DNA from: Microcaldota archaeon
Lineage (GTDB): Archaea > Micrarchaeota > Micrarchaeia > Micrarchaeales > Micrarchaeaceae
DNA length: 64,000 nt
Assembly: GCA_021817565.1 (NCBI GenBank)
Contig: JAKAUP010000003.1
Span: 207,026-271,025, forward strand
Direction: 5' to 3'
The position numbers and the translations under genes were made by a program. Below, in pieces: positions 1 to 64,000 of this stretch (positions are counted from its first letter, which is position 1; every line of letters starts with the position of its first letter). Below the pieces are notes generated by a model. The model had not been told where the DNA came from. It saw nothing but the letters and a program-made list of their open reading frames with translations, and searched no databases.

Positions 1-237
1 GTCTACAAAAAGCACGCTCTTCAGGTCTCCGACAATGGTGCCCAGTACCATCATTCCCTTCTTGTATTTGTAAATCCCGGACTGCGGCTCTACCTTTGCT
101 TTGCCTTCTTCGAAAACAGGAGTACCGACAACCGTGGTATACAATGTTCCTTCTATCGCCATCGCGTTCTCTGCAGGTATGTACTCCTCTTCCGTGGCTA
201 CCCTGTCTCCAGGTATGACCTTTTCTTTTCCTTCCAT
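1..237 (-). CDS. Exosome RNA-binding subunit Csl4-like, N-terminal part (truncated by window edge)
   Basis: Minus-strand translation MEGKEKVIPGDRVATEEEYIPAENAMAIEGTLYTTVVGTPVFEEGKAKVEPQ... is open to the window edge; resembles the Csl4 N-terminal domain. Confidence 0.6.
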   Translation of the reverse strand, partial: MEGKEKVIPGDRVATEEEYIPAENAMAIEGTLYTTVVGTPVFEEGKAKVEPQSGIYKYKKGMMVLGTIVGDLKSVLFVD

Positions 238-296
238 AAAATCAGCTAATCAAAAATCTGTTAAATAGGAAATGTGAAGATTAATATTACTTCTCA

Positions 297-1046
297 TTGG
301 TTTTGAATATGGGCGATGCGGAACTTAATTCATTGGAACCGATACGCGTGGGCGAGAGCATTTTTGAAGTGCTGCTCGAGTATTCTGGAAATATGCACTC
401 GTATGCCAGAGTTAGGGATGGGAAGGTCGTAATAAGCATACCGAAAAGACTTGATAATAAGGCTGAGGCTGGTAGCATTGCTTACCTCTATTCGAAAATG
501 GAGAGGCTTATATCCAAGCATCCGAATCGTTTCGTTGCGGAGAGGATTACGTTTGAGAACGAGTGTGTGACTTACCCGCTCGGAAGAGAGGTCTCAGTAA
601 AGGTCCTCTTTGCCAGTGGGCGCAGAACCCCCAGTTATGATATATCAGGAAGCTGCGTTACAATAATGTTAGGAAACCGCGAAACTGACTGGAAAAGCGT
701 GCTGAACAAGCTTGCAACCGCGGCCATATCTGAGCTCTCCGCCCCAGATGTAATCGCTATGGTAGATCAGATCAACGAGTCGCATTTCAAGGGAAAAATT
801 GGGAAGGTTAGGATAAAGCGGAATAGAGGAATATGGGGATCGATATCAAAGGACGGAAACATGAGCCTAAACTTTAGCCTTCTTTACGCCCCCAGGGATG
901 TGCTCGAATATGTGATAGTGCACGAGCTCTCGCATATAAAGCATAGAAAACACGGCAGGAAGTTCTGGGAATCTGTGGAAAAAGTTATTCCTGATTATAG
1001 GACAAGGAGGGCATGGCTCAGGGAGCACAGCTCCCTGATGGGATAA
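297..1046 (+). CDS. YgjP/SprT-like zinc metallopeptidase (DUF45 family)
   Basis: VIVHELSHIKHRKHGRKFWE HExxH motif with downstream H and C-terminal FW pattern. Confidence 0.8.
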   Translation: MVLNMGDAELNSLEPIRVGESIFEVLLEYSGNMHSYARVRDGKVVISIPKRLDNKAEAGSIAYLYSKMERLISKHPNRFVAERITFENECVTYPLGREVSVKVLFASGRRTPSYDISGSCVTIMLGNRETDWKSVLNKLATAAISELSAPDVIAMVDQINESHFKGKIGKVRIKRNRGIWGSISKDGNMSLNFSLLYAPRDVLEYVIVHELSHIKHRKHGRKFWESVEKVIPDYRTRRAWLREHSSLMG

Positions 1047-1050
1047 GCGC

Positions 1051-1365
1051 TTAGCCGAACAGGCTTGCAAGACCCCCGGCTGCCTCTTCCTCGCTCTTTG
1101 CCTCTTCTGCTGGGTGCTTCTTCTCTTCCTTCGGTTTTGCCTCAGCGTGCGGTGCGCCGCCTGTCGGAACAGAAGCTGCTACATGAACGCTCTGCGCGTT
1201 CTTTATAACGTCCTTTATGTTCACTCCCTTGAGGGACTCGACCACTGCCTTTGCCTTTGCCTCGTCGGGACTGAATCCCGCCGCTTTTACGACCTCCATT
1301 ATGCTTTTCTCGTTTATTTCTTTGCCTGCCTCGTCAAGAAGCAATGCAGCGTATACATATTCCAT
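1051..1365 (-). CDS. rpl12: Ribosomal protein P1 (L12e)
   Basis: [19 protein letters not shown]..., acidic Ala/Glu hinge, C-terminal GGLASLFG. Confidence 0.95.
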
Positions 1366-1389
1366 AATTTCACCTTAATATAATTCTGA

Positions 1390-2223
1390 TCAGCTCTTCG
1401 CAATGCCGTTGATTGACGCTGCGGCAGCATAAGCGTTCGCGACCAGCACATCTATTACTTTGCTGTCGTATATCTTTGCCCCTACTCCGAGCGCCATCGC
1501 GTTGTTGTACGCGTCCTCAACGAACTTCTTTACAGTATACATATTTATTATTTGCGCCTTGAAGCTTATCGAGACGGCCGCGGCAAATGCCTTTGATATA
1601 TCGGCTGCCATCCCTTCGCTGTTCATCTGAAGCAGCTCCGCATTGAATATTATCCCGTCATTGAATACCGCGTTCGGCTTCAGCTCAGCCACAAACGGGA
1701 ATATGTTGAGCGTGTGAAGCGCCTTTGCGACGTTCAGCGGTATCTTCTCGTCCTTGTGGACGAGCACCTTTGCCTTTGATATGACCACCTTGCCCTTGTC
1801 TATCTTCACATCTATGCCTGCAGATTTCAGCTCGGTGACTGCCTGCCCTGGAGGCAGTGATGTCTCTCCTGCTTCTATGCTTATGTCTTCCGGAGCCTTC
1901 TGGTTCGGCTTTGCTGCAAGCTTTATTGAATTGCTGCTGAATTCCCTGTAAAGCTCAAATGGGTTTTCGTTCGATAGCACGAGCGCGCACGTTCCGTCCA
2001 AGAAATTTCCCAACTGTTCGGTGCGTTTGTCTGAAGACAGTGTTCTTGTGAGTATGTTCTTCCTTCCTGTTATCACAACCGCTCTGCCGCGCAGCTTGTT
2101 CCTCAATGACTGGAAGAGACGGTCTGGCGCTCCGTCTAGCCTGACCACAGCTATTGTCTCGTAGTCCTTTATTTTTACGGAATGTTTTCTTACAGCGTCC
2201 TTCTTCTCCTCCTTTTTCAGCAT
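1390..2223 (-). CDS. rpl10: Ribosomal protein L10 (P0)
   Basis: Archaeal P0-type sequence between L1 and P1 genes. Confidence 0.92.
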   Translation of the reverse strand: MLKKEEKKDAVRKHSVKIKDYETIAVVRLDGAPDRLFQSLRNKLRGRAVVITGRKNILTRTLSSDKRTEQLGNFLDGTCALVLSNENPFELYREFSSNSIKLAAKPNQKAPEDISIEAGETSLPPGQAVTELKSAGIDVKIDKGKVVISKAKVLVHKDEKIPLNVAKALHTLNIFPFVAELKPNAVFNDGIIFNAELLQMNSEGMAADISKAFAAAVSISFKAQIINMYTVKKFVEDAYNNAMALGVGAKIYDSKVIDVLVANAYAAAASINGIAKS

Positions 2224-2235
2224 TCGAATAACCCC

Positions 2236-2868
2236 TTATAAGAGCCTCACTGGAGGGCTCATGCTCAGTTTGATATAAACAGATCTTAGGTTCTGGCTGC
2301 TTACCTGGCCAGATATCGATTTTAGCACTGCATCTATGTTCTCTGCGATCTGCCTTGTTTCCATGTTCTCCGAACCGACCACGCAATGCACTGTCGGAAG
2401 GTACTTCCCTCTTGTTGATATGTTGACCGACTTTGATATGTTCTTTACCATATCCTTTGCGTTTGACGGAGAGACAGGTTTAGGCATCCTGCCTTTCGGC
2501 CCGAGGAATGACCCGAGCTGCCTGGCTACCACGCTCATCATCGCGGGCTCTGCGAGCGAAGTATAGTTGAGCAGTTCTCTCATCTTCTCCTTGTCGTGGG
2601 AGATTTCTTCCACTTCCTTCGCGCCAATTACCTTTGCGCCGGAGGATTGTGCGGTCGAAGCTATATCCTTGTTGTCCGCATACACCAACACTTTTGCCTC
2701 CTTGCCCCTTCCGTTTGGGAGCACTACGCTGATGTTCATGCGGTTGTCCTGCTTCGAGAAGTCTACGCCTTTGAAATTCACTGCCATCTCCACACTCTGG
2801 ACAAACTTGCGTTTGCCCTTGTTCTCTTTTAGAAACTTCTCAATGAGCTCTATCTTTTCTGATTCCAT
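2236..2868 (-). CDS. rpl1: Ribosomal protein L1; start placed at MESEKIEL
   Basis: VLPNGRGKEAKVLVYAD, GPKGRMPKPV; gene order L1-L10-P1; the longer ORF start is unlikely. Confidence 0.93.
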   Translation of the reverse strand: MESEKIELIEKFLKENKGKRKFVQSVEMAVNFKGVDFSKQDNRMNISVVLPNGRGKEAKVLVYADNKDIASTAQSSGAKVIGAKEVEEISHDKEKMRELLNYTSLAEPAMMSVVARQLGSFLGPKGRMPKPVSPSNAKDMVKNISKSVNISTRGKYLPTVHCVVGSENMETRQIAENIDAVLKSISGQVSSQNLRSVYIKLSMSPPVRLL

Positions 2869-3058
2869 TAAAAACCCTCCTGCATATTGCAGTGCCAGCG
2901 GGAAAACCAGCACTAATATTGAATGAGTAAGGTTTATTAAGTTTGTGTGCGCGGCCGATTGCATTGTTATTGCAATTTCGCCCGCCCCACTTCTCCTATT
3001 CTGCCATGCTTGCGCGTTTAGGCAAAATATTAAATGGTTGACAGTACAATCTAACTTG

Positions 3059-4279
3059 ATGCCGGACAGAATACTCGTGCTAGTGGTGGACATAGACAAT
3101 GACCTTTACAAGAAGGCTAGGATAACCGGCCCTATTATAGGTAGAGCGTCAAACCTGAAGGCTGCAACAAAGATGGCTCTCTCAGATCCGACGGATACAG
3201 ATGCGAACGCGATGTTTGAGGCGATAAAGAGGTATGACGAGCTCAGGAAACAGGGCTTTGATACGGAAGTTGCCACAATAACCGGATCCGAGAAGGAAGG
3301 GTATATTGCCGATAGGGAGATAAGCAGGCAGATAGAGCGCGTCGTAGATATAATAAAACCGGATTCATGCCTTTTCGTGACTGATGGGAAGAGCGACGAG
3401 CGCGCATTGCCGCTACTGAAAGCTAGGGTGAAGGTCGACAGCGTGGACGTTGTGCATATGAAGCAAGCCGCAACGCTTGAGAACACCTATTTCGTAATGC
3501 TGGAGAAGATAAAGGATCCGCATTACGCACGCATAATCTTCGGGATACCTGCCGTACTCTTGATACTCTTCGCTCTGAGCTATTATCTCAACCTGGGATG
3601 GCAGCTTCCTGTTGCGCTCATAGGCATATACCTTATAATAAAGGGCTTTGGGATTGAGGAGCGCTTCCTTGAATCCTTCAGGGGTTTCGGATTCAGCATG
3701 GGGAGGATAAGCTTCATATTTTATACTGCGGCGATAGTGTTCTTCATACTTGGATTGGCCGTAGGTTACAGCGGATACGTGCAGCACAGCCTAACAACGC
3801 AAAACCTTCTCGTCTTGTATTCATATGGAGTGCAGAACTTCATAATTCCTTTTGCTGTGGGACTTGTACTTTATCTGATAGGGCGTGTGATAGACCTTGA
3901 AGGGCAGCGCATGAGGTTCCAGCTGCTGAACCAGGGCATATACATAGCTTATTCTGTGATATCTCTATCCCTAGTATACTTTTTGGCTGCGTGGTTCATA
4001 GGCCAGATATACTTCTGGCAGTACCTGCTCTTCAGCGCAATCTCGCTTGTGGTTGGATACGCGATTGCCACGTTCAGCTATGTGCTTAAGAGAATAGTGA
4101 TAAAAAACTCGCGACTTAAGAACAAGAATGTGATAAACGACATAGGCGCATACATTGGGAAGGTGAGCGGGGTTGACCCGAAGAGCGAGCTCCTTTACGT
4201 GAAGACTGAACACGGAAAGATAATAAGCTTTGATATCGACAGAATAAGCAAACTGACCGATTGGGTTATAATAAGATAG
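3059..4279 (+). CDS. DUF373 family multi-TM membrane protein
   Basis: MPDRILVLVVDIDNDLYKKARITGPIIGR N-terminus typical of archaeal DUF373; several hydrophobic helices. Confidence 0.75.
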   Translation: MPDRILVLVVDIDNDLYKKARITGPIIGRASNLKAATKMALSDPTDTDANAMFEAIKRYDELRKQGFDTEVATITGSEKEGYIADREISRQIERVVDIIKPDSCLFVTDGKSDERALPLLKARVKVDSVDVVHMKQAATLENTYFVMLEKIKDPHYARIIFGIPAVLLILFALSYYLNLGWQLPVALIGIYLIIKGFGIEERFLESFRGFGFSMGRISFIFYTAAIVFFILGLAVGYSGYVQHSLTTQNLLVLYSYGVQNFIIPFAVGLVLYLIGRVIDLEGQRMRFQLLNQGIYIAYSVISLSLVYFLAAWFIGQIYFWQYLLFSAISLVVGYAIATFSYVLKRIVIKNSRLKNKNVINDIGAYIGKVSGVDPKSELLYVKTEHGKIISFDIDRISKLTDWVIIR

Positions 4280-4345
4280 TCCAAGGTCTTGCAAGAGCAC
4301 CTGGAACAAAAACAAACTCTCAAAATAAAAGAAAGGTTTTTAAGT

Positions 4346-4660
4346 ATGCCTAATGCTAATAATATCGGCCCTTATTACACAAATAAGAACATAGTTCTGC
4401 ATGAACTAATAGGTCTTAAGGTGAGGGTAAAAAGGAGCAAAGACAGAAAGAGAGAAGGAACTAGCGGCATCGTGATAGATGAAACAAAGCATACGCTCCT
4501 CTTGGAGACTGACGCTGGAAGAAAGGTGGTGCCGAAGTCCGGTTCAGAGTTTTTGTTCTCAGTAAATGGGAAGAACTTTGTTGTGGAAGGCAGAGAGATA
4601 CTCTTCCGCCCCAATGAACGGATAAAGAAAGGTATAAAATATTACAAGAGACGTGATTGA
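4346..4660 (+). CDS. rnp1: RNase P protein component 1 (Rpp29/Pop4)
   Basis: LIGLKVRVKRSKDRKREGTSGIVIDETKHTLLLET; position directly upstream of rps17. Confidence 0.88.
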   Translation: MPNANNIGPYYTNKNIVLHELIGLKVRVKRSKDRKREGTSGIVIDETKHTLLLETDAGRKVVPKSGSEFLFSVNGKNFVVEGREILFRPNERIKKGIKYYKRRD

Positions 4661-4960
4661 TTGGATTGCAACGACATAAGATGCCCCATACATGGGAGCC
4701 TCAAGACGAGAGGAAACTCTTTCGAGGGCACGGTGGTATCTGACAGGAACCAACGCACAGTGATCGTGATAAGAGATTATATTGCGCCCCTCAGAAAGTA
4801 TGAACGTCAGCTGAGGAAAAGATCAAGCATACCTGCGCACAACCCGCCATGCATCTCTGCAAAGAGGGGGGATACAGTGACGGTTGAGGAGTGCAGGAGA
4901 ATAAGCAAGACAAAGGCATTTGTTGTAACTTCTATAATAAAGAAAGGTGTTGAACAATGA
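4661..4960 (+). CDS. rps17: Ribosomal protein S17 (TTG start)
   Basis: FEGTVVSDRNQRTVIVIRDYIAPLRKYERQLRKRSSIPAHNPPC. Confidence 0.93.
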   Translation: MDCNDIRCPIHGSLKTRGNSFEGTVVSDRNQRTVIVIRDYIAPLRKYERQLRKRSSIPAHNPPCISAKRGDTVTVEECRRISKTKAFVVTSIIKKGVEQ

Positions 4961-5355
4961 GGCAGATATCTTCGAGAGTTTCTAAGGGGCTTATACCGGG
5001 AAGCGTGGTCATATGCGCGGATAACACCGGGGCGAAGGCACTTCGGATAATATCAAAGAAGGGAGTTGGAGGAACCCACAGAAAACTGAAGAACGTTGGC
5101 GTTGGGGACATAATCATAGCGAGCGTAAGAAGCGGTTCTCCGGAATACATGAAGAAGAAGGTAAGGGCCGTGATAATAAGGCAGAGAAGCCCGATACGCA
5201 GAAAGGACGGACTTAGGGTAAGATTCGAGGACAATGCCGCCATACTCGTGAACGATGCAAACCTTGCGGTAGGCACCGAGGTAAAGGGAGTGATGGCTAG
5301 GGAGGTATTGGAGAGGTACGTAAAGCTCGCAGGAGTTGCTTCAAGGGTAGTGTAA
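4957..5355 (+). CDS. rpl14: Ribosomal protein L14
   Basis: SVVICADNTGAKALRIISKKGVGG; VRAVIIRQRSPIRRKDG. Confidence 0.96.
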   Translation: MRQISSRVSKGLIPGSVVICADNTGAKALRIISKKGVGGTHRKLKNVGVGDIIIASVRSGSPEYMKKKVRAVIIRQRSPIRRKDGLRVRFEDNAAILVNDANLAVGTEVKGVMAREVLERYVKLAGVASRVV

Positions 5356-5718
5356 ATGATCAAGTCTTCAAAACCGAGAAAGCAGAGGAAGTTCAGGTAC
5401 AACGCGCCACTGCATTTAAGGAAGCATTTCGTGCACGCCCACCTTTCGAAGGAGGCAGCAACAAAGTTAAATATCAAAAGAAGGACAATACAGGTGTCGC
5501 GCGGCGATACCGTAAAGATAATGAGTGGGTCGAGAAAGGGGAAGGCAGGAAAGGTCTCAAAGGTCGACACGGTAAGGGGATTCCTGTTCATAGATGGGAT
5601 AACCAGGAAAAATGTGAGGGGACGCGAACTCCAGATACCGATAAGGCCGAACTCGGTTTACATAACAGACGTGAACATGAACGACAAGATGCGCGCGGCG
5701 AAATTAACAAAGGGTTGA
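5356..5718 (+). CDS. rpl24: Ribosomal protein L24
   Basis: VSRGDTVKIMSGSRKGKAGKVSKVD (KOW motif). Confidence 0.95.
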   Translation: MIKSSKPRKQRKFRYNAPLHLRKHFVHAHLSKEAATKLNIKRRTIQVSRGDTVKIMSGSRKGKAGKVSKVDTVRGFLFIDGITRKNVRGRELQIPIRPNSVYITDVNMNDKMRAAKLTKG

Positions 5719-5722
5719 TAAG

Positions 5723-6391
5723 ATGGCAAGAAAAGCTAATAAACGTCACATTAAAAGCCTGGCAGCTCCGGTTTTCTTCGGAGTGGAAAGAAAGAAAAAT
5801 AAGTATGTATCGAAGCCTATTCCTGGCACGCACTCCAAGGAGAGGAGCGTTTCAGTAGAGCTTGCCCTTAAGAGGGTCGGTCTGGTTAAGAGCAGGATGG
5901 AGGCGGTACGGCTTCTAAAGGATGGTGCCGTAGCGGTAAACTCAAAAAAGATAAATAATGTGAGATACCCTGTCGGATTTTCTGACAGAGTAGAGGTTGG
6001 AAAGGAGAGCTTTGCGATAGGGATAGACAAGCACGGGGTAATTTCCATCGAGAAGGAGAAGGGAGGTGCGCAGCGCGTCATGAAGGTGGTGGGGAAGTAC
6101 AAGACAAAGAATGGAGAGGTCAGGATAAGACTGCACGACGGAACCACACTTAACATCGGCTCTGAACCGAAGATAAACGATTCGGTAAGGATGGAGAAGG
6201 GAGGCGCAAAACTGATAACGCTTAGGGAAGGCAGCAGCTGCTTTGTCATTGGAGGAGTGCACGTTGGCTCTTCCGGAAAGATAGCATCCGTAAAGGAAGG
6301 CACCAGAAACACCGAGAAGTCGGTGAAGATAGAAACTGGCGACGGGAAGAGCTTTGAAACCCTCGCAAAGAACATAATAGTTACAAGTTGA
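5723..6391 (+). CDS. rps4e: Ribosomal protein S4e
   Basis: HIKSLAAPVF...SRMEAVRLLKDGAVAVNSKK; spc operon order. Confidence 0.95.
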   Translation: MARKANKRHIKSLAAPVFFGVERKKNKYVSKPIPGTHSKERSVSVELALKRVGLVKSRMEAVRLLKDGAVAVNSKKINNVRYPVGFSDRVEVGKESFAIGIDKHGVISIEKEKGGAQRVMKVVGKYKTKNGEVRIRLHDGTTLNIGSEPKINDSVRMEKGGAKLITLREGSSCFVIGGVHVGSSGKIASVKEGTRNTEKSVKIETGDGKSFETLAKNIIVTS

Positions 6392-6915
6392 GTCTTATGG
6401 CGGATATGCGCGAGATAGTAATGGATAAGGTTGTAGTAAACATAGGCACAGGAAGCGATGTGAACGCCTACGAAAATGCCAAAAAATTGCTCACGACGCT
6501 TACGGAGTCGAAGCCAGCCGCAGCAAAGGCGAAGAGAAGGATACCGACGTTCAAAATAGGCAAAGGCACAAAGATAGGCGTATTTGTAACGATCAGGGGA
6601 AAACGCGCGAATGAGCTTGCAAGGCGGCTCTTCAAGACTGTGGATAATGTGATAGGAACACGCGCCATATCAGGGAATTCGGTAAACTTTGGAATCAAGG
6701 AGTATATAGACATACCAGGGCTCAAGTACGACCCCACAATAGGGATAATAGGGATGAATGTGAATGTCTCATTTAGGAGAAGGGGGGCGAGAGTCGGGCT
6801 TAGGAAGAGGCGTAATGCTCCAGTAGGCAAAAAGCATATGCTTATAAACAGAGATGAGATAAAGGAACACTTAAAAAAAGAGTTTGGAGTAGGGATATCA
6901 ACAGGTGCTGAGTAA
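6388..6915 (+). CDS. rpl5: Ribosomal protein L5
   Basis: IPTFKIGKGTKIGVFVTIRG...FGIKEYIDIPGLKYDPTIGIIGMNV. Confidence 0.95.
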   Translation: MSLMADMREIVMDKVVVNIGTGSDVNAYENAKKLLTTLTESKPAAAKAKRRIPTFKIGKGTKIGVFVTIRGKRANELARRLFKTVDNVIGTRAISGNSVNFGIKEYIDIPGLKYDPTIGIIGMNVNVSFRRRGARVGLRKRRNAPVGKKHMLINRDEIKEHLKKEFGVGISTGAE

Positions 6916-7070
6916 TGTTACCATACGAGTATAGGTTTAAGGGTAGAGGCAAAAGGCAGTGCAGGATATGCGGAGCCAGACGAGCCCTGATAAGATCACA
7001 CGACCTTTACATATGCAGAAGGTGTTTCAGGGAGGTAGCTCCGAAGATAAACTTCAAGAAGTACGGGTGA
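6915..7070 (+). CDS. rps14: Ribosomal protein S14, zinc type (51 aa, absent from the supplied ORF list)
   Basis: ATG at 6915 overlaps the L5 stop; translates MLPYEYRFKGRGKRQCRICGARRALIRSHDLYICRRCFREVAPKINFKKYG; two CxxC pairs; lies between L5 and S8. Confidence 0.95.
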   Translation: MLPYEYRFKGRGKRQCRICGARRALIRSHDLYICRRCFREVAPKINFKKYG

Positions 7071-7074
7071 AAAG

Positions 7075-7458
7075 ATGGTTGACAGGTTTGCCGAGGCTAT
7101 TAATACCATAAAGAATAACGAATACATAGGCAGGGAGGAGTGCACAGTATACTCGACAAACCTGATAAGGAGGTTTCTTGACATACTGAAAGAGAACGGC
7201 TACATAGAAGGGTATGAGGAGTTCAGCGAAAGATATGCAAAGAAGCTGCGCATTAAGCTTTCGAAAAGGATAAATAACATTGGCGTAATAAAACCCAGGT
7301 ATTCGATAAAGAACTCGCAGATAATAGATTTCGAACAGAGGTATATACCCAGCAAGGACTTCGGGTTGCTCGTAATCTCTTCCCCTGAAGGGTTGACCAC
7401 GAACAGATCTGCCAGGGAAAGGGGCGTCGGTGGCAAACTTATAGCTTACGTATATTGA
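7075..7458 (+). CDS. rps8: Ribosomal protein S8
   Basis: ADRFAEAINTIKNNEY...SSPEGLTTNRSARERGVGGKLIAYVY. Confidence 0.95.
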   Translation: MVDRFAEAINTIKNNEYIGREECTVYSTNLIRRFLDILKENGYIEGYEEFSERYAKKLRIKLSKRINNIGVIKPRYSIKNSQIIDFEQRYIPSKDFGLLVISSPEGLTTNRSARERGVGGKLIAYVY

Positions 7459-7994
7459 GGATTTTTATGTCTTACATGCAGGTGAAGATATTAGAAGGCG
7501 TTTCCGCAAAGGTAGAGGGTTCACAGGTAGAGCTATCCGGAAAAAACGGAAAGAGCAAACGCAGGTTCAATCCCAACCTGATACATGCGGAAGTGAAAGG
7601 AGGCATGATAGAGATATCAATAAAGGAGAACAAGAAGGTGATGGACGCGGCAGGCATGGCTGCTAAGGCGTTCGCAAAGCAGATCAGCTGCGATATGGAA
7701 GGCGTTCTGAACGGCCATGAGGTTAAGATGGAGATTGTCTATGCACATTTCCCGATGACCATAGAGACTTCTGGAAATAAGGTAATAATAAAGAACATGC
7801 TTGGGGAGCGCGCACCCAGAACCGCAAAGCTCATGGGCGACACAAAGCTGACCGTAAACGGGAAGGAGATAAAAATAATGGGCATAAGCCTGGATGATGT
7901 GGCGCAGAGTGCAGCAAACATACGCAAGGCTTGCAAGGTAAGAAAAATAGACGAGCGAATATTCCAGGACGGCATATATTACTCGGAAAAATGA
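7455..7994 (+). CDS. rpl6: Ribosomal protein L6
   Basis: VYAHFPMTIETSGNKVIIKNMLGERAPRTAK. Confidence 0.94.
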   Translation: MRIFMSYMQVKILEGVSAKVEGSQVELSGKNGKSKRRFNPNLIHAEVKGGMIEISIKENKKVMDAAGMAAKAFAKQISCDMEGVLNGHEVKMEIVYAHFPMTIETSGNKVIIKNMLGERAPRTAKLMGDTKLTVNGKEIKIMGISLDDVAQSAANIRKACKVRKIDERIFQDGIYYSEK

Positions 7995-8001
7995 TGGTTT
8001 T

Positions 8002-8370
8002 ATGTTGAGAAAAAAGAGTCACCCGAAATTCAGCGTTCCGAACGCGCAGGCAAAAAACAGGAAGCGCGTAAAGGATAGATGGAGGGTGCAAAGGGGGCTT
8101 GACAACAAGAAGAGGATGAAGAAGGCCTTTATGGGAGCCGAGCCCACAATAGGGTATAGGAATCCGGAATCGGTGCGCCATGTGATGCAGAACGGCATGA
8201 GGGCCTATCTAGTGCACAGCCAGCCTGAGCTTATGGGTATGCTCAAAAACTCCGACACAGGAAAATTCGACGTGATAATAGCAAAAGGCGTTGGAAAGGT
8301 AAAAAGAAGGCAGATAATGGAATCGGCAAAGAAAGAGGGAATAAGAGTGAGGAACGGTGGTAAAGAATGA
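8002..8370 (+). CDS. rpl32e: Ribosomal protein L32e
   Basis: RVKDRWRVQRGLDNKKRMKKAFMGAEPTIGYRNPESVRH. Confidence 0.93.
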   Translation: MLRKKSHPKFSVPNAQAKNRKRVKDRWRVQRGLDNKKRMKKAFMGAEPTIGYRNPESVRHVMQNGMRAYLVHSQPELMGMLKNSDTGKFDVIIAKGVGKVKRRQIMESAKKEGIRVRNGGKE

Positions 8371-8840
8371 GCATAGAATTCACCAAGAGGATATCAGGAA
8401 AGCTGCTTAAGAGAGGAGTCAATTCAGTAAGGATAAAGGATAGCGCGAGGGAGGATGCTGCAAAAGCGATAACTGCAGACGACGTCAGACAGCTCATAAA
8501 GAGCGGTTCGGTGTACGCAACTCCGAAAAAAAGGAATATAAGCCTAAGGGGAAAACAGAGGAACGAGAAGAAGGCGAAGGGAAGGATGAGAGGACCGGGA
8601 AGAAAACGCGGAACGTACAAGGCAAGAGTAGGAAAAACTTACCAGAAGAGAGTGCGCGCACAGCGCAGGGTGCTCAAAGAGCTGAAGGCCAATAAGACAA
8701 TAACAAACGAACAATTCAAGAGGTTTTACCTGCTTGTGAAAGGAGGTGCATTTGGGAGCAAGGCGCAGCTGTTGAACAGCATAATGAACTCGGGCGTGCA
8801 AATAGAGAACGAGCACTTCGAGAAGCTTAAACATATGTGA
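8367..8840 (+). CDS. rpl19e: Ribosomal protein L19e
   Basis: RISGKLLKRGVNSVRIK...KGRMRGPGRKRGTYKARVGKTYQKRVRAQRR. Confidence 0.94.
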   Translation: MSIEFTKRISGKLLKRGVNSVRIKDSAREDAAKAITADDVRQLIKSGSVYATPKKRNISLRGKQRNEKKAKGRMRGPGRKRGTYKARVGKTYQKRVRAQRRVLKELKANKTITNEQFKRFYLLVKGGAFGSKAQLLNSIMNSGVQIENEHFEKLKHM

Positions 8841-9382
8841 TAATGATGAGAGTTTACAGAAGAAGAAGGGATATGTCGCTCACAAATTATAAGAAGAGGG
8901 TAGCTCTGGTAAAGAGCGGAGCTGAGAGGCTGGTCGTAAGGAGGACAGAGCGCAGCGTCATAATACAGGTAGTGAGATACGAAGCCGATGGAGACATGAT
9001 AGTAGGGGAGACGAATGCGCGCGAGCTGAAAAAGTATGGATGGGAGAGCAGGTGCAACATACCGACCGCTTACCTATCGGGCCTGCTCATGTCCAAGAAG
9101 ATGAAAAGTGATAAGAATGAGGTTGTTTTCGACATAGGCATTTACAAACCTGTAAAGAACTCGGTTGTATTTGCTGCAGTGAAGGGATGCGTTGATGGAG
9201 GGCTTAACGTCAAGAGCAATATAGAGTTTGATGAATCGAGACTGTCCGGAAAGCATATCGCTGATTTCATGGAAGTCGCAAATGGGGACAAGGAGAGGTA
9301 TCACAACCAGTTCTCAAAATACGCGGCGAGAGAAATAGAGCAGAAATTTAAAGAGGTAAGGGAAAAGATATCTAAGGAGTGA
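8837..9382 (+). CDS. rpl18: Ribosomal protein L18
   Basis: TNYKKRVALVKSGAERLVVRRTERSVIIQVV. Confidence 0.93.
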   Translation: MIMMRVYRRRRDMSLTNYKKRVALVKSGAERLVVRRTERSVIIQVVRYEADGDMIVGETNARELKKYGWESRCNIPTAYLSGLLMSKKMKSDKNEVVFDIGIYKPVKNSVVFAAVKGCVDGGLNVKSNIEFDESRLSGKHIADFMEVANGDKERYHNQFSKYAAREIEQKFKEVREKISKE

Positions 9383-9386
9383 TTTT

Positions 9387-10049
9387 TTGGCGTATAGAAA
9401 AGATAGAAACAACAAGCCTGAAAGGCCCACATTCAACATAGAGGCGTGGGAGCCGGTAACAGATCTCGGAAAGGCGGTAAAGAGACATGAGATTACATCG
9501 GTGGAAGAGATATACCGGTTGGGAAAGAAGATACAGGAGGTAGAGATCGTAGACGCACTCATACCTGATCTAAAGAGCGAGATAATAGAGATAAAGAGCG
9601 TGCAGAGGATGACAAAGAACAACAGGAAGGCGAAGTTCAGGGTAACCGCGATAGTAGGGGACATGAACGGCCATGTGGGTGTTGGCGCGGCGAAGGACAT
9701 AGAAGTAAAGGCGAGCATAGACAGCGCGATAAGGAACGCAAAGAAGAACATGATGCCAGTACTCCTCGGATGCGGATCATGGCAGTGTACATGCGGGCAG
9801 AAGCACAGCCTCCCATTCTCGACAAAGGGGAAGTGCGGAAGCGTGGAGGTAATACTGAAGCCGGGACCGCGTGGGCTCGGAATCGTAGCGAGCAAATCCG
9901 TGCGCCTTACGTTGCAGCTGGCAGGAGTGAAAGACATATGGAGTTTCTCTAGGGGCCAGACAAGCACCAGGTACAACGCCATCCTGGCTGTGATAAATGC
10001 TCTGATGAACACGCAGGAGATGAAGAACCTAGAGAGGGAAAGAGCCTGA
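9387..10049 (+). CDS. rps5: Ribosomal protein S5
   Basis: KAKFRVTAIVGDMNGHVGVGAAKDIEVKASIDSAIRNAKKN. Confidence 0.95.
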   Translation: MAYRKDRNNKPERPTFNIEAWEPVTDLGKAVKRHEITSVEEIYRLGKKIQEVEIVDALIPDLKSEIIEIKSVQRMTKNNRKAKFRVTAIVGDMNGHVGVGAAKDIEVKASIDSAIRNAKKNMMPVLLGCGSWQCTCGQKHSLPFSTKGKCGSVEVILKPGPRGLGIVASKSVRLTLQLAGVKDIWSFSRGQTSTRYNAILAVINALMNTQEMKNLERERA

Positions 10050-10124
10050 AAATGTAAATCAGGTAAGAGTACATAGGATAATGGTTATAAAAGTTGTTAT
10101 CAACTGAATATCGATTGTGGTTTT

Positions 10125-10484
10125 ATGAAGGTTTACATAAACAAGCCGTTGTGCACCGGATGCCAGCACTGCAAGGATGTGTGCCCTGTGGCGGTATTCG
10201 AACTTAGAGACAGGTCTGACCCGGCAAACGTCAATGTGGACGGGGCTCCTGCAGAGATGGAATGGAAGCACGATATTGAGAAGAACGTACTCGCAAAGTG
10301 GAAGGACGTACAAGACGGCCACAATCACTTTGCGGAGAAGAACGATGGGACAAGCGGAGGCATATCGGTCGGGGTAAATGGGGAGGCGTGCATACTCTGC
10401 CAAGCGTGCTTGATACAGTGCGAAGGAGAATGCATACACATAATAGACGACAACGAAACAGAGTACAAATCGATATACAGCTGA
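10125..10484 (+). CDS. 2x[4Fe-4S] ferredoxin-like protein
   Basis: CTGCQHCKDVCPVAVFE and CILCQACLIQCEGEC cluster motifs. Confidence 0.82.
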   Translation: MKVYINKPLCTGCQHCKDVCPVAVFELRDRSDPANVNVDGAPAEMEWKHDIEKNVLAKWKDVQDGHNHFAEKNDGTSGGISVGVNGEACILCQACLIQCEGECIHIIDDNETEYKSIYS

Positions 10485-10568
10485 TTCTTTTTTTATCGGT
10501 GGGAATGAAATTCCCGCCATGGTATTTAAACAGTGCATGACTAATTTTTACTCCTAGAGTGTTTTCAG

Positions 10569-13277
10569 ATGATAGATAGGATAGAGCATGAGTTCGGGAT
10601 AGAAGAGAGCCTATCGGTGCTAAACGAGTATGTGAGAAAATGGTTCACAGAGAATTTCAACGAGCTTACGCCTCCGCAAAGATACGCGTTCAAGTTGATA
10701 GCAGAGAGGAAGAATGTGCTGATCGCGAGTCCGACAGGCACAGGGAAGACAATGTCCGGCTTTTTATCCATACTCAGCGCACTGTTTGACAAGGCACTGG
10801 AGGGAAAGCTTGAAGAGAAGATATACTGCATATATGTATCGCCGTTGAGGTCGCTCAACAACGACGTATACAAGAACCTGACTAGGCCGCTCGAGGGCAT
10901 ATACTCGCTGATACGCGAGAGCAAAGGAAAGGAGATAATAACCGACAACATAAGAAATGTGACCATAGGAGTAAGGACAGGCGATACCACACAGCAGGAA
11001 AGGAGAAAGATGTTGTCGAAACCGCCGAATATACTTGTAACAACTCCGGAAAGCCTCGCGATACTGATCAGCTCCTCGAGATTCGTTGAGAACATGAAAA
11101 GCGTGGAGTACATCGTTGTGGATGAGATACACGAATTGGCGAACAATAAGCGCGGCGCGCACCTATCGCTATCGATAGAGCGGCTGCAGGAGATATCGGA
11201 GAAGAAGTTCGTGAGGGTGGGATTGGGAGCGACACTGCATCCGATAGAGGAGGCGGCACGCTACCTTGTCGGGATGGAGGGCGAAAAACCAAGACAGTGC
11301 ACGGTTGTAGACACTTCTGCGGTAAAGAAGATGGATGTGATAACGATAAGCCCCGTAGAGGATATGATTTACACAAAGGAGGGAAAAATAGAGGATGAGA
11401 TATACAAGGAGATAGACAGGATAGTCAGCGCGTCGTCTACAACCCTCATCTTTACAAACACGAGGAGCGGGACGGAGAGGGTCGTGTTCAACATGAAAAA
11501 AAGGCTCAAATACAAGCAGGAAGAGATAGCTGCGCACCACAGCTCTCTCTCGAGGGAATCGAGGCTTGAGGTGGAAGGGCTGCTAAAACAGGGCGCGCTC
11601 AAATGCGTGGTCTCTTCGACAAGCCTTGAGCTGGGGGTAGATATAGGAACGATAGACAACGTAATACAGCTGGGGTCGCCGAAGAGCGTATCGAGAGCGA
11701 TACAGAGGATAGGTAGGGCAGGGCATACCTACAACGCAATAGCAAGGGGAGAGGTGATAGTGCTGAACAGGGATGATATGATCGAGTGCTCCGTTATGCT
11801 TGATGCAGCGCTTAAGAAACATCTCGACTCTTTCTCGGTTCCGCGGAACCCATTGGACGTGTTGGCGCAGCACATTGTGGGGATGGCGATAGACAGGAAA
11901 TGGGAGATAAAGGAGGCGTATAACGTGGTAAGACGCGCATATCCTTTCTCCACATTGCAGATGGAGGATTTTCTTTCAGTAATAGATTACCTTGCAGGGA
12001 ACTATGTTGGATTAGAGAGCAGGAGAGTGTATGGGAAGATATGGTACGACAAGGATACCGGGATTATAGGGAAGAGAGGGATGTTCATACGCCCGATATA
12101 CATGCTCAACGTCGGCACGATACCGGATGAGGTATCGATAGGGGTGTTTGAATCCTCCACAAAAAAGTGGGTTGGAAACATCGAGGAGGAGTTCCTTTCG
12201 AGGCTTGAAAATGGGGACATATTCGCGTTGGGGGGCAAGCTGTACATGTTTGAGAAGGCTGCAGGCACAAAATGCTATGTGAGCCAGGCGCACAGCAATA
12301 CGCCCACAATTCCTCCGTGGTTCTCTGAACAGCTCCCGCTGAGCTATGAGCTTGCCCGGCTCGTAGGAAAGTTCAGAGGGGATATCTCTTCGGCGCTTGA
12401 AAATATGGAGGAGGATGAGGCGAAGAAGGTGGTCTCTTCAAAGGGCAAGCCGAAGATACCGGAGGATGCGCAGCGCATACTGGACGGCATGCCGATAAAT
12501 GATTATGCGAGGACGGCCATATCAAAGTATATTACGGAACAGCTACTATTCGCCGGAATTGTCCCTACAGATAAGATGATATTGGTTGAATACACCTATG
12601 ACCAGAAATCAGAGAAGGACATACTAGTGTTCCATTCGATATTTGGGAGGAGGATAAATGACACGCTTTCTAGGCTGATTGCCATAAACTTGGGTGTGAT
12701 TCTGGGGCAGGACATCTCGATAGCCATAAATGACAACGGATTCGTGGTATCGCCGGACGAGCCTGTAGAGATAAACGAGGAAACGATAGAGACGCTGATG
12801 CGCAAGATAACCAATTCTGACATAGAGGCGGTGCTTAGGGGAAACATAAGGAATAGCGAGATGATGAGAAGGAGGTTCAGGCATGTTGCATCGAGAAGCT
12901 TCATGATATTAAGGAATTATAAGGGAAGAAGGATGCCGGTAAACAGGCAGCAGATAAGCGCGAGGCTGCTCATGAAGGCGGCTGAGGAGATAGATCCGGA
13001 TTTCCCGATATTAAAGGAAACATACAGGGAGATTTTCGAAGAGGTAATGGACATAGGGAGGACAAGAGAGCTTGTCGCGAGGATAGCTGATGGCTCTGTT
13101 TCGTACAAGTTTGTGGAAACGGTCTCACCGTCCCCGTTTTCCCATACGATACTTACATTTGGACACGCAGACGTTGTGCTGATGAAGGACAGGAATGATT
13201 ACCTTAGGTATCTCCATGGGCTTGTGCTCGACAGGATAGGGATAAAAAAGGGGAGAAAACACAGGGTAAAGAAATGA
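10569..13277 (+). CDS. Lhr-type ATP-dependent DNA/RNA helicase (SF2)
   Basis: ASPTGTGKTMSGFLSIL Walker A, VDEIHEL (DEIH), GLGATLHP, SSTSLELGVDIGTIDNVIQLGSPKSVSRAIQRIGRAGH. Confidence 0.9.
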   Translation: MIDRIEHEFGIEESLSVLNEYVRKWFTENFNELTPPQRYAFKLIAERKNVLIASPTGTGKTMSGFLSILSALFDKALEGKLEEKIYCIYVSPLRSLNNDVYKNLTRPLEGIYSLIRESKGKEIITDNIRNVTIGVRTGDTTQQERRKMLSKPPNILVTTPESLAILISSSRFVENMKSVEYIVVDEIHELANNKRGAHLSLSIERLQEISEKKFVRVGLGATLHPIEEAARYLVGMEGEKPRQCTVVDTSAVKKMDVITISPVEDMIYTKEGKIEDEIYKEIDRIVSASSTTLIFTNTRSGTERVVFNMKKRLKYKQEEIAAHHSSLSRESRLEVEGLLKQGALKCVVSSTSLELGVDIGTIDNVIQLGSPKSVSRAIQRIGRAGHTYNAIARGEVIVLNRDDMIECSVMLDAALKKHLDSFSVPRNPLDVLAQHIVGMAIDRKWEIKEAYNVVRRAYPFSTLQMEDFLSVIDYLAGNYVGLESRRVYGKIWYDKDTGIIGKRGMFIRPIYMLNVGTIPDEVSIGVFESSTKKWVGNIEEEFLSRLENGDIFALGGKLYMFEKAAGTKCYVSQAHSNTPTIPPWFSEQLPLSYELARLVGKFRGDISSALENMEEDEAKKVVSSKGKPKIPEDAQRILDGMPINDYARTAISKYITEQLLFAGIVPTDKMILVEYTYDQKSEKDILVFHSIFGRRINDTLSRLIAINLGVILGQDISIAINDNGFVVSPDEPVEINEETIETLMRKITNSDIEAVLRGNIRNSEMMRRRFRHVASRSFMILRNYKGRRMPVNRQQISARLLMKAAEEIDPDFPILKETYREIFEEVMDIGRTRELVARIADGSVSYKFVETVSPSPFSHTILTFGHADVVLMKDRNDYLRYLHGLVLDRIGIKKGRKHRVKK

Positions 13278-14029
13278 TGCTTGGGAAAGATGTTGAGCTG
13301 ATAGATGGAGAACCGATTGCTTACATACGCAGCATATGCGCGCTGGTGCTCTCTGATATGCACTTGGGCTTTGAGTCGTACAATGCGGGAAAGGGCATAT
13401 TGGTTCCGAAAGTCAATCTCCGGTCGATAAAGAAGATTGTAGAAAAGGCGCTTGAAGGCAGAAGCGTATCCAAGATAATAATAACCGGTGACATAAAGAA
13501 CGACTTTTCGACGGTTGAAATCGAAGAGATAAAGGAGATAGAGGAGTTTGCGGCATTTGCCGAATCGAAAGGTCTGGAAGTTGTGCTGGTAAAGGGAAAC
13601 CACGACAACTTCATAGACAAGTACAAGAATAGGCTTGGGATAAAGATACACGGAAGGTCATTCCAGGAAGGGGGATACCTGTTCTTCCACGGCGATACTG
13701 TGCCGGCAATAAGAAAGGGGCTGAAGATGATGGTGATGGGACACGAGCATCCTGCGATATCCATAATCAGCGGGAGCGGTAGGAAAGAGTCGGTAAGGTG
13801 TTTTCTTGAGGGAAGATATAAGGGAGTAAAACTTCTGGTTATGCCTGCGGCAAGCTATTTTGCCGGATTAAGTTCTGTGACCTACGGCGAGATGCTATCC
13901 CCGGTATTCCGGAAGGTTGATGTTGGAAATATGAGGGCAATCGCGTTTGGGTATGGGAGAACGATTGATTTTGGAAAGGTGAGCATGCTTAGACTTGCAG
14001 CCCGCCGAGCCAAGGAAGAGCGACTATGA
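13274..14029 (+). CDS. Calcineurin-like metallophosphoesterase, coupled to the Lhr helicase gene
   Basis: LSDMHLGFE, ITGDIKND, KGNHD, FFHGDTVP, MGHEHPAI motifs; 4-bp overlap with lhr. Confidence 0.88.
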   Translation: MMLGKDVELIDGEPIAYIRSICALVLSDMHLGFESYNAGKGILVPKVNLRSIKKIVEKALEGRSVSKIIITGDIKNDFSTVEIEEIKEIEEFAAFAESKGLEVVLVKGNHDNFIDKYKNRLGIKIHGRSFQEGGYLFFHGDTVPAIRKGLKMMVMGHEHPAISIISGSGRKESVRCFLEGRYKGVKLLVMPAASYFAGLSSVTYGEMLSPVFRKVDVGNMRAIAFGYGRTIDFGKVSMLRLAARRAKEERL

Positions 14030-15470
14030 CAAGAGTTACGAGCACGAATGCGGCAAGCGCCTTTATGATCCATGTGCGTTTCCTTATGTTGTTCTTGTAT
14101 ATTCTCCAACCGTCAAGCATCGGGAGCGGAAGCAGGTTTATTACCCCGATGAGAAAGTTAAGCATCATAGTTATTGCGAATACCCCATAAAGGAAATATA
14201 CTGCCCTTTTTAATGGGGTGTTGAGCACTGGCTCCTGGGAAAGCTCGACGCCAATTATTCCGCGGGTAGTGCCATTCTCGCTCTGCGCAACTAGCGAGTA
14301 GTTCCCCTTGTTTGTGGATATGCTAACAGTCTTTCCAGGAAGGTCTGATGCGCTTGCCGTAGTAAGGCTTGCGGTGTCTGTGATCTTATATCCATTCCAT
14401 GAAATGATCTGGCTGCCCGGTGCAATGATCCCGTTTGCCGGATATCCGGGCATTGTTGATGCAACAAACATCCTCATTATGTTGTTGTTCACATAAGGGA
14501 GCACTGCAATCAGAAGCGCAAAGAATATGAACATGGCGATGAAGTTTGCGGAAACGCCCGCAGAGTATATCCTGTTTTGCGCCTCCCTGTCGAGTTTCTC
14601 AACCTTTTTCTCGTCGGGCTCGACAAACGCGCCTATTGGTATCACCCCAAAAACCAGAAGGCCGACCTTCTTTATCTTGGTTTTTACCATTGCTGCGAGT
14701 ACGCCGTGCGACGCCTCGTGTATGACTATTATTATCACAAAGGCTATGATCCCGGATATCAGCGGGATTGTTATTCCGGGTATTACAGGGAGCACTCCGG
14801 GTACCTCGTTTGAGAGCGGTGCGAGCGTAGGAGTGCCTGCGAGCGTTTTGCTTATTACCACTGCAAGCAACTCAAGCACTCCGAGTGCGCTTAGTCCAAG
14901 CGCATAGAAGAGGTAGCCGGTAAAGCCGAATATGACGACTGTTCCAACTATGAGCGCGAGGTATGGGAGGGCGGATATGGTAAGGTTTGAGAGCGGCGAG
15001 ACAGAGCTCGCATATCCTATTGCCTGGATGGACGATACCTGGATAAACTCAAGGCCGTATGAGGTATATGGAAGGACGAAGAGCACTGTTATTATTGCTG
15101 TTGCGACCCCGAAAAGGTACAGCCAGCTCCTTCTCTTCTTTATTATGAGATATGAGAAAACCCCGAACCCGAGTATTATTCCCCAATCAGCCATGCCTTT
15201 CCAGAAATTCTTGTGGCTTTTTGAGAGCGAGTTTATCACGTTTATACCATGCTTGCTCCCTAGCAGGTACATCCCATAGCTCCCTTCGGTGCCTATGGCG
15301 CGCCTTATGGCACCGCCCACGAACCCGAGCGAAAGAAGCGCAAGCACAACCCTGTATATTATCCCAACGCCATTGTCTACGTAGATTAGGTAAAGGAATA
15401 TGAATTCGGTTATCGCGAGTGCAGCCGCTATTGTCTTCGCAGGTTTCTTACTAATCGGAAGCTTCTTCAT
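13989..15470 (-). CDS. Site-2-protease-like M50 membrane metalloprotease with PDZ-like segment
   Basis: IIVIHEASHGVLAAMVKTKIKKVGLLVFGVIPIGAFVEPDE (HExxH), NLLPLPMLDGWRI; multi-TM. Confidence 0.85.
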   Translation of the reverse strand: MKKLPISKKPAKTIAAALAITEFIFLYLIYVDNGVGIIYRVVLALLSLGFVGGAIRRAIGTEGSYGMYLLGSKHGINVINSLSKSHKNFWKGMADWGIILGFGVFSYLIIKKRRSWLYLFGVATAIITVLFVLPYTSYGLEFIQVSSIQAIGYASSVSPLSNLTISALPYLALIVGTVVIFGFTGYLFYALGLSALGVLELLAVVISKTLAGTPTLAPLSNEVPGVLPVIPGITIPLISGIIAFVIIIVIHEASHGVLAAMVKTKIKKVGLLVFGVIPIGAFVEPDEKKVEKLDREAQNRIYSAGVSANFIAMFIFFALLIAVLPYVNNNIMRMFVASTMPGYPANGIIAPGSQIISWNGYKITDTASLTTASASDLPGKTVSISTNKGNYSLVAQSENGTTRGIIGVELSQEPVLNTPLKRAVYFLYGVFAITMMLNFLIGVINLLPLPMLDGWRIYKNNIRKRTWIIKALAAFVLVTLVIVALPWLGGLQV

Positions 15471-15556
15471 CAGAACCAGTGTCCACTCTTTCTTTCTTAT
15501 TAGTTTTGGGATAACGGATTTATAAGCTTTTAGTGAGTATAAGTGATGGTGTTTGC

Positions 15557-15736
15557 ATGAGGAAAGGAAAAGGAGCAGAGAGCACGGTTGCAATGCTGAT
15601 GGGTATAGTGATACTGCTTGCAGACTTATATTGGATAGCAACGAGCTATTTCAGCGCGCTTTGGGTTGCGTTAGGCGTAATAATAATGGTTGCGGATCTT
15701 GTGTGGCTTGCAATTGACTATAGGCTATCAAGATAG
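15557..15736 (+). CDS. Small two-helix membrane protein
   Basis: MRKGKGAESTVAMLMGIVILLADLYWIATSYFSALWVALGVIIMVADLVWLAIDYRLSR. Confidence 0.55.
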   Translation: MRKGKGAESTVAMLMGIVILLADLYWIATSYFSALWVALGVIIMVADLVWLAIDYRLSR

Positions 15737-15752
15737 ATCCATAAGTGATGGC

Positions 15753-16136
15753 ATGGAGGAATGCGAACTGTGCGGAAGAGAGATGGGTATAGTGCACGTA
15801 GTAAGCATTGAGGGCGCGGAACTTAGGGTATGCGCGAAATGCTCTGCGGAGAAGAAGATACTTTACAAGGAGGACCCTTCGCAGAAGGCGCTCGGGGAGA
15901 AGAGATGGGTTGCTCCCCAAAAGGGGAAGAAGGACGTGGAGCTGGTTGCAGATTATGGGGAAATGATAAGGAAGAAGAGGGAGAGCCTCAACATACCCCT
16001 CAAGGTTTTGGCTGAGATGATAAACGAGAAGGAGCACTTCCTGGCAAGAGTTGAGAGCCAAAAAACGACGCCGCCGGACGAGCTTGTAAATAAGTTGGAG
16101 CGTGCCCTCAAGATAAGCATAAGGGAAGAGGAGTAG
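15753..16136 (+). CDS. mbf1: Multiprotein bridging factor 1 (zinc ribbon + HTH)
   Basis: MEECELCGREM...CAKC, then MIRKKRESLNIPLKVLAEMINEKEHFLARVE cro-type HTH. Confidence 0.88.
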   Translation: MEECELCGREMGIVHVVSIEGAELRVCAKCSAEKKILYKEDPSQKALGEKRWVAPQKGKKDVELVADYGEMIRKKRESLNIPLKVLAEMINEKEHFLARVESQKTTPPDELVNKLERALKISIREEE

Positions 16137-16145
16137 CGTGTTCTG

Positions 16146-17195
16146 ATGGCGGTAGATCTGAGCAAGCTGGCGCTTAGGAATAAGATGGAGATAGGAGAGT
16201 TGAACGGGAAGCGTGTAGCAATAGACGCGTACAATGTGCTGTACCAGTTCATATCAATAATAAGGCAGCCGGACGGAACGCCGCTTCACGATTCGAACGG
16301 CGAAGTTACGAGCCATCTCTCAGGCATATTCTACCGCACAATAGAGATGGTAGAAAAAGGGATAGAGCCGATATACGTTTTCGACGGGATACCTTCCAAG
16401 TTGAAGGAGCGCACAATAAGCGCAAGGATAAAGAGAAGAGAGGAGGCGTACTCTGAATGGCAGAAGGCGAAGGAAAGCGGCAGGATTGAGGAGGCAAGAA
16501 GCTATGCGGAACAGAGCGCAAGAGTCGACAGGAAGATCGTTGAAAGCTCGAAGGAGTTGCTTAATCTCATGGGTATACCGCACATAAATGCGCCGAGCGA
16601 AGGGGAGGCACAGGCGAGTGTGATGTGCAGGGATGGGCTTGTGTATGCTGCCGCAAGCCAGGATTATGATACGCTCCTTTTCGGTGCGAGCGTCGTAATA
16701 AGGAACCTCACGCTTTCCGGAAGAAGGAAACTTCCGAAAAAGAACGTGTATGTCGACGTATTCCCAGAAAGGGTGGATCTTGAAGAGACGTTAAAAGGCC
16801 TGGGGATAAACAGGAAACAGCTCATATGGGTAGGCATAATGCTTGGGACTGATTTCAATTCCGGAGTAAAGGGAATAGGGCCGAAGACTGCACTCAAGAT
16901 AGTAAGGGGCATTGAATCTATAGACGAGCTCGAGTCGGTGCTCAAGAAAAGGGGTGCGGAATTTGAGTCCGACCCTAGAGAGGTAGAACAGCTTTTCTTA
17001 AATCCCGAGGTAAAGAAGATGGATAAAAAAGAATTGGATAGCGTTCTTGCAACAAGCGTCGATATAAAAGGGTTGGTAGATTTTATGTGCGCGAAACACG
17101 ATTTCTCTGAGGATCGGATTAAAAAGTTTGCTGAGCGACTTGGAGAGAGGGATGTAATAAAAAGACAGAAGGGAATAGATGCATGGATGGGTTGA
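16146..17195 (+). CDS. fen1: Flap endonuclease 1
   Basis: VAIDAYNVLYQFISIIRQPDGTPL, YVFDG, GEAQASVM, QDYDTLLFGA, GVKGIGPKTAL. Confidence 0.95.
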   Translation: MAVDLSKLALRNKMEIGELNGKRVAIDAYNVLYQFISIIRQPDGTPLHDSNGEVTSHLSGIFYRTIEMVEKGIEPIYVFDGIPSKLKERTISARIKRREEAYSEWQKAKESGRIEEARSYAEQSARVDRKIVESSKELLNLMGIPHINAPSEGEAQASVMCRDGLVYAAASQDYDTLLFGASVVIRNLTLSGRRKLPKKNVYVDVFPERVDLEETLKGLGINRKQLIWVGIMLGTDFNSGVKGIGPKTALKIVRGIESIDELESVLKKRGAEFESDPREVEQLFLNPEVKKMDKKELDSVLATSVDIKGLVDFMCAKHDFSEDRIKKFAERLGERDVIKRQKGIDAWMG

Positions 17196-17199
17196 CCTG

Positions 17200-18249
17200 A
17201 TGCCCCTTTTTATGCTTCTTGATATGGATTACTTCTTTGCGGCGTGCGAGGAGGCAAGGAGGCCTGAGTTGAAGGGGAAGCCATTTGTTGTGGGAACATC
17301 CCCTGAAAAGGATAAGCTGCATGGAGTTGTCCAAACCTCAAACTATGTGGCAAGGCAGTTCGGGATAAAGAGCGGAATGGCCGTCTCAAAGGCGGTTGCA
17401 CTATGCCCGGATCTCAAATATTCGGAGTCGCACGAGGATTATTACGAAGAGATGTCGAAAAGAGTAATGGATATAGTAAGGAAGTATGGTTTCCCGATGG
17501 AGATAATGAGCATTGACGAGTGCGCACTGAGGTTGGGGGAGATGGGAATGGAGGCAGCGATGCGGCTTAGCACAGAAATTAAAGAGAAGATAAGGAATGA
17601 AACATTGCTCACTTGCACCATAGGCATATCCTCATCGAAGATTTATGCGAAGATGGTGTGCGACTCTGCAAAGCCGGATGGTTTGCAAGGGGTTGAAGGG
17701 AGTGGCATAGTAAGTTTTATCAGAAGCAAGGAGGTCTCGAAGATACCAGGGATAGGGCCTAAAGCAGAGGAGGAACTTAGAAGGATTGGTATAAGCAAGA
17801 TAGAGGATGCAATAGGAAAGAGCCCGATGCTGCTTATGGATAGGTTGGGGTCGCTTGGCACTTTCTTATACCGTGTGGCAAACGGATTGGATGAGTCAGA
17901 TGTTGAAGAGAATTACCAGATGCTATCTATAGGGAGGGAAACTACCCTCGCTTATCCACCCACAAAGGAATCAATAATGGAGGCAATGGAAAGGCTGACT
18001 GATCAGACGATATCGGAAGTATTGAAGAAGAAAATGATGTTCAGGGGTGTATCTGTCAAGGTTAGGTACACCGACTTCACCGAAAAGATAAGGAGCACCA
18101 GCATAAAAAACTACACGGATTCAAAGGAGTTGCTCGCAAAGAAAGCGCTTACTCTTATTGAAGGGCTTTTGGATGCCAAGCCGGTGAGAAAGATAGGGGT
18201 AAGGGTGTATATGTTATCGGAAGCGTCAGGGCAAAGCACCCTATTCTGA
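17200..18249 (+). CDS. dinB: DNA polymerase IV (Y-family)
   Basis: DMDYFFAACEEARRPELKGKPFVVG, SIDECAL, KIPGIGPKAEEELRRIG. Confidence 0.93.
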   Translation: MPLFMLLDMDYFFAACEEARRPELKGKPFVVGTSPEKDKLHGVVQTSNYVARQFGIKSGMAVSKAVALCPDLKYSESHEDYYEEMSKRVMDIVRKYGFPMEIMSIDECALRLGEMGMEAAMRLSTEIKEKIRNETLLTCTIGISSSKIYAKMVCDSAKPDGLQGVEGSGIVSFIRSKEVSKIPGIGPKAEEELRRIGISKIEDAIGKSPMLLMDRLGSLGTFLYRVANGLDESDVEENYQMLSIGRETTLAYPPTKESIMEAMERLTDQTISEVLKKKMMFRGVSVKVRYTDFTEKIRSTSIKNYTDSKELLAKKALTLIEGLLDAKPVRKIGVRVYMLSEASGQSTLF

Positions 18250-19164
18250 ACCCTCGTTCTGCAAGTATTCCCTTACTTTCAGTGCGCACATTGTGCCGGT
18301 GCCTGCGGCAGTAACTGCCTGCCTGTATATGGCATCAGCCATGTCTCCGCCTATAAACACTCCAGGCACGTCTGTTTCGACCAAATTCCGAACGACGGCG
18401 TATCCTTTTTCATCTAGTTTAAGCTTCCCCTTTAATATTTCGGTGTTGGGTTTATGGCCTATTGCAACAAAGATGCCATCGGTTTTGATTTCGATCAGTG
18501 CACCTTCCCTGTTTTTTATGCGCACGCCGCTTACCTTTGAATTGCCCAGGACCTCTTCGACTGTCGAATTCCAAAGAACCTTTATCTTGGAATTGGATAA
18601 AACCCTTTCCTGCATTATCTTGCTTGCGCGGAAAGCGTCCCTTCTGTGTATAATTGTAACAGAGTTTGCAAACTTTGTAAGAAATAGCGAGTCTTCCATC
18701 GCCGTGTCTCCACCACCAACAACAACCACATCTTTACCCTTGAAAAATGGGGCGTCGCAGGTCGCGCAGCTGCTTACGCCCTTACCTATAAACTTTTTCT
18801 CGGATTCAATCCCAAGCCACATAGAGTCTGCGCCTGTTGCAAGGATTAAGCTCTTAGTTTCGTGCAGCTGCCCGTTTCCGGTGTAAACTTTGAACGGCTT
18901 GGAACCTAAATCTAGGTTTGTTACCGCATCATGTAAAAAGCGGGCTCCGTGTTTCTCTGCCTGCTTTCTCATCAGGTCTATGAGCTCGGGTCCATCAATC
19001 CCATCCGGAAATCCAGGGTAGTTCTCGACCTTCGTTGTAAGAAGAAGCTGCCCGCCCTCGTTAATCCCAGCTATCACAAGCGGAGAGAACCCCTCCCTGG
19101 CGGTGTATAATGCTGCGCTAAGGCCGGCAGGGCCGGATCCGATTATTATGGTATTCTCTATCAT
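18241..19164 (-). CDS. trxB: Thioredoxin reductase
   Basis: IIGSGPAGLSAALYTAREG, CATCDAPFFKGKDVVVVGGGDTAMED, GVFIGGDMAD. Confidence 0.93.
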   Translation of the reverse strand: MIENTIIIGSGPAGLSAALYTAREGFSPLVIAGINEGGQLLLTTKVENYPGFPDGIDGPELIDLMRKQAEKHGARFLHDAVTNLDLGSKPFKVYTGNGQLHETKSLILATGADSMWLGIESEKKFIGKGVSSCATCDAPFFKGKDVVVVGGGDTAMEDSLFLTKFANSVTIIHRRDAFRASKIMQERVLSNSKIKVLWNSTVEEVLGNSKVSGVRIKNREGALIEIKTDGIFVAIGHKPNTEILKGKLKLDEKGYAVVRNLVETDVPGVFIGGDMADAIYRQAVTAAGTGTMCALKVREYLQNEGSE

Positions 19165-19231
19165 AAAGACACGTATAAATACCGGTTTAAGAATATAAAT
19201 ATTTGTCTGACATTGTTATTGGGCGATCTCT

Positions 19232-20164
19232 GTGCTTAGGGTAGGCGATTATAAGATATCATTGGACGTAAAGGAGGAAGGCTCCAATGTAGATTTTATA
19301 TCGCATGCGCATTCAGACCACATAAGCGCGGCGAGGTCCTCAAAAAATATCTTGGCAAGCAATGAGACAGTAGAACTGATGAAAATAGCTTATAATATAG
19401 ACACTGACGTTAGAAGAATAGATATGCCAAACAGTATGCGGATAATAGATTCGGGACATATGCTTGGAGCCAAGCAGTTAGTTATAGAAACCGATGGGGA
19501 GAAGGTCGTGTACACGGGAGATTTCCAGCTTGAGCGATCTTTGGCTGCGCCGAAGATAGAGATAGAGAACGCAGATACGCTGATAATGGATTCGACTTAT
19601 CCTTACGGCGATTTGGCCTTCGGGAACAAGTATGAAGAGGAGTTGAAGATGCAGAGATGGACAAACATGAGTTATGGAAATGGGATTGTGCTGTTTGGCG
19701 CATATGTGATGGGAAAGGCGCAGGAGATAATAAGGATACTAAACGATGTCGGCATTGTGCCTGTTGTTAATAGAAAGATAGCGGCGATTTCCAACATGTA
19801 CAAGAGGTGCGGGATTGGATTGGAATATCTCTCGATGTATGAGAATGTTGATGAATGTGAGGAGGCGCTTAGACACAACTTTGTTGGAATAACGGATAAT
19901 AACTCCCTGAAAAGAATACCAAACAAACTTTCTGAGGTGCACGAAAAGAGGGTTTATACGGCAGTTGCGACGGGGTTTTCGAGGATGTTCAGCTTCAATA
20001 CGGATGCGCAGTTCTGCATAAGCGACCATGCCGACCTAAAGCAGAGCATGGAATATATAGAGGCATCTGGAGCAAAGAAGATTTTGACTTATGGAAATGG
20101 AAAGGAGAGGTTTGCAAAGGAAATAGCGAGAAATGGTTTAAAAGCATACCCGTTTATAGAGTAG
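19232..20164 (+). CDS. MBL-fold exonuclease (RNA-processing/CPSF-like), GTG start
   Basis: FISHAHSDHISA, YTGDFQLE, ISDHADLKQSMEYIEASGAKKILTYGN. Confidence 0.82.
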   Translation: MLRVGDYKISLDVKEEGSNVDFISHAHSDHISAARSSKNILASNETVELMKIAYNIDTDVRRIDMPNSMRIIDSGHMLGAKQLVIETDGEKVVYTGDFQLERSLAAPKIEIENADTLIMDSTYPYGDLAFGNKYEEELKMQRWTNMSYGNGIVLFGAYVMGKAQEIIRILNDVGIVPVVNRKIAAISNMYKRCGIGLEYLSMYENVDECEEALRHNFVGITDNNSLKRIPNKLSEVHEKRVYTAVATGFSRMFSFNTDAQFCISDHADLKQSMEYIEASGAKKILTYGNGKERFAKEIARNGLKAYPFIE

Positions 20165-20173
20165 GGGGATGGT

Positions 20174-21052
20174 TTGGATATCGGAAAATCAAAAAAGTCG
20201 CAGGGGGCGATGGAGTACCTGATGACGTATGGTTGGGCGATACTCATCATAGCCATAGTAATGGTCGCCATATTCCAACTCCACCTATTCGACCCATACA
20301 CGTTCTCTCCGAAGGCCTCGACAGGAAGTTGTCAGGTAATAAGACCGAACGGACCGAGAAGCAATATCTTCGTATCGGAGATAGGTGAAGACTGCCAGAC
20401 AAACGAGATACCACAGTACGTAGCGCAGTTCAACGGACAAACAAGTAAAATAGTAATTCAGCATTTAGGAAATGTAAATCCCCCCATTACCTTTGTGGCT
20501 TGGATTTTACCTGAAAGTACTAATATAGAGACGGTCGTTGTGTACTCCAATAGTAGTTGCGGTGGTGACATATATGGAATTGCAGTAGGTTCGTACGGAG
20601 CACATGAACTCGATGCCATTACCGGCTGCCCTGCCCCCACAGGCAGCGATCTCTCACTTAAATCCGGACAATGGTACTTCGTAGCTGCTACAATTAATTC
20701 TAATAAAGAAACATTTTATTTGGATAATCAAAATGATTCCAACACTGTTGCCACAACTACAAATTCGCTCCCGACTTTTAACCTCTCAATAGGGAGCGGT
20801 TATCTTGCCGCAAATAACTACTTCAATGGGTATATTTCAAATATTCAAATCTATAATACCACTCTCTCCGCCAACGAAATCAACGCCATTTACAATGAGG
20901 GAATAGGAGGCGCACCGTTGGATATTTCCAACTTGGCTGGGTGGTGGCCCCTAAACGGGAACGCAAACGACTACAGCGGAAACAACGAGAATGGAAACAG
21001 TATAGCGGTCAACTTCATATCCAACTGGGAGAACGGGTATACTGCACCATAG
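20174..21052 (+). CDS. Pilin-like class III signal peptide protein with LamG/ConA-like domain
   Basis: KKSQGAMEYLMTYGWAILIIAIVMVAIFQL N-terminus; TFVAWILP..GQWYFVAATINSNKETFYLDNQ..FNGYISNIQIYNTTLSANEINAIYNEG LamG pattern. Confidence 0.85.
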   Translation: MDIGKSKKSQGAMEYLMTYGWAILIIAIVMVAIFQLHLFDPYTFSPKASTGSCQVIRPNGPRSNIFVSEIGEDCQTNEIPQYVAQFNGQTSKIVIQHLGNVNPPITFVAWILPESTNIETVVVYSNSSCGGDIYGIAVGSYGAHELDAITGCPAPTGSDLSLKSGQWYFVAATINSNKETFYLDNQNDSNTVATTTNSLPTFNLSIGSGYLAANNYFNGYISNIQIYNTTLSANEINAIYNEGIGGAPLDISNLAGWWPLNGNANDYSGNNENGNSIAVNFISNWENGYTAP

Positions 21053-21087
21053 ATTGGTAGAAAAAAGACCAAAAGAGCAGGAGAAAA

Positions 21088-22101
21088 TCAGAGAATTCTC
21101 TCCAGTCCGGATATGAAGCTTGTGTCTGTGTATGATGCGTTTCTGTTTGAGCTTCCGAATCTCGGAGTTACTCCGGTTATCACAGACATCACTTCCACCG
21201 AATCTGCAGGAGATTCGCTTGTGAGCCTTGCTCCCATAATCACGTTTGCCTTTGGATCCAGGTCTGCCGTTACCCCTTCTACCATCTTTGTTACATCGCT
21301 GATGGTTAGTGATTCTGCTCCTGAGACATGCACAAGCGCGCTCTTCGCGTTCTCTGTGCTCACGTCAAGCAGTGGATGTTCCCTTACCGACTTTACTACT
21401 CTTTCGACCTTGTCTGGACCCGAGCCAAACCCGATGTTTATTGTTGCTGTCCCTCCAGACTTCATCACAGTCCTAAGGTCGGCAAAGTCTATGTTTATCA
21501 TGCTTGGGAGGGATATCGTGTCTGATATTCCCCTTACCGCATTGTATACGATATTGTCTATCAGCTCAAACGCCTTTTCTATTGGCAGGTTCGGGGCGTA
21601 GCTTAACAGCCGTTCATTTTCAACAACTATTGTTGTGTCTGTGTTCTTTACAAGCTGTTCTAATCCATAATCAGCCTTCTGTTTTCTGCTCCTTTCCAGG
21701 AGGAATGGGTATGTTACGAAAGCAACAACCAGCGCGCCCTGTTCCTTTGCGTATTTGGCTACAACAGGAAGCGCTCCGCCCCCTGTTCCTCCGCCCATAC
21801 CGCCGCATAAGAATACAAGGTCATGACCCTGTATTGTATCGTTTATTTCTCTCTGGCTTGCTTCTGCGCATCTGGCCCCTATCTCAGGGAAACCGCCTGC
21901 GCCAAGGCCTCGTGTAATCTCCTTTCCGATGAGGATTTTCTTGTGGGCGTTTATCATGTTGAGGTGTTTCGCATCGGTATTGAGTGCAACTGTTGTTGCG
22001 CTCTTGATACCCCTGTTTGTCAGTTTGTTCACCAAATTGCATCCTGCTCCGCCCAGTCCCAGAGTTATTATTTTCGCTCTGTAGTACTCCTCATCGTTCA
22101 T
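21088..22101 (-). CDS. ftsZ: FtsZ paralog (tubulin/FtsZ GTPase)
   Basis: TLGLGGAGCNLVNKLTNRG; FLCGGMGGGTGGGALPV; SMINIDFADLRTVMKSGG. Confidence 0.94.
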   Translation of the reverse strand: MNDEEYYRAKIITLGLGGAGCNLVNKLTNRGIKSATTVALNTDAKHLNMINAHKKILIGKEITRGLGAGGFPEIGARCAEASQREINDTIQGHDLVFLCGGMGGGTGGGALPVVAKYAKEQGALVVAFVTYPFLLERSRKQKADYGLEQLVKNTDTTIVVENERLLSYAPNLPIEKAFELIDNIVYNAVRGISDTISLPSMINIDFADLRTVMKSGGTATINIGFGSGPDKVERVVKSVREHPLLDVSTENAKSALVHVSGAESLTISDVTKMVEGVTADLDPKANVIMGARLTSESPADSVEVMSVITGVTPRFGSSNRNASYTDTSFISGLERIL

Positions 22102-22114
22102 TCGATTACCTTTT

Positions 22115-23185
22115 TTAGCCTACCATCTCGATTGACGGATAGGGATTGGCGCTTTTCTGTTCAAGCTTTCCGACTATGCTGGCGCCTTTTACGCCAGTCA
22201 CTATCGCCACTATCTCAATCGAGTCTTCTGCGCCAGGAAGAATCCTTGCGCCCCACTTTATGTTTGCTCTTGTATCCATTTTGTCGGTTATGATCTCTCC
22301 TGCCTTTATTGCGTCGCCTATTGTCAGGGATGAGCCGCCGGATATGTGTATCAGCGCGCCTTCTGCACCTTCAAAGTCCACGTCCAGAAGCTTGTTCTTC
22401 AGCACTGACTCTGCAGCTGTTGCAATCTTGTCATTTCCCCTTCCGCTTCCGACCGCTATGAATCCTACGCCGCCTCCGCCCATGATTGACCTTACATCAG
22501 CAAAGTCTATGTTTATCATGCTTGGCTGCGTTATTGTCCATACCAAACCTCCGATTGCCTTCGCAAGAACCTCGTCCGCCAATGCGAATGCGTCGTTCAT
22601 TGGCAGGTTTGGAACAAGTTGTACGAGACGATTGTTGTCTAGGATTATAACGCTGTCGCATACGCCTCTGAGTTCCTGTATGCCTTCCTCGGCCTTCACT
22701 TTCCTTATTCTTTCCAAGTCGAATGGGTATGTTACCATAGCGACTGTTATTGCGCCCTGTTCCTTTGCAACTCTTGCTGCAACTGATATCGCGCCGCTTC
22801 CGGTTCCTCCACCCATACCTGCACAAAGGAATACGAGCTGTGCGCCTGAAAACGCCTTCTCTATAAGACTGCGGTCAACCTCTGCGGCCTTCTTTCCTAC
22901 GAGAGGATCACCGCCGGCACCTAGTCCCCTTGTCAGTGTCTTTCCGATTATTACCTTGTTGATTCGATCGTCGATTATCTTGAAGTGCTGGTAATCTGTG
23001 TTGAATGCGCAAAAGTCTGTACCTTTCACGCCTGCCTTTATGAGCCTGTTCACTATGTTGCATCCCGCACCGCCGAAGCCCGCAGTTATTATTTTTATCT
23101 GCGCATCCTCGATTGCTGAGTTGTTGGAAGAAGCATCGCCGCTTCTGCTTGTGCCGTTCCCGAAGATATCTCCGAAATCTGCCAT
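22115..23185 (-). CDS. ftsZ: FtsZ (second copy)
   Basis: TAGFGGAGCNIVNRL; FLCAGMGGGTGSGAISV; SMINIDFADVRSIMGGGGVGFIAVG. Confidence 0.96.
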   Translation of the reverse strand: MADFGDIFGNGTSRSGDASSNNSAIEDAQIKIITAGFGGAGCNIVNRLIKAGVKGTDFCAFNTDYQHFKIIDDRINKVIIGKTLTRGLGAGGDPLVGKKAAEVDRSLIEKAFSGAQLVFLCAGMGGGTGSGAISVAARVAKEQGAITVAMVTYPFDLERIRKVKAEEGIQELRGVCDSVIILDNNRLVQLVPNLPMNDAFALADEVLAKAIGGLVWTITQPSMINIDFADVRSIMGGGGVGFIAVGSGRGNDKIATAAESVLKNKLLDVDFEGAEGALIHISGGSSLTIGDAIKAGEIITDKMDTRANIKWGARILPGAEDSIEIVAIVTGVKGASIVGKLEQKSANPYPSIEMVG

Positions 23186-23290
23186 ACTAATCGCCTTAAC
23201 AAATAATATATGATTAAGCTTTAAAAGGTTGTGTGGTGCGACTATTATCGGACTATTAGCGAACGCGTATGTATTGGAAGGGCGCGATGC

Positions 23291-23944
23291 TTATTTGACG
23301 AGAGAAGTTCGGTTGTATGCGCTCTCTCCGCGTAGATTCCCCGCACCGCTTAGTGCGACATACAACGAGTAATTTGATTTGCTTGCAGTGTAATTTACAA
23401 CCCATATGTCGTTTCCGTACTGGTCAAAAATGGATGGGAATGGGTTTGTCCTGAAGAATGTTGCGTGTGCATGGGTGGCGTTGTATGTATACGTCGAAAG
23501 ATAATTGTAAAGCGCAGTGTCTTCTCCGCTTCTTGCCTGAGTGGTAGCAGTTGCTATCGCAAGTGCGGGTATGTTTATTCCGCTTGTGGCGTTATTTATC
23601 AGCTCGTGGACCGTGCAATCGGATGCGTATATGTTGTTCACTACCGGTGCAAGGTTTTCGCTCGGGTAATTGAAACTCTCTACAAGATAGGTTGGGCACG
23701 GTGTTGATGCGTTGTATGTTGCGCTCACCGTTATGTACCAGCTGCTATTCGTTGTCTTGCTTATGTTCAGCAAAGTAAAGTTTGCATATGGCGCGCTCTG
23801 ATATAGATCCGAGAGCACGAACTGCTCCGCCTGCGTTGCGTTGATGTTTGACTTGCTGCTCGCATTTCCCTTGAATAGGAAAGCTGCAAGTGCTATTATT
23901 ATTATGACAACAGTCGCTATCCCGACTTTCTCTATCAGCTGCAT
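23291..23944 (-). CDS. Membrane-anchored secreted protein, unknown function
   Basis: N-terminal TM VGIATVVIIIIALAAFLF then Asn/Ser/Thr-rich ectodomain. Confidence 0.7.
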   Translation of the reverse strand: MQLIEKVGIATVVIIIIALAAFLFKGNASSKSNINATQAEQFVLSDLYQSAPYANFTLLNISKTTNSSWYITVSATYNASTPCPTYLVESFNYPSENLAPVVNNIYASDCTVHELINNATSGINIPALAIATATTQARSGEDTALYNYLSTYTYNATHAHATFFRTNPFPSIFDQYGNDIWVVNYTASKSNYSLYVALSGAGNLRGESAYNRTSLVK

Positions 23945-23992
23945 AAGAAGTTTTCTAATAGAAGTGTTTTATATTTATCGTTGTGCCTTTGC

Positions 23993-24373
23993 TCAAAATC
24001 CGCCGAAGATTGCGCCCACTCCAGAGTTAACCCTTGACTGCTCCGCATTTATAAGGTCTGTTATCTTCTGTTCTGCCTCAGGACTGGCGCGTCTTATTGT
24101 TTTGTATTCGTGTGCAAACCTTTCTTCAGCCCTCCCTAAGAACTCCTCACTTGCGTTTATGAAGATGTAGTATTTTCCGTCTTGAATGCCTGCCTCCCTG
24201 CCCTCTCTTACATAGCATTCCTGCTTTGAGAATATAACGCCTTTGTACTTGTCTTTGAGCAATTCGTTGTATTCGTCCAGGGTTATTGATTTGTCGGTTG
24301 CAGGGTTATAATCAAGCATGCGCCTTGCTGCCTCCACCTCTTCCTGCCCACACTCGTACACCCTTGAAGGCAT
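23993..24373 (-). CDS. Conserved-looking hypothetical protein
   Basis: 126-aa charged soluble ORF in same-strand run of genes. Confidence 0.6.
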   Translation of the reverse strand: MPSRVYECGQEEVEAARRMLDYNPATDKSITLDEYNELLKDKYKGVIFSKQECYVREGREAGIQDGKYYIFINASEEFLGRAEERFAHEYKTIRRASPEAEQKITDLINAEQSRVNSGVGAIFGGF

Positions 24374-24383
24374 GATACCACAA

Positions 24384-24779
24384 TCATTCGAGGAGCTTTG
24401 CGTTTATGCATCCGTCCCTTGAGGGTCTGTTCAGCACAATGGCCTTGCCCTTGTCAGTGTCTATAACTGTGCCTTTCGTTATTATGTTAAGTCTGGCAAA
24501 GTTTCTGTTATCCTTTGACTCGAGTACATTTTTTATCTCGGCTTTTGTATAGCCGCTCTTTGTGAGGAGATTCACGAACCCTGCCGACTTCAGCACCTTC
24601 GTGCGCTTTCCGCCTTTGTGCCGTATTGTCGACAAAACATTTTTCTTCGCGGACTTCGTGGCGGTGAAGTACCTGCCCTTTTCGCTTCTCCTGTTGCCCC
24701 TAGCCTTTATCTTTCGCTTTCCGTTTCCATCCCTCTTTGTCTTTGATGCACGGTTTTTCTGTTTGCTGTATACACTCAT
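24384..24779 (-). CDS. rps8e: Ribosomal protein S8e
   Basis: Basic N-terminus; NIITKGTVIDTDKGKAIVLNRPSRDGCINAKLLE. Confidence 0.9.
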   Translation of the reverse strand: MSVYSKQKNRASKTKRDGNGKRKIKARGNRRSEKGRYFTATKSAKKNVLSTIRHKGGKRTKVLKSAGFVNLLTKSGYTKAEIKNVLESKDNRNFARLNIITKGTVIDTDKGKAIVLNRPSRDGCINAKLLE

Positions 24780-24846
24780 TGATTACACCGGAATTTCTTG
24801 ACTTTATATGTTCCACTAGGTTAATAAACATTGTGAGGAGATTACG

Positions 24847-26706
24847 CTATCCGCATTTCTCCTCAACAAGTTCTTTCAGCTCCTGGCCGTCCACCACATT
24901 CGCGTATTCTGACATTATCTCTGACATTATCTCATCTTTGCGCGCCTTCGGCCTTTTCTTTATTGCAGAGTCTATAATCTTGCTTATCTCCGCTTTTGAC
25001 TTGCGCGAGAGTTGGCGCTCCTTTATTACTTCTTTTGTACGCTTGCCCGACGCAAGGCCCTTTATCACCTCTTCTACCGCCCTCTTTGTTATCTTATTCG
25101 CTTCGTAATGCCTGAATGCCTCTGCCAGTTCCTCCTCGTTTATAGAGTCCACATTGTACCCGTTTCTTGATAGCTCGACAAACTTTTGCAGAAGCGTGTT
25201 AGCAATGAACCGTTTGTCTGATTTTGTCGCATTGGAAAGTTTCTTGTAGAGGGCAAGCCTGTGGGAAGATATCATTTGGTTTGCGAGATCTTCGCTACCC
25301 AACTCCTTTTTCATGGCTTCCAGCGTTCGCTCAATGTTAGGTGATGCGCTTTCAGCTTCCTTCATGAGTTCTTTGGTTACGAGCACAGGCAGCACGTCCG
25401 TTTCAGGGTACATCCGTGCGCCCCCAGGTATCGGCCTTAGGAATTTGGTTGTAAAGAGCTTTGTATCGTGAACCGCCCTTGTCTCTGCAGGCACTCCAAG
25501 AACTGCTTGTGTCGCGCGCTCCCTTGCGTATTCTATTCCCTTTTCCGCCGCCTCCTTTTTTCCTGTTATTAATATGAAGGCGTCTTCTTTCCCGACTCCC
25601 AGCGCAGCCACGACGCTTTTCTCTTCCTCTTCGGTTATCCCATACTTAGCAAGTTCCTCGTCGCTGTGTATTATTCCCTTCACACCTCCCATTTTGGCGT
25701 AATCGCTAATCTCCGTGCCCAACCTCCTTTCGGGATTTACCTCTGTGCCCAGCGCCTTCCCGAATCCGTGTAGTTTGAATCCGTATACCTGCCCGCCATC
25801 CTTCATGCTTGATGTCATCATCTTCGACTTCGTCCCTTTGAATATGCCGCTCAACTCCTTCTTCTCCCCCACCTTTGCCGCCTGTCCTTCCAACAGCCGC
25901 TTTATTCTCAAAAGATTGACCTGCCTTATTACCTCGTTTTCTATGAACCTGTCGAGCGAACCGACCTCCTGGAGCCCCTTTATCTCCACCCTTGAGCCTT
26001 CCGCTATAGAGACATTGACATCCTGCCTTATTGAGCCTATTCCTCTCTGCACCTTGCCTGTTATCCTGAGCATTCTGCCTATGTAAAGCGCCACCTCCTT
26101 TGCCTCCTCGGGATCCTTTATGTACTGGTCGGTGTCTATCTCGACAAGAGGTATGCCTATCCTCTTTGTATCGTACTCGGCGCTTTCCTCGCCCGCCTTT
26201 ATTATGCCTGCTGATTCCTCTTCTAGGGAAATTGAGGGTATGCCTATCCTTCTCCCATTTACATTTATGTGGCCGTTCAGGCCAGTGAGCATCGTCCTTT
26301 GAAAAGCGCTGGGATTGCTCCCGTCAACTACCTCCTTTCGCATTGGCTCTATCTCGTAAAGCGGCTCCATGCGCATCGCATCCGCAATGGAGAGTGATAT
26401 GATAAGCGCTTCATTGTTTATCTCTCCGGGAGGTTCCTCGTCTACTTCAACGAGGCAGGTATCGCTCTCGCTTATTCTGTATATAAAACTGCGCCCTTTC
26501 TTCTCTTCGAAGCGCGCGGACTGGTCTATGTTGCCCATCTCTCCAGCTACGGCCCTTTGCTTCCTTTCCACATATGAGGAGTGCTCGCCCTCTTCTTTGA
26601 TGCTTGATGCGCATCTGCAAAATAGTTTATGGTCTGTCTGGAGGCGCTGATGTATCTCTAGGCCGCACAAAAACCCTAGCGCCTTGTAATCTATCTTGTC
26701 CGCCAT
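24847..26706 (-). CDS. gatE: Glutamyl-tRNA(Gln) amidotransferase subunit E
   Basis: GLEIHQRLQTDHKLFCRC; RIGIPLVEIDTDQYIKDPEEA; adjacent to gatD. Confidence 0.95.
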   Translation of the reverse strand: MADKIDYKALGFLCGLEIHQRLQTDHKLFCRCASSIKEEGEHSSYVERKQRAVAGEMGNIDQSARFEEKKGRSFIYRISESDTCLVEVDEEPPGEINNEALIISLSIADAMRMEPLYEIEPMRKEVVDGSNPSAFQRTMLTGLNGHINVNGRRIGIPSISLEEESAGIIKAGEESAEYDTKRIGIPLVEIDTDQYIKDPEEAKEVALYIGRMLRITGKVQRGIGSIRQDVNVSIAEGSRVEIKGLQEVGSLDRFIENEVIRQVNLLRIKRLLEGQAAKVGEKKELSGIFKGTKSKMMTSSMKDGGQVYGFKLHGFGKALGTEVNPERRLGTEISDYAKMGGVKGIIHSDEELAKYGITEEEEKSVVAALGVGKEDAFILITGKKEAAEKGIEYARERATQAVLGVPAETRAVHDTKLFTTKFLRPIPGGARMYPETDVLPVLVTKELMKEAESASPNIERTLEAMKKELGSEDLANQMISSHRLALYKKLSNATKSDKRFIANTLLQKFVELSRNGYNVDSINEEELAEAFRHYEANKITKRAVEEVIKGLASGKRTKEVIKERQLSRKSKAEISKIIDSAIKKRPKARKDEIMSEIMSEYANVVDGQELKELVEEKCG

Positions 26707-26716
26707 GCGATCATCT

Positions 26717-28045
26717 TCATACTAGGAACGTACCGTATTCCGTCCTGCCCTTTATCTCTCCCCTTAGGTTTTGCTGAAGCAGCCCTGCCACTTCCCCCTT
26801 TTTCCTGTTTGCTAGCAGCCATCCGAGTTTCACATACGCTGTTTCAGGTGTCATGTCCTCACAGTATATTGCGCCTGCGCGCTTGAGTAGCCTGAGGTTC
26901 CTATATACGGAGCTGTTTGTCCTCCCGTATATGCACTGCGATGTCATCCCTATTATAATCCCTTTCTCCGAGGCCTCGCGTATGTTTTCAATCCAAGAGA
27001 ACCCCTTGTGGGAGATTGATACTGGGGTATGGCCCAGGCCGGTGCCTTCTATTATAATCCCTTTGTACCCCTTTTCTACGAAGAAGTCTATTATCGATGG
27101 GTCTGAATTTGGATGCGCCACCACTATCCCTGTCTTCTGTTCGAACCCTGTTGATGCCTTAACCTCCGTTTTTTCCCCGATGCGATTGTATCCTGCTGTG
27201 TACCGTATCTCCCCGTCCTTCGTAACCTGCGCTATGGGTTTGTCGTTTATTGGACGGAAAGCGTCCCTCCTTGATGAGTGCATCTTTCTTGCCTTAGTGC
27301 CCCTGATCACATTGCATGCGTTGTCTGAACTTGATGCGTGCATACATACAGTTACTTCGGCTATGTCTGAGCGTGCCGCCACTGCGGCCGCGCAGTATAG
27401 ATTCATGAATGCATCGCTGGATCCCCTATCGCTGCTCCTTTGCGCACCAGTAACCACAACCGGAGAATTGAGATTTTCCAGCATGAATGATATCGCTGCG
27501 GAAGCATAGTGCATCGTGTCTGTGCCCATGGTTATTACCACCCCACGGCTCCCTTTGTTTAGTGATTCTGCCACCTCCTTTGAGATTGCGCCCCACTCTG
27601 ACGAAGACATATCCTCGCTGGGTATACTGAATAGATTGTTTACCTTTATGTTTGCGATTTCCGATATCTCTGGCACTTCGTAAAGCAGCTCTTCCGGCTT
27701 TGTAAGCATGTACACGCCCCCGGTCAGATAATCTATCTTGCTGCCTATGGTGCCTCCAGTGTATATCAGTTCTATATCAGGTAACCTGTTCTTTCTTTCG
27801 TATTTCACGCTCGGAAACTTTGGAATCTCTCGCTTCTCCCCTAATTTTTTAAGCTTGATATCTGAAAACCTGAATGCCGCATTGTAGCCGTTTTTCATCT
27901 TTATTATGACTGCGTCTTCTGAATTCGCTTCTGTGTTCGGCATCAGCGTACCCTCAAACTCTGAGCCCGTAGTCTTTATTGATATTATGTCGCCTACCCC
28001 TATTTTCTGCTTTTCCAACGCTTCACGCACTTTTTTTGAGTACAA
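26717..28045 (-). CDS. gatD: Glutamyl-tRNA(Gln) amidotransferase subunit D
   Basis: ELIYTGGTIGSKIDYLTGGV; VVITMGTDTMHYASAAISFML; asparaginase-like. Confidence 0.95.
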   Translation of the reverse strand: MYSKKVREALEKQKIGVGDIISIKTTGSEFEGTLMPNTEANSEDAVIIKMKNGYNAAFRFSDIKLKKLGEKREIPKFPSVKYERKNRLPDIELIYTGGTIGSKIDYLTGGVYMLTKPEELLYEVPEISEIANIKVNNLFSIPSEDMSSSEWGAISKEVAESLNKGSRGVVITMGTDTMHYASAAISFMLENLNSPVVVTGAQRSSDRGSSDAFMNLYCAAAVAARSDIAEVTVCMHASSSDNACNVIRGTKARKMHSSRRDAFRPINDKPIAQVTKDGEIRYTAGYNRIGEKTEVKASTGFEQKTGIVVAHPNSDPSIIDFFVEKGYKGIIIEGTGLGHTPVSISHKGFSWIENIREASEKGIIIGMTSQCIYGRTNSSVYRNLRLLKRAGAIYCEDMTPETAYVKLGWLLANRKKGEVAGLLQQNLRGEIKGRTEYGTFLV

Positions 28046-29320
28046 TTACAACACCTTGCCGTACAGCACGTTTGAGGTCACAGCCGTTATCTCAACATCC
28101 CTTCTTTCTCCCGGAATAATGGAGCTATCAGCAAGCACTACCTGCTTGTATGAATCTGTGCGCCCATTCGATGACCTATCATTTTGTTCTGTTATCAGGC
28201 ATTTATACCTTTTTCCTATGTGTCTTTGGTTGACCAGCCGCTGCGCATCGTGCACCTCCTTTGTAGCTATTGTACTCCTCCTCTTTATCTCTTTATCCGG
28301 TATCTGGGTCATTCTACTTGCCCTTGTTCCAGGCCTGGCGGTAAATTTGGATAGGTTCACCGTGTCCGGTTCGGTCGCCCTCACAAAATCTAAAGTATCG
28401 GCGAAATCCTTATCAGTCTCTGTGGGATACCCCACTATCAGATCAGTCATAAAACTTACCCCTGTCGCCTTTTTGCGAAGGTATGCTATATGGTCAGTTA
28501 CCTGCTCTGGCGTATACCCCCTACCCATTGCTCGGAGCACCTTCTCGCTGCCAGACTGTATGGGCAGGTGCACGAACTTGTAGAACCTGTCGGATGAGAG
28601 CGCGGCCGCAAAGTTCTCTATGTATCTCCAAAGGTGCTCTGGATTCAGCATTCCTATCCTTACCTTAAAATCCCCCTCTATCTCGCTTATAGACCACATC
28701 AATTCGCTTATGTTCGTGCCCCTGTCAAGTCCGTATGCGCCCACGTCTTGTGAGGTTATTTGTATCTCCTTTGCGCCCCTCTTTACTGCAAAACGCACCG
28801 CGTTCAGTATTGAGCTTTCTGCAAAGCTGTTAAGCGTACCTCTCGATAGCTTTGTGGCGCAGAACCCGCAGCTGCTCATGCAGCCGTCGCTTATAGGTAT
28901 CTGCTCTACAACCCTTCCGAAAGAATCCTTGTTGAAATACGATACCCTGTCGATTTTCCTGTATTCGCTCAGCATAATGGTATTGCCTGATGCACTCTCT
29001 CTTACCGCGTCGCTTATGCGCATTATGTTTGGAGTAGTGATTACGCTTGCTTCTGGCGCATATTTTGATATCCGTTCCGGGTAAGAACCTGCCATACAAC
29101 CTGTTGCAACTATCCTCTTCCCCTCAGATGCCCTCTTTGATATGTAGTCTATTATCCTGCGCTCTGCCGAGCTCTTTACTACGCACGTGTTGACCAGAAC
29201 CACGTCCGCCTCGCTCTCGCTGTTGCATACCCTTATTCCATCTTCTTTCAGTATCGTATCTATGATGGAACTGTCCGCATGGTTTAGGGAACAGCCGTAT
29301 GTTTTTATATACACCTGCAT
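28046..29320 (-). CDS. MiaB-like tRNA methylthiotransferase (archaeal MtaB/CDKAL1 type)
   Basis: VYIKTYGCSLNHADS; SDGCMSSCGFCATKLSRG radical SAM CxxxCxxC; C-terminal TRAM. Confidence 0.92.
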   Translation of the reverse strand: MQVYIKTYGCSLNHADSSIIDTILKEDGIRVCNSESEADVVLVNTCVVKSSAERRIIDYISKRASEGKRIVATGCMAGSYPERISKYAPEASVITTPNIMRISDAVRESASGNTIMLSEYRKIDRVSYFNKDSFGRVVEQIPISDGCMSSCGFCATKLSRGTLNSFAESSILNAVRFAVKRGAKEIQITSQDVGAYGLDRGTNISELMWSISEIEGDFKVRIGMLNPEHLWRYIENFAAALSSDRFYKFVHLPIQSGSEKVLRAMGRGYTPEQVTDHIAYLRKKATGVSFMTDLIVGYPTETDKDFADTLDFVRATEPDTVNLSKFTARPGTRASRMTQIPDKEIKRRSTIATKEVHDAQRLVNQRHIGKRYKCLITEQNDRSSNGRTDSYKQVVLADSSIIPGERRDVEITAVTSNVLYGKVL

Positions 29321-29391
29321 AATACCAATTGTTATTTATTCTGAGTGGTTAAATAGATAATGTTTATTAGAAGATATACCCAGGTAATCTT

Positions 29392-29589
29392 ATGACATAT
29401 ATGTGCGATAGATGCAAAAGAGAGATATTCAAGTTTGAGGTATGTGGTTACTGTAAAAGGAACGTCTGCTTTGACTGCGTAAAAAGTTCACAGAGCGCCT
29501 CGAAGATAAAACGTCTTGTGATATGCAAGGATTGCTGGTCAGACATGAAGACAAGGAAGGCATATAAGAACAAGATGGACACAGTATAG
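29392..29589 (+). CDS. Small zinc-ribbon/treble-clef protein
   Basis: MTYMCDRCKREIFKFEVCGYCKRNVCFDCV...CKDCW; four CxxC pairs. Confidence 0.65.
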   Translation: MTYMCDRCKREIFKFEVCGYCKRNVCFDCVKSSQSASKIKRLVICKDCWSDMKTRKAYKNKMDTV

Positions 29590-29622
29590 CCGCACCATCA
29601 GTATCTTATTCTTTTTCAGCCT

Positions 29623-30204
29623 ATGTATCTGGGCGATCCGATAGGGGGCAGAGAGATGTATAGCGGGAGTTCGTGCTATAAACATATAGACAGGCTCATA
29701 AAGGAGAGATCTAAATTACTCATGGTTTGCACTCCGTATATAGACAACCACTACATAAGGTTTTTGCTTAAAGAATCGAGAAGGAAGAGGGTAATGCTGA
29801 TATCCTCCAAAGCCTCCGCAAGAAAGCTGAAGGGGCTGAATAAGGTTGGTTTGGGGCGGGATGCTGCTGTTTTCTCTTTTATTTATATTGCTTTCCTGTT
29901 TATCTTCCACCGTTACTGGGCAATGTTTCCGATACTCTTTTCCGTTCCCCTAATCATGGCCGTTGTCCTGCTCTTTTACTCTTCCGGGATGAGGATAGAG
30001 GTAAAAATAATACGGGATAAGTTTGTACACGAAAAGATGTATATTAACGACAGGGGTGCGATAACGGGCAGTGCAAACCTTACTTTTTCCGGAACCCACT
30101 TGAATGTCGAACATATAGATATATTGGATGGAGGAGGGGATGATGTCGACAGGCGCATAAAAGAGCTAAGGAAGCATTTCATGGAACTGTGGAATCTGGG
30201 CTAG
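29623..30204 (+). CDS. Single-HKD phospholipase D-like protein with internal TM segment
   Basis: LLMVCTPYID...HEKMYINDRGAITGSANLTFSG HKD motif; hydrophobic FIYIAFLFIFHRYWAMFPILFSVPLIMAVVLLFY insert. Confidence 0.75.
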   Translation: MYLGDPIGGREMYSGSSCYKHIDRLIKERSKLLMVCTPYIDNHYIRFLLKESRRKRVMLISSKASARKLKGLNKVGLGRDAAVFSFIYIAFLFIFHRYWAMFPILFSVPLIMAVVLLFYSSGMRIEVKIIRDKFVHEKMYINDRGAITGSANLTFSGTHLNVEHIDILDGGGDDVDRRIKELRKHFMELWNLG

Positions 30205-31507
30205 CTTCCTTGCCTGCCTTTCTGCTCTGCTGCTTTTTTGACGACGCCTGCTCTTCAGCCTCTTTTTTCGCTTGGTTGCTTAGTGATGCCTTGCTGTTTG
30301 TCTGCAGCGGCTTTTTCTTTCTGAACAGGAATGCCGAACCGCTATTGAATAGGATTGTAAACAGTATCACGGTAAATATTATGTTTATGAAATCAGATGT
30401 GCCCGGCACGCCATAAGCCAGGGGAAGCGTTGCGAGCACTCCCGCACCCATCCCTCTTGAGACCATTGTGGATATCTGAGGTATCTCCTCCTTCTGGTAT
30501 TGCGATTTGAATAGGGCCATCGGCGTACCTATAAACCGCGCAAGCACAAGCAAAACCGAGACCACTATCCCGGTAAATATAGCTATGTAGTTGCTGAAGG
30601 AAACGAGCGCACCGAGATATACAAAAAAGAACGCGCTTGTAAAGAATGTTATGAGGTTATTGAAGCGTCTTGATTCCGCGCTCATGGTAAAATTGCTTGT
30701 GTTCTTATACTTGAACCATTTGAATATCTCCTCCCCGTTCGCTATCATCAGACCAAATACCAGCACTGCTATCGGTCCGCTGCCGTTGAGACCCTGCACC
30801 GCCAGGAAGAGAATGAATGCTGCAGCCAGCGCGCCTGCGTATGAATACTCATATCTGTCCTTTTGGAGGTATCCCATGATTGGTATCCATATAAACCCTG
30901 CCACTGCGCCGAGCACTAGGGATATGGAGAAACTGGATATTACCGAACTTATTACAAAGTTGACCGAATACTGGTTGAGCAACACTATGTTGATGAGCGC
31001 CAGCGTCAGTATTATGCCTATCGGGTCGGTAAGTATCGACTCCACAGTTACCAGGCTTTTGGCCTGCGGCGATAATGACGACCCTTTGGATATTATCGGG
31101 ATGACGGCAGCGCTTGTTCCGCCGACTATCACCCCCAATAGTAGCGCGTCTATAATGCTGAATCCGAAAAACAGGCAGCCGAGTATTGCAAACAGCGCCG
31201 CGACTGCAAAGTTTACCACTGCAAGCAACGACGTTCTGGACAAAGAGCGCACAAACTGGTATATGTTAAGTTTGAGGCCCGCGTTGAAGACGACTATGAG
31301 CAGAACGAGGGTTGATACTATCGGACTCAGGCTTACAAGCAGCGAGTTTTTCAGTATGCCCAGTAATGGGCCTAGTATAATCCCAAATGCAAGCAGCCAG
31401 ATTATGGATGGGAGACCGCTCCTTCTTGCAATCATGTCTCCTATGAAACCTATGATAATGACCCCGGCTATTCCGGCAGTATATATGTCTATCGATGAAG
31501 TTATCAA
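30179..31507 (-). CDS. Cation/proton antiporter (CPA-type, NhaP/KefB-like)
   Basis: 12-TM-like protein; SGLPSIIWLLAFGIILGPLLG, VESILTDPIGIILTLALI. Confidence 0.85.
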   Translation of the reverse strand: MITSSIDIYTAGIAGVIIIGFIGDMIARRSGLPSIIWLLAFGIILGPLLGILKNSLLVSLSPIVSTLVLLIVVFNAGLKLNIYQFVRSLSRTSLLAVVNFAVAALFAILGCLFFGFSIIDALLLGVIVGGTSAAVIPIISKGSSLSPQAKSLVTVESILTDPIGIILTLALINIVLLNQYSVNFVISSVISSFSISLVLGAVAGFIWIPIMGYLQKDRYEYSYAGALAAAFILFLAVQGLNGSGPIAVLVFGLMIANGEEIFKWFKYKNTSNFTMSAESRRFNNLITFFTSAFFFVYLGALVSFSNYIAIFTGIVVSVLLVLARFIGTPMALFKSQYQKEEIPQISTMVSRGMGAGVLATLPLAYGVPGTSDFINIIFTVILFTILFNSGSAFLFRKKKPLQTNSKASLSNQAKKEAEEQASSKKQQSRKAGKEASPDSTVP

Positions 31508-31557
31508 CAGCTTACACCCTCACATAAATTTATGTCCATTATTATATAGGCAACCGC

Positions 31558-31881
31558 TTAGCCTTTATAATTGATGCTGAAAAGCCCGAGCTGCCCCTTA
31601 ACATCAAATTGCTTTATAGGAGTTACGTCTTTTATGATCCATGCGTATGCGCCTTCATATAATCTGCAGCATGCCTTTTTCTCGTCCTCTTTTGTCATCT
31701 TTCTTATGTCTATGAGGTTTGCAGTGGCGAATGCCTTTCCGGATATCTCTGATTTCGGGTTCTTTGAAGCACATAGAAGTATCTTGCCCCTGTAGCTCGT
31801 ACTCCACTTTCTCGTCTCTATGGTCTTCTGCCCTTTGAGGATGAGCGATGCCCAAGGTTCCTTGAGCGATATTGCTTTCAT
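31558..31881 (-). CDS. ASCH domain protein
   Basis: MKAISLKEPWASLILKGQKTIETRKWSTSYRGKILLCASKN. Confidence 0.85.
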   Translation of the reverse strand: MKAISLKEPWASLILKGQKTIETRKWSTSYRGKILLCASKNPKSEISGKAFATANLIDIRKMTKEDEKKACCRLYEGAYAWIIKDVTPIKQFDVKGQLGLFSINYKG

Positions 31882-32125
31882 GATATTAAGAATGAGGTTG
31901 GATTAATAAATATTTCTCATCCTTTGGGAATCGGGATTCATTGGCAATCTTGATTCTATATGCACCATGTTCCCAAGGTCTCTTGAGAGGTCCGTGTGCT
32001 TTGACTCCTCGCCATGCATTGTGAATATCTTCTTCTGGGAAGGTCTTGTATTTTCCTTTGTTCTCTATTCCTTGTCCTCTCAAGGATGCCAAATTTTCCG
32101 CTCTTCTGACACTTCTTTGTTGTGG

Positions 32126-33322
32126 TTATTGTGACAGGTTTATGGCAGTGGCGAACAAAATGTTTGCGCTTGCAGTTTTTTTCAAAGCTCCGAGTATCTT
32201 CGCCCTCTGGTATGCAATCTCAGGTATCATACAGCTCAATCTTTCTGCGGAAAGATTCTCCTTTAGGGCCGCCTCGTATCTGCCGCACAGGAACAGGTGT
32301 TTTGCTTTTAACATGGTCAAGTATGGATTATTTTGGTACTGTCTCGCTATTTGTGTGATGGTTGAAAGCGCTTTGCCAGGCTTACCCATCTCGTACTGCG
32401 CCGATGCTGCATATGTATATTTGAGCATGATGTCACCATCCTGCAGTTTTGAGTCATCTATGCTCGCGAGAACCTTTAACAACTCTGCGTGATGCGAGGT
32501 TTTGCTCAATATTTCCGCTTTCTTGATTAGGCATTCGTCCCTTGGTGCCCCGGTCAGTATCGCTCGGTCAAGCACGGCCAGAGCACCAGCCTTGTTTGAC
32601 ATCTTGCATAAAGCATCCGCAGCAGTAAACCACGCCCCGGTCATATTGGACAACTCCCGGGCAGCCTTCAAAGAAGTTCGCGCGGCGAGATGGTAATCCC
32701 CATTGCCCAGCGCCTCGACCCCTGCGTTCCACCTCGCCACATTGAGAAGCTGGTCAATTTCCCTTATTGTATAGTCAGCGTAGTGATTATCGATGTGGTT
32801 CAGCGGGAAAACAGGATTGTATGCATCGGTTGTTTGGAAGGCATATGTGTTTCCACAAAGCAACACATGATTTTTTGTTATGATTACCATCATGCTTTTT
32901 CCCTTCCTGCATAAAGCGTCCGCCAAGGTTACTGATGAGGTATAACAGTTGTAGTGCAAAAACGGGACAGTAGATTGGGCGAGCGTCAAGAAATCCGGAT
33001 TAGGCACTTCAATACCCTCAAAAAACGCCATAGACGCAGCTCTGAATAGCTCTGCCTCGGCTTCTGGCTTATTGCTCTCCGTGTCGTATGCCCCGATCTT
33101 CCGCATTATATTTTTTACCGTTGACTCATACTGTCTCCGTATCGACTTCAGCTCCTTTCTGCCGATATTGTGCACTTCCGCTTCTAACCCGATAATCTGG
33201 TCTACCGGCACTTGCCTGAGCTGGATGTGCTTTGGTAAGCGAATGGGGACTTCTAGCTCCACACATACATCCAGCTTGTTTTTCTTTGCCATCAACTCAG
33301 CCCGATTCATCAGAGGCAGCAC
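32126..33322 (-). CDS. TPR-repeat protein with transglutaminase-like N-terminal region
   Basis: FLHYNCYTSSVTLADALCRKGKSMMVIITKNHVLLCGNTYAFQTTDAY followed by TPR-like helical repeats. Confidence 0.6.
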   Translation of the reverse strand: MLPLMNRAELMAKKNKLDVCVELEVPIRLPKHIQLRQVPVDQIIGLEAEVHNIGRKELKSIRRQYESTVKNIMRKIGAYDTESNKPEAEAELFRAASMAFFEGIEVPNPDFLTLAQSTVPFLHYNCYTSSVTLADALCRKGKSMMVIITKNHVLLCGNTYAFQTTDAYNPVFPLNHIDNHYADYTIREIDQLLNVARWNAGVEALGNGDYHLAARTSLKAARELSNMTGAWFTAADALCKMSNKAGALAVLDRAILTGAPRDECLIKKAEILSKTSHHAELLKVLASIDDSKLQDGDIMLKYTYAASAQYEMGKPGKALSTITQIARQYQNNPYLTMLKAKHLFLCGRYEAALKENLSAERLSCMIPEIAYQRAKILGALKKTASANILFATAINLSQ

Positions 33323-33740
33323 TGTCCTGGATTTTGTTGGTTTCGCGCCTTGTAAGGTTATATAACAATTCCTCCAAACGCGACAGTTCGACCAACCTGT
33401 CGAATACTTCTATTATTTGCGTTTGGGATGGTTTCTTCGTTTTGAAGCATAATACTAAGTAATTGTTCCTGCCTTGTAGCTTGAAGAACATTATCGGATC
33501 TGAAGTGATATCCGATATTTCCGGTGTTTTGAAACTCTTTGAAATGAATTCTTCCGCCCTTTCAAGCTCTTGCCTTGAGGTGCAGTTTAGTTCTAGCGCA
33601 TATTTGAATATTCCTAAGAAGCACTCTTCTCCGGCTTCCGCGCTTCTGGATATCCTGCCGGTAAACTTTGGGATATGCTCCTTTGTGTATATGACCTTCC
33701 TTGGATATGCCGTTGATTCATTTTGCCTCGAGGTTGACAT
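33297..33740 (-). CDS. Hypothetical protein (start placed at MSTSRQNE)
   Basis: ORF overlapping the TPR gene start by 26 bp on the ORF-track coordinates. Confidence 0.55.
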   Translation of the reverse strand: MSTSRQNESTAYPRKVIYTKEHIPKFTGRISRSAEAGEECFLGIFKYALELNCTSRQELERAEEFISKSFKTPEISDITSDPIMFFKLQGRNNYLVLCFKTKKPSQTQIIEVFDRLVELSRLEELLYNLTRRETNKIQDSAASDESG

Positions 33741-33847
33741 GGAACCGCTTTTGTATGGTTTTCTTGATATATATCCCTTTTGTGCGATTATTGATAAATA
33801 TTGGCATTCTAATATATTTTGGTTAAGGTGGGTATAGAGATATAGTA

Positions 33848-34375
33848 TTGATGAATGCAATGGACGCTTTGATAAAGAGGGAAAAGAGGGATAACGCCTT
33901 TGATATATCCAGCAAGGTAAGGATACTAGATAAGGAACATACATACAATAAAGCCTTGCTTGAGACCGAACGGATCGGATTTAGGCTTTTGACCCTTACG
34001 GAGTTTATAAGGGGCTTGCATCCGCGTTTTGAATTGTACGATAAATTAGTTGCACGTGAGAATGAAGATTTGAGCTTCTGGGTTGTCGCTGACATAAAAC
34101 TCAGATTAGGCCGTTTCGCAAAAATTAATTACGGCAGAGGAACGATTGTTGGGGTAAGCGAGGAGTTGTGGGAGAAAACACTTCCGGAATTGAGGGCTCT
34201 CTATTACGAAGGGCCTCTGCCGCTTACTATAGACATACCGAACGACGGAAACGAAAGATTTACCGTGGTTGGGGGCGACGCGGCTTATGGGAGTAAAAGC
34301 TGTGTGATATGTGTACCGTTAGAGCACGAAAAGATTCCAGATAAAACGCTACTTAGACGAAACGAACAACAGTGA
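33848..34375 (+). CDS. Hypothetical protein
   Basis: Open 175-aa ORF; may start at internal ATG; divergent to upstream gene. Confidence 0.6.
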   Translation: MMNAMDALIKREKRDNAFDISSKVRILDKEHTYNKALLETERIGFRLLTLTEFIRGLHPRFELYDKLVARENEDLSFWVVADIKLRLGRFAKINYGRGTIVGVSEELWEKTLPELRALYYEGPLPLTIDIPNDGNERFTVVGGDAAYGSKSCVICVPLEHEKIPDKTLLRRNEQQ

Positions 34376-34501
34376 ACGGCGAAGCATCCGTGCAAGCACA
34401 TTGCCGGGCGCTGCCAGGTGCACGCTCTCTGCGCTGGGCAGCTTGCTACTTAGTTGAACGGCAGGCTTCTTCTTGTGCCTGGTTCTAGAAGTTTCCCTCA
34501 G

Positions 34502-35734
34502 TCATCTTCGCGCACTGTTCTGAGTAGGCGGATGCCTTAATGGTTTGAGCGCGGAATGTGCGCTGCTTGCTTGTTTTTCCCCCTTTTCCAGAACCAGAAG
34601 CTCTCTCCCCACTGTCTGCGCCTCCCTGTGATATATTAATGGCTGGCCGCCGTTGCTCTTGAACAGTATGCGCTTGAACCCCATGCGCTCAAGCTTTGCG
34701 GCAGTGGGTAAACGGATTCTCTTCCCGTTGACGAACCATATCGGGACTGCTATGCAGCACCTCTTGCCGGGCTTTATCTGGCGGGACACGTTCTCTAAGA
34801 ATTTCCTGAGTAGCGTATCGCACTCGTCCTTCATTCTCTTGACTTCTTCCTCCTTTACCCGTCCGTGCAGTCTGGGTCCTAGATAGATCTCTGTGACTAT
34901 GTGCCCTACCTCATCCCATGAGGCGGATATCGCATCACACTTGTACGCCTTCCAATGCGGTATCTTCCTTTGCTTTTCAAGCCATTCCATGTTCTCTTTC
35001 GTGTATCCCACCATCCCGTAGTTTATATCACATGCAATACTTCTTGCACCCATCAATGAAGCTTCCATCGGTATGGTCCCTGTTCCGGAAAATGGATCCA
35101 GTACCACGGAGCCGTCCGAGACCTTCGCTAGATTGAGCATTATCTGCGCGAGCTTTGGGGGAAGCATACCGGTCTTAGGATCCCTCTTTGGCTTGCCGTA
35201 ATCCCGCTTGGAGTACCAGTTTATGTCTTGCACTGAGACTGTTTTGCCTATCCACGCTTTACCCTTATCCGCAACGATAAGGAATTCGTTGCCCCCTTCT
35301 TCTGTTAGCTTGTTGTATAACACCTGCGCCGTATTAAGTGCGCTTTCTCTGGTTGGGATCGATACCTTTACCTTTGTGCCCCTATCTTCAAGCCTTCTTT
35401 TCACTGTAAATGAGATGCTTATTATCCTGCCTTGATTTGAGTGTATGCCGTAAGTACTAATACCAAGCCTTGCCTTTTCGGTTCCCTCTTTTATCGATGA
35501 GAGAATTTTGCCTATTGCAAAAGATGAGAGAGCACTTATGTTCCCAAACGTGGTCTCTCCCAACACTGCCCCTATTTTTATTGTGCCCCCAAGCCGCTCA
35601 TGTTTTATGGGTTGGTCCACGTCCACAATTGCGCATTCGCCCGCGAGCGTTATCTCTTTGTTTCCGGTTATCGACTCAAGCTCTGCCAGGCCCAGTTCCC
35701 TTTGTCTCCCCAGAACAAAAATCATCTTTGCCAT
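34502..35734 (-). CDS. THUMP-domain tRNA guanosine methyltransferase (Trm-G10/Trm11-like)
   Basis: VVLDPFSGTGTIPMEASLMGARSIACDINYGMV; N-terminal THUMP-like region. Confidence 0.88.
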   Translation of the reverse strand: MAKMIFVLGRQRELGLAELESITGNKEITLAGECAIVDVDQPIKHERLGGTIKIGAVLGETTFGNISALSSFAIGKILSSIKEGTEKARLGISTYGIHSNQGRIISISFTVKRRLEDRGTKVKVSIPTRESALNTAQVLYNKLTEEGGNEFLIVADKGKAWIGKTVSVQDINWYSKRDYGKPKRDPKTGMLPPKLAQIMLNLAKVSDGSVVLDPFSGTGTIPMEASLMGARSIACDINYGMVGYTKENMEWLEKQRKIPHWKAYKCDAISASWDEVGHIVTEIYLGPRLHGRVKEEEVKRMKDECDTLLRKFLENVSRQIKPGKRCCIAVPIWFVNGKRIRLPTAAKLERMGFKRILFKSNGGQPLIYHREAQTVGRELLVLEKGEKQASSAHSALKPLRHPPTQNSARR

Positions 35735-35801
35735 GCACTCCCCTTTGGTATCTCTCCAAACCATTTTATAATCTTTTAGAGCATTAAGACTGTTTCACGG
35801 T

Positions 35802-36779
35802 GTGTGGTTGAAAAAGAATGAATATGCGGAAAGGTTGCGTGAAGAGATAGATAATGCAGTATCAAACTCAGTATCTTACATATCAGGTATGGAGATATTC
35901 CCATTGATAAACTACGCGATTGGTCACGACGGGAAGAGGCTAAGGCCGATGATGAGCATAGTTATAGCGGAAGCGCTTGGGAAAAGGCGGGAGGACGTAA
36001 TGAATCTTGCGCTTGCATTCGAAATGCTTCACACCGCCACGTTGGTACATGATGATATAATAGACGGCGATGAGCTGAGAAGGAGAGCGCCTTCTGTAAA
36101 CAAGCGCTGGGGGCGCGATGCAGCCATACTTGTAGGGGATGCGCTAATATCCCTCGGGATAAGATTCTCCTCCAGTTATGGACAGGAAGTGATAAGCAGA
36201 GTAGCTGACTACGGAATAAGCCTGTGCAATGGAGAATACATAGACATAGCTGAGGAAAGGAACACCGATGTGGATTATTACCTCAGAAAGATATATCTTA
36301 AATCCGCCTCTTTATTCAAGGCTGTGGCCGAGTGCGCAGGAGTGGCGGCCGATGCGCAGCCAAACATAGTATCAAAACTTTCTAGATTTGGAGAGAACTT
36401 CGGTATGGCGTACCAGATAAGGGACGACATTGTAGATACCTTCATTAATGGGAATGAACCGGGTAAAGACCTCATAGACGGGAAGATAACCTTGCCACTT
36501 GTTTACCTTTACAACATGTCTGATGAAAAAGGAAGGGGCGCGATAAGGATGTCGATTGCCGAAATCAGGTCGGAAAAGGATGTGTCTGCAAGGATCTCCA
36601 TAGCGAAGTCGATAGTGGAGATGATGCATGACTCCGGTTCGATTGATTATTCGAAAAAGATGATCTCTGACTACACAAGCAAAGGTCTCGATGACTTGGA
36701 AGTGCTCCCTGAGGGTTTTTACAGGGATTACCTCAAGTCCATGCTAAAAGGAATTGAAAGTGGGGAGATAAGTCCATAG
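35802..36779 (+). CDS. Geranylgeranyl/polyprenyl diphosphate synthase
   Basis: HDGKRLRPMMSIVIAEALG; LVHDDIIDGDELRRR; YQIRDDIVDTF. Confidence 0.93.
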   Translation: MWLKKNEYAERLREEIDNAVSNSVSYISGMEIFPLINYAIGHDGKRLRPMMSIVIAEALGKRREDVMNLALAFEMLHTATLVHDDIIDGDELRRRAPSVNKRWGRDAAILVGDALISLGIRFSSSYGQEVISRVADYGISLCNGEYIDIAEERNTDVDYYLRKIYLKSASLFKAVAECAGVAADAQPNIVSKLSRFGENFGMAYQIRDDIVDTFINGNEPGKDLIDGKITLPLVYLYNMSDEKGRGAIRMSIAEIRSEKDVSARISIAKSIVEMMHDSGSIDYSKKMISDYTSKGLDDLEVLPEGFYRDYLKSMLKGIESGEISP

Positions 36780-36784
36780 GTGAG

Positions 36785-37948
36785 ATGGTGCTCGATAGTG
36801 CTTCTGAAAAGATTGCGAAAAACCTTTTCGCATCTTACTATAAAAGGACGGACTTGGGTATAAGCGATGTGGAAAAGCGTGAATTCGGGTTCGGCAACTT
36901 CGAAAAAAAGATAATGTTTAGGCATATCGCCTTCAAGGATTTAGGTGCACTCAAGGATTACGCCGTAAGCTCTGTACCGGCATTCATTTCATGCTCTCCT
37001 TCCCTTTACCATTTCCCGGCCGCACGGCCTATGGAGAAGAAGGGATGGATCGGCTCTGAACTCGTATTCGACCTGGATTCTACAGACCTTGAGCTCCCCT
37101 GCCAAGAAAAGCACGGGAAGAGTTGGGTATGCTCTGAATGCCAGGATGCAGTTAAGGGCGAGTGCATAAGGCTGATAGAGGATTTCCTCATACCCGATTT
37201 TGGATTCTCGAAGGGCGATATAAGAATCAACTTCAGCGGAAACAGAGGCTATCATGTGCACGTTAACTCTGAAGAAGTATTTGGATTAGGTTCTGATGCG
37301 AGAAAGGAGATGACTGATTATATTGCTGGAAATGGCATATCTGCAAAAAGTGTATTTCCGCTCATATCCAATAAGACCGCAAGGCTTGAAGGTCCAAAAC
37401 CTTCTGATTATGGGTGGGGCGGGAAGATAGCGAGGGGCATGATAAGCGCGCTCAACACAGGGGAGGGAGCGCTTGTCTCGCTGGGGATGACAAAGGGCGA
37501 GGCGAGGCTGATGCACGAAAACCGCGCAAACGTGATAATGGGAATAACAAACGGGAATTGGGATAAGGTTAGGATATCTGGAAGAGAAAGGTTCTGGAGC
37601 AGAGTAATCGAGAAGATGGCGGTCAAGCAGAGCGATTCCATAGATGGAAATGTCACAAGCAGCACTTACCATCTCTTGAGAATGCCGAACACGCTGCATG
37701 GGGATACCGGCCTTCTCTCCATAAAGATAAGCTCGATTGAGCGGCTGGCCGAGTTTGACCCGATGAGGCATTCTATATCCTTCAAAAAAGGCGAGCACAG
37801 GGTAGAGATAACAAGGGATACCCAACCGATATCCATAGGGGAAGAGGAGTTGGGAAAGATGGATGTTGGGGCAACGCTTGAGCTTCCGACTTACGCTGCG
37901 CTCTACTTGGTTCTTAAGCGATATGCAAGATTCTTGCTTGAAAGTTAG
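36785..37948 (+). CDS. priS: DNA primase small (catalytic) subunit
   Basis: ELVFDLDSTDLE; FSGNRGYHVHV; LRMPNTLHGDTGL. Confidence 0.93.
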   Translation: MVLDSASEKIAKNLFASYYKRTDLGISDVEKREFGFGNFEKKIMFRHIAFKDLGALKDYAVSSVPAFISCSPSLYHFPAARPMEKKGWIGSELVFDLDSTDLELPCQEKHGKSWVCSECQDAVKGECIRLIEDFLIPDFGFSKGDIRINFSGNRGYHVHVNSEEVFGLGSDARKEMTDYIAGNGISAKSVFPLISNKTARLEGPKPSDYGWGGKIARGMISALNTGEGALVSLGMTKGEARLMHENRANVIMGITNGNWDKVRISGRERFWSRVIEKMAVKQSDSIDGNVTSSTYHLLRMPNTLHGDTGLLSIKISSIERLAEFDPMRHSISFKKGEHRVEITRDTQPISIGEEELGKMDVGATLELPTYAALYLVLKRYARFLLES

Positions 37949-37956
37949 GAAGAAGA

Positions 37957-37975
37957 CAGGCAACAGTGTTGCCTG
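37957..37975 (+). terminator. Hairpin 3' of priS (CAGGCAAC-AGT-GTTGCCTG)
   Basis: Perfect 8-bp inverted repeat with 3-nt loop, 9 bp after the priS stop. Confidence 0.35.
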
Positions 37976-38238
37976 CAATCGGTTGGGCGAAAAATGGCTA
38001 ACATCTTGGGATGGGTTATGGATGTTTCAATTACTTATACAAAAGTATAAGTGATTCGCCAACCAATAATATTACGCCTTTGCTTTATATATATGTGTTG
38101 GCTTAAATTAAGCATTATTTTTCTTAATTATTTCAATTTTATGTATATTCTTAAATTTTCTTTCAATATTTTTGGCTTTTTTACTTGTTTTTTACTACTT
38201 TTTATTTTAGAAAGCTATATATATTTGATAATAAAATA

Positions 38239-39570
38239 ATGATTATGGAACTACCTGAGAAGGTTATGGACACTTTTGAGATGCTGAAACGCGAGTATGG
38301 GGGGAAGCTCATTCTGAAGCGGTTAAATGGAGAATACTTAGTGCTTGAGCGCAGGCCTAAACGGCTATTGGACAGCAGACTGTATGCCAATCCTTATGTT
38401 TACATTGCAAGGATAACGGATTCCGGTTTGGTTGTACCTGCGAGGCACAGAACAATTGGCAAAAAGGAGATAGATGCGCTTCTGGGGAAGGGAATTTCAA
38501 AGATTTCGACGGATACGGAGTATCGGGAAGCGCGGGAGAACGCTACCGATATCAATATAATAAAATTCCTGAGCTCTTACGGCCGCGCCTCTGCGAAGAG
38601 CGTAGGCGCTGCCGTTGGATTGAAGCCTACCGCTGCTTTCTACAGAGTCTCGAAACTTGAGGATAGGTACGGGATAAGAAGGGTCGTTGAATTGGATATG
38701 TTGGCGTTAGGGTACAGTAGGTATATCCTCTTTGCGAAGTTTGAGAACAAAATGCCGGAAACCGATAAGATAAGAACCGCTTTAAAGGACATAAAGGAGA
38801 TACAGCTTGGGCTGGTCACAACCGGCAGATTTGATCTTGTATTGTATCTTTTTGCAAAAAATTCCAGGGATGTCGCATTCCTGATGAAACGTATTGCCAC
38901 CTCCACAGAACTTAAGAATTATGATATAGACTTTAATCTTACCCCTTATTACATGAGCTTCGGGATTCAGCCGACAGATCCGGATTTTGTCGGATCTGAG
39001 AGCATGAAAGAGAATGTTTGGATAAGGAGGAAGGGGAGCACTAAGCCCATGCCAAACCAGATAACCTCCAGGGAGTACGAGTTGATTAGGGTTATGGCGA
39101 AGGACGGAAATATGAGATTCGCAGATATAGACCGGATTACAGGCATGGCAAAAGGAACCTCGCGACACACTTATGAGAGACTGCTCGGGAAGGGAATTAT
39201 AAAAATGGTAAGCATAGGAATGAGTAATCCGGATGTGAAGTACAATGCGGTAATTCTTACAAGGTTCATAAACGGAAGAAAGATGGAAGCATCAATGGAG
39301 AGCATAGCGCAGGATATTGTGGAGGAAAAGGGGATAGTGAACAAGTACGTTATGGTTGGGGACATTGCCTCGCCGTACGGCATAATAAGAGTAATGCCGG
39401 TGTTCCATGATGGAGATGTTGGTAAGGAAGTGGATAGGTTAAACGATTCGATAAAGGGTGCGCAAAGCGAGGGTATGGTAGTGAGTGATGTTGTAAAGGG
39501 GGAGATAAACTACAGGAATATAGACATGAAGCTATCTAAGCAGTATAAATTGCTGGAAAAAAGAGTATGA
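38239..39570 (+). CDS. Double Lrp/AsnC-like transcription regulator
   Basis: Two winged-HTH-like blocks each followed by an Lrp-type ligand-domain-like block. Confidence 0.7.
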   Translation: MIMELPEKVMDTFEMLKREYGGKLILKRLNGEYLVLERRPKRLLDSRLYANPYVYIARITDSGLVVPARHRTIGKKEIDALLGKGISKISTDTEYREARENATDINIIKFLSSYGRASAKSVGAAVGLKPTAAFYRVSKLEDRYGIRRVVELDMLALGYSRYILFAKFENKMPETDKIRTALKDIKEIQLGLVTTGRFDLVLYLFAKNSRDVAFLMKRIATSTELKNYDIDFNLTPYYMSFGIQPTDPDFVGSESMKENVWIRRKGSTKPMPNQITSREYELIRVMAKDGNMRFADIDRITGMAKGTSRHTYERLLGKGIIKMVSIGMSNPDVKYNAVILTRFINGRKMEASMESIAQDIVEEKGIVNKYVMVGDIASPYGIIRVMPVFHDGDVGKEVDRLNDSIKGAQSEGMVVSDVVKGEINYRNIDMKLSKQYKLLEKRV

Positions 39571-39717
39571 AACAGGATAGGTTAAGGCAAAATAAATAAA
39601 GAAAGACCAAGCCTTATCTCATCTAACCGGATAATCCTTCTTTGTCTGGAACTGTATCGTCTATTATCATTGCCATACGTATTACCGCTATAGGATAATA
39701 AACTAACATTTATAAAG

Positions 39718-40221
39718 TTATGCGTCTTGCGTTACGACGGTTTGGTCGTCAAATATACCGTTCGTCTCCGATAGAGCTACCCTGGAATAGGCCTCGTTGT
39801 TGGATACCAGCACTGCGCAGTGAAGCAATTGAATTCTTGAACAGAGCTGCGCCTCTGTTTCGGCAAAGCTTACAAAACCGATATTTATCCCTTTCTGCTT
39901 TGCGTTCTTGAATAGGGAAACTGCTTGCCCTATCCTCTTTGAACGCAGAAGGTCGAGGCTGGTAGTGATTGGATATAGTGCGAAATACAATGCCACATCC
40001 TTGTCTGCCGCTTCTGCGATAAGCCGGTTCTCAACCCTGTAATCTTCGACAACCATACCTTTTACTCCTTCCCTGATACGCCTTATCGCATCCTTCTCTG
40101 ATGCAAGAATCAGCTTTGATTGATATCCCATTAACTCCTTTGCGGCAAATATGCGTTCGAACCCCAGCTTTTTGGCGCGCGATTCTTCCACATGCATGCG
40201 CGCAATGTCATATGCAATCAT
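39718..40221 (-). CDS. rnp3: RNase P protein component 3 (Rpp30)
   Basis: Short TIM-barrel-like protein; DVALYFALYPITTS, NIGFVSFAET, SNNEAYSRVALSETN. Confidence 0.72.
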   Translation of the reverse strand: MIAYDIARMHVEESRAKKLGFERIFAAKELMGYQSKLILASEKDAIRRIREGVKGMVVEDYRVENRLIAEAADKDVALYFALYPITTSLDLLRSKRIGQAVSLFKNAKQKGINIGFVSFAETEAQLCSRIQLLHCAVLVSNNEAYSRVALSETNGIFDDQTVVTQDA

Positions 40222-41427
40222 TCAGACAGCCTCCTTTAGACCAAATATGCTTTTCTCTATCACTTCCTGCGTCTTGTCCTGTGGGTATAGCAGCTTGATT
40301 AGTTTTGTATGGCCTCTTATCCCCTTCCCTGAATCGAATGTCTTTATTATGCCCTGCACTTCAAGCTCTGATATGTAGTTCCTATACCATCTCTCGCTCT
40401 TCGGGGCCCTTCTTACGCTTTCCGATATTGACCTGTATTGGCGGTACACCTCGCCGCTGAATATGTACTTATCCTCTCCGTCAGTTATGAGCTTCCTGTA
40501 AGAGCCTCCGTCCTTTGAGAGTTTTGATATCGCATAGAGCACAATCTTCTGCTGTTCCGGAAGGGTCGCTATTACATCGTATACTATGTCCCTCTCCGCA
40601 ATCTTTATCGCCTCTTCCGCTTCTTCCATTGTCAGCTTGTCCTTCGCCTTCTCCTCTGCGAGCTCACCAGTATGCGATATTATCTTGAGTGAGAGGCGCG
40701 CGTCGCCGCCATGCTGTGATGCGGCTCCGGCAACATAGCGCAGCACTGTCTCTTCCACTACCCCCTTCTTGAAGCCTTTCTCTGCGCGGTCCTTTATTAT
40801 TGCGTATATCTCGTTTGCATTATATGGAGGGAATACGATCTCGGTCTCATAAAGAGCAGAAAGGCTCCTAGGGTCAAGGCTTTCCTTGAATGAGACGTTA
40901 TTGGATATGCCTACGATGGTAAATCCCCCGGCGCGCATGTCGCTGTTTATCCTTGTCAATGTGTATACCAGATCGTCTAGATCCTTTACTATATCTATCT
41001 CATCCAGTATGGTTATGAGTGTCTTATTGTCTTCCTCTATCCAGTTGGCTATCTTCTCGTAAAGGTCTATTGCCCCATAGCCCCTTTTCGAATATGTCGG
41101 CAGATGATCCGATATGATCTTGTTCAGTACCCTATATCTAGAGTTGTACATCTTGCAGTTAATGTATGACACCTTTGCCTTGGAGTTGGGTATCATCTCC
41201 ACCTCTTTCACAACATACTTTGCACAGCTTGTCTTGCCTGTGCCTGTCTTCCCATACAGAAATATGTTTCGGCCCTTCTCTCCTTTAAGTGAAGGAGCTA
41301 GAGCGCGCTCTATCTTGCCAATCTCTTTCTCCCTGAAAAGCAGGTTGGGCGGAATGTAATGAGGGGAAAGCACCTCACGGTCTGCGAATATTTTTGATTC
41401 TCCGAGAAGGTCGCTTAGTTTCTGCAT
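40222..41427 (-). CDS. orc1: Orc1/Cdc6 replication initiator
   Basis: NIFLYGKTGTGKTSCAKYV Walker A; TLITILDEIDIV; GISNNVSFKESLDPR sensor I; C-terminal wHTH. Confidence 0.95.
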   Translation of the reverse strand: MQKLSDLLGESKIFADREVLSPHYIPPNLLFREKEIGKIERALAPSLKGEKGRNIFLYGKTGTGKTSCAKYVVKEVEMIPNSKAKVSYINCKMYNSRYRVLNKIISDHLPTYSKRGYGAIDLYEKIANWIEEDNKTLITILDEIDIVKDLDDLVYTLTRINSDMRAGGFTIVGISNNVSFKESLDPRSLSALYETEIVFPPYNANEIYAIIKDRAEKGFKKGVVEETVLRYVAGAASQHGGDARLSLKIISHTGELAEEKAKDKLTMEEAEEAIKIAERDIVYDVIATLPEQQKIVLYAISKLSKDGGSYRKLITDGEDKYIFSGEVYRQYRSISESVRRAPKSERWYRNYISELEVQGIIKTFDSGKGIRGHTKLIKLLYPQDKTQEVIEKSIFGLKEAV

Positions 41428-41486
41428 ATATACCCCACATTATAAAAGCACTATCGGCTTATATTTGTTGAATAAAGTTATAAAAT

Positions 41487-41813
41487 CTACTTTAACAAAC
41501 CGCGCTCTTTCAGTCTATTGGCATCTGATATACTATACCTCATCACTATGTCACCACGTTCATCACCCTGAACGGGCCACGGGGAAACAAGCACCACATC
41601 GTTCTCCTTTATCCAGAACCTGCGCTTATATTTTTTGGGAATGATGCATACGCGCTCCTTCCCATCCATGCAGTGCACAAGAAATCTGGATGAGCCTTGC
41701 GATTTTACCACAACCCCGGCCGTCTCCGGATCCCTGGGCACGCGCAGCGCGTGCTCGGCTTCTGGAAGCGCTTTTTTCCTGTTGAAATTCCCGCGTGTGT
41801 GTCCTTTTTTCAT
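41487..41813 (-). CDS. Translation initiation factor aIF1A
   Basis: MKKGHTRGNFNRKK...VVKSQGSSRFLVHCMDGKERVCIIPKKYKRRFWIKENDVVLVSPW. Confidence 0.93.
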   Translation of the reverse strand: MKKGHTRGNFNRKKALPEAEHALRVPRDPETAGVVVKSQGSSRFLVHCMDGKERVCIIPKKYKRRFWIKENDVVLVSPWPVQGDERGDIVMRYSISDANRLKERGLLK

Positions 41814-41824
41814 CAAGTAATCGC

Positions 41825-42238
41825 CTATGAATTTATTCCGTAACGCGCTCCGCACGCTTCGCAGACAAGGTAAATAACTCCGCGGCCGCCGCTCTCTAGG
41901 TGAGTATCAGGCTTTTTGCACTCCTTGCATATAACGTATACCTCGAAATATCTCTTTATGCGCCTGTTTACCTCGTCGTTTGAGAATCGGCCGTTTATCA
42001 CAAGCTGCTGGCCGTCGTTGCTTATGGGCACACCGAGCTCCTTTGTAAGATATTTTGATATGTCTGTAAGATTGCGGCGTGCCTTGTCGGCAATAGCGGC
42101 GATGTTTTTCAGTATGGTCTTGTTCCCCTGGCTGAATGTTTCAGCGTTCGGTATAACAAAATCTGAGCTTTCTGCTGCAATCTCAGGTATGTCCTTTAGC
42201 GCGCGGTCAAGAAGCTTTACATATTCCTTGTCATCCAA
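41825..42238 (-). CDS. Translation initiation factor aIF2 subunit beta
   Basis: FSNDEVNRRIKRYFEVYVICKECKKPDTHLESGGRGVIYLVCEACGA. Confidence 0.93.
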   Translation of the reverse strand: MDDKEYVKLLDRALKDIPEIAAESSDFVIPNAETFSQGNKTILKNIAAIADKARRNLTDISKYLTKELGVPISNDGQQLVINGRFSNDEVNRRIKRYFEVYVICKECKKPDTHLESGGRGVIYLVCEACGARYGINS

Positions 42239-42324
42239 TTTATCATTCTCTTATTTAGCGTATGCTGAATATATTAGGGAAGATATATATATTGTTTTGT
42301 ATTCGGAACGGGAAAAACCGCATA

Positions 42325-42333
42325 AGATATAAA
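42325..42333 (+). promoter_or_regulatory. Candidate TATA box for SRP RNA
   Basis: agatataaa about 20-28 nt upstream of predicted RNA 5' end. Confidence 0.4.
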
Positions 42334-42352
42334 CTGTGATATAGATTATAGT

Positions 42353-42616
42353 TTGGCAGATAAGCGGGAAGCTAGGGGTTTTCCGTACCGCATACCCCCT
42401 TTATGGCGGGCGAATGCCAGACGAGTACATATGTGCATGTATGCGCCCTCAACGAAACGAAGATGTTTTGCCCCGGACGATATGCGTGTATGTGAATCAG
42501 GCCAGGCCGGAAGGAGCAACCTTAAACGTACTACGTGTATGCTTTCGGGATACGGGACTGAGCGGAGTTGCGATCAGCGCATAGATGTACGTATGTGCAG
42601 ATCTGGTTTCTGCCAT
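42353..42616 (+). ncRNA. Signal recognition particle (7S) RNA
   Basis: Helix 8 core CAGGCCAGGCCGGAAGGAGCAACC; terminal pairing ggcaga (42355-42360)/tctgcc (42609-42614); archaeal-type 5' domain. Confidence 0.88.
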
Positions 42617-42679
42617 TTTATGCGGTGCGCGCCAATAAAAGTTTAATAAAGGTTGTAGTTATCTTATTGGTGTATTCGT

Positions 42680-42765
42680 GCCGGGGTCGCCTAGAGGTAG
42701 GGCGGCAGCCTGCTAAGCTGTTTGGCTGGTTTCGGCCTCCGTGGGTTCGATTCCCACTCCCGGCG
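42680..42765 (+). tRNA. tRNA-Ser(GCU)
   Basis: Cloverleaf: gccgggg/tcccggc acceptor, loop CTGCTAA, long variable arm, T-loop TTCGATT, discriminator G; no encoded CCA. Confidence 0.95.
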
Positions 42766-42901
42766 TTCCTTATTAACCAACCGAAGAAGGCTTTTTTATA
42801 AAGAAACCGGTATCTGTGTAAGTTATGGACGGGATAGATTTGCATGATGGGGTGCGCAAGGATTTTATATCTTAGATATGCTATTAGAGGGTGTGATTAA
42901 G

Positions 42902-43123
42902 ATGGATGCAAAAAAGGAACATGTAAGCAACAGGGCAGCATGCCCGATATGCGGAAGAGAACTTAATGAGAAGGAAGCGGCTCAGTTCAATACTGAAGGA
43001 AAGTTTGAATGCATGGACTGCGGCGCCACCGTTGCACCGTCAGGAGCAGAAGATGGAGCACATTTTGAGAACCATGGATGCGGGTGCGGCGGTTCGTGCG
43101 GATGCGGTGGCCACCACCATTGA
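42902..43123 (+). CDS. Small metal-binding protein (zinc ribbon + GC/H-rich tail)
   Basis: CPICGREL...CMDCGA and C-terminal HGCGCGGSCGCGGHHH. Confidence 0.65.
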   Translation: MDAKKEHVSNRAACPICGRELNEKEAAQFNTEGKFECMDCGATVAPSGAEDGAHFENHGCGCGGSCGCGGHHH

Positions 43124-43174
43124 TCCGGCACCCATTCTTTTCCTTTATTAACTTTTGTTCAGTATAAGCTATGC

Positions 43175-43247
43175 GCGATTGTAGTCTAGCCTGGTAGGAC
43201 TTTGGCCTTCCAAGCCAATAACCCGGGTTCAAATCCCGGCAATCGCA
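43175..43247 (+). tRNA. tRNA-Gly(UCC)
   Basis: gcgattg/caatcgc acceptor, loop CTTCCAA, T-arm cccgg-gttcaaat-cccgg-like. Confidence 0.94.
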
Positions 43248-43484
43248 TTTTTTGGCTTCGCTGGAATCATCCTGCCAGTAACCTAATTTTCAAAATACCT
43301 TGTCGTCATAGTTTAAAACCTTAGTAGAGTTAAAATACTATTATCAATTTAAACTGCGCTTTAGCATACCTATTTTATAACCTCACCTAAAAGCTGAACA
43401 TGCCTGATTAATCCATAGCATTTAACAGGTGAATTATGCCGCATGCGGTATAGTCCTTAAAAATATGCTTATACATATTTATTT

Positions 43485-43961
43485 ATGGAAGTTGGAAAAA
43501 AGCGCCCTCTTTTGATCACTATACTTGGCATTTTCTTTGCCATCGACGCAATAGGAATAATTATAACTATCTTGGATGGTTCTTATCTAAAAGCGCCTGC
43601 TGAACTGTTGGGGTTTTTAGTGTATGGGTCTGGTGCCGCAATAATTTATTTGGTCATTGTTGCCATACTATTTATTTTGTCTTATACCTTCATTAAAGGG
43701 GGGATGCGTTTTGGATGGATGCTTGCAATAGCATATTTAATATTCGGTATCATTAATGTGATAGCCACAATACCTAGTATACCTAGTACTGCTGCTGCAG
43801 CGGCTACAGAAGCATCGAAATTAAACAGTCAGATTTCGTATGGATTAGTAGGGTTTACAACCTCATTGTTATACTTTTCTGTAGGGGCGGAGGTTGTAAT
43901 TTATCTTTTGGTCTTATACTATCTTACCAGACCAAAACCTAGAGCATGGCTAGGGGCATGA
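43485..43961 (+). CDS. Small four-TM membrane protein, unknown
   Basis: Hydrophobic helices; MEVGKKRPLLITILGIFFAIDAIGIIITIL. Confidence 0.65.
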   Translation: MEVGKKRPLLITILGIFFAIDAIGIIITILDGSYLKAPAELLGFLVYGSGAAIIYLVIVAILFILSYTFIKGGMRFGWMLAIAYLIFGIINVIATIPSIPSTAAAAATEASKLNSQISYGLVGFTTSLLYFSVGAEVVIYLLVLYYLTRPKPRAWLGA

Positions 43962-44176
43962 CCAGACTCTTTGGAATTGTATAGTTTAATACTATTTTGT
44001 GAATACGGGACAAGTGATGGTATATGTATGGGAAGCTGAACCGCGCCACGGCAATCTCGTGAATCCACCCGATGCACAAGATGCGCGTCAGTCACATCTC
44101 CGACAGCGAGGATTTTTATATCGTCGATTTTAGCCCTGTTTTCGCATATAACTGTGTATAACATATATACATTCAT
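43919..44176 (-). pseudogene. Possible remnant of an FAD/NAD-disulfide-oxidoreductase-like gene
   Basis: ENRAKIDDIKILAVGDVTDAHLVHRVDSRDCRGAV resembles the GDV motif region of flavoprotein reductases; 85 aa only. Confidence 0.25.
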
Positions 44177-44186
44177 TTAAATGAAT
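44171..44186. repeat. 16-bp perfect palindrome ATTCATTTAAATGAAT
   Basis: Self reverse-complementary; related half-sites at 44209-44231. Confidence 0.6.
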
Positions 44187-44282
44187 TTATAAGAGTATAA
44201 ATTGTATAAATTCATTTATATCATTTAAATTATAGAGGGCGTGGGCGCCAGGGCATGCGTGGATGCAAGGCAAGTAGGCGTC

Positions 44283-45359
44283 TTACTTCCCTGAGGGCAG
44301 TGCCTTAGGGTTATTCCCTTCTAGCTCATTTTTCTCTTCAAACCTTACTAGGTGGCTGCCCCAGAGCCTCCATACTACTACGTCCCAATCCCTAGCTCTG
44401 CCGCTTCTCACTATGCCGTGTAGCAACCTTTCAGCCCAGTTAAGCATCTTGTTTAGCTCCATTCTTATCTTAGCGGTAAAGGCTGCGCTGTCCTTAGTGC
44501 CATCTAGATACATATTCATCCACTGAGTGAGGAACAGGAACAGTTTGTCATAGAGAGATATGAATTCTTCTCTTGTCATCTCCTCGCTATTAAGGAATAC
44601 TATCTTTCCTCTCTTGTCATCGTAGAAGGCATTAAAGTGAGCACTGGAATTTCTAAGCTTCTCTGCCATCTGATTAAATATGGTGTCCTCTAAAAGGGCG
44701 GCGTCAGGGATAACCTGTTTCTTATCGCATTCATCCTTATAGACATCTTCCAACATTCCCTGTATTACTCCAGAAGTGGCATGACTGCCTATATCCTCCT
44801 TTTTCATTCTGGCTTTCTTCTTTCCTTCGATTAGCTCCTTTCTGAAGTAGTTGATTGACTGGCCTTCGATTGTTTGATTCCGCTCTAGATAAACAAAGAA
44901 GCAGGAATCCACGTTATTCAAAAGAAGTTCATATAGATTCTGGAACAGGTAGATAAACAACGCCGCTTTGATATTGTCTGTCAGACCTTCTCCACCCTTC
45001 TCTATATCTGAAACTACTCTTAGCGTGTAATGCATAGGCCCGACCATCTTCATAAAGGCTACAAAATCGGATTCGTTGATGCCCCTAAGAAACCCAAGAA
45101 TCCACGTTTCCCCTTTGGTTAACGTCATCCTTTTCTGCACTTCTGTTTCTACGCTGCTGATTTTGTCATATAACTCAGCACATTGCTCGTCAGTTATGAG
45201 TTCCTCTACATTTGTATTTTTTACAAAAGTCCACAAGGACATGCAGTTGCCCAACCTGGCTTCAAAATCACGCAGCCATCCCTCTTTTGTCAGACCAGAA
45301 GGCATAGCTACGCCGATGCTGGTCAATATCTCATTAATCAGGCCCTCGTTCTCTGCCAT
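44283..45359 (-). CDS. HEPN-domain-like protein (candidate RNase/abortive-infection type)
   Basis: KLRNSSAHFN (Rx4H HEPN motif) in an all-helical 358-aa protein. Confidence 0.6.
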   Translation of the reverse strand: MAENEGLINEILTSIGVAMPSGLTKEGWLRDFEARLGNCMSLWTFVKNTNVEELITDEQCAELYDKISSVETEVQKRMTLTKGETWILGFLRGINESDFVAFMKMVGPMHYTLRVVSDIEKGGEGLTDNIKAALFIYLFQNLYELLLNNVDSCFFVYLERNQTIEGQSINYFRKELIEGKKKARMKKEDIGSHATSGVIQGMLEDVYKDECDKKQVIPDAALLEDTIFNQMAEKLRNSSAHFNAFYDDKRGKIVFLNSEEMTREEFISLYDKLFLFLTQWMNMYLDGTKDSAAFTAKIRMELNKMLNWAERLLHGIVRSGRARDWDVVVWRLWGSHLVRFEEKNELEGNNPKALPSGK

Positions 45360-45435
45360 TGTTCTCCATTATATTTAGCATGGCAGATAGTTATAGCCTA
45401 TTATCTTGTGGCACGGGGTCGTACCTGAAGCGCAT

Positions 45436-45507
45436 CGCCCGAAGCAGGGATCGAACCTGCGACCTTCCGGTTAACAGCCGGACGCTCTACCATTGAGCTA
45501 CTCGGGC
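45436..45507 (-). tRNA. tRNA-Asn(GUU)
   Basis: Minus-strand gcccgagtagctcaatggtagagcgtccggctgttaaccggaaggtcgcaggttcgatccctgcttcgggc(g). Confidence 0.95.
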
Positions 45508-46178
45508 ATCATGAATTCCGGTACTTCTATGTTGATTACGCTGAGCGAGATATCCTCAGAATATGTGTCTGTTGTCTTTATGTCGTTTACGGACTGGTCG
45601 TACCTCAGGAACTTAAAGTCTTTCTCTGAATCTATCGGAGCATATATAAATACCTTGGCGTCGTCCGAATCGATTATGTCGAAGCTTCCCAGGTATCTTC
45701 TCCCTTTGTGCATGAACATGTATATGTTCGTTATATTTCCTGATGACGCCGATGTGTCTATTAACTCCATTACCATAGGCTTGTAATCCTTTGCAAGTAT
45801 CTTTACAATGTCCTTCTTTTCCGGCGTTCTTTCCTTTATGTTCGCCGCATCAAGCTCCAGGATTGGTATCACGTAGCTTTTGTAGTTCAGGTGTGCGGGA
45901 TACCTTTCCAGTATCTCTATGTTCTCCTTGTTGGACTGGTCCTGATTTGAGTATATGCACATCTTCCCCTTTTTCTCTGTTTCGAAGAAGTATGCCAGCT
46001 TAGTTCCCGATATGCTCTCCCCTATGGAGAAAAGTATCTTTTTTCCTCCTTTTTCTATGAGGAACAGCGGGGTGTTTGGCCCGTCTGGCGAGTAGGTGCT
46101 CCTTGCAAGGTCTGATATTGACCGCACTTTTATAAAGAACAGGGATAGAGTGCCCTCTCTCTTGCTTTCTCCCTTCAA
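45498..46178 (-). CDS. Hypothetical protein; stop codon lies inside tRNA-Asn
   Basis: 226-aa ORF, same strand run as downstream surface/signalling genes. Confidence 0.65.
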   Translation of the reverse strand: MKGESKREGTLSLFFIKVRSISDLARSTYSPDGPNTPLFLIEKGGKKILFSIGESISGTKLAYFFETEKKGKMCIYSNQDQSNKENIEILERYPAHLNYKSYVIPILELDAANIKERTPEKKDIVKILAKDYKPMVMELIDTSASSGNITNIYMFMHKGRRYLGSFDIIDSDDAKVFIYAPIDSEKDFKFLRYDQSVNDIKTTDTYSEDISLSVINIEVPEFMMPE

Positions 46179-46187
46179 AGTATCACC

Positions 46188-47018
46188 TTATATGTGTTTT
46201 ATTATCTCCCCTATTACATACATCACATCCATTGCTGGCTGGTATATTATCGGGAATGTCTCTGCCCCTCCGCCTATTGCGGTATAATCGCTGAGTATGC
46301 CACTTTTCACCACTATTGTGACGTTTGTCTCTTTGTATACCATTGGGCTTGATATGGACTGCACAAGCAGTTTGGTATTGTAAACCCCAGGTATGTATTC
46401 GTTTATACCATATATGAATGTCTTTGTGGTGTGATGCGGCGCGATTGCTGTTTCTGTCTGGTTCCATGCGGGCAGCCCATCGAGCGTTATTATGAATGGG
46501 TTGTCAGATACTCCAGTATTGTTTATCGATATCAATATGTCTGCATTTGATCCTGCGTTTATGTATAGTACGGCAGGACTTACCTGCAGTTTGAAAACAT
46601 CGGGAGTTACGTTTATGTAGCCCGTAAATGTTAGCGTTCCCAGCCCTGAATAATTGCCTATGTTGACTGCCTGGAATGTTATTGGATATTCGCCTGGGGG
46701 CGTATCTGCCGCAGGCTTTATCAGCACAGGAAGGTCAACCGTGTTCAGCGATGAGTTCTGCACTACCCATCCGGGAGGCGCCTTCTTCACTACAAGCTCA
46801 TTCCATCCAAGATTGAGATAATTTCCAGAATCTGTGTAGGTCGATGCTGTTATGTTTACATAGAATGTCTGGCCTGGACCCACCTTTCCCAGATAGACTG
46901 TAGATCCGTTTGTTATGCTTTTTACAACCGGTTCATACATGCTTGCTGTCGGTCCAGCCAAGCTTACGCTCAAAAAAGCGAACGCAAGGACCATTATAAG
47001 CAGGTTGCTGCGCATCAT
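46188..47018 (-). CDS. Secreted NEW3-like Ig-fold protein with signal peptide
   Basis: Signal peptide; GNYLNLGWNELVVKKAPPGWVV...PPGEYPITFQAVN; C-terminal hydrophobic stretch. Confidence 0.65.
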   Translation of the reverse strand: MMRSNLLIMVLAFAFLSVSLAGPTASMYEPVVKSITNGSTVYLGKVGPGQTFYVNITASTYTDSGNYLNLGWNELVVKKAPPGWVVQNSSLNTVDLPVLIKPAADTPPGEYPITFQAVNIGNYSGLGTLTFTGYINVTPDVFKLQVSPAVLYINAGSNADILISINNTGVSDNPFIITLDGLPAWNQTETAIAPHHTTKTFIYGINEYIPGVYNTKLLVQSISSPMVYKETNVTIVVKSGILSDYTAIGGGAETFPIIYQPAMDVMYVIGEIIKHI

Positions 47019-47073
47019 ACCGATTAAGGGAAATCTATACTTAAATTCCTTTCCTTTGGTGCCTTCTACCCTA

Positions 47074-47604
47074 TCAGCTGTATTTTGTGGTTACCTGGAC
47101 TATCTTTGCATAGTTGTTTGTGTGCAGCCCTTCCACAGTATAGTTTATGAAAAGGTAGCCGTTGAATATGTTCCCCGATTTTGACTTGTCTATGCCCCCA
47201 GACCCATAGCAGTATACATATATTGAATTTGAGGAATCGCTTGCGAGTACCATGGGATTTGCAAGGTAATTGCCAGGGTATGCGGAAGAGTCTGACGAGT
47301 AATTCTTTATGTGCACATTCCCATATTCAGGAAGCGATGCGTTTGTTGTGTTTGGCGTCGTAGAACATGCCGCCCCGTTAATTTTGAGCGTTACCCCGGT
47401 AACCTGTGCGAGCTTCACGTTCATTACACCAGTGGCGTTTATTGCATACGCATTGCATATGTATCCAGGGGACGGGGTGCAGGTGCTGCCTGAAAGGTAA
47501 GGGGTGAGAACCCCGGAAGACGCGATGATGTATATTGCCGCAGCTATTATTATCAGTGCAGATCCGTATGATATGAGGTAGTCTATGGCGGATTGCGCCT
47601 TCAT
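47074..47604 (-). CDS. Pilin-like class III signal peptide protein
   Basis: MKAQSAIDYLISYGSALIIIAAAIYIIA. Confidence 0.75.
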   Translation of the reverse strand: MKAQSAIDYLISYGSALIIIAAAIYIIASSGVLTPYLSGSTCTPSPGYICNAYAINATGVMNVKLAQVTGVTLKINGAACSTTPNTTNASLPEYGNVHIKNYSSDSSAYPGNYLANPMVLASDSSNSIYVYCYGSGGIDKSKSGNIFNGYLFINYTVEGLHTNNYAKIVQVTTKYS

Positions 47605-47620
47605 TCCCTTTCTCCCTACC

Positions 47621-48835
47621 TCAATTCTTTTCTCCCTTCTTGTCCTCATTTTTCTTGCCTATGTTAAGCTTTACGCCTTGCGAATCGCGCTTTATCGATA
47701 CATCGAGGTCGTCCCTTCCCAAGAGTTTCTGGAGCTCTGTGTATGTGTACAGCCCCACCTCCTTCTTCTCGTTCTGCACCTTCCTTTCCTTAAGTATCTT
47801 CTCCCTTTTCTCCTTTAGTTTCTGCTTGTGTGTCTCCTCGTAGATAAGCGAAAGCTTCGGTATGTCGCCGGTTTCGAAGAGGTTTTCCACAAAGTCTATT
47901 GCAGCGTTCTTGTAACCGTGATCCTGGAGTATGAACGGTGTCACTTCCTCGAACTCCTTTGTGACTGATTGCACAACACTTGCAACCTCATTCGAGTTCC
48001 CTGCTATGACGAATTCGTCGCTGTTCAGGAAGCCTATGAACGCGTTCCTTTTCTCCGTATTTATTACATCCTGCATCAGCTGCGATATGAGTCTGAGTAT
48101 GACGGCACGCTGCGCCTCCCCGAACTTGGAGGAGTATGCTGAAAGCCCTTCCACCTTTATGGTACCCATCGTGTACTTCTCCCCCTCTCTTACGTATCGT
48201 TCTATCTCCTCGGATATCCTCTGGTCGTTCGGCAGGTCTATCAGAGGGTCAAACTTCTTCCCCTTCTTGCTCAGGAATAGCGTTGTCAGGTTTCTCAGCT
48301 CGGAGGGATTGAACGGCTTCCTTATATAATAATCCGCACCGTACTTTATTCCCTTGAACCTATTGCTTGTAGGGTCCATCGCGCTCACTATTATTACGAC
48401 AGTTCCCTTAGTGTCAGGATCCTCCTTTATCGTCTGGCATATGTCTAATCCGTCCTTGTGGGGAAGCATAAGGTCAAGCACCACTAGGTCTGGTTTTATG
48501 GCACGTACCTTTCCCATTGCCTCCCCGCCATCATATATCTGAGTTATCTCGAATCCCTTGCCTATCGATATCGCCATTAACCTGTTGATATTCTTGTCGT
48601 CCTCGACTATCAGAACCTTCTTTGGACTGTCTTGGCTCTTGAGGAGGTAATATGTCCGTATTGTCCCGTTCTTGCTCTCTGCTATTGCCTTTTCCTGCTC
48701 CAGTTCCGCTATCGCGTCGTCTAGCGCACCATTTCCGAAGCCCTCCTTTGACACTATGTCGTACAACTCATTGTAGGTTATCTGGAGCTTGTCCTTCAGT
48801 ATATTTATAACGCCATCCCTAAGTACTTGGTTCAT
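47621..48835 (-). CDS. Response-regulator (REC) protein with N-terminal wHTH-like and degenerate GGDEF-like C-terminal region
   Basis: VLIVEDDKNINRLMAISIGKGFEITQIYDGGEAMGKVRAIKPDLVVLDLMLPHKDGLD...VIIVSAMD...YYIRKPF; later FLNSDEFVI. Confidence 0.85.
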   Translation of the reverse strand: MNQVLRDGVINILKDKLQITYNELYDIVSKEGFGNGALDDAIAELEQEKAIAESKNGTIRTYYLLKSQDSPKKVLIVEDDKNINRLMAISIGKGFEITQIYDGGEAMGKVRAIKPDLVVLDLMLPHKDGLDICQTIKEDPDTKGTVVIIVSAMDPTSNRFKGIKYGADYYIRKPFNPSELRNLTTLFLSKKGKKFDPLIDLPNDQRISEEIERYVREGEKYTMGTIKVEGLSAYSSKFGEAQRAVILRLISQLMQDVINTEKRNAFIGFLNSDEFVIAGNSNEVASVVQSVTKEFEEVTPFILQDHGYKNAAIDFVENLFETGDIPKLSLIYEETHKQKLKEKREKILKERKVQNEKKEVGLYTYTELQKLLGRDDLDVSIKRDSQGVKLNIGKKNEDKKGEKN

Positions 48836-48975
48836 GTGGTCACCTCATATATATCCCATAAAAAGTTAATATTACTTTCTGATTTGGTTCGTGGCGCACA
48901 TGGTTAGATATAAAAACCTCTGTTAATGAATAGTATTGTGATGACTGAGGTAATCGCTGAGCTTTGCTGTGATGA

Positions 48976-49653
48976 ATGGTAGGCAGGCTGAAGAGGTTGT
49001 TCCTGATGCCCTACGAGAAGAACCAGTTTATAAGGATAAGCGACTTGAGCCAAATGGGCTCCTGCGAAACAAAATTCGTTAAGGCGATCGCTGGTGAGCT
49101 GTTTCCCACAAAGGCTATGCAAATAGGGAGCATCATGCACGAAAACCTTGCGAAGAGCCAACCAAAGATGACCCAGGAAGAGATAGTAGAGAACATACAG
49201 AAAAGGGAGGAGTTCAGAATTACTGAGATGCCCATACGCGATTTCAAGCTAATGCTGAGCGGACGAATAGATAGCCTCTACTTTACAGGCAAAGTGCACA
49301 TGGGAAGGAATGAGTGCATTGTAATAGACAGCAAGTATTCAAGGGTACCGTATCTCACTATACCGACTTACTACATGATACAGCTTGTCGCTTATGCCAT
49401 GGCTGTAGAACATTCCAGCACATACGGAAGAACCTGCTTTGTCTCTGGTGTGAGGTTGATAAGCAGGGAGAGGGAAACGCACAATATAACAGGGAGCGTT
49501 GATGCGAATAGGGAAACGCTTGACGTATGCGAACCCCATATGGATGAACTGTTGCGAAGGGCGGATGAGCTTAAGTCTGGAAAGGCCCCGGAACACAGGC
49601 TTTTTGATATCAACAAAGGGAAGTGGGTGGCTTGTTACTGTAGGACTGATTAG
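48976..49653 (+). CDS. Cas4-like/RecB-family PD-(D/E)XK nuclease
   Basis: QIGSIMHENL, GRIDSLYF, CIVIDSKYSR, QLVAYAMAVE; C-terminal Cys residues. Confidence 0.65.
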   Translation: MVGRLKRLFLMPYEKNQFIRISDLSQMGSCETKFVKAIAGELFPTKAMQIGSIMHENLAKSQPKMTQEEIVENIQKREEFRITEMPIRDFKLMLSGRIDSLYFTGKVHMGRNECIVIDSKYSRVPYLTIPTYYMIQLVAYAMAVEHSSTYGRTCFVSGVRLISRERETHNITGSVDANRETLDVCEPHMDELLRRADELKSGKAPEHRLFDINKGKWVACYCRTD

Positions 49654-52326
49654 ATGCTTAGCAAAGACGGGTTAAGGAAAGATTTCTCCAAGGATTACAA
49701 AAAATATTATTACAACAAGACTTTCTCGGAGAAGGGCTTTGAGAGAAAGAGCTGCGCGCAGTGCGGGAAAAATTTCTGGAGCATGGATCCGGCAAAGGTG
49801 TTGTGCGGAGATGCGGAGCACGAGGGATATTCCTTCATAAAGGAAAGAACTTCTGATGAAAGTTATGTTGGCTTTTGGAAGGAATTCGCAGGTTTTTTTA
49901 CGCGTAATGGACATTCTGAGGTTGATGCTTATCCTGTTGTGAGCAGATGGCGGCAGGACCTTTACTTTACGATTGCGAGCATACAGGATTTCCAGAGGAT
50001 AGAGGAAGGAAGGATGAATTTTGAATACCAAAAAAATCCTCTTGTTGTGCCGCAGATATGCTTAAGGTTCAATGACATACCTAATGTAGGGATAAGTGGA
50101 AGGCATCTTACCTCTTTTATGATGGCCGGCCAGCACTCTTTCAACTACCCTAAAGAGGGGTACTGGAAGGACGAGACCATAAGGCTCAATTACGATTTTC
50201 TTACAAAGCACGTGGGTTTAGACCCAAAAAAGATGAGCTATGTCGAGGACGTATGGGCGATGGGAGACTTTTCCGAGTTCGGACCCAGTATAGAAGCCTT
50301 TGCCGGCGGGCTTGAACTAGTCAATAACGTGTTTACCGAATTTGAGCACATTGACGGGAAAATATCAGAGCTAAAGGGGAAGGTGATAGACGTAGGATGG
50401 GGTTTCGAAAGACTACTTTGGTATAAGACAGGAAAACAGACGATTTACGATGCGGTTTTCCAGAATGTGCTCGAATATATATACAGGGCATCTGGGATAC
50501 GTCCCGATTATAATTTATATTCAAAGGTTGCTGGTGTTTCCGGAAAGATAGATATCTCTGAGAAGGCGTCCCACAAGTCCGTTGAGGATGAATTGTTAAG
50601 GTTGTCTGGGGTTGAAAAGAAGGATTATGAGAGTGTGATAAAGCCGCTGCAGGCGGCTTATGCAATAGCGGACCACACCAGAACCCTCCTCTTTGCAATA
50701 AGTGACGGGGCTTTGCCCAGCAATGTTGGCGGGGGATACAATCTAAGGGTAATACTTAGAAGGGCGTTAAATTTTACGGAGAGGTATGGGGGTTTGGACC
50801 TTCTCCGGATTGTTGAGATGCATGCGGCAGAGCTCAAGCATCTTTACCCGAGAATAGACCAGAATATGGAGGTAATAAAAGATATATTTGATATAGAGAA
50901 GAGAAGATATGCGACAATGAGAGGTAGCGCAAATAGGATAGTGGAGCAGTTGCTATCTAAGGAGCAGAAGATAGGCATTGAACACCTAAAAATGCTTTAC
51001 CAGAGCAACGGCATAACCCCGGATTTCATACAGAATGTGGCGGATGAAAAGCATCTCAACATCAGCATAGGGGATGATGCTTATTCTGAGATAATAAAGG
51101 GCGACTTTGTAGATAAGAAGAAAACGGAAAGGGCCAATTATGATACGGAAGGGATAAAGAAGACGAAGAAGCTCTATTACGATTTTGAGGAAAGGGCGAA
51201 CGCGAAAGTAGTGAGAGTATTCAAGAACGCTGTGGTGCTTGACCGGACCCCTTTTTATCCGGAAGGAGGAGGACAGGAGGCAGATCGTGGAGAGATATCC
51301 GGAGAGAAAGTGGTAGATGTTAGAAACATTCACGGAGTGATAGTTCATGTGCTTTCTGGTGAGTGCCCTTTCAAGGAAAATGATAGCGTAGAGTGTGTTG
51401 TGGAACACGAAAGAAGAAGCAGGCTGATGGCGCATCACACCGCAACACACCTCATAAGCGCAGCCGCGCGTAAGATTCTAGGAAACCATGCATGGCAGGA
51501 GGGTGCAGGAAAGGGTCCAGAAAAAGCGCACATAGACATAGCGCATTTCGATTCGCTCTCGGAAGAGCAGGTAAGAAGGATAGAAAGACAGGCGAACTTG
51601 TGGATATTGGATGGGATATCTGTTGATGTGAACGAGATGGAGAGGTCAAAGGCGGAGCAGGAATACGGCTTTGGGATATACCAGGGGCATGGTGTGCCTG
51701 CCTCAGTGCTTAGGGTTGTGACCATACGCAACCTAGACGGGGAACTTATAGATGCTGAAGCTTGCGGGGGGCTGCATGTGAAGGGCAGAGAGTATATGTT
51801 GGGCTCTATAAGGGTAATATCTTATTCGAAGATACATGATGGGGTTAACAGGCTGGAATATGTTGCCGGGAAGGCGTGCCTTGACTATGTGGATGCGCTT
51901 GAAAGAAAGATAGAGTTCGTAGCAAAGGCTGCTGGTATAGACAGGGACAAGATGGAAGGGAGGGTACCGCAGCTCATGAAGGAGCTTGATGTTTACAGGA
52001 AGAGGTACAACGAGGCACTGCAGCACTTGGGTGGCATAGAGGCAGAAGCGATACTCTCAAAAGAGCATTCTAAAAAGATAGTGAAGAAGGTTGGGTACAA
52101 TAGGCTTATGCTCAGGGAGATTGCTACGCGCATAGCGAATGCGGACGATAAGGCGATAGCGTTGCTCTATAACGATGAGATGGAGGTTGTGTGTATATCA
52201 GGCGTGAAGTCTGGGATAAGCGCCCAGGACTTCATTAAAGAGCATGCCGGAAGTATACTAAAAGGCGGCGTGTTCATTGGAGGGGGAAGCAGTAGGATAG
52301 CCGAAGGCACAATAAACAGTAAGTAA
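49654..52326 (+). CDS. alaS: Alanyl-tRNA synthetase
   Basis: RPFYPEGGGQEADRG-like TPFYPEGGGQEADRGEI; HHTATHLISAAARKILGNHAWQEGA; ACGGLHV. Confidence 0.96.
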   Translation: MLSKDGLRKDFSKDYKKYYYNKTFSEKGFERKSCAQCGKNFWSMDPAKVLCGDAEHEGYSFIKERTSDESYVGFWKEFAGFFTRNGHSEVDAYPVVSRWRQDLYFTIASIQDFQRIEEGRMNFEYQKNPLVVPQICLRFNDIPNVGISGRHLTSFMMAGQHSFNYPKEGYWKDETIRLNYDFLTKHVGLDPKKMSYVEDVWAMGDFSEFGPSIEAFAGGLELVNNVFTEFEHIDGKISELKGKVIDVGWGFERLLWYKTGKQTIYDAVFQNVLEYIYRASGIRPDYNLYSKVAGVSGKIDISEKASHKSVEDELLRLSGVEKKDYESVIKPLQAAYAIADHTRTLLFAISDGALPSNVGGGYNLRVILRRALNFTERYGGLDLLRIVEMHAAELKHLYPRIDQNMEVIKDIFDIEKRRYATMRGSANRIVEQLLSKEQKIGIEHLKMLYQSNGITPDFIQNVADEKHLNISIGDDAYSEIIKGDFVDKKKTERANYDTEGIKKTKKLYYDFEERANAKVVRVFKNAVVLDRTPFYPEGGGQEADRGEISGEKVVDVRNIHGVIVHVLSGECPFKENDSVECVVEHERRSRLMAHHTATHLISAAARKILGNHAWQEGAGKGPEKAHIDIAHFDSLSEEQVRRIERQANLWILDGISVDVNEMERSKAEQEYGFGIYQGHGVPASVLRVVTIRNLDGELIDAEACGGLHVKGREYMLGSIRVISYSKIHDGVNRLEYVAGKACLDYVDALERKIEFVAKAAGIDRDKMEGRVPQLMKELDVYRKRYNEALQHLGGIEAEAILSKEHSKKIVKKVGYNRLMLREIATRIANADDKAIALLYNDEMEVVCISGVKSGISAQDFIKEHAGSILKGGVFIGGGSSRIAEGTINSK

Positions 52327-52357
52327 TAAATAATTTGTATGAGGCATCTTTATACCC

Positions 52358-52432
52358 GGACCTGTAACTCAGTTTGGCTAGAGTGGGAGGCTTTTAACCT
52401 CTAAGTCGAGGGTTCAAATCCCTCCAGGTCCG
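52358..52432 (+). tRNA. tRNA-Lys(UUU), followed by genomic CCA (52433-52435)
   Basis: ggacctg/caggtcc acceptor, loop CTTTTAA, T-arm gaggg-ttcaaat-ccctc. Confidence 0.95.
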
Positions 52433-52489
52433 CCAACCAATTTTTACTTAGGGTTAAAGGACCTGCATACTTCGTTATATATTTTTGTT

Positions 52490-53491
52490 GTGATGTTATT
52501 TGGTTCTGATTTAGGGTGTTGTTTTTTGACATTTCAGCTGAATCTTTGGAATCCTGCGGATCTTACACTAATAGGGATAGTAGTTACAGCGTATGTTCTT
52601 GGACTGATACATGGTATAACTCCTGACGAGCATACATGGCCAATAACGTTTTCGTATGCAGTGGGAAGCGGGAACACAAAAGGGGGAATGAAAGCGGGAC
52701 TTATCTTCTCGAGTGGTTTTACCATACAGAGGGCGGCCATGTCTGAAGTTGCATACTTCGCGCTTGCCGGGATATTCATGACCGCCGCTGCATTCGGAAT
52801 AACATATATTTTTGTAGGGATAGCAATGTTTGCCGCTGGCGCTTACATAAAGAGAAGGAGCATATATCCGCACTGGCACACACTTGAGGACTGGCTTGAC
52901 AGGCACTTCAACATACATAAACACGGAGAGGAGAGAGGAGAGCTTAGTCATAAGAGAAATCCAATAATGCATAAGACAGGAAAGAAAGATGATGAACTTA
53001 AGCCCGTACCAAGCAGACTGGCCTTTTTGCATGGACTGATAGCAGGATTTGGTTTTGGAGCATTTGCGCTTATCATTTACACAGTGCTCTCTCCAGAGAT
53101 GGGCAGCCCATGGCTAGGCTGGCTGCCAGGGGCAATGTTCGGTCTTGGCACCATGACCATGCAGATTCTCTTTGGGGCAGCCTTCGGAAAGTGGCTCGCC
53201 GGGATAAAGAAGTTAACAAAGGAGGGAATAAGCTTTGTATCTAGAACAATAAGTTCAGACGTTCTGTTCTATGGAGGAATGGCCTTTGCGATTGCCGGGG
53301 CATCCATACTAGCATTTCCCTCGATACTTAATTATGCGATAGTTACTCCGATATACGTGCACAACCTGCATAACCTTGGGGTAGGATTCTTCATTGTGAT
53401 ACTGGTTGTTGTAATAATAGGGTTCCTTTCCTACAGAAGAGCCATAGCAAGAGCCTCGACGCTCTATTCCGTGAAAGCGGTAAGAAGTTAA
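52490..53491 (+). CDS. Multi-TM transporter-like protein (NicO/HupE/sulfite-exporter-like)
   Basis: VLGLIHGITPDEHTWPITFSYAVG His-containing TM motif; several TM segments. Confidence 0.5.
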   Translation: MMLFGSDLGCCFLTFQLNLWNPADLTLIGIVVTAYVLGLIHGITPDEHTWPITFSYAVGSGNTKGGMKAGLIFSSGFTIQRAAMSEVAYFALAGIFMTAAAFGITYIFVGIAMFAAGAYIKRRSIYPHWHTLEDWLDRHFNIHKHGEERGELSHKRNPIMHKTGKKDDELKPVPSRLAFLHGLIAGFGFGAFALIIYTVLSPEMGSPWLGWLPGAMFGLGTMTMQILFGAAFGKWLAGIKKLTKEGISFVSRTISSDVLFYGGMAFAIAGASILAFPSILNYAIVTPIYVHNLHNLGVGFFIVILVVVIIGFLSYRRAIARASTLYSVKAVRS

Positions 53492-53521
53492 AATCTTGAT
53501 GTACTTATTATTGGGATTGTT

Positions 53522-54970
53522 TTGGTTGAAAATGAGAGCTTGAAAAAGCTTGAACTGATAAGATCGATGGGGATTAATCCTTATCCGTACGCTTACGCGC
53601 GCAGTTCGTCTGCAGCCGAGATTGTTTCAGACTACGGCACTTACGAAGGAAAAGAGGTAGGGCTTGCAGGCAGGATCGTAGGCACGCGCGACATGGGAAA
53701 GCTCGTATTCCTCGACCTGCTTGACCACAGCGGGAGGATACAGTTGCTCTTCGCATTGGAAAACTTGGGTGAACAGTCATCAAAACTACTCCGTCTTATA
53801 GATACAGGGGACATAATAGGGGTAAGTGGAAGGGTGGGGAAGACAAAGAAGGGCGAGATAAGTGTTATTGCTGACAGTATAACCATATTATCAAAGTCGC
53901 TTGCAATCATGCCGGAGAAGTTCCACGGCCTGACCGATACGGAACTCAGGTATAGGAAAAGGTTTTTGGATCTTATAATGAACCCGGATGTCAGAGGGTT
54001 CTTTGTTGTGCGCGCCAGGGTACTCAAATACCTGCGTGATTTCCTTGATGGCAGGGGATACATTGAGTTTGAGACGCCTGTTCTGCAACACACTTACGGA
54101 GGCGCGAACGCAAGACCTTTCAAGACAAGGTATGAGGCACTGGATACGGATGTTTATCTGAGGGTTGCCGACGAGCTTTACCTTAAAAGGTTGATCATAG
54201 GCGGCTTCGATAAGGTTTATGAGGTGTCGAAGGACTTCAGAAACGAAGACATTGACTCAACGCATAACCCGGAGTTTACGCAGATAGAATGCTATGAAGC
54301 GTACAAAGATTACAACGACTATATGAAAATGACGGAGGAAATGCTCGGCGGACTTGTGAAAAGTATATTTGGAGGTTATACGATAGATTATGCAGGGAGG
54401 AAGCTTGACTTTACACCGCCGTTCAAGCGCATAAAGTGGGTTGATGAGCTGAAAAAGATTTCGGGAATAGACATTTCAAGGATGACGGACGATGAGGCAA
54501 GGGAGATAGCGAAAACGGAAGGGCTGGATACAAGCGTGAAGAACGCTTATCATGTGGCAGATGCCTTGTTTGACAAATACATAAAGCCGCAGCTTTGGGA
54601 TCCGGTATTTGTGGTTGATTTCCCGAAATATATGTGCCCGCTTACAAAGGTATGCAGAGATAACGATCTACTAAGCGAACGCTTCGAACTGTACATTGCA
54701 GGAAAGGAGGAGGCGAACTGCTATTCAGAGCTTACCGATCCTGTTGAGCAGAGAAAGAGGTTTGAAGAGCAGGAGGAGGAGAGAAGGAAGGGAGATGCGG
54801 AGGCACAACCAAGCGACAAAGAGTTCTTGGAGGCGATAGAATATGGGATGCCGCCAACGGCAGGCATAGGTATATCGATAGACAGGTTGAGCATGATACT
54901 TACTAACAACATCAGCATAAAGGAGGTAATAGCATTCCCGGCGATGAGACCAGAGAAGGAAAGGCCATAA
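53522..54970 (+). CDS. lysS: Lysyl-tRNA synthetase, class II
   Basis: RYRKRFLDLIMNPDVRGFF; FETPVLQHTYGGANARPFKT; YEVSKDFRNEDIDSTHNPEFTQIECY; GIGISIDRL. Confidence 0.95.
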   Translation: MVENESLKKLELIRSMGINPYPYAYARSSSAAEIVSDYGTYEGKEVGLAGRIVGTRDMGKLVFLDLLDHSGRIQLLFALENLGEQSSKLLRLIDTGDIIGVSGRVGKTKKGEISVIADSITILSKSLAIMPEKFHGLTDTELRYRKRFLDLIMNPDVRGFFVVRARVLKYLRDFLDGRGYIEFETPVLQHTYGGANARPFKTRYEALDTDVYLRVADELYLKRLIIGGFDKVYEVSKDFRNEDIDSTHNPEFTQIECYEAYKDYNDYMKMTEEMLGGLVKSIFGGYTIDYAGRKLDFTPPFKRIKWVDELKKISGIDISRMTDDEAREIAKTEGLDTSVKNAYHVADALFDKYIKPQLWDPVFVVDFPKYMCPLTKVCRDNDLLSERFELYIAGKEEANCYSELTDPVEQRKRFEEQEEERRKGDAEAQPSDKEFLEAIEYGMPPTAGIGISIDRLSMILTNNISIKEVIAFPAMRPEKERP

Positions 54971-55050
54971 AATGACATCGTGCACTTAAGATATTTAGAA
55001 TATCTCAAAACCGTTAAATATCCGGAAATCAAAACGTATTTGGCTGGGCT

Positions 55051-55431
55051 ATGGAAACACTAAAAGCAGAAAACAGTGAGGCGGAAACCGAGAATAAAAA
55101 AATGTGGAATGTAATAAAGGGGATAGGAAGAGGAACGCGCAGTATTGACGGCCTTGGTTACAGTTATTTCTACCGCATCGCTCCGGGAGATGCATGCGAC
55201 CCTTTAGGACTTAAGGGGTTGGTTGAAGGCGCTGGGTTTGGGTTTAAAGAAAAAAAGGATGAGCATGGGATAACGAAGTATTATCAGTTATATATAGAGG
55301 GATATGGGCAGTCAGAGCACAGTAGTGTAATCGAAGCCGCAAAGAAAACGATGGAGGAAGCGATAAGGAAAGGTTTTCTTGAGAGTAAGATAGAACTCCC
55401 AGGGACGCCAGTCGCGATACTTAGAAGGTAA
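55051..55431 (+). CDS. Hypothetical protein
   Basis: 126-aa ORF between lysS and tRNA-Ser. Confidence 0.5.
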   Translation: METLKAENSEAETENKKMWNVIKGIGRGTRSIDGLGYSYFYRIAPGDACDPLGLKGLVEGAGFGFKEKKDEHGITKYYQLYIEGYGQSEHSSVIEAAKKTMEEAIRKGFLESKIELPGTPVAILRR

Positions 55432-55805
55432 GCGCAGTGATATCACAAAACCTGATACCTAAATATTGAAAGCGTGTTTGCAAAATTATAAATACAAAAA
55501 TTTAGGTAGATACGTACAATAAACGGATTGGGAGTGAAAGCAAATTCCGGAGCAAGATGAACAAATTTGACTCCGGTCAAAAGAGAGCGCAATGTCTTCT
55601 CCTGATTAAGGCCGATCAATTTTATTCTCCTCCTTATTATCTGATAAAATTTTTAAAGACCGAATATATCTCTTTATATACCTTATGTTCTCTAATATAT
55701 TTGCTTCCCTTATGTTTGTGGTTTATAAACATCTTTAAAAAGGGTTGCGTTAGATAATTATAAATGGGCCAGGATGGCGGAAACCGGTAACGCGTACGCC
55801 TGGAA

Positions 55806-55817
55806 ATGATACTCGAG
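55806..55817 (+). other. tRNA intron 1 (12 nt, position 37/38)
   Basis: atgatactcgag; relaxed BHB with one T-C mismatch in the central helix; boundaries inferred. Confidence 0.65.
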
Positions 55818-55851
55818 AGCGTATGGCTCATCTGGGCCTTCTGGGTTCAAA

Positions 55852-55867
55852 AGCATATTGCTGAATA
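55852..55867 (+). other. tRNA intron 2 (16 nt, T-loop position 59/60)
   Basis: agcatattgctgaata; BHB: stem ctggg/cccag, central ttca/tgaa, 3-nt bulges aaa and tat, inner gca-tat-tgc. Confidence 0.85.
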
Positions 55868-55900
55868 TCCCAGTCCTGGCGTGATGTTTTAGGTAGTTTA

Positions 55901-56419
55901 ATGGCGGAGAACAAGCAAAGAACACAAGGAAAGAAGGTAGCGCAGACAATAGTCAGAATAAGCGGGAGGGACATAGACGGTTCCTTCAAAGTAGAGAAGG
56001 CGCTTATGCAGATAAAAGGCATAAATAACTCGATGGCGCACGCCTTGTCTCATGCCATGAAAAAGAGCTTCAACATAGACCCTGAAATGGAGATAGGGGA
56101 GATGAATGAAGAACAGATAAAGAACATGGGAAGCGTGATAAGCAGTCCCTCAAAATATGGGATACCTGTATATATGCTCAATAACAGGAAGTACGTAGAG
56201 AATGGAAACAACGTGCACCTTGTTGGATCAGAATTAATGGTCGCTTCAAGGCAGTACATAACGAGAGACATATCTGCAAGGACGTGGAGGGGGTACAGGC
56301 ACCAGAACCATCTGAAAGTCAGGGGACAGAGAGAGAGATCCACCGGCAGAGTGGGAAGCACTGTCGGAGTAACAAAGAAGAAGGAGGCGCCTAAGAAGGC
56401 ACCAGCAGCCAAAAAGTGA
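55901..56419 (+). CDS. rps13: Ribosomal protein S13
   Basis: IVRISGRDIDGSFKVEKALMQIKGIN; RTWRGYRHQNHLKVRGQRERSTGR. Confidence 0.95.
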   Translation: MAENKQRTQGKKVAQTIVRISGRDIDGSFKVEKALMQIKGINNSMAHALSHAMKKSFNIDPEMEIGEMNEEQIKNMGSVISSPSKYGIPVYMLNNRKYVENGNNVHLVGSELMVASRQYITRDISARTWRGYRHQNHLKVRGQRERSTGRVGSTVGVTKKKEAPKKAPAAKK

Positions 56420-56423
56420 TTGA

Positions 56424-56996
56424 TTGGGAGCACCTAGAAGAAACAGGAAAAAGTTCAACAAACCGAAGAACACTTACAATACCGCGAGGATAGAGGGTGA
56501 TAGGGCGCTTATAAAGGAGTACGGACTTAAGAACATGCATGAGCTATGGAGCACGCAGACTGAACTGAGCAGGCTCAGGAGAAATGTTAGGATCCTGCTT
56601 GCAGGTACGCCTGAAGCGGAGAAAAGAAGGGGGCAGATAGTACAGAAACTGGCAAAGCTCGGAATAGTAAATGATAATGTTGAACTGGAAAAGCTGCTTG
56701 ACCTTAAGGAGGTTGATTTCCTTGAGAAGAGACTCCAGTCAAGGGTATACAAAAAGGGGCTTGCAAAGAGCATGAAGCAGGCAAGACAGATAATTGTGCA
56801 TGGTTTCATATCCATAAACGGAAAGAAGGTGGATAGGCCTGGTTATATGGTAAGGGTTGCTGAAGACAATATGATAGGATATTATAGGCCCATCTCGCTT
56901 GAGGCTAAGGAACAGGAAGGTAGGGAAGAAAAGATAACTGCGGAAGAACCGGTTGAGGAAGGTGTTGCTGCAACTGCTGAACCTGCAGCAGAATAG
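56424..56996 (+). CDS. rps4: Ribosomal protein S4
   Basis: [26 protein letters not shown]4 RNA-binding [29 protein letters not shown]. Confidence 0.95.
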
Positions 56997-57007
56997 AGGT
57001 TACGTAT

Positions 57008-57493
57008 ATGGCAAAGAAGGAAACACCACAAAAGGGAGCAAAGAAGAAGCAGAAGGAAGTTGCCTCTTATGAAGAGAAGGCGATGGAGGAGCTTAAGGTA
57101 AAAGCAAGGCCTGAAAGAAAGGCGATAGCCCACGTTTATGCTTCTAAGAACGATACGATAATAACCCTCACTGATATGACTGGCGCAGAGACGATTGCAG
57201 TAGCGAGCGGTGGAATGATTGTGAACACCGATTCACAAGAGGGGTCGCCTTATGCGGCAATGCAGGCAGCTTATAAGATAGCCGCCGCGGCAAAGGCAAA
57301 GGGCATAACCGAGATAATAATAAGGATACGGGCACCTGGAGGACACAACTCCAAGACACCAGGACCTGGGGCGCATTCTGTAGTAAGGATGCTTGCAAGA
57401 AGCGGCCTAAACGTAAGAAGGATAGAGGACGTTACACCCATACCGACTGATACGACAAAGAGGCCAGGAGGTAAGAGGGGAAGGAGAGTATAA
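57008..57493 (+). CDS. rps11: Ribosomal protein S11
   Basis: [56 protein letters not shown]. Confidence 0.96.
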
Positions 57494-57526
57494 CTCTTGC
57501 TCTTTTTCTTTGTTCTGCCTGTTGAA

Positions 57527-57817
57527 TCATTCTGATTTGGTGAGCGCGCCTTCTGCTTCCAGCATCTCCCTTTTTCTTCTGGTTCCGCCGTTTGAGTATC
57601 CGCCAAGCTTATTGTCGCTTCTTATGACTCTGTGGCACGGTATTATCGGAGCCATAGGGTTGCTGCGCATCACCGAGCCAACTGCCCGATATGCATTGGG
57701 ATAACCGGCGCGCCTTGCCAGCTCCTTGTATGTTATCGTCTCCCCTTTCTTTACGGTGCAGAGCGCTAAGAGCACTTTCTTTTGAAATGTTGTAAGATTA
57801 AGCGCATCCAACTCCAT
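57527..57817 (-). CDS. ogt: Methylated-DNA--protein-cysteine methyltransferase (minimal catalytic domain)
   Basis: TYKELARRAGYPNAYRAVGSVMRSNPMAPIIPCHRVIRSDNKLGGYSNG; PCHR active site. Confidence 0.93.
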   Translation of the reverse strand: MELDALNLTTFQKKVLLALCTVKKGETITYKELARRAGYPNAYRAVGSVMRSNPMAPIIPCHRVIRSDNKLGGYSNGGTRRKREMLEAEGALTKSE

Positions 57818-57851
57818 TTTTATTCTGTTAATCTCACCTTTTTCCGTATGC

Positions 57852-60800
57852 TCACCGCTTCAATTTTCTGCCCTTCCTGAAAGCAAGATAGAAAACAACC
57901 GCTGCGGCTACAAGTATTATCACTGACGCCGCTATTATGTACTGGTAGTATCCGGGCTTTTGAATCTCTGATTGGGGTATGGTTGTAGTTTGTATTGTGG
58001 AAGTGGTTGAATGGTTTGATGCATTTGTTGAGGCAGGAGATTTGTACAGTACCGCAAATAGGGTCTCGGGCTTTGTTTTGAAGTTTAACGTGCATGCGCT
58101 TGGGTTGGTTCCAAAATCCGGTATGTTATTCCAAGAACCGTTGGTGTAATAATAAGGGCCGAAACTTCCGACAGTTGCGCTGCAGCTATACGGTTCGGTT
58201 ATGTTTATTGCCGTGCTGTTAAGAATCTGGCCTGAAAGGTAAGTGGTGAAGGCAAACGAACCGTTTGAGAAACCATTTGGGACAGTTACATTAGTTTGTT
58301 TGATGATTACGCTTAGGTTTCCGCCTTCTTTTGAATTGAGTTTGATTGATACCTTGCCGCTGTATATGTAAAATAGTTTTTCGGCATTGGGCTGAAGTTT
58401 TATGGTTTCGTTAATGCTGTTTGAGGATTGGGAGGGAGTTGTGGAGTTTGTCTTGGTTGTTGTATTTGTTATATTTTTCGTCGTTGTAGTGTTTTTGTGT
58501 ACGCTTGGGGAAACTGAAAATATCGCTTCCATTTCGGGTGCGGATGCTTGATACTTTGTATCGCACGGTATCCCTACCCCCACCCCATATATGTCATCCT
58601 GATAAGTGTAATTATAATTGCCGATGGAGAGTGCGCATACTACTGAGATGTTTATTGAGGGAGACAGCGATGAGATTGTGTATGGGAGCTGGTTTTGGTA
58701 GTAAGTTGAACTTCCTGAGTTGGTGTATAATGTGTATATAGGCACGCTTGATTGGAGTGTTGAATTTATGTTGTCTGTTATGGTAAAGTAATAATAGGTT
58801 GGACTGGCCGTACCTCCTCCGCCGCTTGGTTTGTTTTCTACATTTATCCTTATTCCGTTGTTTATGGCATTGAACTGGTATTGAGGGGATACACCGTTGT
58901 CATACAGTATTGCGTTGAATGAGAAGGTGCCTATCGAAGACGGGGTAAATATGAAGTTTGCTGTGCTCCCCTTTTGTATCCCGCTTATAGTATTCTCGGT
59001 AGTGCCGTTGTTTGCATATACCAGGTTTGCGGTGAAAGGACCTATGCCATTGTATACATCTAAGGAGATTGTTGCGCTTTCCCCTGTGTATATTGTGTTT
59101 GGAGTTGCGCTGATTTGGGCGGTTGGCGTATTTCCTACAAGTATCTGGCCGGCAAGCGTATTTGATACCCCTAACGAATCGAGCAGTGACGCGCTTATGT
59201 TCAAATAACCGTACGTCCCTTGTGGTATGGTAAATAGGAGTGTGTTTGAGGTTGATGCAACACCGCTGAATGAACTTTCCGATATCGCCGTATTTCCTGC
59301 ATTCACAATTATATTTCCTGAATAAGGCGGCTTCCCGCCCTTCCATGAATACGCTATTGTTTCTGGCTGGTTTGCCGCATCTACCGTTGTATTGGATATG
59401 GTAAGGTAATTACCTACGAGCGCCGGGTAAACTGTAAGTGCTGCTCCAACACTGTTGAATCCGGTAGAGATATCATTGGCATAGAAGCTTGAGTATGTGC
59501 CTGCGGATAAGGAGAATGCGTCGAAGGTATATGTTGCTGAACCTGTTCCAGTAACCAGCACGTTGCCTAGTATCGGGTAGTCTATGGCGCAGGTGGACTG
59601 AGTGCCAACGCACTGCGCAACTACGTTTGCCTGCTCGTTTGAATCTATCTCTGAAGGAGATATTGTTATGGTTGGAAGCGTATTCTCGACTGACGACATT
59701 TCTATGTTTGGCATTAGACCGTTCTGTGGATATGTTCTTGCGCGCGCCCAGTTGAATGATGCGTCCCATGGATATGCGGAACCTGCAGTTGACAACAGCC
59801 CAAGATAGAGATGTGGCGAACTGCTGAGCGGGTTTACGTTGTATGTGCCGCCATATCCTCCAACTGTCGAGTATAACTCAGGGGATATATAACCAGACCA
59901 TGATGTTGCGGTGTTCCCGTAATATGTGGCTGACGCGTAGTGCCATAACGAAGAATCAGTCCCTGCGTTATTGACGGTTGATTGCGAACCGTCGGATATA
60001 TAATCCTGCAAGAAGTAGCTTGCAAATGAGCCCATATCAACACTGATCCCGTTCTGAGATGAGCTGTATGGTCCTGACAGTATACCGATCTGGCCGTTGT
60101 CGGCGCCCGTGGTTGCGGCGTTTGGAGATATCTTGCTGTTGCTCTCTGCTATTATAGGTTCGTTGTTTAGATAAGAAGTGGTGTATATCCAGCCCGGAGC
60201 GTTTGCGCCGCTTATGTTCAAGGCAGTTATTGTCTTTGTGCTTGTCGGGGTCGGCCATTGTATTTGGACATGTGAGAGCAGATTTCCTTGAGCGTTAAAG
60301 TCGGATATAGGTGTATTTCCATTTATATAAAGAGCAAATACGTTTGCGCCGTCGTCGTATTCTGCGTAGGTGGGGCTGAGCTGGGGGGCTTCTCCTATTC
60401 CTGTTGTAACTGAGTTTGAAAGAATGTTTATGTTTCCAGGGACAAAGCCTAGGTATATCGTATTGGTTGAATTAAGTATCTTTGCCCAAGTAATTATATT
60501 ACCCGAAGCGTTGCGTTCTATCCATGCCGGTATGGTTGTTCCGTTGGCGTAGAAATATTCGAAGTCTGCTGTCGAATTGGAATATGTAATGTAGTTCCCA
60601 TATGTTGTGTTTGATTCAGATAAGTTTACCATCTGCTGCACATATTTTGATGGGAAATGTCCCCAAGGAGTTACGGATATGGCGGCTATGTTTTCCACCT
60701 CGTTCGGGATTTTTGACGGTAAAGGCAGAACTGTCGCGGTTGCCTGCGCCACGATATTTGCAGTTATGTCATCGAGATAAAATGTGTGTGAACCCAAACT

Positions 60801-62039
60801 TAGTCCGTTGAATACGTAACTGATGGTGCCTGTGCCTGTTGCTACTGCTGTGCCCAAGGTTGGGTAGTCGATTGCGCAGGTGTCTGTGCTCTCTAGACAT
60901 TTGCCTGTGACAGTCACTGTCTGGCCATGCAGAGATACTTTTGGAGTTACGTTTATGTTCTCTACAGTTGGCGTGCTAAAGGTTATGCTGGGCATTACGC
61001 CGTTGGGCGGATAAGCACGAGTGCGTACCCATTGGAATCTTAGGGCAGGGGCAACTCCTGATAAAGCGGTATCCGCATAATACGAAAGAGTGAGGTATGT
61101 GGTATCTGTAGGAACATCAGTTGTCGTAGTTGTTGAAGAATACCCATTATACCAAAATCCTGCTTCCCCGCTAAGCCATTCCAGCCCCCATATGTGGAAG
61201 TTGCCATCGACAGGGTTGACTCCGGTTGGGAGCGTGTAAGAGGTTCCAGTCTGGACAGACCCAACAATCTCGGTTGTTGAGCTTTCAGTACCTTGCCAGG
61301 AAACATGGTCTTGGCTTGTGCCACTTGGCAGGAGGTATGTCTGCGATGGAACCAATCCGAATCCGAGTCTGTATCCCCCCACGCTTACACTATTCCCGTT
61401 CATATACGCTTCCGCTATAATCGGCTGCGACGCAATGGCTGAATTTGATGCCAGATAGACATAATCACCATCTGTCTCCGGAACAGAGAGCGATAGACCA
61501 TTGTTTATTGTGTAAGTTCCCCCGGACACACCGGCAACCCATTTTGGATTTAGAGATGTGCCTGCGAAATTGTCATAGAAGTTGAACAGGCTTGAGCCGT
61601 CGTCGTATTTCGCATAGGTTGGGCTTAATTGCGGGGCTTCTCCTATGCCTGACGTTCCGCTCCCGCTAAGCAGGTTAGTGCTGTTTAAAGCGAATCCCAG
61701 ATAGAATGAGGTTATTGTATTGCCTATCTTTACCCACGTTACGAGTTTGCCTGATGAGTTGCTCTCTATCCATGCTGGTATGATTGTTCCGTTCTGATAG
61801 AAATACTCGAAGTTAGCCGTCGAACCGGAATATGTGATGTATTTTCCATATACGGAGTTTGATTCTGAGAGGTTTATCATCTGCTGCACATATTTTGAAT
61901 TGACTGAGGACCACCCAGGCGTGTTTATCCCCATATATCCGATTATACCAGTTGGAAGGGTTGGGGCCGAGGCTGATGCTGTATTGATAAAGAGCAGTAT
62001 AAAAATAGCAAGCAGTGTGGCTTTTTGCGTGATTGGCAT
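57852..62039 (-). CDS. Large surface/adhesin-like protein with tandem DUF2341-type units and C-terminal TM anchor
   Basis: Signal peptide; duplicated SKYVQQM.NLSES...YDDG blocks; C-terminal YYQYIIAASVIILVAAAVVFYLAFRKGRKLKR. Confidence 0.85.
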   Translation of the reverse strand: MPITQKATLLAIFILLFINTASASAPTLPTGIIGYMGINTPGWSSVNSKYVQQMINLSESNSVYGKYITYSGSTANFEYFYQNGTIIPAWIESNSSGKLVTWVKIGNTITSFYLGFALNSTNLLSGSGTSGIGEAPQLSPTYAKYDDGSSLFNFYDNFAGTSLNPKWVAGVSGGTYTINNGLSLSVPETDGDYVYLASNSAIASQPIIAEAYMNGNSVSVGGYRLGFGLVPSQTYLLPSGTSQDHVSWQGTESSTTEIVGSVQTGTSYTLPTGVNPVDGNFHIWGLEWLSGEAGFWYNGYSSTTTTTDVPTDTTYLTLSYYADTALSGVAPALRFQWVRTRAYPPNGVMPSITFSTPTVENINVTPKVSLHGQTVTVTGKCLESTDTCAIDYPTLGTAVATGTGTISYVFNGLSLGSHTFYLDDITANIVAQATATVLPLPSKIPNEVENIAAISVTPWGHFPSKYVQQMVNLSESNTTYGNYITYSNSTADFEYFYANGTTIPAWIERNASGNIITWAKILNSTNTIYLGFVPGNINILSNSVTTGIGEAPQLSPTYAEYDDGANVFALYINGNTPISDFNAQGNLLSHVQIQWPTPTSTKTITALNISGANAPGWIYTTSYLNNEPIIAESNSKISPNAATTGADNGQIGILSGPYSSSQNGISVDMGSFASYFLQDYISDGSQSTVNNAGTDSSLWHYASATYYGNTATSWSGYISPELYSTVGGYGGTYNVNPLSSSPHLYLGLLSTAGSAYPWDASFNWARARTYPQNGLMPNIEMSSVENTLPTITISPSEIDSNEQANVVAQCVGTQSTCAIDYPILGNVLVTGTGSATYTFDAFSLSAGTYSSFYANDISTGFNSVGAALTVYPALVGNYLTISNTTVDAANQPETIAYSWKGGKPPYSGNIIVNAGNTAISESSFSGVASTSNTLLFTIPQGTYGYLNISASLLDSLGVSNTLAGQILVGNTPTAQISATPNTIYTGESATISLDVYNGIGPFTANLVYANNGTTENTISGIQKGSTANFIFTPSSIGTFSFNAILYDNGVSPQYQFNAINNGIRINVENKPSGGGGTASPTYYYFTITDNINSTLQSSVPIYTLYTNSGSSTYYQNQLPYTISSLSPSINISVVCALSIGNYNYTYQDDIYGVGVGIPCDTKYQASAPEMEAIFSVSPSVHKNTTTTKNITNTTTKTNSTTPSQSSNSINETIKLQPNAEKLFYIYSGKVSIKLNSKEGGNLSVIIKQTNVTVPNGFSNGSFAFTTYLSGQILNSTAINITEPYSCSATVGSFGPYYYTNGSWNNIPDFGTNPSACTLNFKTKPETLFAVLYKSPASTNASNHSTTSTIQTTTIPQSEIQKPGYYQYIIAASVIILVAAAVVFYLAFRKGRKLKR
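59470..60690 (-). repeat. Internal repeat unit 2 of the surface protein (approximate bounds)
   Basis: SKYVQQMVNLSESNTTYGNYITYSNSTADFEYFYANGTTIPAWIE...; TCAIDYPILGN block also duplicated. Confidence 0.75.
60730..61940 (-). repeat. Internal repeat unit 1 of the surface protein (approximate bounds)
   Basis: ctgctgcacatattttga at 61881 recurs at 60633, an offset of 1248 bp (416 codons). Confidence 0.75.
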
Positions 62040-62120
62040 ACGTATAAATTTGAAGGTGTGTATCTTTAACCTTTTTTACTTGTGTCCAGGTTTTTATTTT
62101 TTGTGGTTGATTGATACCTG

Positions 62121-62336
62121 ATGGATTTGAAGAAGATTAGATATAACGGTTTGAGAAAAGTACGCAGCATGCTGAGGCAGTCTTTTGGAGTGGACAGCAA
62201 ACTTAAAGACGAATGCAGGAAAAATGATGTCCGTAATTTACTATGCGGATGCCCGCTTTTCAGAGAGATTGAAACCGCAGATAAGGAAAATAACTCTGGT
62301 GGTTGCACCCACACCCATATCGGACATAGGCATTAA
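62121..62336 (+). CDS. Small Cys/His-rich hypothetical protein
   Basis: 71-aa ORF with LLCGCPLF and CTHTHIGHRH; divergent to the surface protein gene. Confidence 0.4.
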   Translation: MDLKKIRYNGLRKVRSMLRQSFGVDSKLKDECRKNDVRNLLCGCPLFREIETADKENNSGGCTHTHIGHRH

Positions 62337-62341
62337 TCTCT

Positions 62342-62857
62342 CTAAAGCCTTGATTCCTTGAGCTCATCTATCGCTTCCTGCTTGGATGCGATACGCTCGA
62401 ACTTCATGAACTTTCCCTTCTCCAGCTCCTTGTAGTGCTCGAAGAAGTGCTTAAGCTTTTCCTGTAACGGCTTCGGTATGCTTGCCGCATCTGTGTAGAT
62501 TGAGGAATACGGATCAACCTTCTCCACAGGAACCGCTATTATCTTGTTGTCCGAACCTTCCTCGTCGCTCATTATAGCCTTTCCTATAGGCCTGCATTTT
62601 ATGACCGTTCCAGGCATTACTTTCTTGCTTGCTATGACGAGCACGTCGAGCGGGTCGTTATCCTTGCCCTTTGTACCCATTACAAAACCGTAGTTTGTCG
62701 GGTAAACCATAGACGTGAATAGGAATCGGTCCGCGACTATTGCCTCTATGTCCTCTTTGTATTCATATTTTATGTCGCTGCCTTCCGCTATCTCTACAAA
62801 CGCGTAGAAGGTTTCTGGATAATCCTTCGTCTGTTCATCCATCTTCATAAAAATCAC
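62342..62857 (-). CDS. ppa: Inorganic pyrophosphatase
   Basis: YPTNYGFVMGTKGKDNDPLDVLVIASKKVMPGTVIKCRPIG. Confidence 0.95.
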   Translation of the reverse strand: MIFMKMDEQTKDYPETFYAFVEIAEGSDIKYEYKEDIEAIVADRFLFTSMVYPTNYGFVMGTKGKDNDPLDVLVIASKKVMPGTVIKCRPIGKAIMSDEEGSDNKIIAVPVEKVDPYSSIYTDAASIPKPLQEKLKHFFEHYKELEKGKFMKFERIASKQEAIDELKESRL

Positions 62858-62926
62858 AGAAAAGTTTAGCCTCGAGAATTTATGCGCTACCTAAATGCAC
62901 ACGTTAATCTTAACTTTTTCAAGTTT

Positions 62927-63360
62927 TGAGGTGATCTATCCGCAGGTTCCCCTACGGATACCTTGTTACGCCTTAGCCCTCCTCACAGAATCTCAGTTCG
63001 AAAATTTCAGAGAAATTTCCTCACTGAAACCCCACTTGGGTGACTTGGCGGGCAGTGTGTGCAAGGAGCAGGGACAGATTCACCGCTCGATAGTGACAAG
63101 CGATTACTAGGGATTCCAGCTTCATGAGGGTGAGTTGCAACCCTCAATCCGAACTTGGATCGGTTTTAGGGGATTTGCTTTGCCTTTCGGCATTGCGTCC
63201 AATTGTGCCGACCTTTGTATGCCGCGTGTAGCCCAGGAGATTTGGGGCATACTGACATGTCGTCGCCTCCTCCTTCCTCCTCTTTAGACAGAGGCGGTCC
63301 TAACAGAGTGCCTGGCTTATCGCTAAACCAGTAGCAACTGTCAGCAGAGGTCTCGCTCGT
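62927..63360 (-). rRNA. 16S rRNA, 3' exon
   Basis: Minus-strand ACGAGCGAGACC ... GGATAGATCACCTCA 3' tail; + strand shows 1492R-like taccttgttacgcc. Confidence 0.95.
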
Positions 63361-63883
63361 TACCGGGTAGGTGAATAATACTCCGCATTCTTAAGCTATG
63401 TTCTCTTATAAACGCGATAAAACTTTCCGAGTTCCTTATCCTCAATTTCGTCATATTTGAGGTATGAAACCCTAAGCGCTCCATAAGCATTATGTTCCTT
63501 TCGCCTGGACTATACATGTATATTCCCTTCTCGTCTACTCCTCCGCATGAATCGAAGATGCCTGCAAGGTAATTTGCCGTGTAGGCGTTCGGATGCTTGA
63601 GTATGTGTTCTGAACGGTCCAGAGACCTGTCCATGAACTTCCTGATCTTCGAGTTGTAGAATTTAATAGTGTATAGGGTAGGCTTATGGCTCTTGCTTAC
63701 GAGCAGTTTGCTGGGCTCTATGCCCATCCCTATCGCTATCTTTATGAAGCGTTCCAGGAATGATTCGTCGTTGGACGACATCTCTATCGAGGAATTATCG
63801 CTGCATTTGCTGCAGCTATGCACTCCAAGCATATAGCATATATCGGGATTTAGCTTAATTTTCTGCGTCATTGCATCACTCAC
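63341..63883 (-). CDS. LAGLIDADG homing-endonuclease-like ORF in the 16S intron (GTG start)
   Basis: CYMLGVHSCSKC and NYLAGIFDSCGGV repeats; fills the intron. Confidence 0.8.
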   Translation of the reverse strand: MSDAMTQKIKLNPDICYMLGVHSCSKCSDNSSIEMSSNDESFLERFIKIAIGMGIEPSKLLVSKSHKPTLYTIKFYNSKIRKFMDRSLDRSEHILKHPNAYTANYLAGIFDSCGGVDEKGIYMYSPGERNIMLMERLGFHTSNMTKLRIRNSESFIAFIREHSLRMRSIIHLPGNERDLC

Positions 63884-63888
63884 TTACT
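63361..63888 (-). other. 16S rRNA archaeal (BHB-type) intron, 528 nt
   Basis: Excision joins TTAAGTCCGGTA to ACGAGCGAGACC; central CCGG/CCGG helix, TA|A bulges, inner GTAAGTGAGT/ATTCACCTAC. Confidence 0.88.
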
Positions 63889-64000
63889 TACCGGACTTAA
63901 CCGGACAGTTCACACCACGAGCTGACGGCCGCCATGCACCACCTCTCGGCTCGTCAGGTAAGATCTTTAGTCTGACCTTCATCCTGCCGTCGCCCCTGGT
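63889..64000 (-). rRNA. 16S rRNA, 5' exon (continues beyond window)
   Basis: Sense CCGTCAGCTCGTGGTGTGAACTGTCCGGTTAAGTCCGGTA. Confidence 0.95.

Follow-up and report, generated by a model that had tools for sequence, protein, structure and literature searches.

A predicted BHB-type intron after position 1101 of a Micrarchaeota 16S rRNA gene and its probably domesticated, apparently catalytically dead LAGLIDADG protein

The window (the whole stretch of DNA that was analysed, 64,000 nucleotides long) ends inside a 16S rRNA gene. Its minus strand from 64000 to 62926 corresponds to the 3' portion of archaeal 16S rRNA (positions 929-1478 of Rfam RF01959, 445 bits, E = 2e-128), and only the 3' 550 positions of the gene are assembled because the contig stops at base 64000. 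This part of the gene is interrupted by a 528-nt insert that is filled by an open reading frame. The features at the locus are as follows (the arrow marks the predicted cut):

63889-64000, minus strand: 16S rRNA exon 1, its 3' end only (RF01959 alignment; the contig ends at 64000)
63877-63894, minus strand: 5' half of the predicted BHB, with CCGG at 63891-63894, the bulge UA↓A at 63888-63890 and the inner-helix strand at 63877-63887 (covariation, 25 distinct junctions)
63361-63888, minus strand: predicted BHB intron, 528 nt, after E. coli 16S position 1101 (alignment and junction analysis)
63341-63883, minus strand: frame of 180 aa for an apparently catalytically dead LAGLIDADG protein (frame, family alignment, predicted fold and motif comparison)
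63360-63377, minus strand: 3' half of the predicted BHB, with the inner-helix strand at 63367-63377, CCGG at 63363-63366 and the bulge UA↓A at 63360-63362
62926-63360, minus strand: 16S rRNA exon 2, from E. coli position 1102 to the 3' end (RF01959 alignment)

Directly downstream of the 16S gene lies an inorganic pyrophosphatase gene (62342-62857, minus strand). No 23S gene is found nearby, and the 16S and 23S genes appear to be unlinked in the relatives examined, too. Further along the same strand (57852-62039), a frame of 1395 aa, which begins like a signal sequence, contains internal repeats and has a membrane segment at its C-terminus, probably encodes a surface protein. For the SRP RNA of the window (42355-42614, plus strand), the best-scoring model is that of the bacterial large SRP and not the archaeal one.

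The RF01959 alignment contains one large insert, inside ...GUUAAGuCCGGUAACGAGCG, at the very site where the original prediction had placed an intron, and both the coordinates 63361-63888 and the junction proved exact to the base. Exon 1 ends in ...GTCCGGTA (63889; also given as ...GTTAAGTCCGGTA), and exon 2 starts with ACGAGCG (63360). The insertion, which had been expected near E. coli 1101/1102, falls after 16S position 1101 when the sequence is matched locally, with no gaps, to the E. coli primer site CAACGAGCG (1100-1108). The site is not among the 13 archaeal 16S intron sites catalogued by Jay and Inskeep in 2015 (PMC4496867), the nearest of which is 1093; this known site was rejected because the 3' boundary has only CCGGTAA in common with exon 1, which places the insertion after 1101. 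No other 16S copy, such as the intron-free second gene considered in the original prediction, was found in the source genome, whose assembled 16S sequence covers the 3' 550 positions. Since the intron splits the 1100R site, the predicted difficulty for 16S primer surveys is plausible. Two other origins of the insert were rejected. A group I or group II intron is contradicted by the lack of any match to a ribozyme core in the insert at the Rfam gathering thresholds and by the open frame, which leaves no room for one. An assembly artefact is contradicted by the occurrence of the same insert in independent genomes, including those of Ca. Micrarchaeum A_DKE and G011 (taken as Mia14).

The recognisable BHB junction described in the original prediction is upheld by covariation over 25 distinct junctions from 30 homologous introns at 1101. 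The elements attributed to it are all present, i.e., a CCGGTAA direct repeat at both borders, a CCGG/CCGG central helix, TA↓A (as sequence) in both bulges of 3 nt each, and an inner helix with one mismatch. Of the 275 inner-helix positions in the 25 junctions, 258 are paired, whereas 5' and 3' strands taken from different introns pair at 188 +/- 8 (none of 5000 trials was as high). Every junction has CCGG (once CCAG) on the 5' side, facing C[C/T]GG across two 3-nt bulges, and the central helix covaries (CCGG/CCGG, CCGG/CTGG, CCAG/CTGG). Many positions of the BHB helices change on both sides, which amounts to strong covariation. The bulges themselves vary, with UAU as the 5' bulge in two introns and AAA as the 3' bulge in 16 of the 25 junctions, and they thereby restrict where the cuts can lie. 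Cuts at xA↓x and xA↓A would nonetheless restore a sequence of the type CCGG(U/C)AACGAGCG; indeed, relatives with unequal bulges (5' UAA or UAU, 3' AAA) still restore CCGGUAACGAGCG, as expected if the joined sequence is under selection. The outer helix is weak. In the minimum free energy fold of the single sequence, the exon-1 CCGG pairs locally, in the hairpin of mature 16S rRNA, in preference to the 4-bp central helix; as the same CCGG is used by the mature helix and by the BHB, the two structures are mutually exclusive and the precursor must switch between them.

The source genome encodes the proteins that would be needed to process such a junction, namely EndA (PF01974 twice in one frame of 387 aa) and RtcB (PF01139, E = 1e-166). 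The related ARMAN-2 has an EndA of the epsilon-2 type with broad specificity, the structure of which has been solved in complex with BHB RNA (PMC12397907). The 1101 intron is also located in the only 16S gene of two completely sequenced relatives, A_DKE (G032, NZ_CP060530) and G011, and is thus presumably removed by splicing. These data support the assignment of the insert to the archaeal BHB-type 16S introns, with an insertion at 1101/1102; EndA, the tRNA-splicing endonuclease, would cut UA↓A in both bulges, and RtcB would join the 16S exons.

The open frame, which was missed in the original prediction, is a more important feature than the intron itself. It has a GTG start, with an ATG at 63877. 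When read from the unspliced transcript, the frame crosses the 3' splice site, reaches its stop within exon 2 and ends in ...LPGNERDLC; a circularised intron would give 175 aa ending in ...LPGK. Pfam LAGLIDADG_3 gives only a sub-threshold match to the protein. The AF2 model made from the family alignment (pLDDT 90.9) nevertheless presents a LAGLIDADG fold with two motif helices, and its best solved matches in Foldseek are I-DmoI structures (probability 1.00, TM about 0.6), followed by inteins, I-Tsp061I and, weakly, the LAGLIDADG domain of WhiA (3hyj). The family profile also matches the LAGLIDADG segment of PI-PfuI (1dq3, E = 0.045), in which the motif reads FIAGLFDAEGHV, compared with YxAGxFDxxGG in the 1101 family. 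In the window protein, the position of the catalytic, metal-binding acid is occupied by Ser in motif 1 and by Cys in motif 2. Among 122 family rows, an acid is found at this position in 1 of 119 for motif 1 and in 4 of 121 for motif 2, and no row has both; the structural Asp two residues before the catalytic position of motif 2 is kept in 120 of 121. I-DmoI, a homing endonuclease from a Desulfurococcus rRNA intron, is likewise a two-motif monomer of similar size, whereas it has a catalytic acid in each motif; nearly all members of the 1101 family lack both acids, and no member has the pair. The window protein consists of a single two-motif core of 178 aa, in which neither Pfam nor the AF2 model reveals an additional domain or helix-turn-helix, and all groups of the family have a basic median pI of 9.3-9.5. 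With the acids missing, neither cleavage nor homing is likely, and the protein appears to be a catalytically dead member of the LAGLIDADG proteins.

Homologues were found in 123 of the 165 genomes of the order (46 of the 52 good ones) and in 220 of 302 genomes of the phylum; in the sequence records the group is named Micrarchaeota, with Ca. Micrarchaeum A_DKE and acid-mine genomes among its members. Ribosomal protein S7 occurs in 152 of the same 165 genomes and canonical LAGLIDADG_1 in only 4. Among 60 relatives counted by hand, a homologue is present in 47 of the 48 genomes with an assembled 16S gene versus 5 of the 12 without one. The gaps in the distribution are mostly assembly gaps, and the 47 of 48 do not fit the sporadic distribution typical of homing endonucleases. 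The exception, G016, has an assembled intronless 16S gene and no homologue, which indicates that the gene can be lost. Genomes have a single copy, with the exception of a few bins such as G080 (two near-identical contigs), G132 (a frame broken by Ns) and G050. In the last, contigs C18 and C19 (L027) contain two 16S genes, with the protein in an intron versus downstream, and the bin probably combines two organisms.

The place of the gene varies much more than its presence. When 103 loci of the order were scored automatically, 34 were inside the 16S gene, with all breakpoints at 1101, 51 were downstream of it on the same strand (at 0.12 to 3.0 kb; one of these, in G115, is really an intron copy on a contig broken upstream), 2 were convergent, just past the 16S end, and 16 were on pieces without a 16S gene. 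The frame is present in all 1101 introns examined, and such introns were found in two families of the order and at five loci outside it (L165, L166, L178, L179 and L184, out of 20 examined); at another outside locus, L170, the gene lies just downstream of the 16S gene. In families f3, f4, f7 and f9, the gene is elsewhere, and the 16S gene runs through 1101 uninterrupted in those of their genomes in which the 829-1467 part is assembled. Some free copies adjoin a weakly Cgi121-like gene and the gene for MetRS, or that for ThrRS or NAD kinase. TATA-like boxes are mildly enriched upstream of free copies (46% vs. 28% in shuffles). No BHB was seen to be retained at a free copy, and of 16S remnants that could point to a duplication route, only one short piece was found near such a copy (L058). 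The possibility that free copies are introns of a linked 23S gene was rejected, as no LSU match was obtained in 19 loci. It should also be mentioned that at five loci from distant families (L167, L172, L175, L177 and L183), the free gene directly follows a gene of approx. 150 aa, a possible functional partner, whose product in L167 gives a weak Cgi121 match.

The frames are intact in all 103 loci (141-184 aa, a few being truncated by contig ends). Pairwise dN/dS ranges from 0 to 0.35 and is mostly 0.05-0.18, both for copies in introns and for free ones; the pair that gives the highest value has very few changes. A recent pseudogene is rejected by the intact frames and these ratios, which indicate that the 1101 family is under purifying selection. 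In the protein tree, family f2 (support 99), family f1 (90) and the remaining families (100) form separate groups, and protein distances correlate with 16S tree distances (r = 0.83; none of 999 permutations was as high, the highest reaching 0.11), which is not the horizontal spread expected of a homing endonuclease. On the protein tree, at least 14 switches between the intron and the free state are required, 5 of them imposed by strong branches; the 16S tree requires 10, of which 4 are forced. The gene thus follows vertical descent, and its place changes. The trees are unrooted for this character, and a change from intron to free copy is the simpler direction given the shared 1101 site in distant families.

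We consider it probable, although some doubt is warranted, that the locus is a BHB intron, presumably spliced by EndA and RtcB, with a domesticated, catalytically dead and vertically inherited LAGLIDADG protein that acts in the maturation of the small subunit or in the control of rRNA. In the past, the intron was probably mobile, as a homing element at 1101. Both metal-binding acids would have been lost in an ancestor of the sampled lineages, and the protein would then have been kept by purifying selection; in several lineages, the gene has probably left the intron and now lies a short way downstream of a 16S gene that lacks the intron, or at another place. The protein probably binds RNA or DNA and serves the maturation of rRNA or of the ribosome. 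Its lasting tie to the 16S gene, its basic charge and its descent from a binder of the 1101 region suggest that it still recognises this region, either as RNA while the 30S subunit matures or as rDNA, and it might therein bind the ancestral recognition sequence in the 1090-1110 region of the 16S. A role in RNA or ribosome maturation is ranked somewhat above DNA regulation; the features that would link the protein to ribosome maturation are its location, its basic pI (~9.4) and its neighbours in distant families. However, the linkage to the 16S gene need not signal a function and could be left over from the gene's origin.

Among the alternatives, it is conceivable, though we think it unlikely, that the dead protein acts on transcription rather than on ribosome assembly, by binding to promoters or to rDNA, its old target. 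There is a precedent in WhiA/DUF199, a domesticated LAGLIDADG transcription factor (PMC3781837, PMC11701221) and likewise a conserved host gene without nuclease function, whose LAGLIDADG domain (3hyj) is a weak fold match. However, WhiA is bacterial, is unlinked to rRNA genes or introns and has an extra C-terminal helix-turn-helix, whereas the window protein has neither this nor any other added domain and is a two-motif core throughout. 

LAGLIDADG maturases such as I-AniI are known, and the protein might accordingly be needed only for the folding or splicing of its own intron. Such a maturase would explain why the frame occurs in all 1101 introns examined, and a chaperone could help where the mature exon-1 hairpin competes with the central helix of the BHB. 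Nonetheless, this reading is improbable, because most homologues belong to genomes with an intronless 16S gene and are still under selection, so that intron splicing cannot be their present function; a role confined to splicing would not account for the homologues that persist alongside an intronless 16S gene. An ordinary selfish BHB intron, in which the frame is a recent relic of a homing endonuclease decaying at the end of its life cycle, would also account for the fold, for the location in an rRNA intron and for the missing catalytic acids, which are likewise absent from degenerate homing genes. Yet the intact frames in all 103 loci, dN/dS well below 1, the near-universal single copy with vertical descent, the absence of the motif acids throughout a phylum-wide sample and the retention of the gene where no intron exists largely refute it, and we regard it as very unlikely. 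Slightly less credible still is a fragmented 16S rRNA, in which EndA cuts the BHB and the exons stay separate, as the weak outer helix might suggest, since RtcB is present in the genome and relatives restore CCGGUAACGAGCG despite unequal bulges, as would be expected under selection on the joined sequence.

Apart from its cargo, which we take to be domesticated, the intron is of a known kind. The 16S introns of Pyrobaculum, Thermoproteus and Caldivirga likewise have BHB junctions, a LAGLIDADG frame inside and presumed removal by EndA and RtcB (PMC4496867); compared with these catalogued introns, the 1101 site is not on the list, and the protein appears to be dead, vertically inherited and near-universal in its lineage. 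The group I introns described in rRNA genes of Micrarchaeota by Nawrocki et al. in 2018 (PMC6125680) come from the same phylum, and some have LAGLIDADG genes, but they are self-splicing ribozymes at SSU site 1498 and at LSU sites, whereas no ribozyme core was found in the 1101 intron. Introns in the 16S genes of Mia14 (genome of 952,257 bp) and ARMAN-2 were reported by Golyshina et al. in 2017, in a text that, in the portion available, gives no site, motif or encoded protein (PMC5498576); G011, taken as Mia14, has the same 1101 intron and the same protein family as the window. A search of the open-access literature on Micrarchaeota homing endonucleases and LAGLIDADG proteins yielded no description of the 1101 family. 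The novelty would lie in the domesticated cargo. To our knowledge, domesticated homing endonucleases are few (WhiA, HO), and we know of none that is a near-universal gene of an archaeal phylum or that is kept inside an rRNA intron.

If the preferred explanation of a domesticated protein is correct, it explains the persistence of an apparently selfish 16S intron, provides Micrarchaeota with a lineage-specific candidate ribosome or rRNA factor, and yields at least 4-5 natural replicates in which a gene has moved between an intron and a site adjacent to it; surveys relying on the 1100R site will also miss part of the Micrarchaeota group. A bolder and only tentative proposal is that a homing endonuclease has become, in much of the phylum, a core factor of small-subunit biogenesis that binds the 1100 region of the 16S; in many species, the gene would lie inside the 16S gene and the excised intron would serve as the messenger, so that supply of the factor would be tied to rRNA synthesis.

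Insertions at other positions of the 16S gene were also noted in relatives. In L184 (genome G262), the gene is in eight pieces, with about seven insertions, one of which is the 1101 intron with the dead LAGLIDADG protein. Other insertions lie near HMM position 138 (L022/L074, genome G036), near 866 (L088 and L103) and near 1321 (L080 and L051). The insertion of G036 near 138 overlaps a canonical LAGLIDADG_1 match and is thus a useful contrast to the dead 1101 family.
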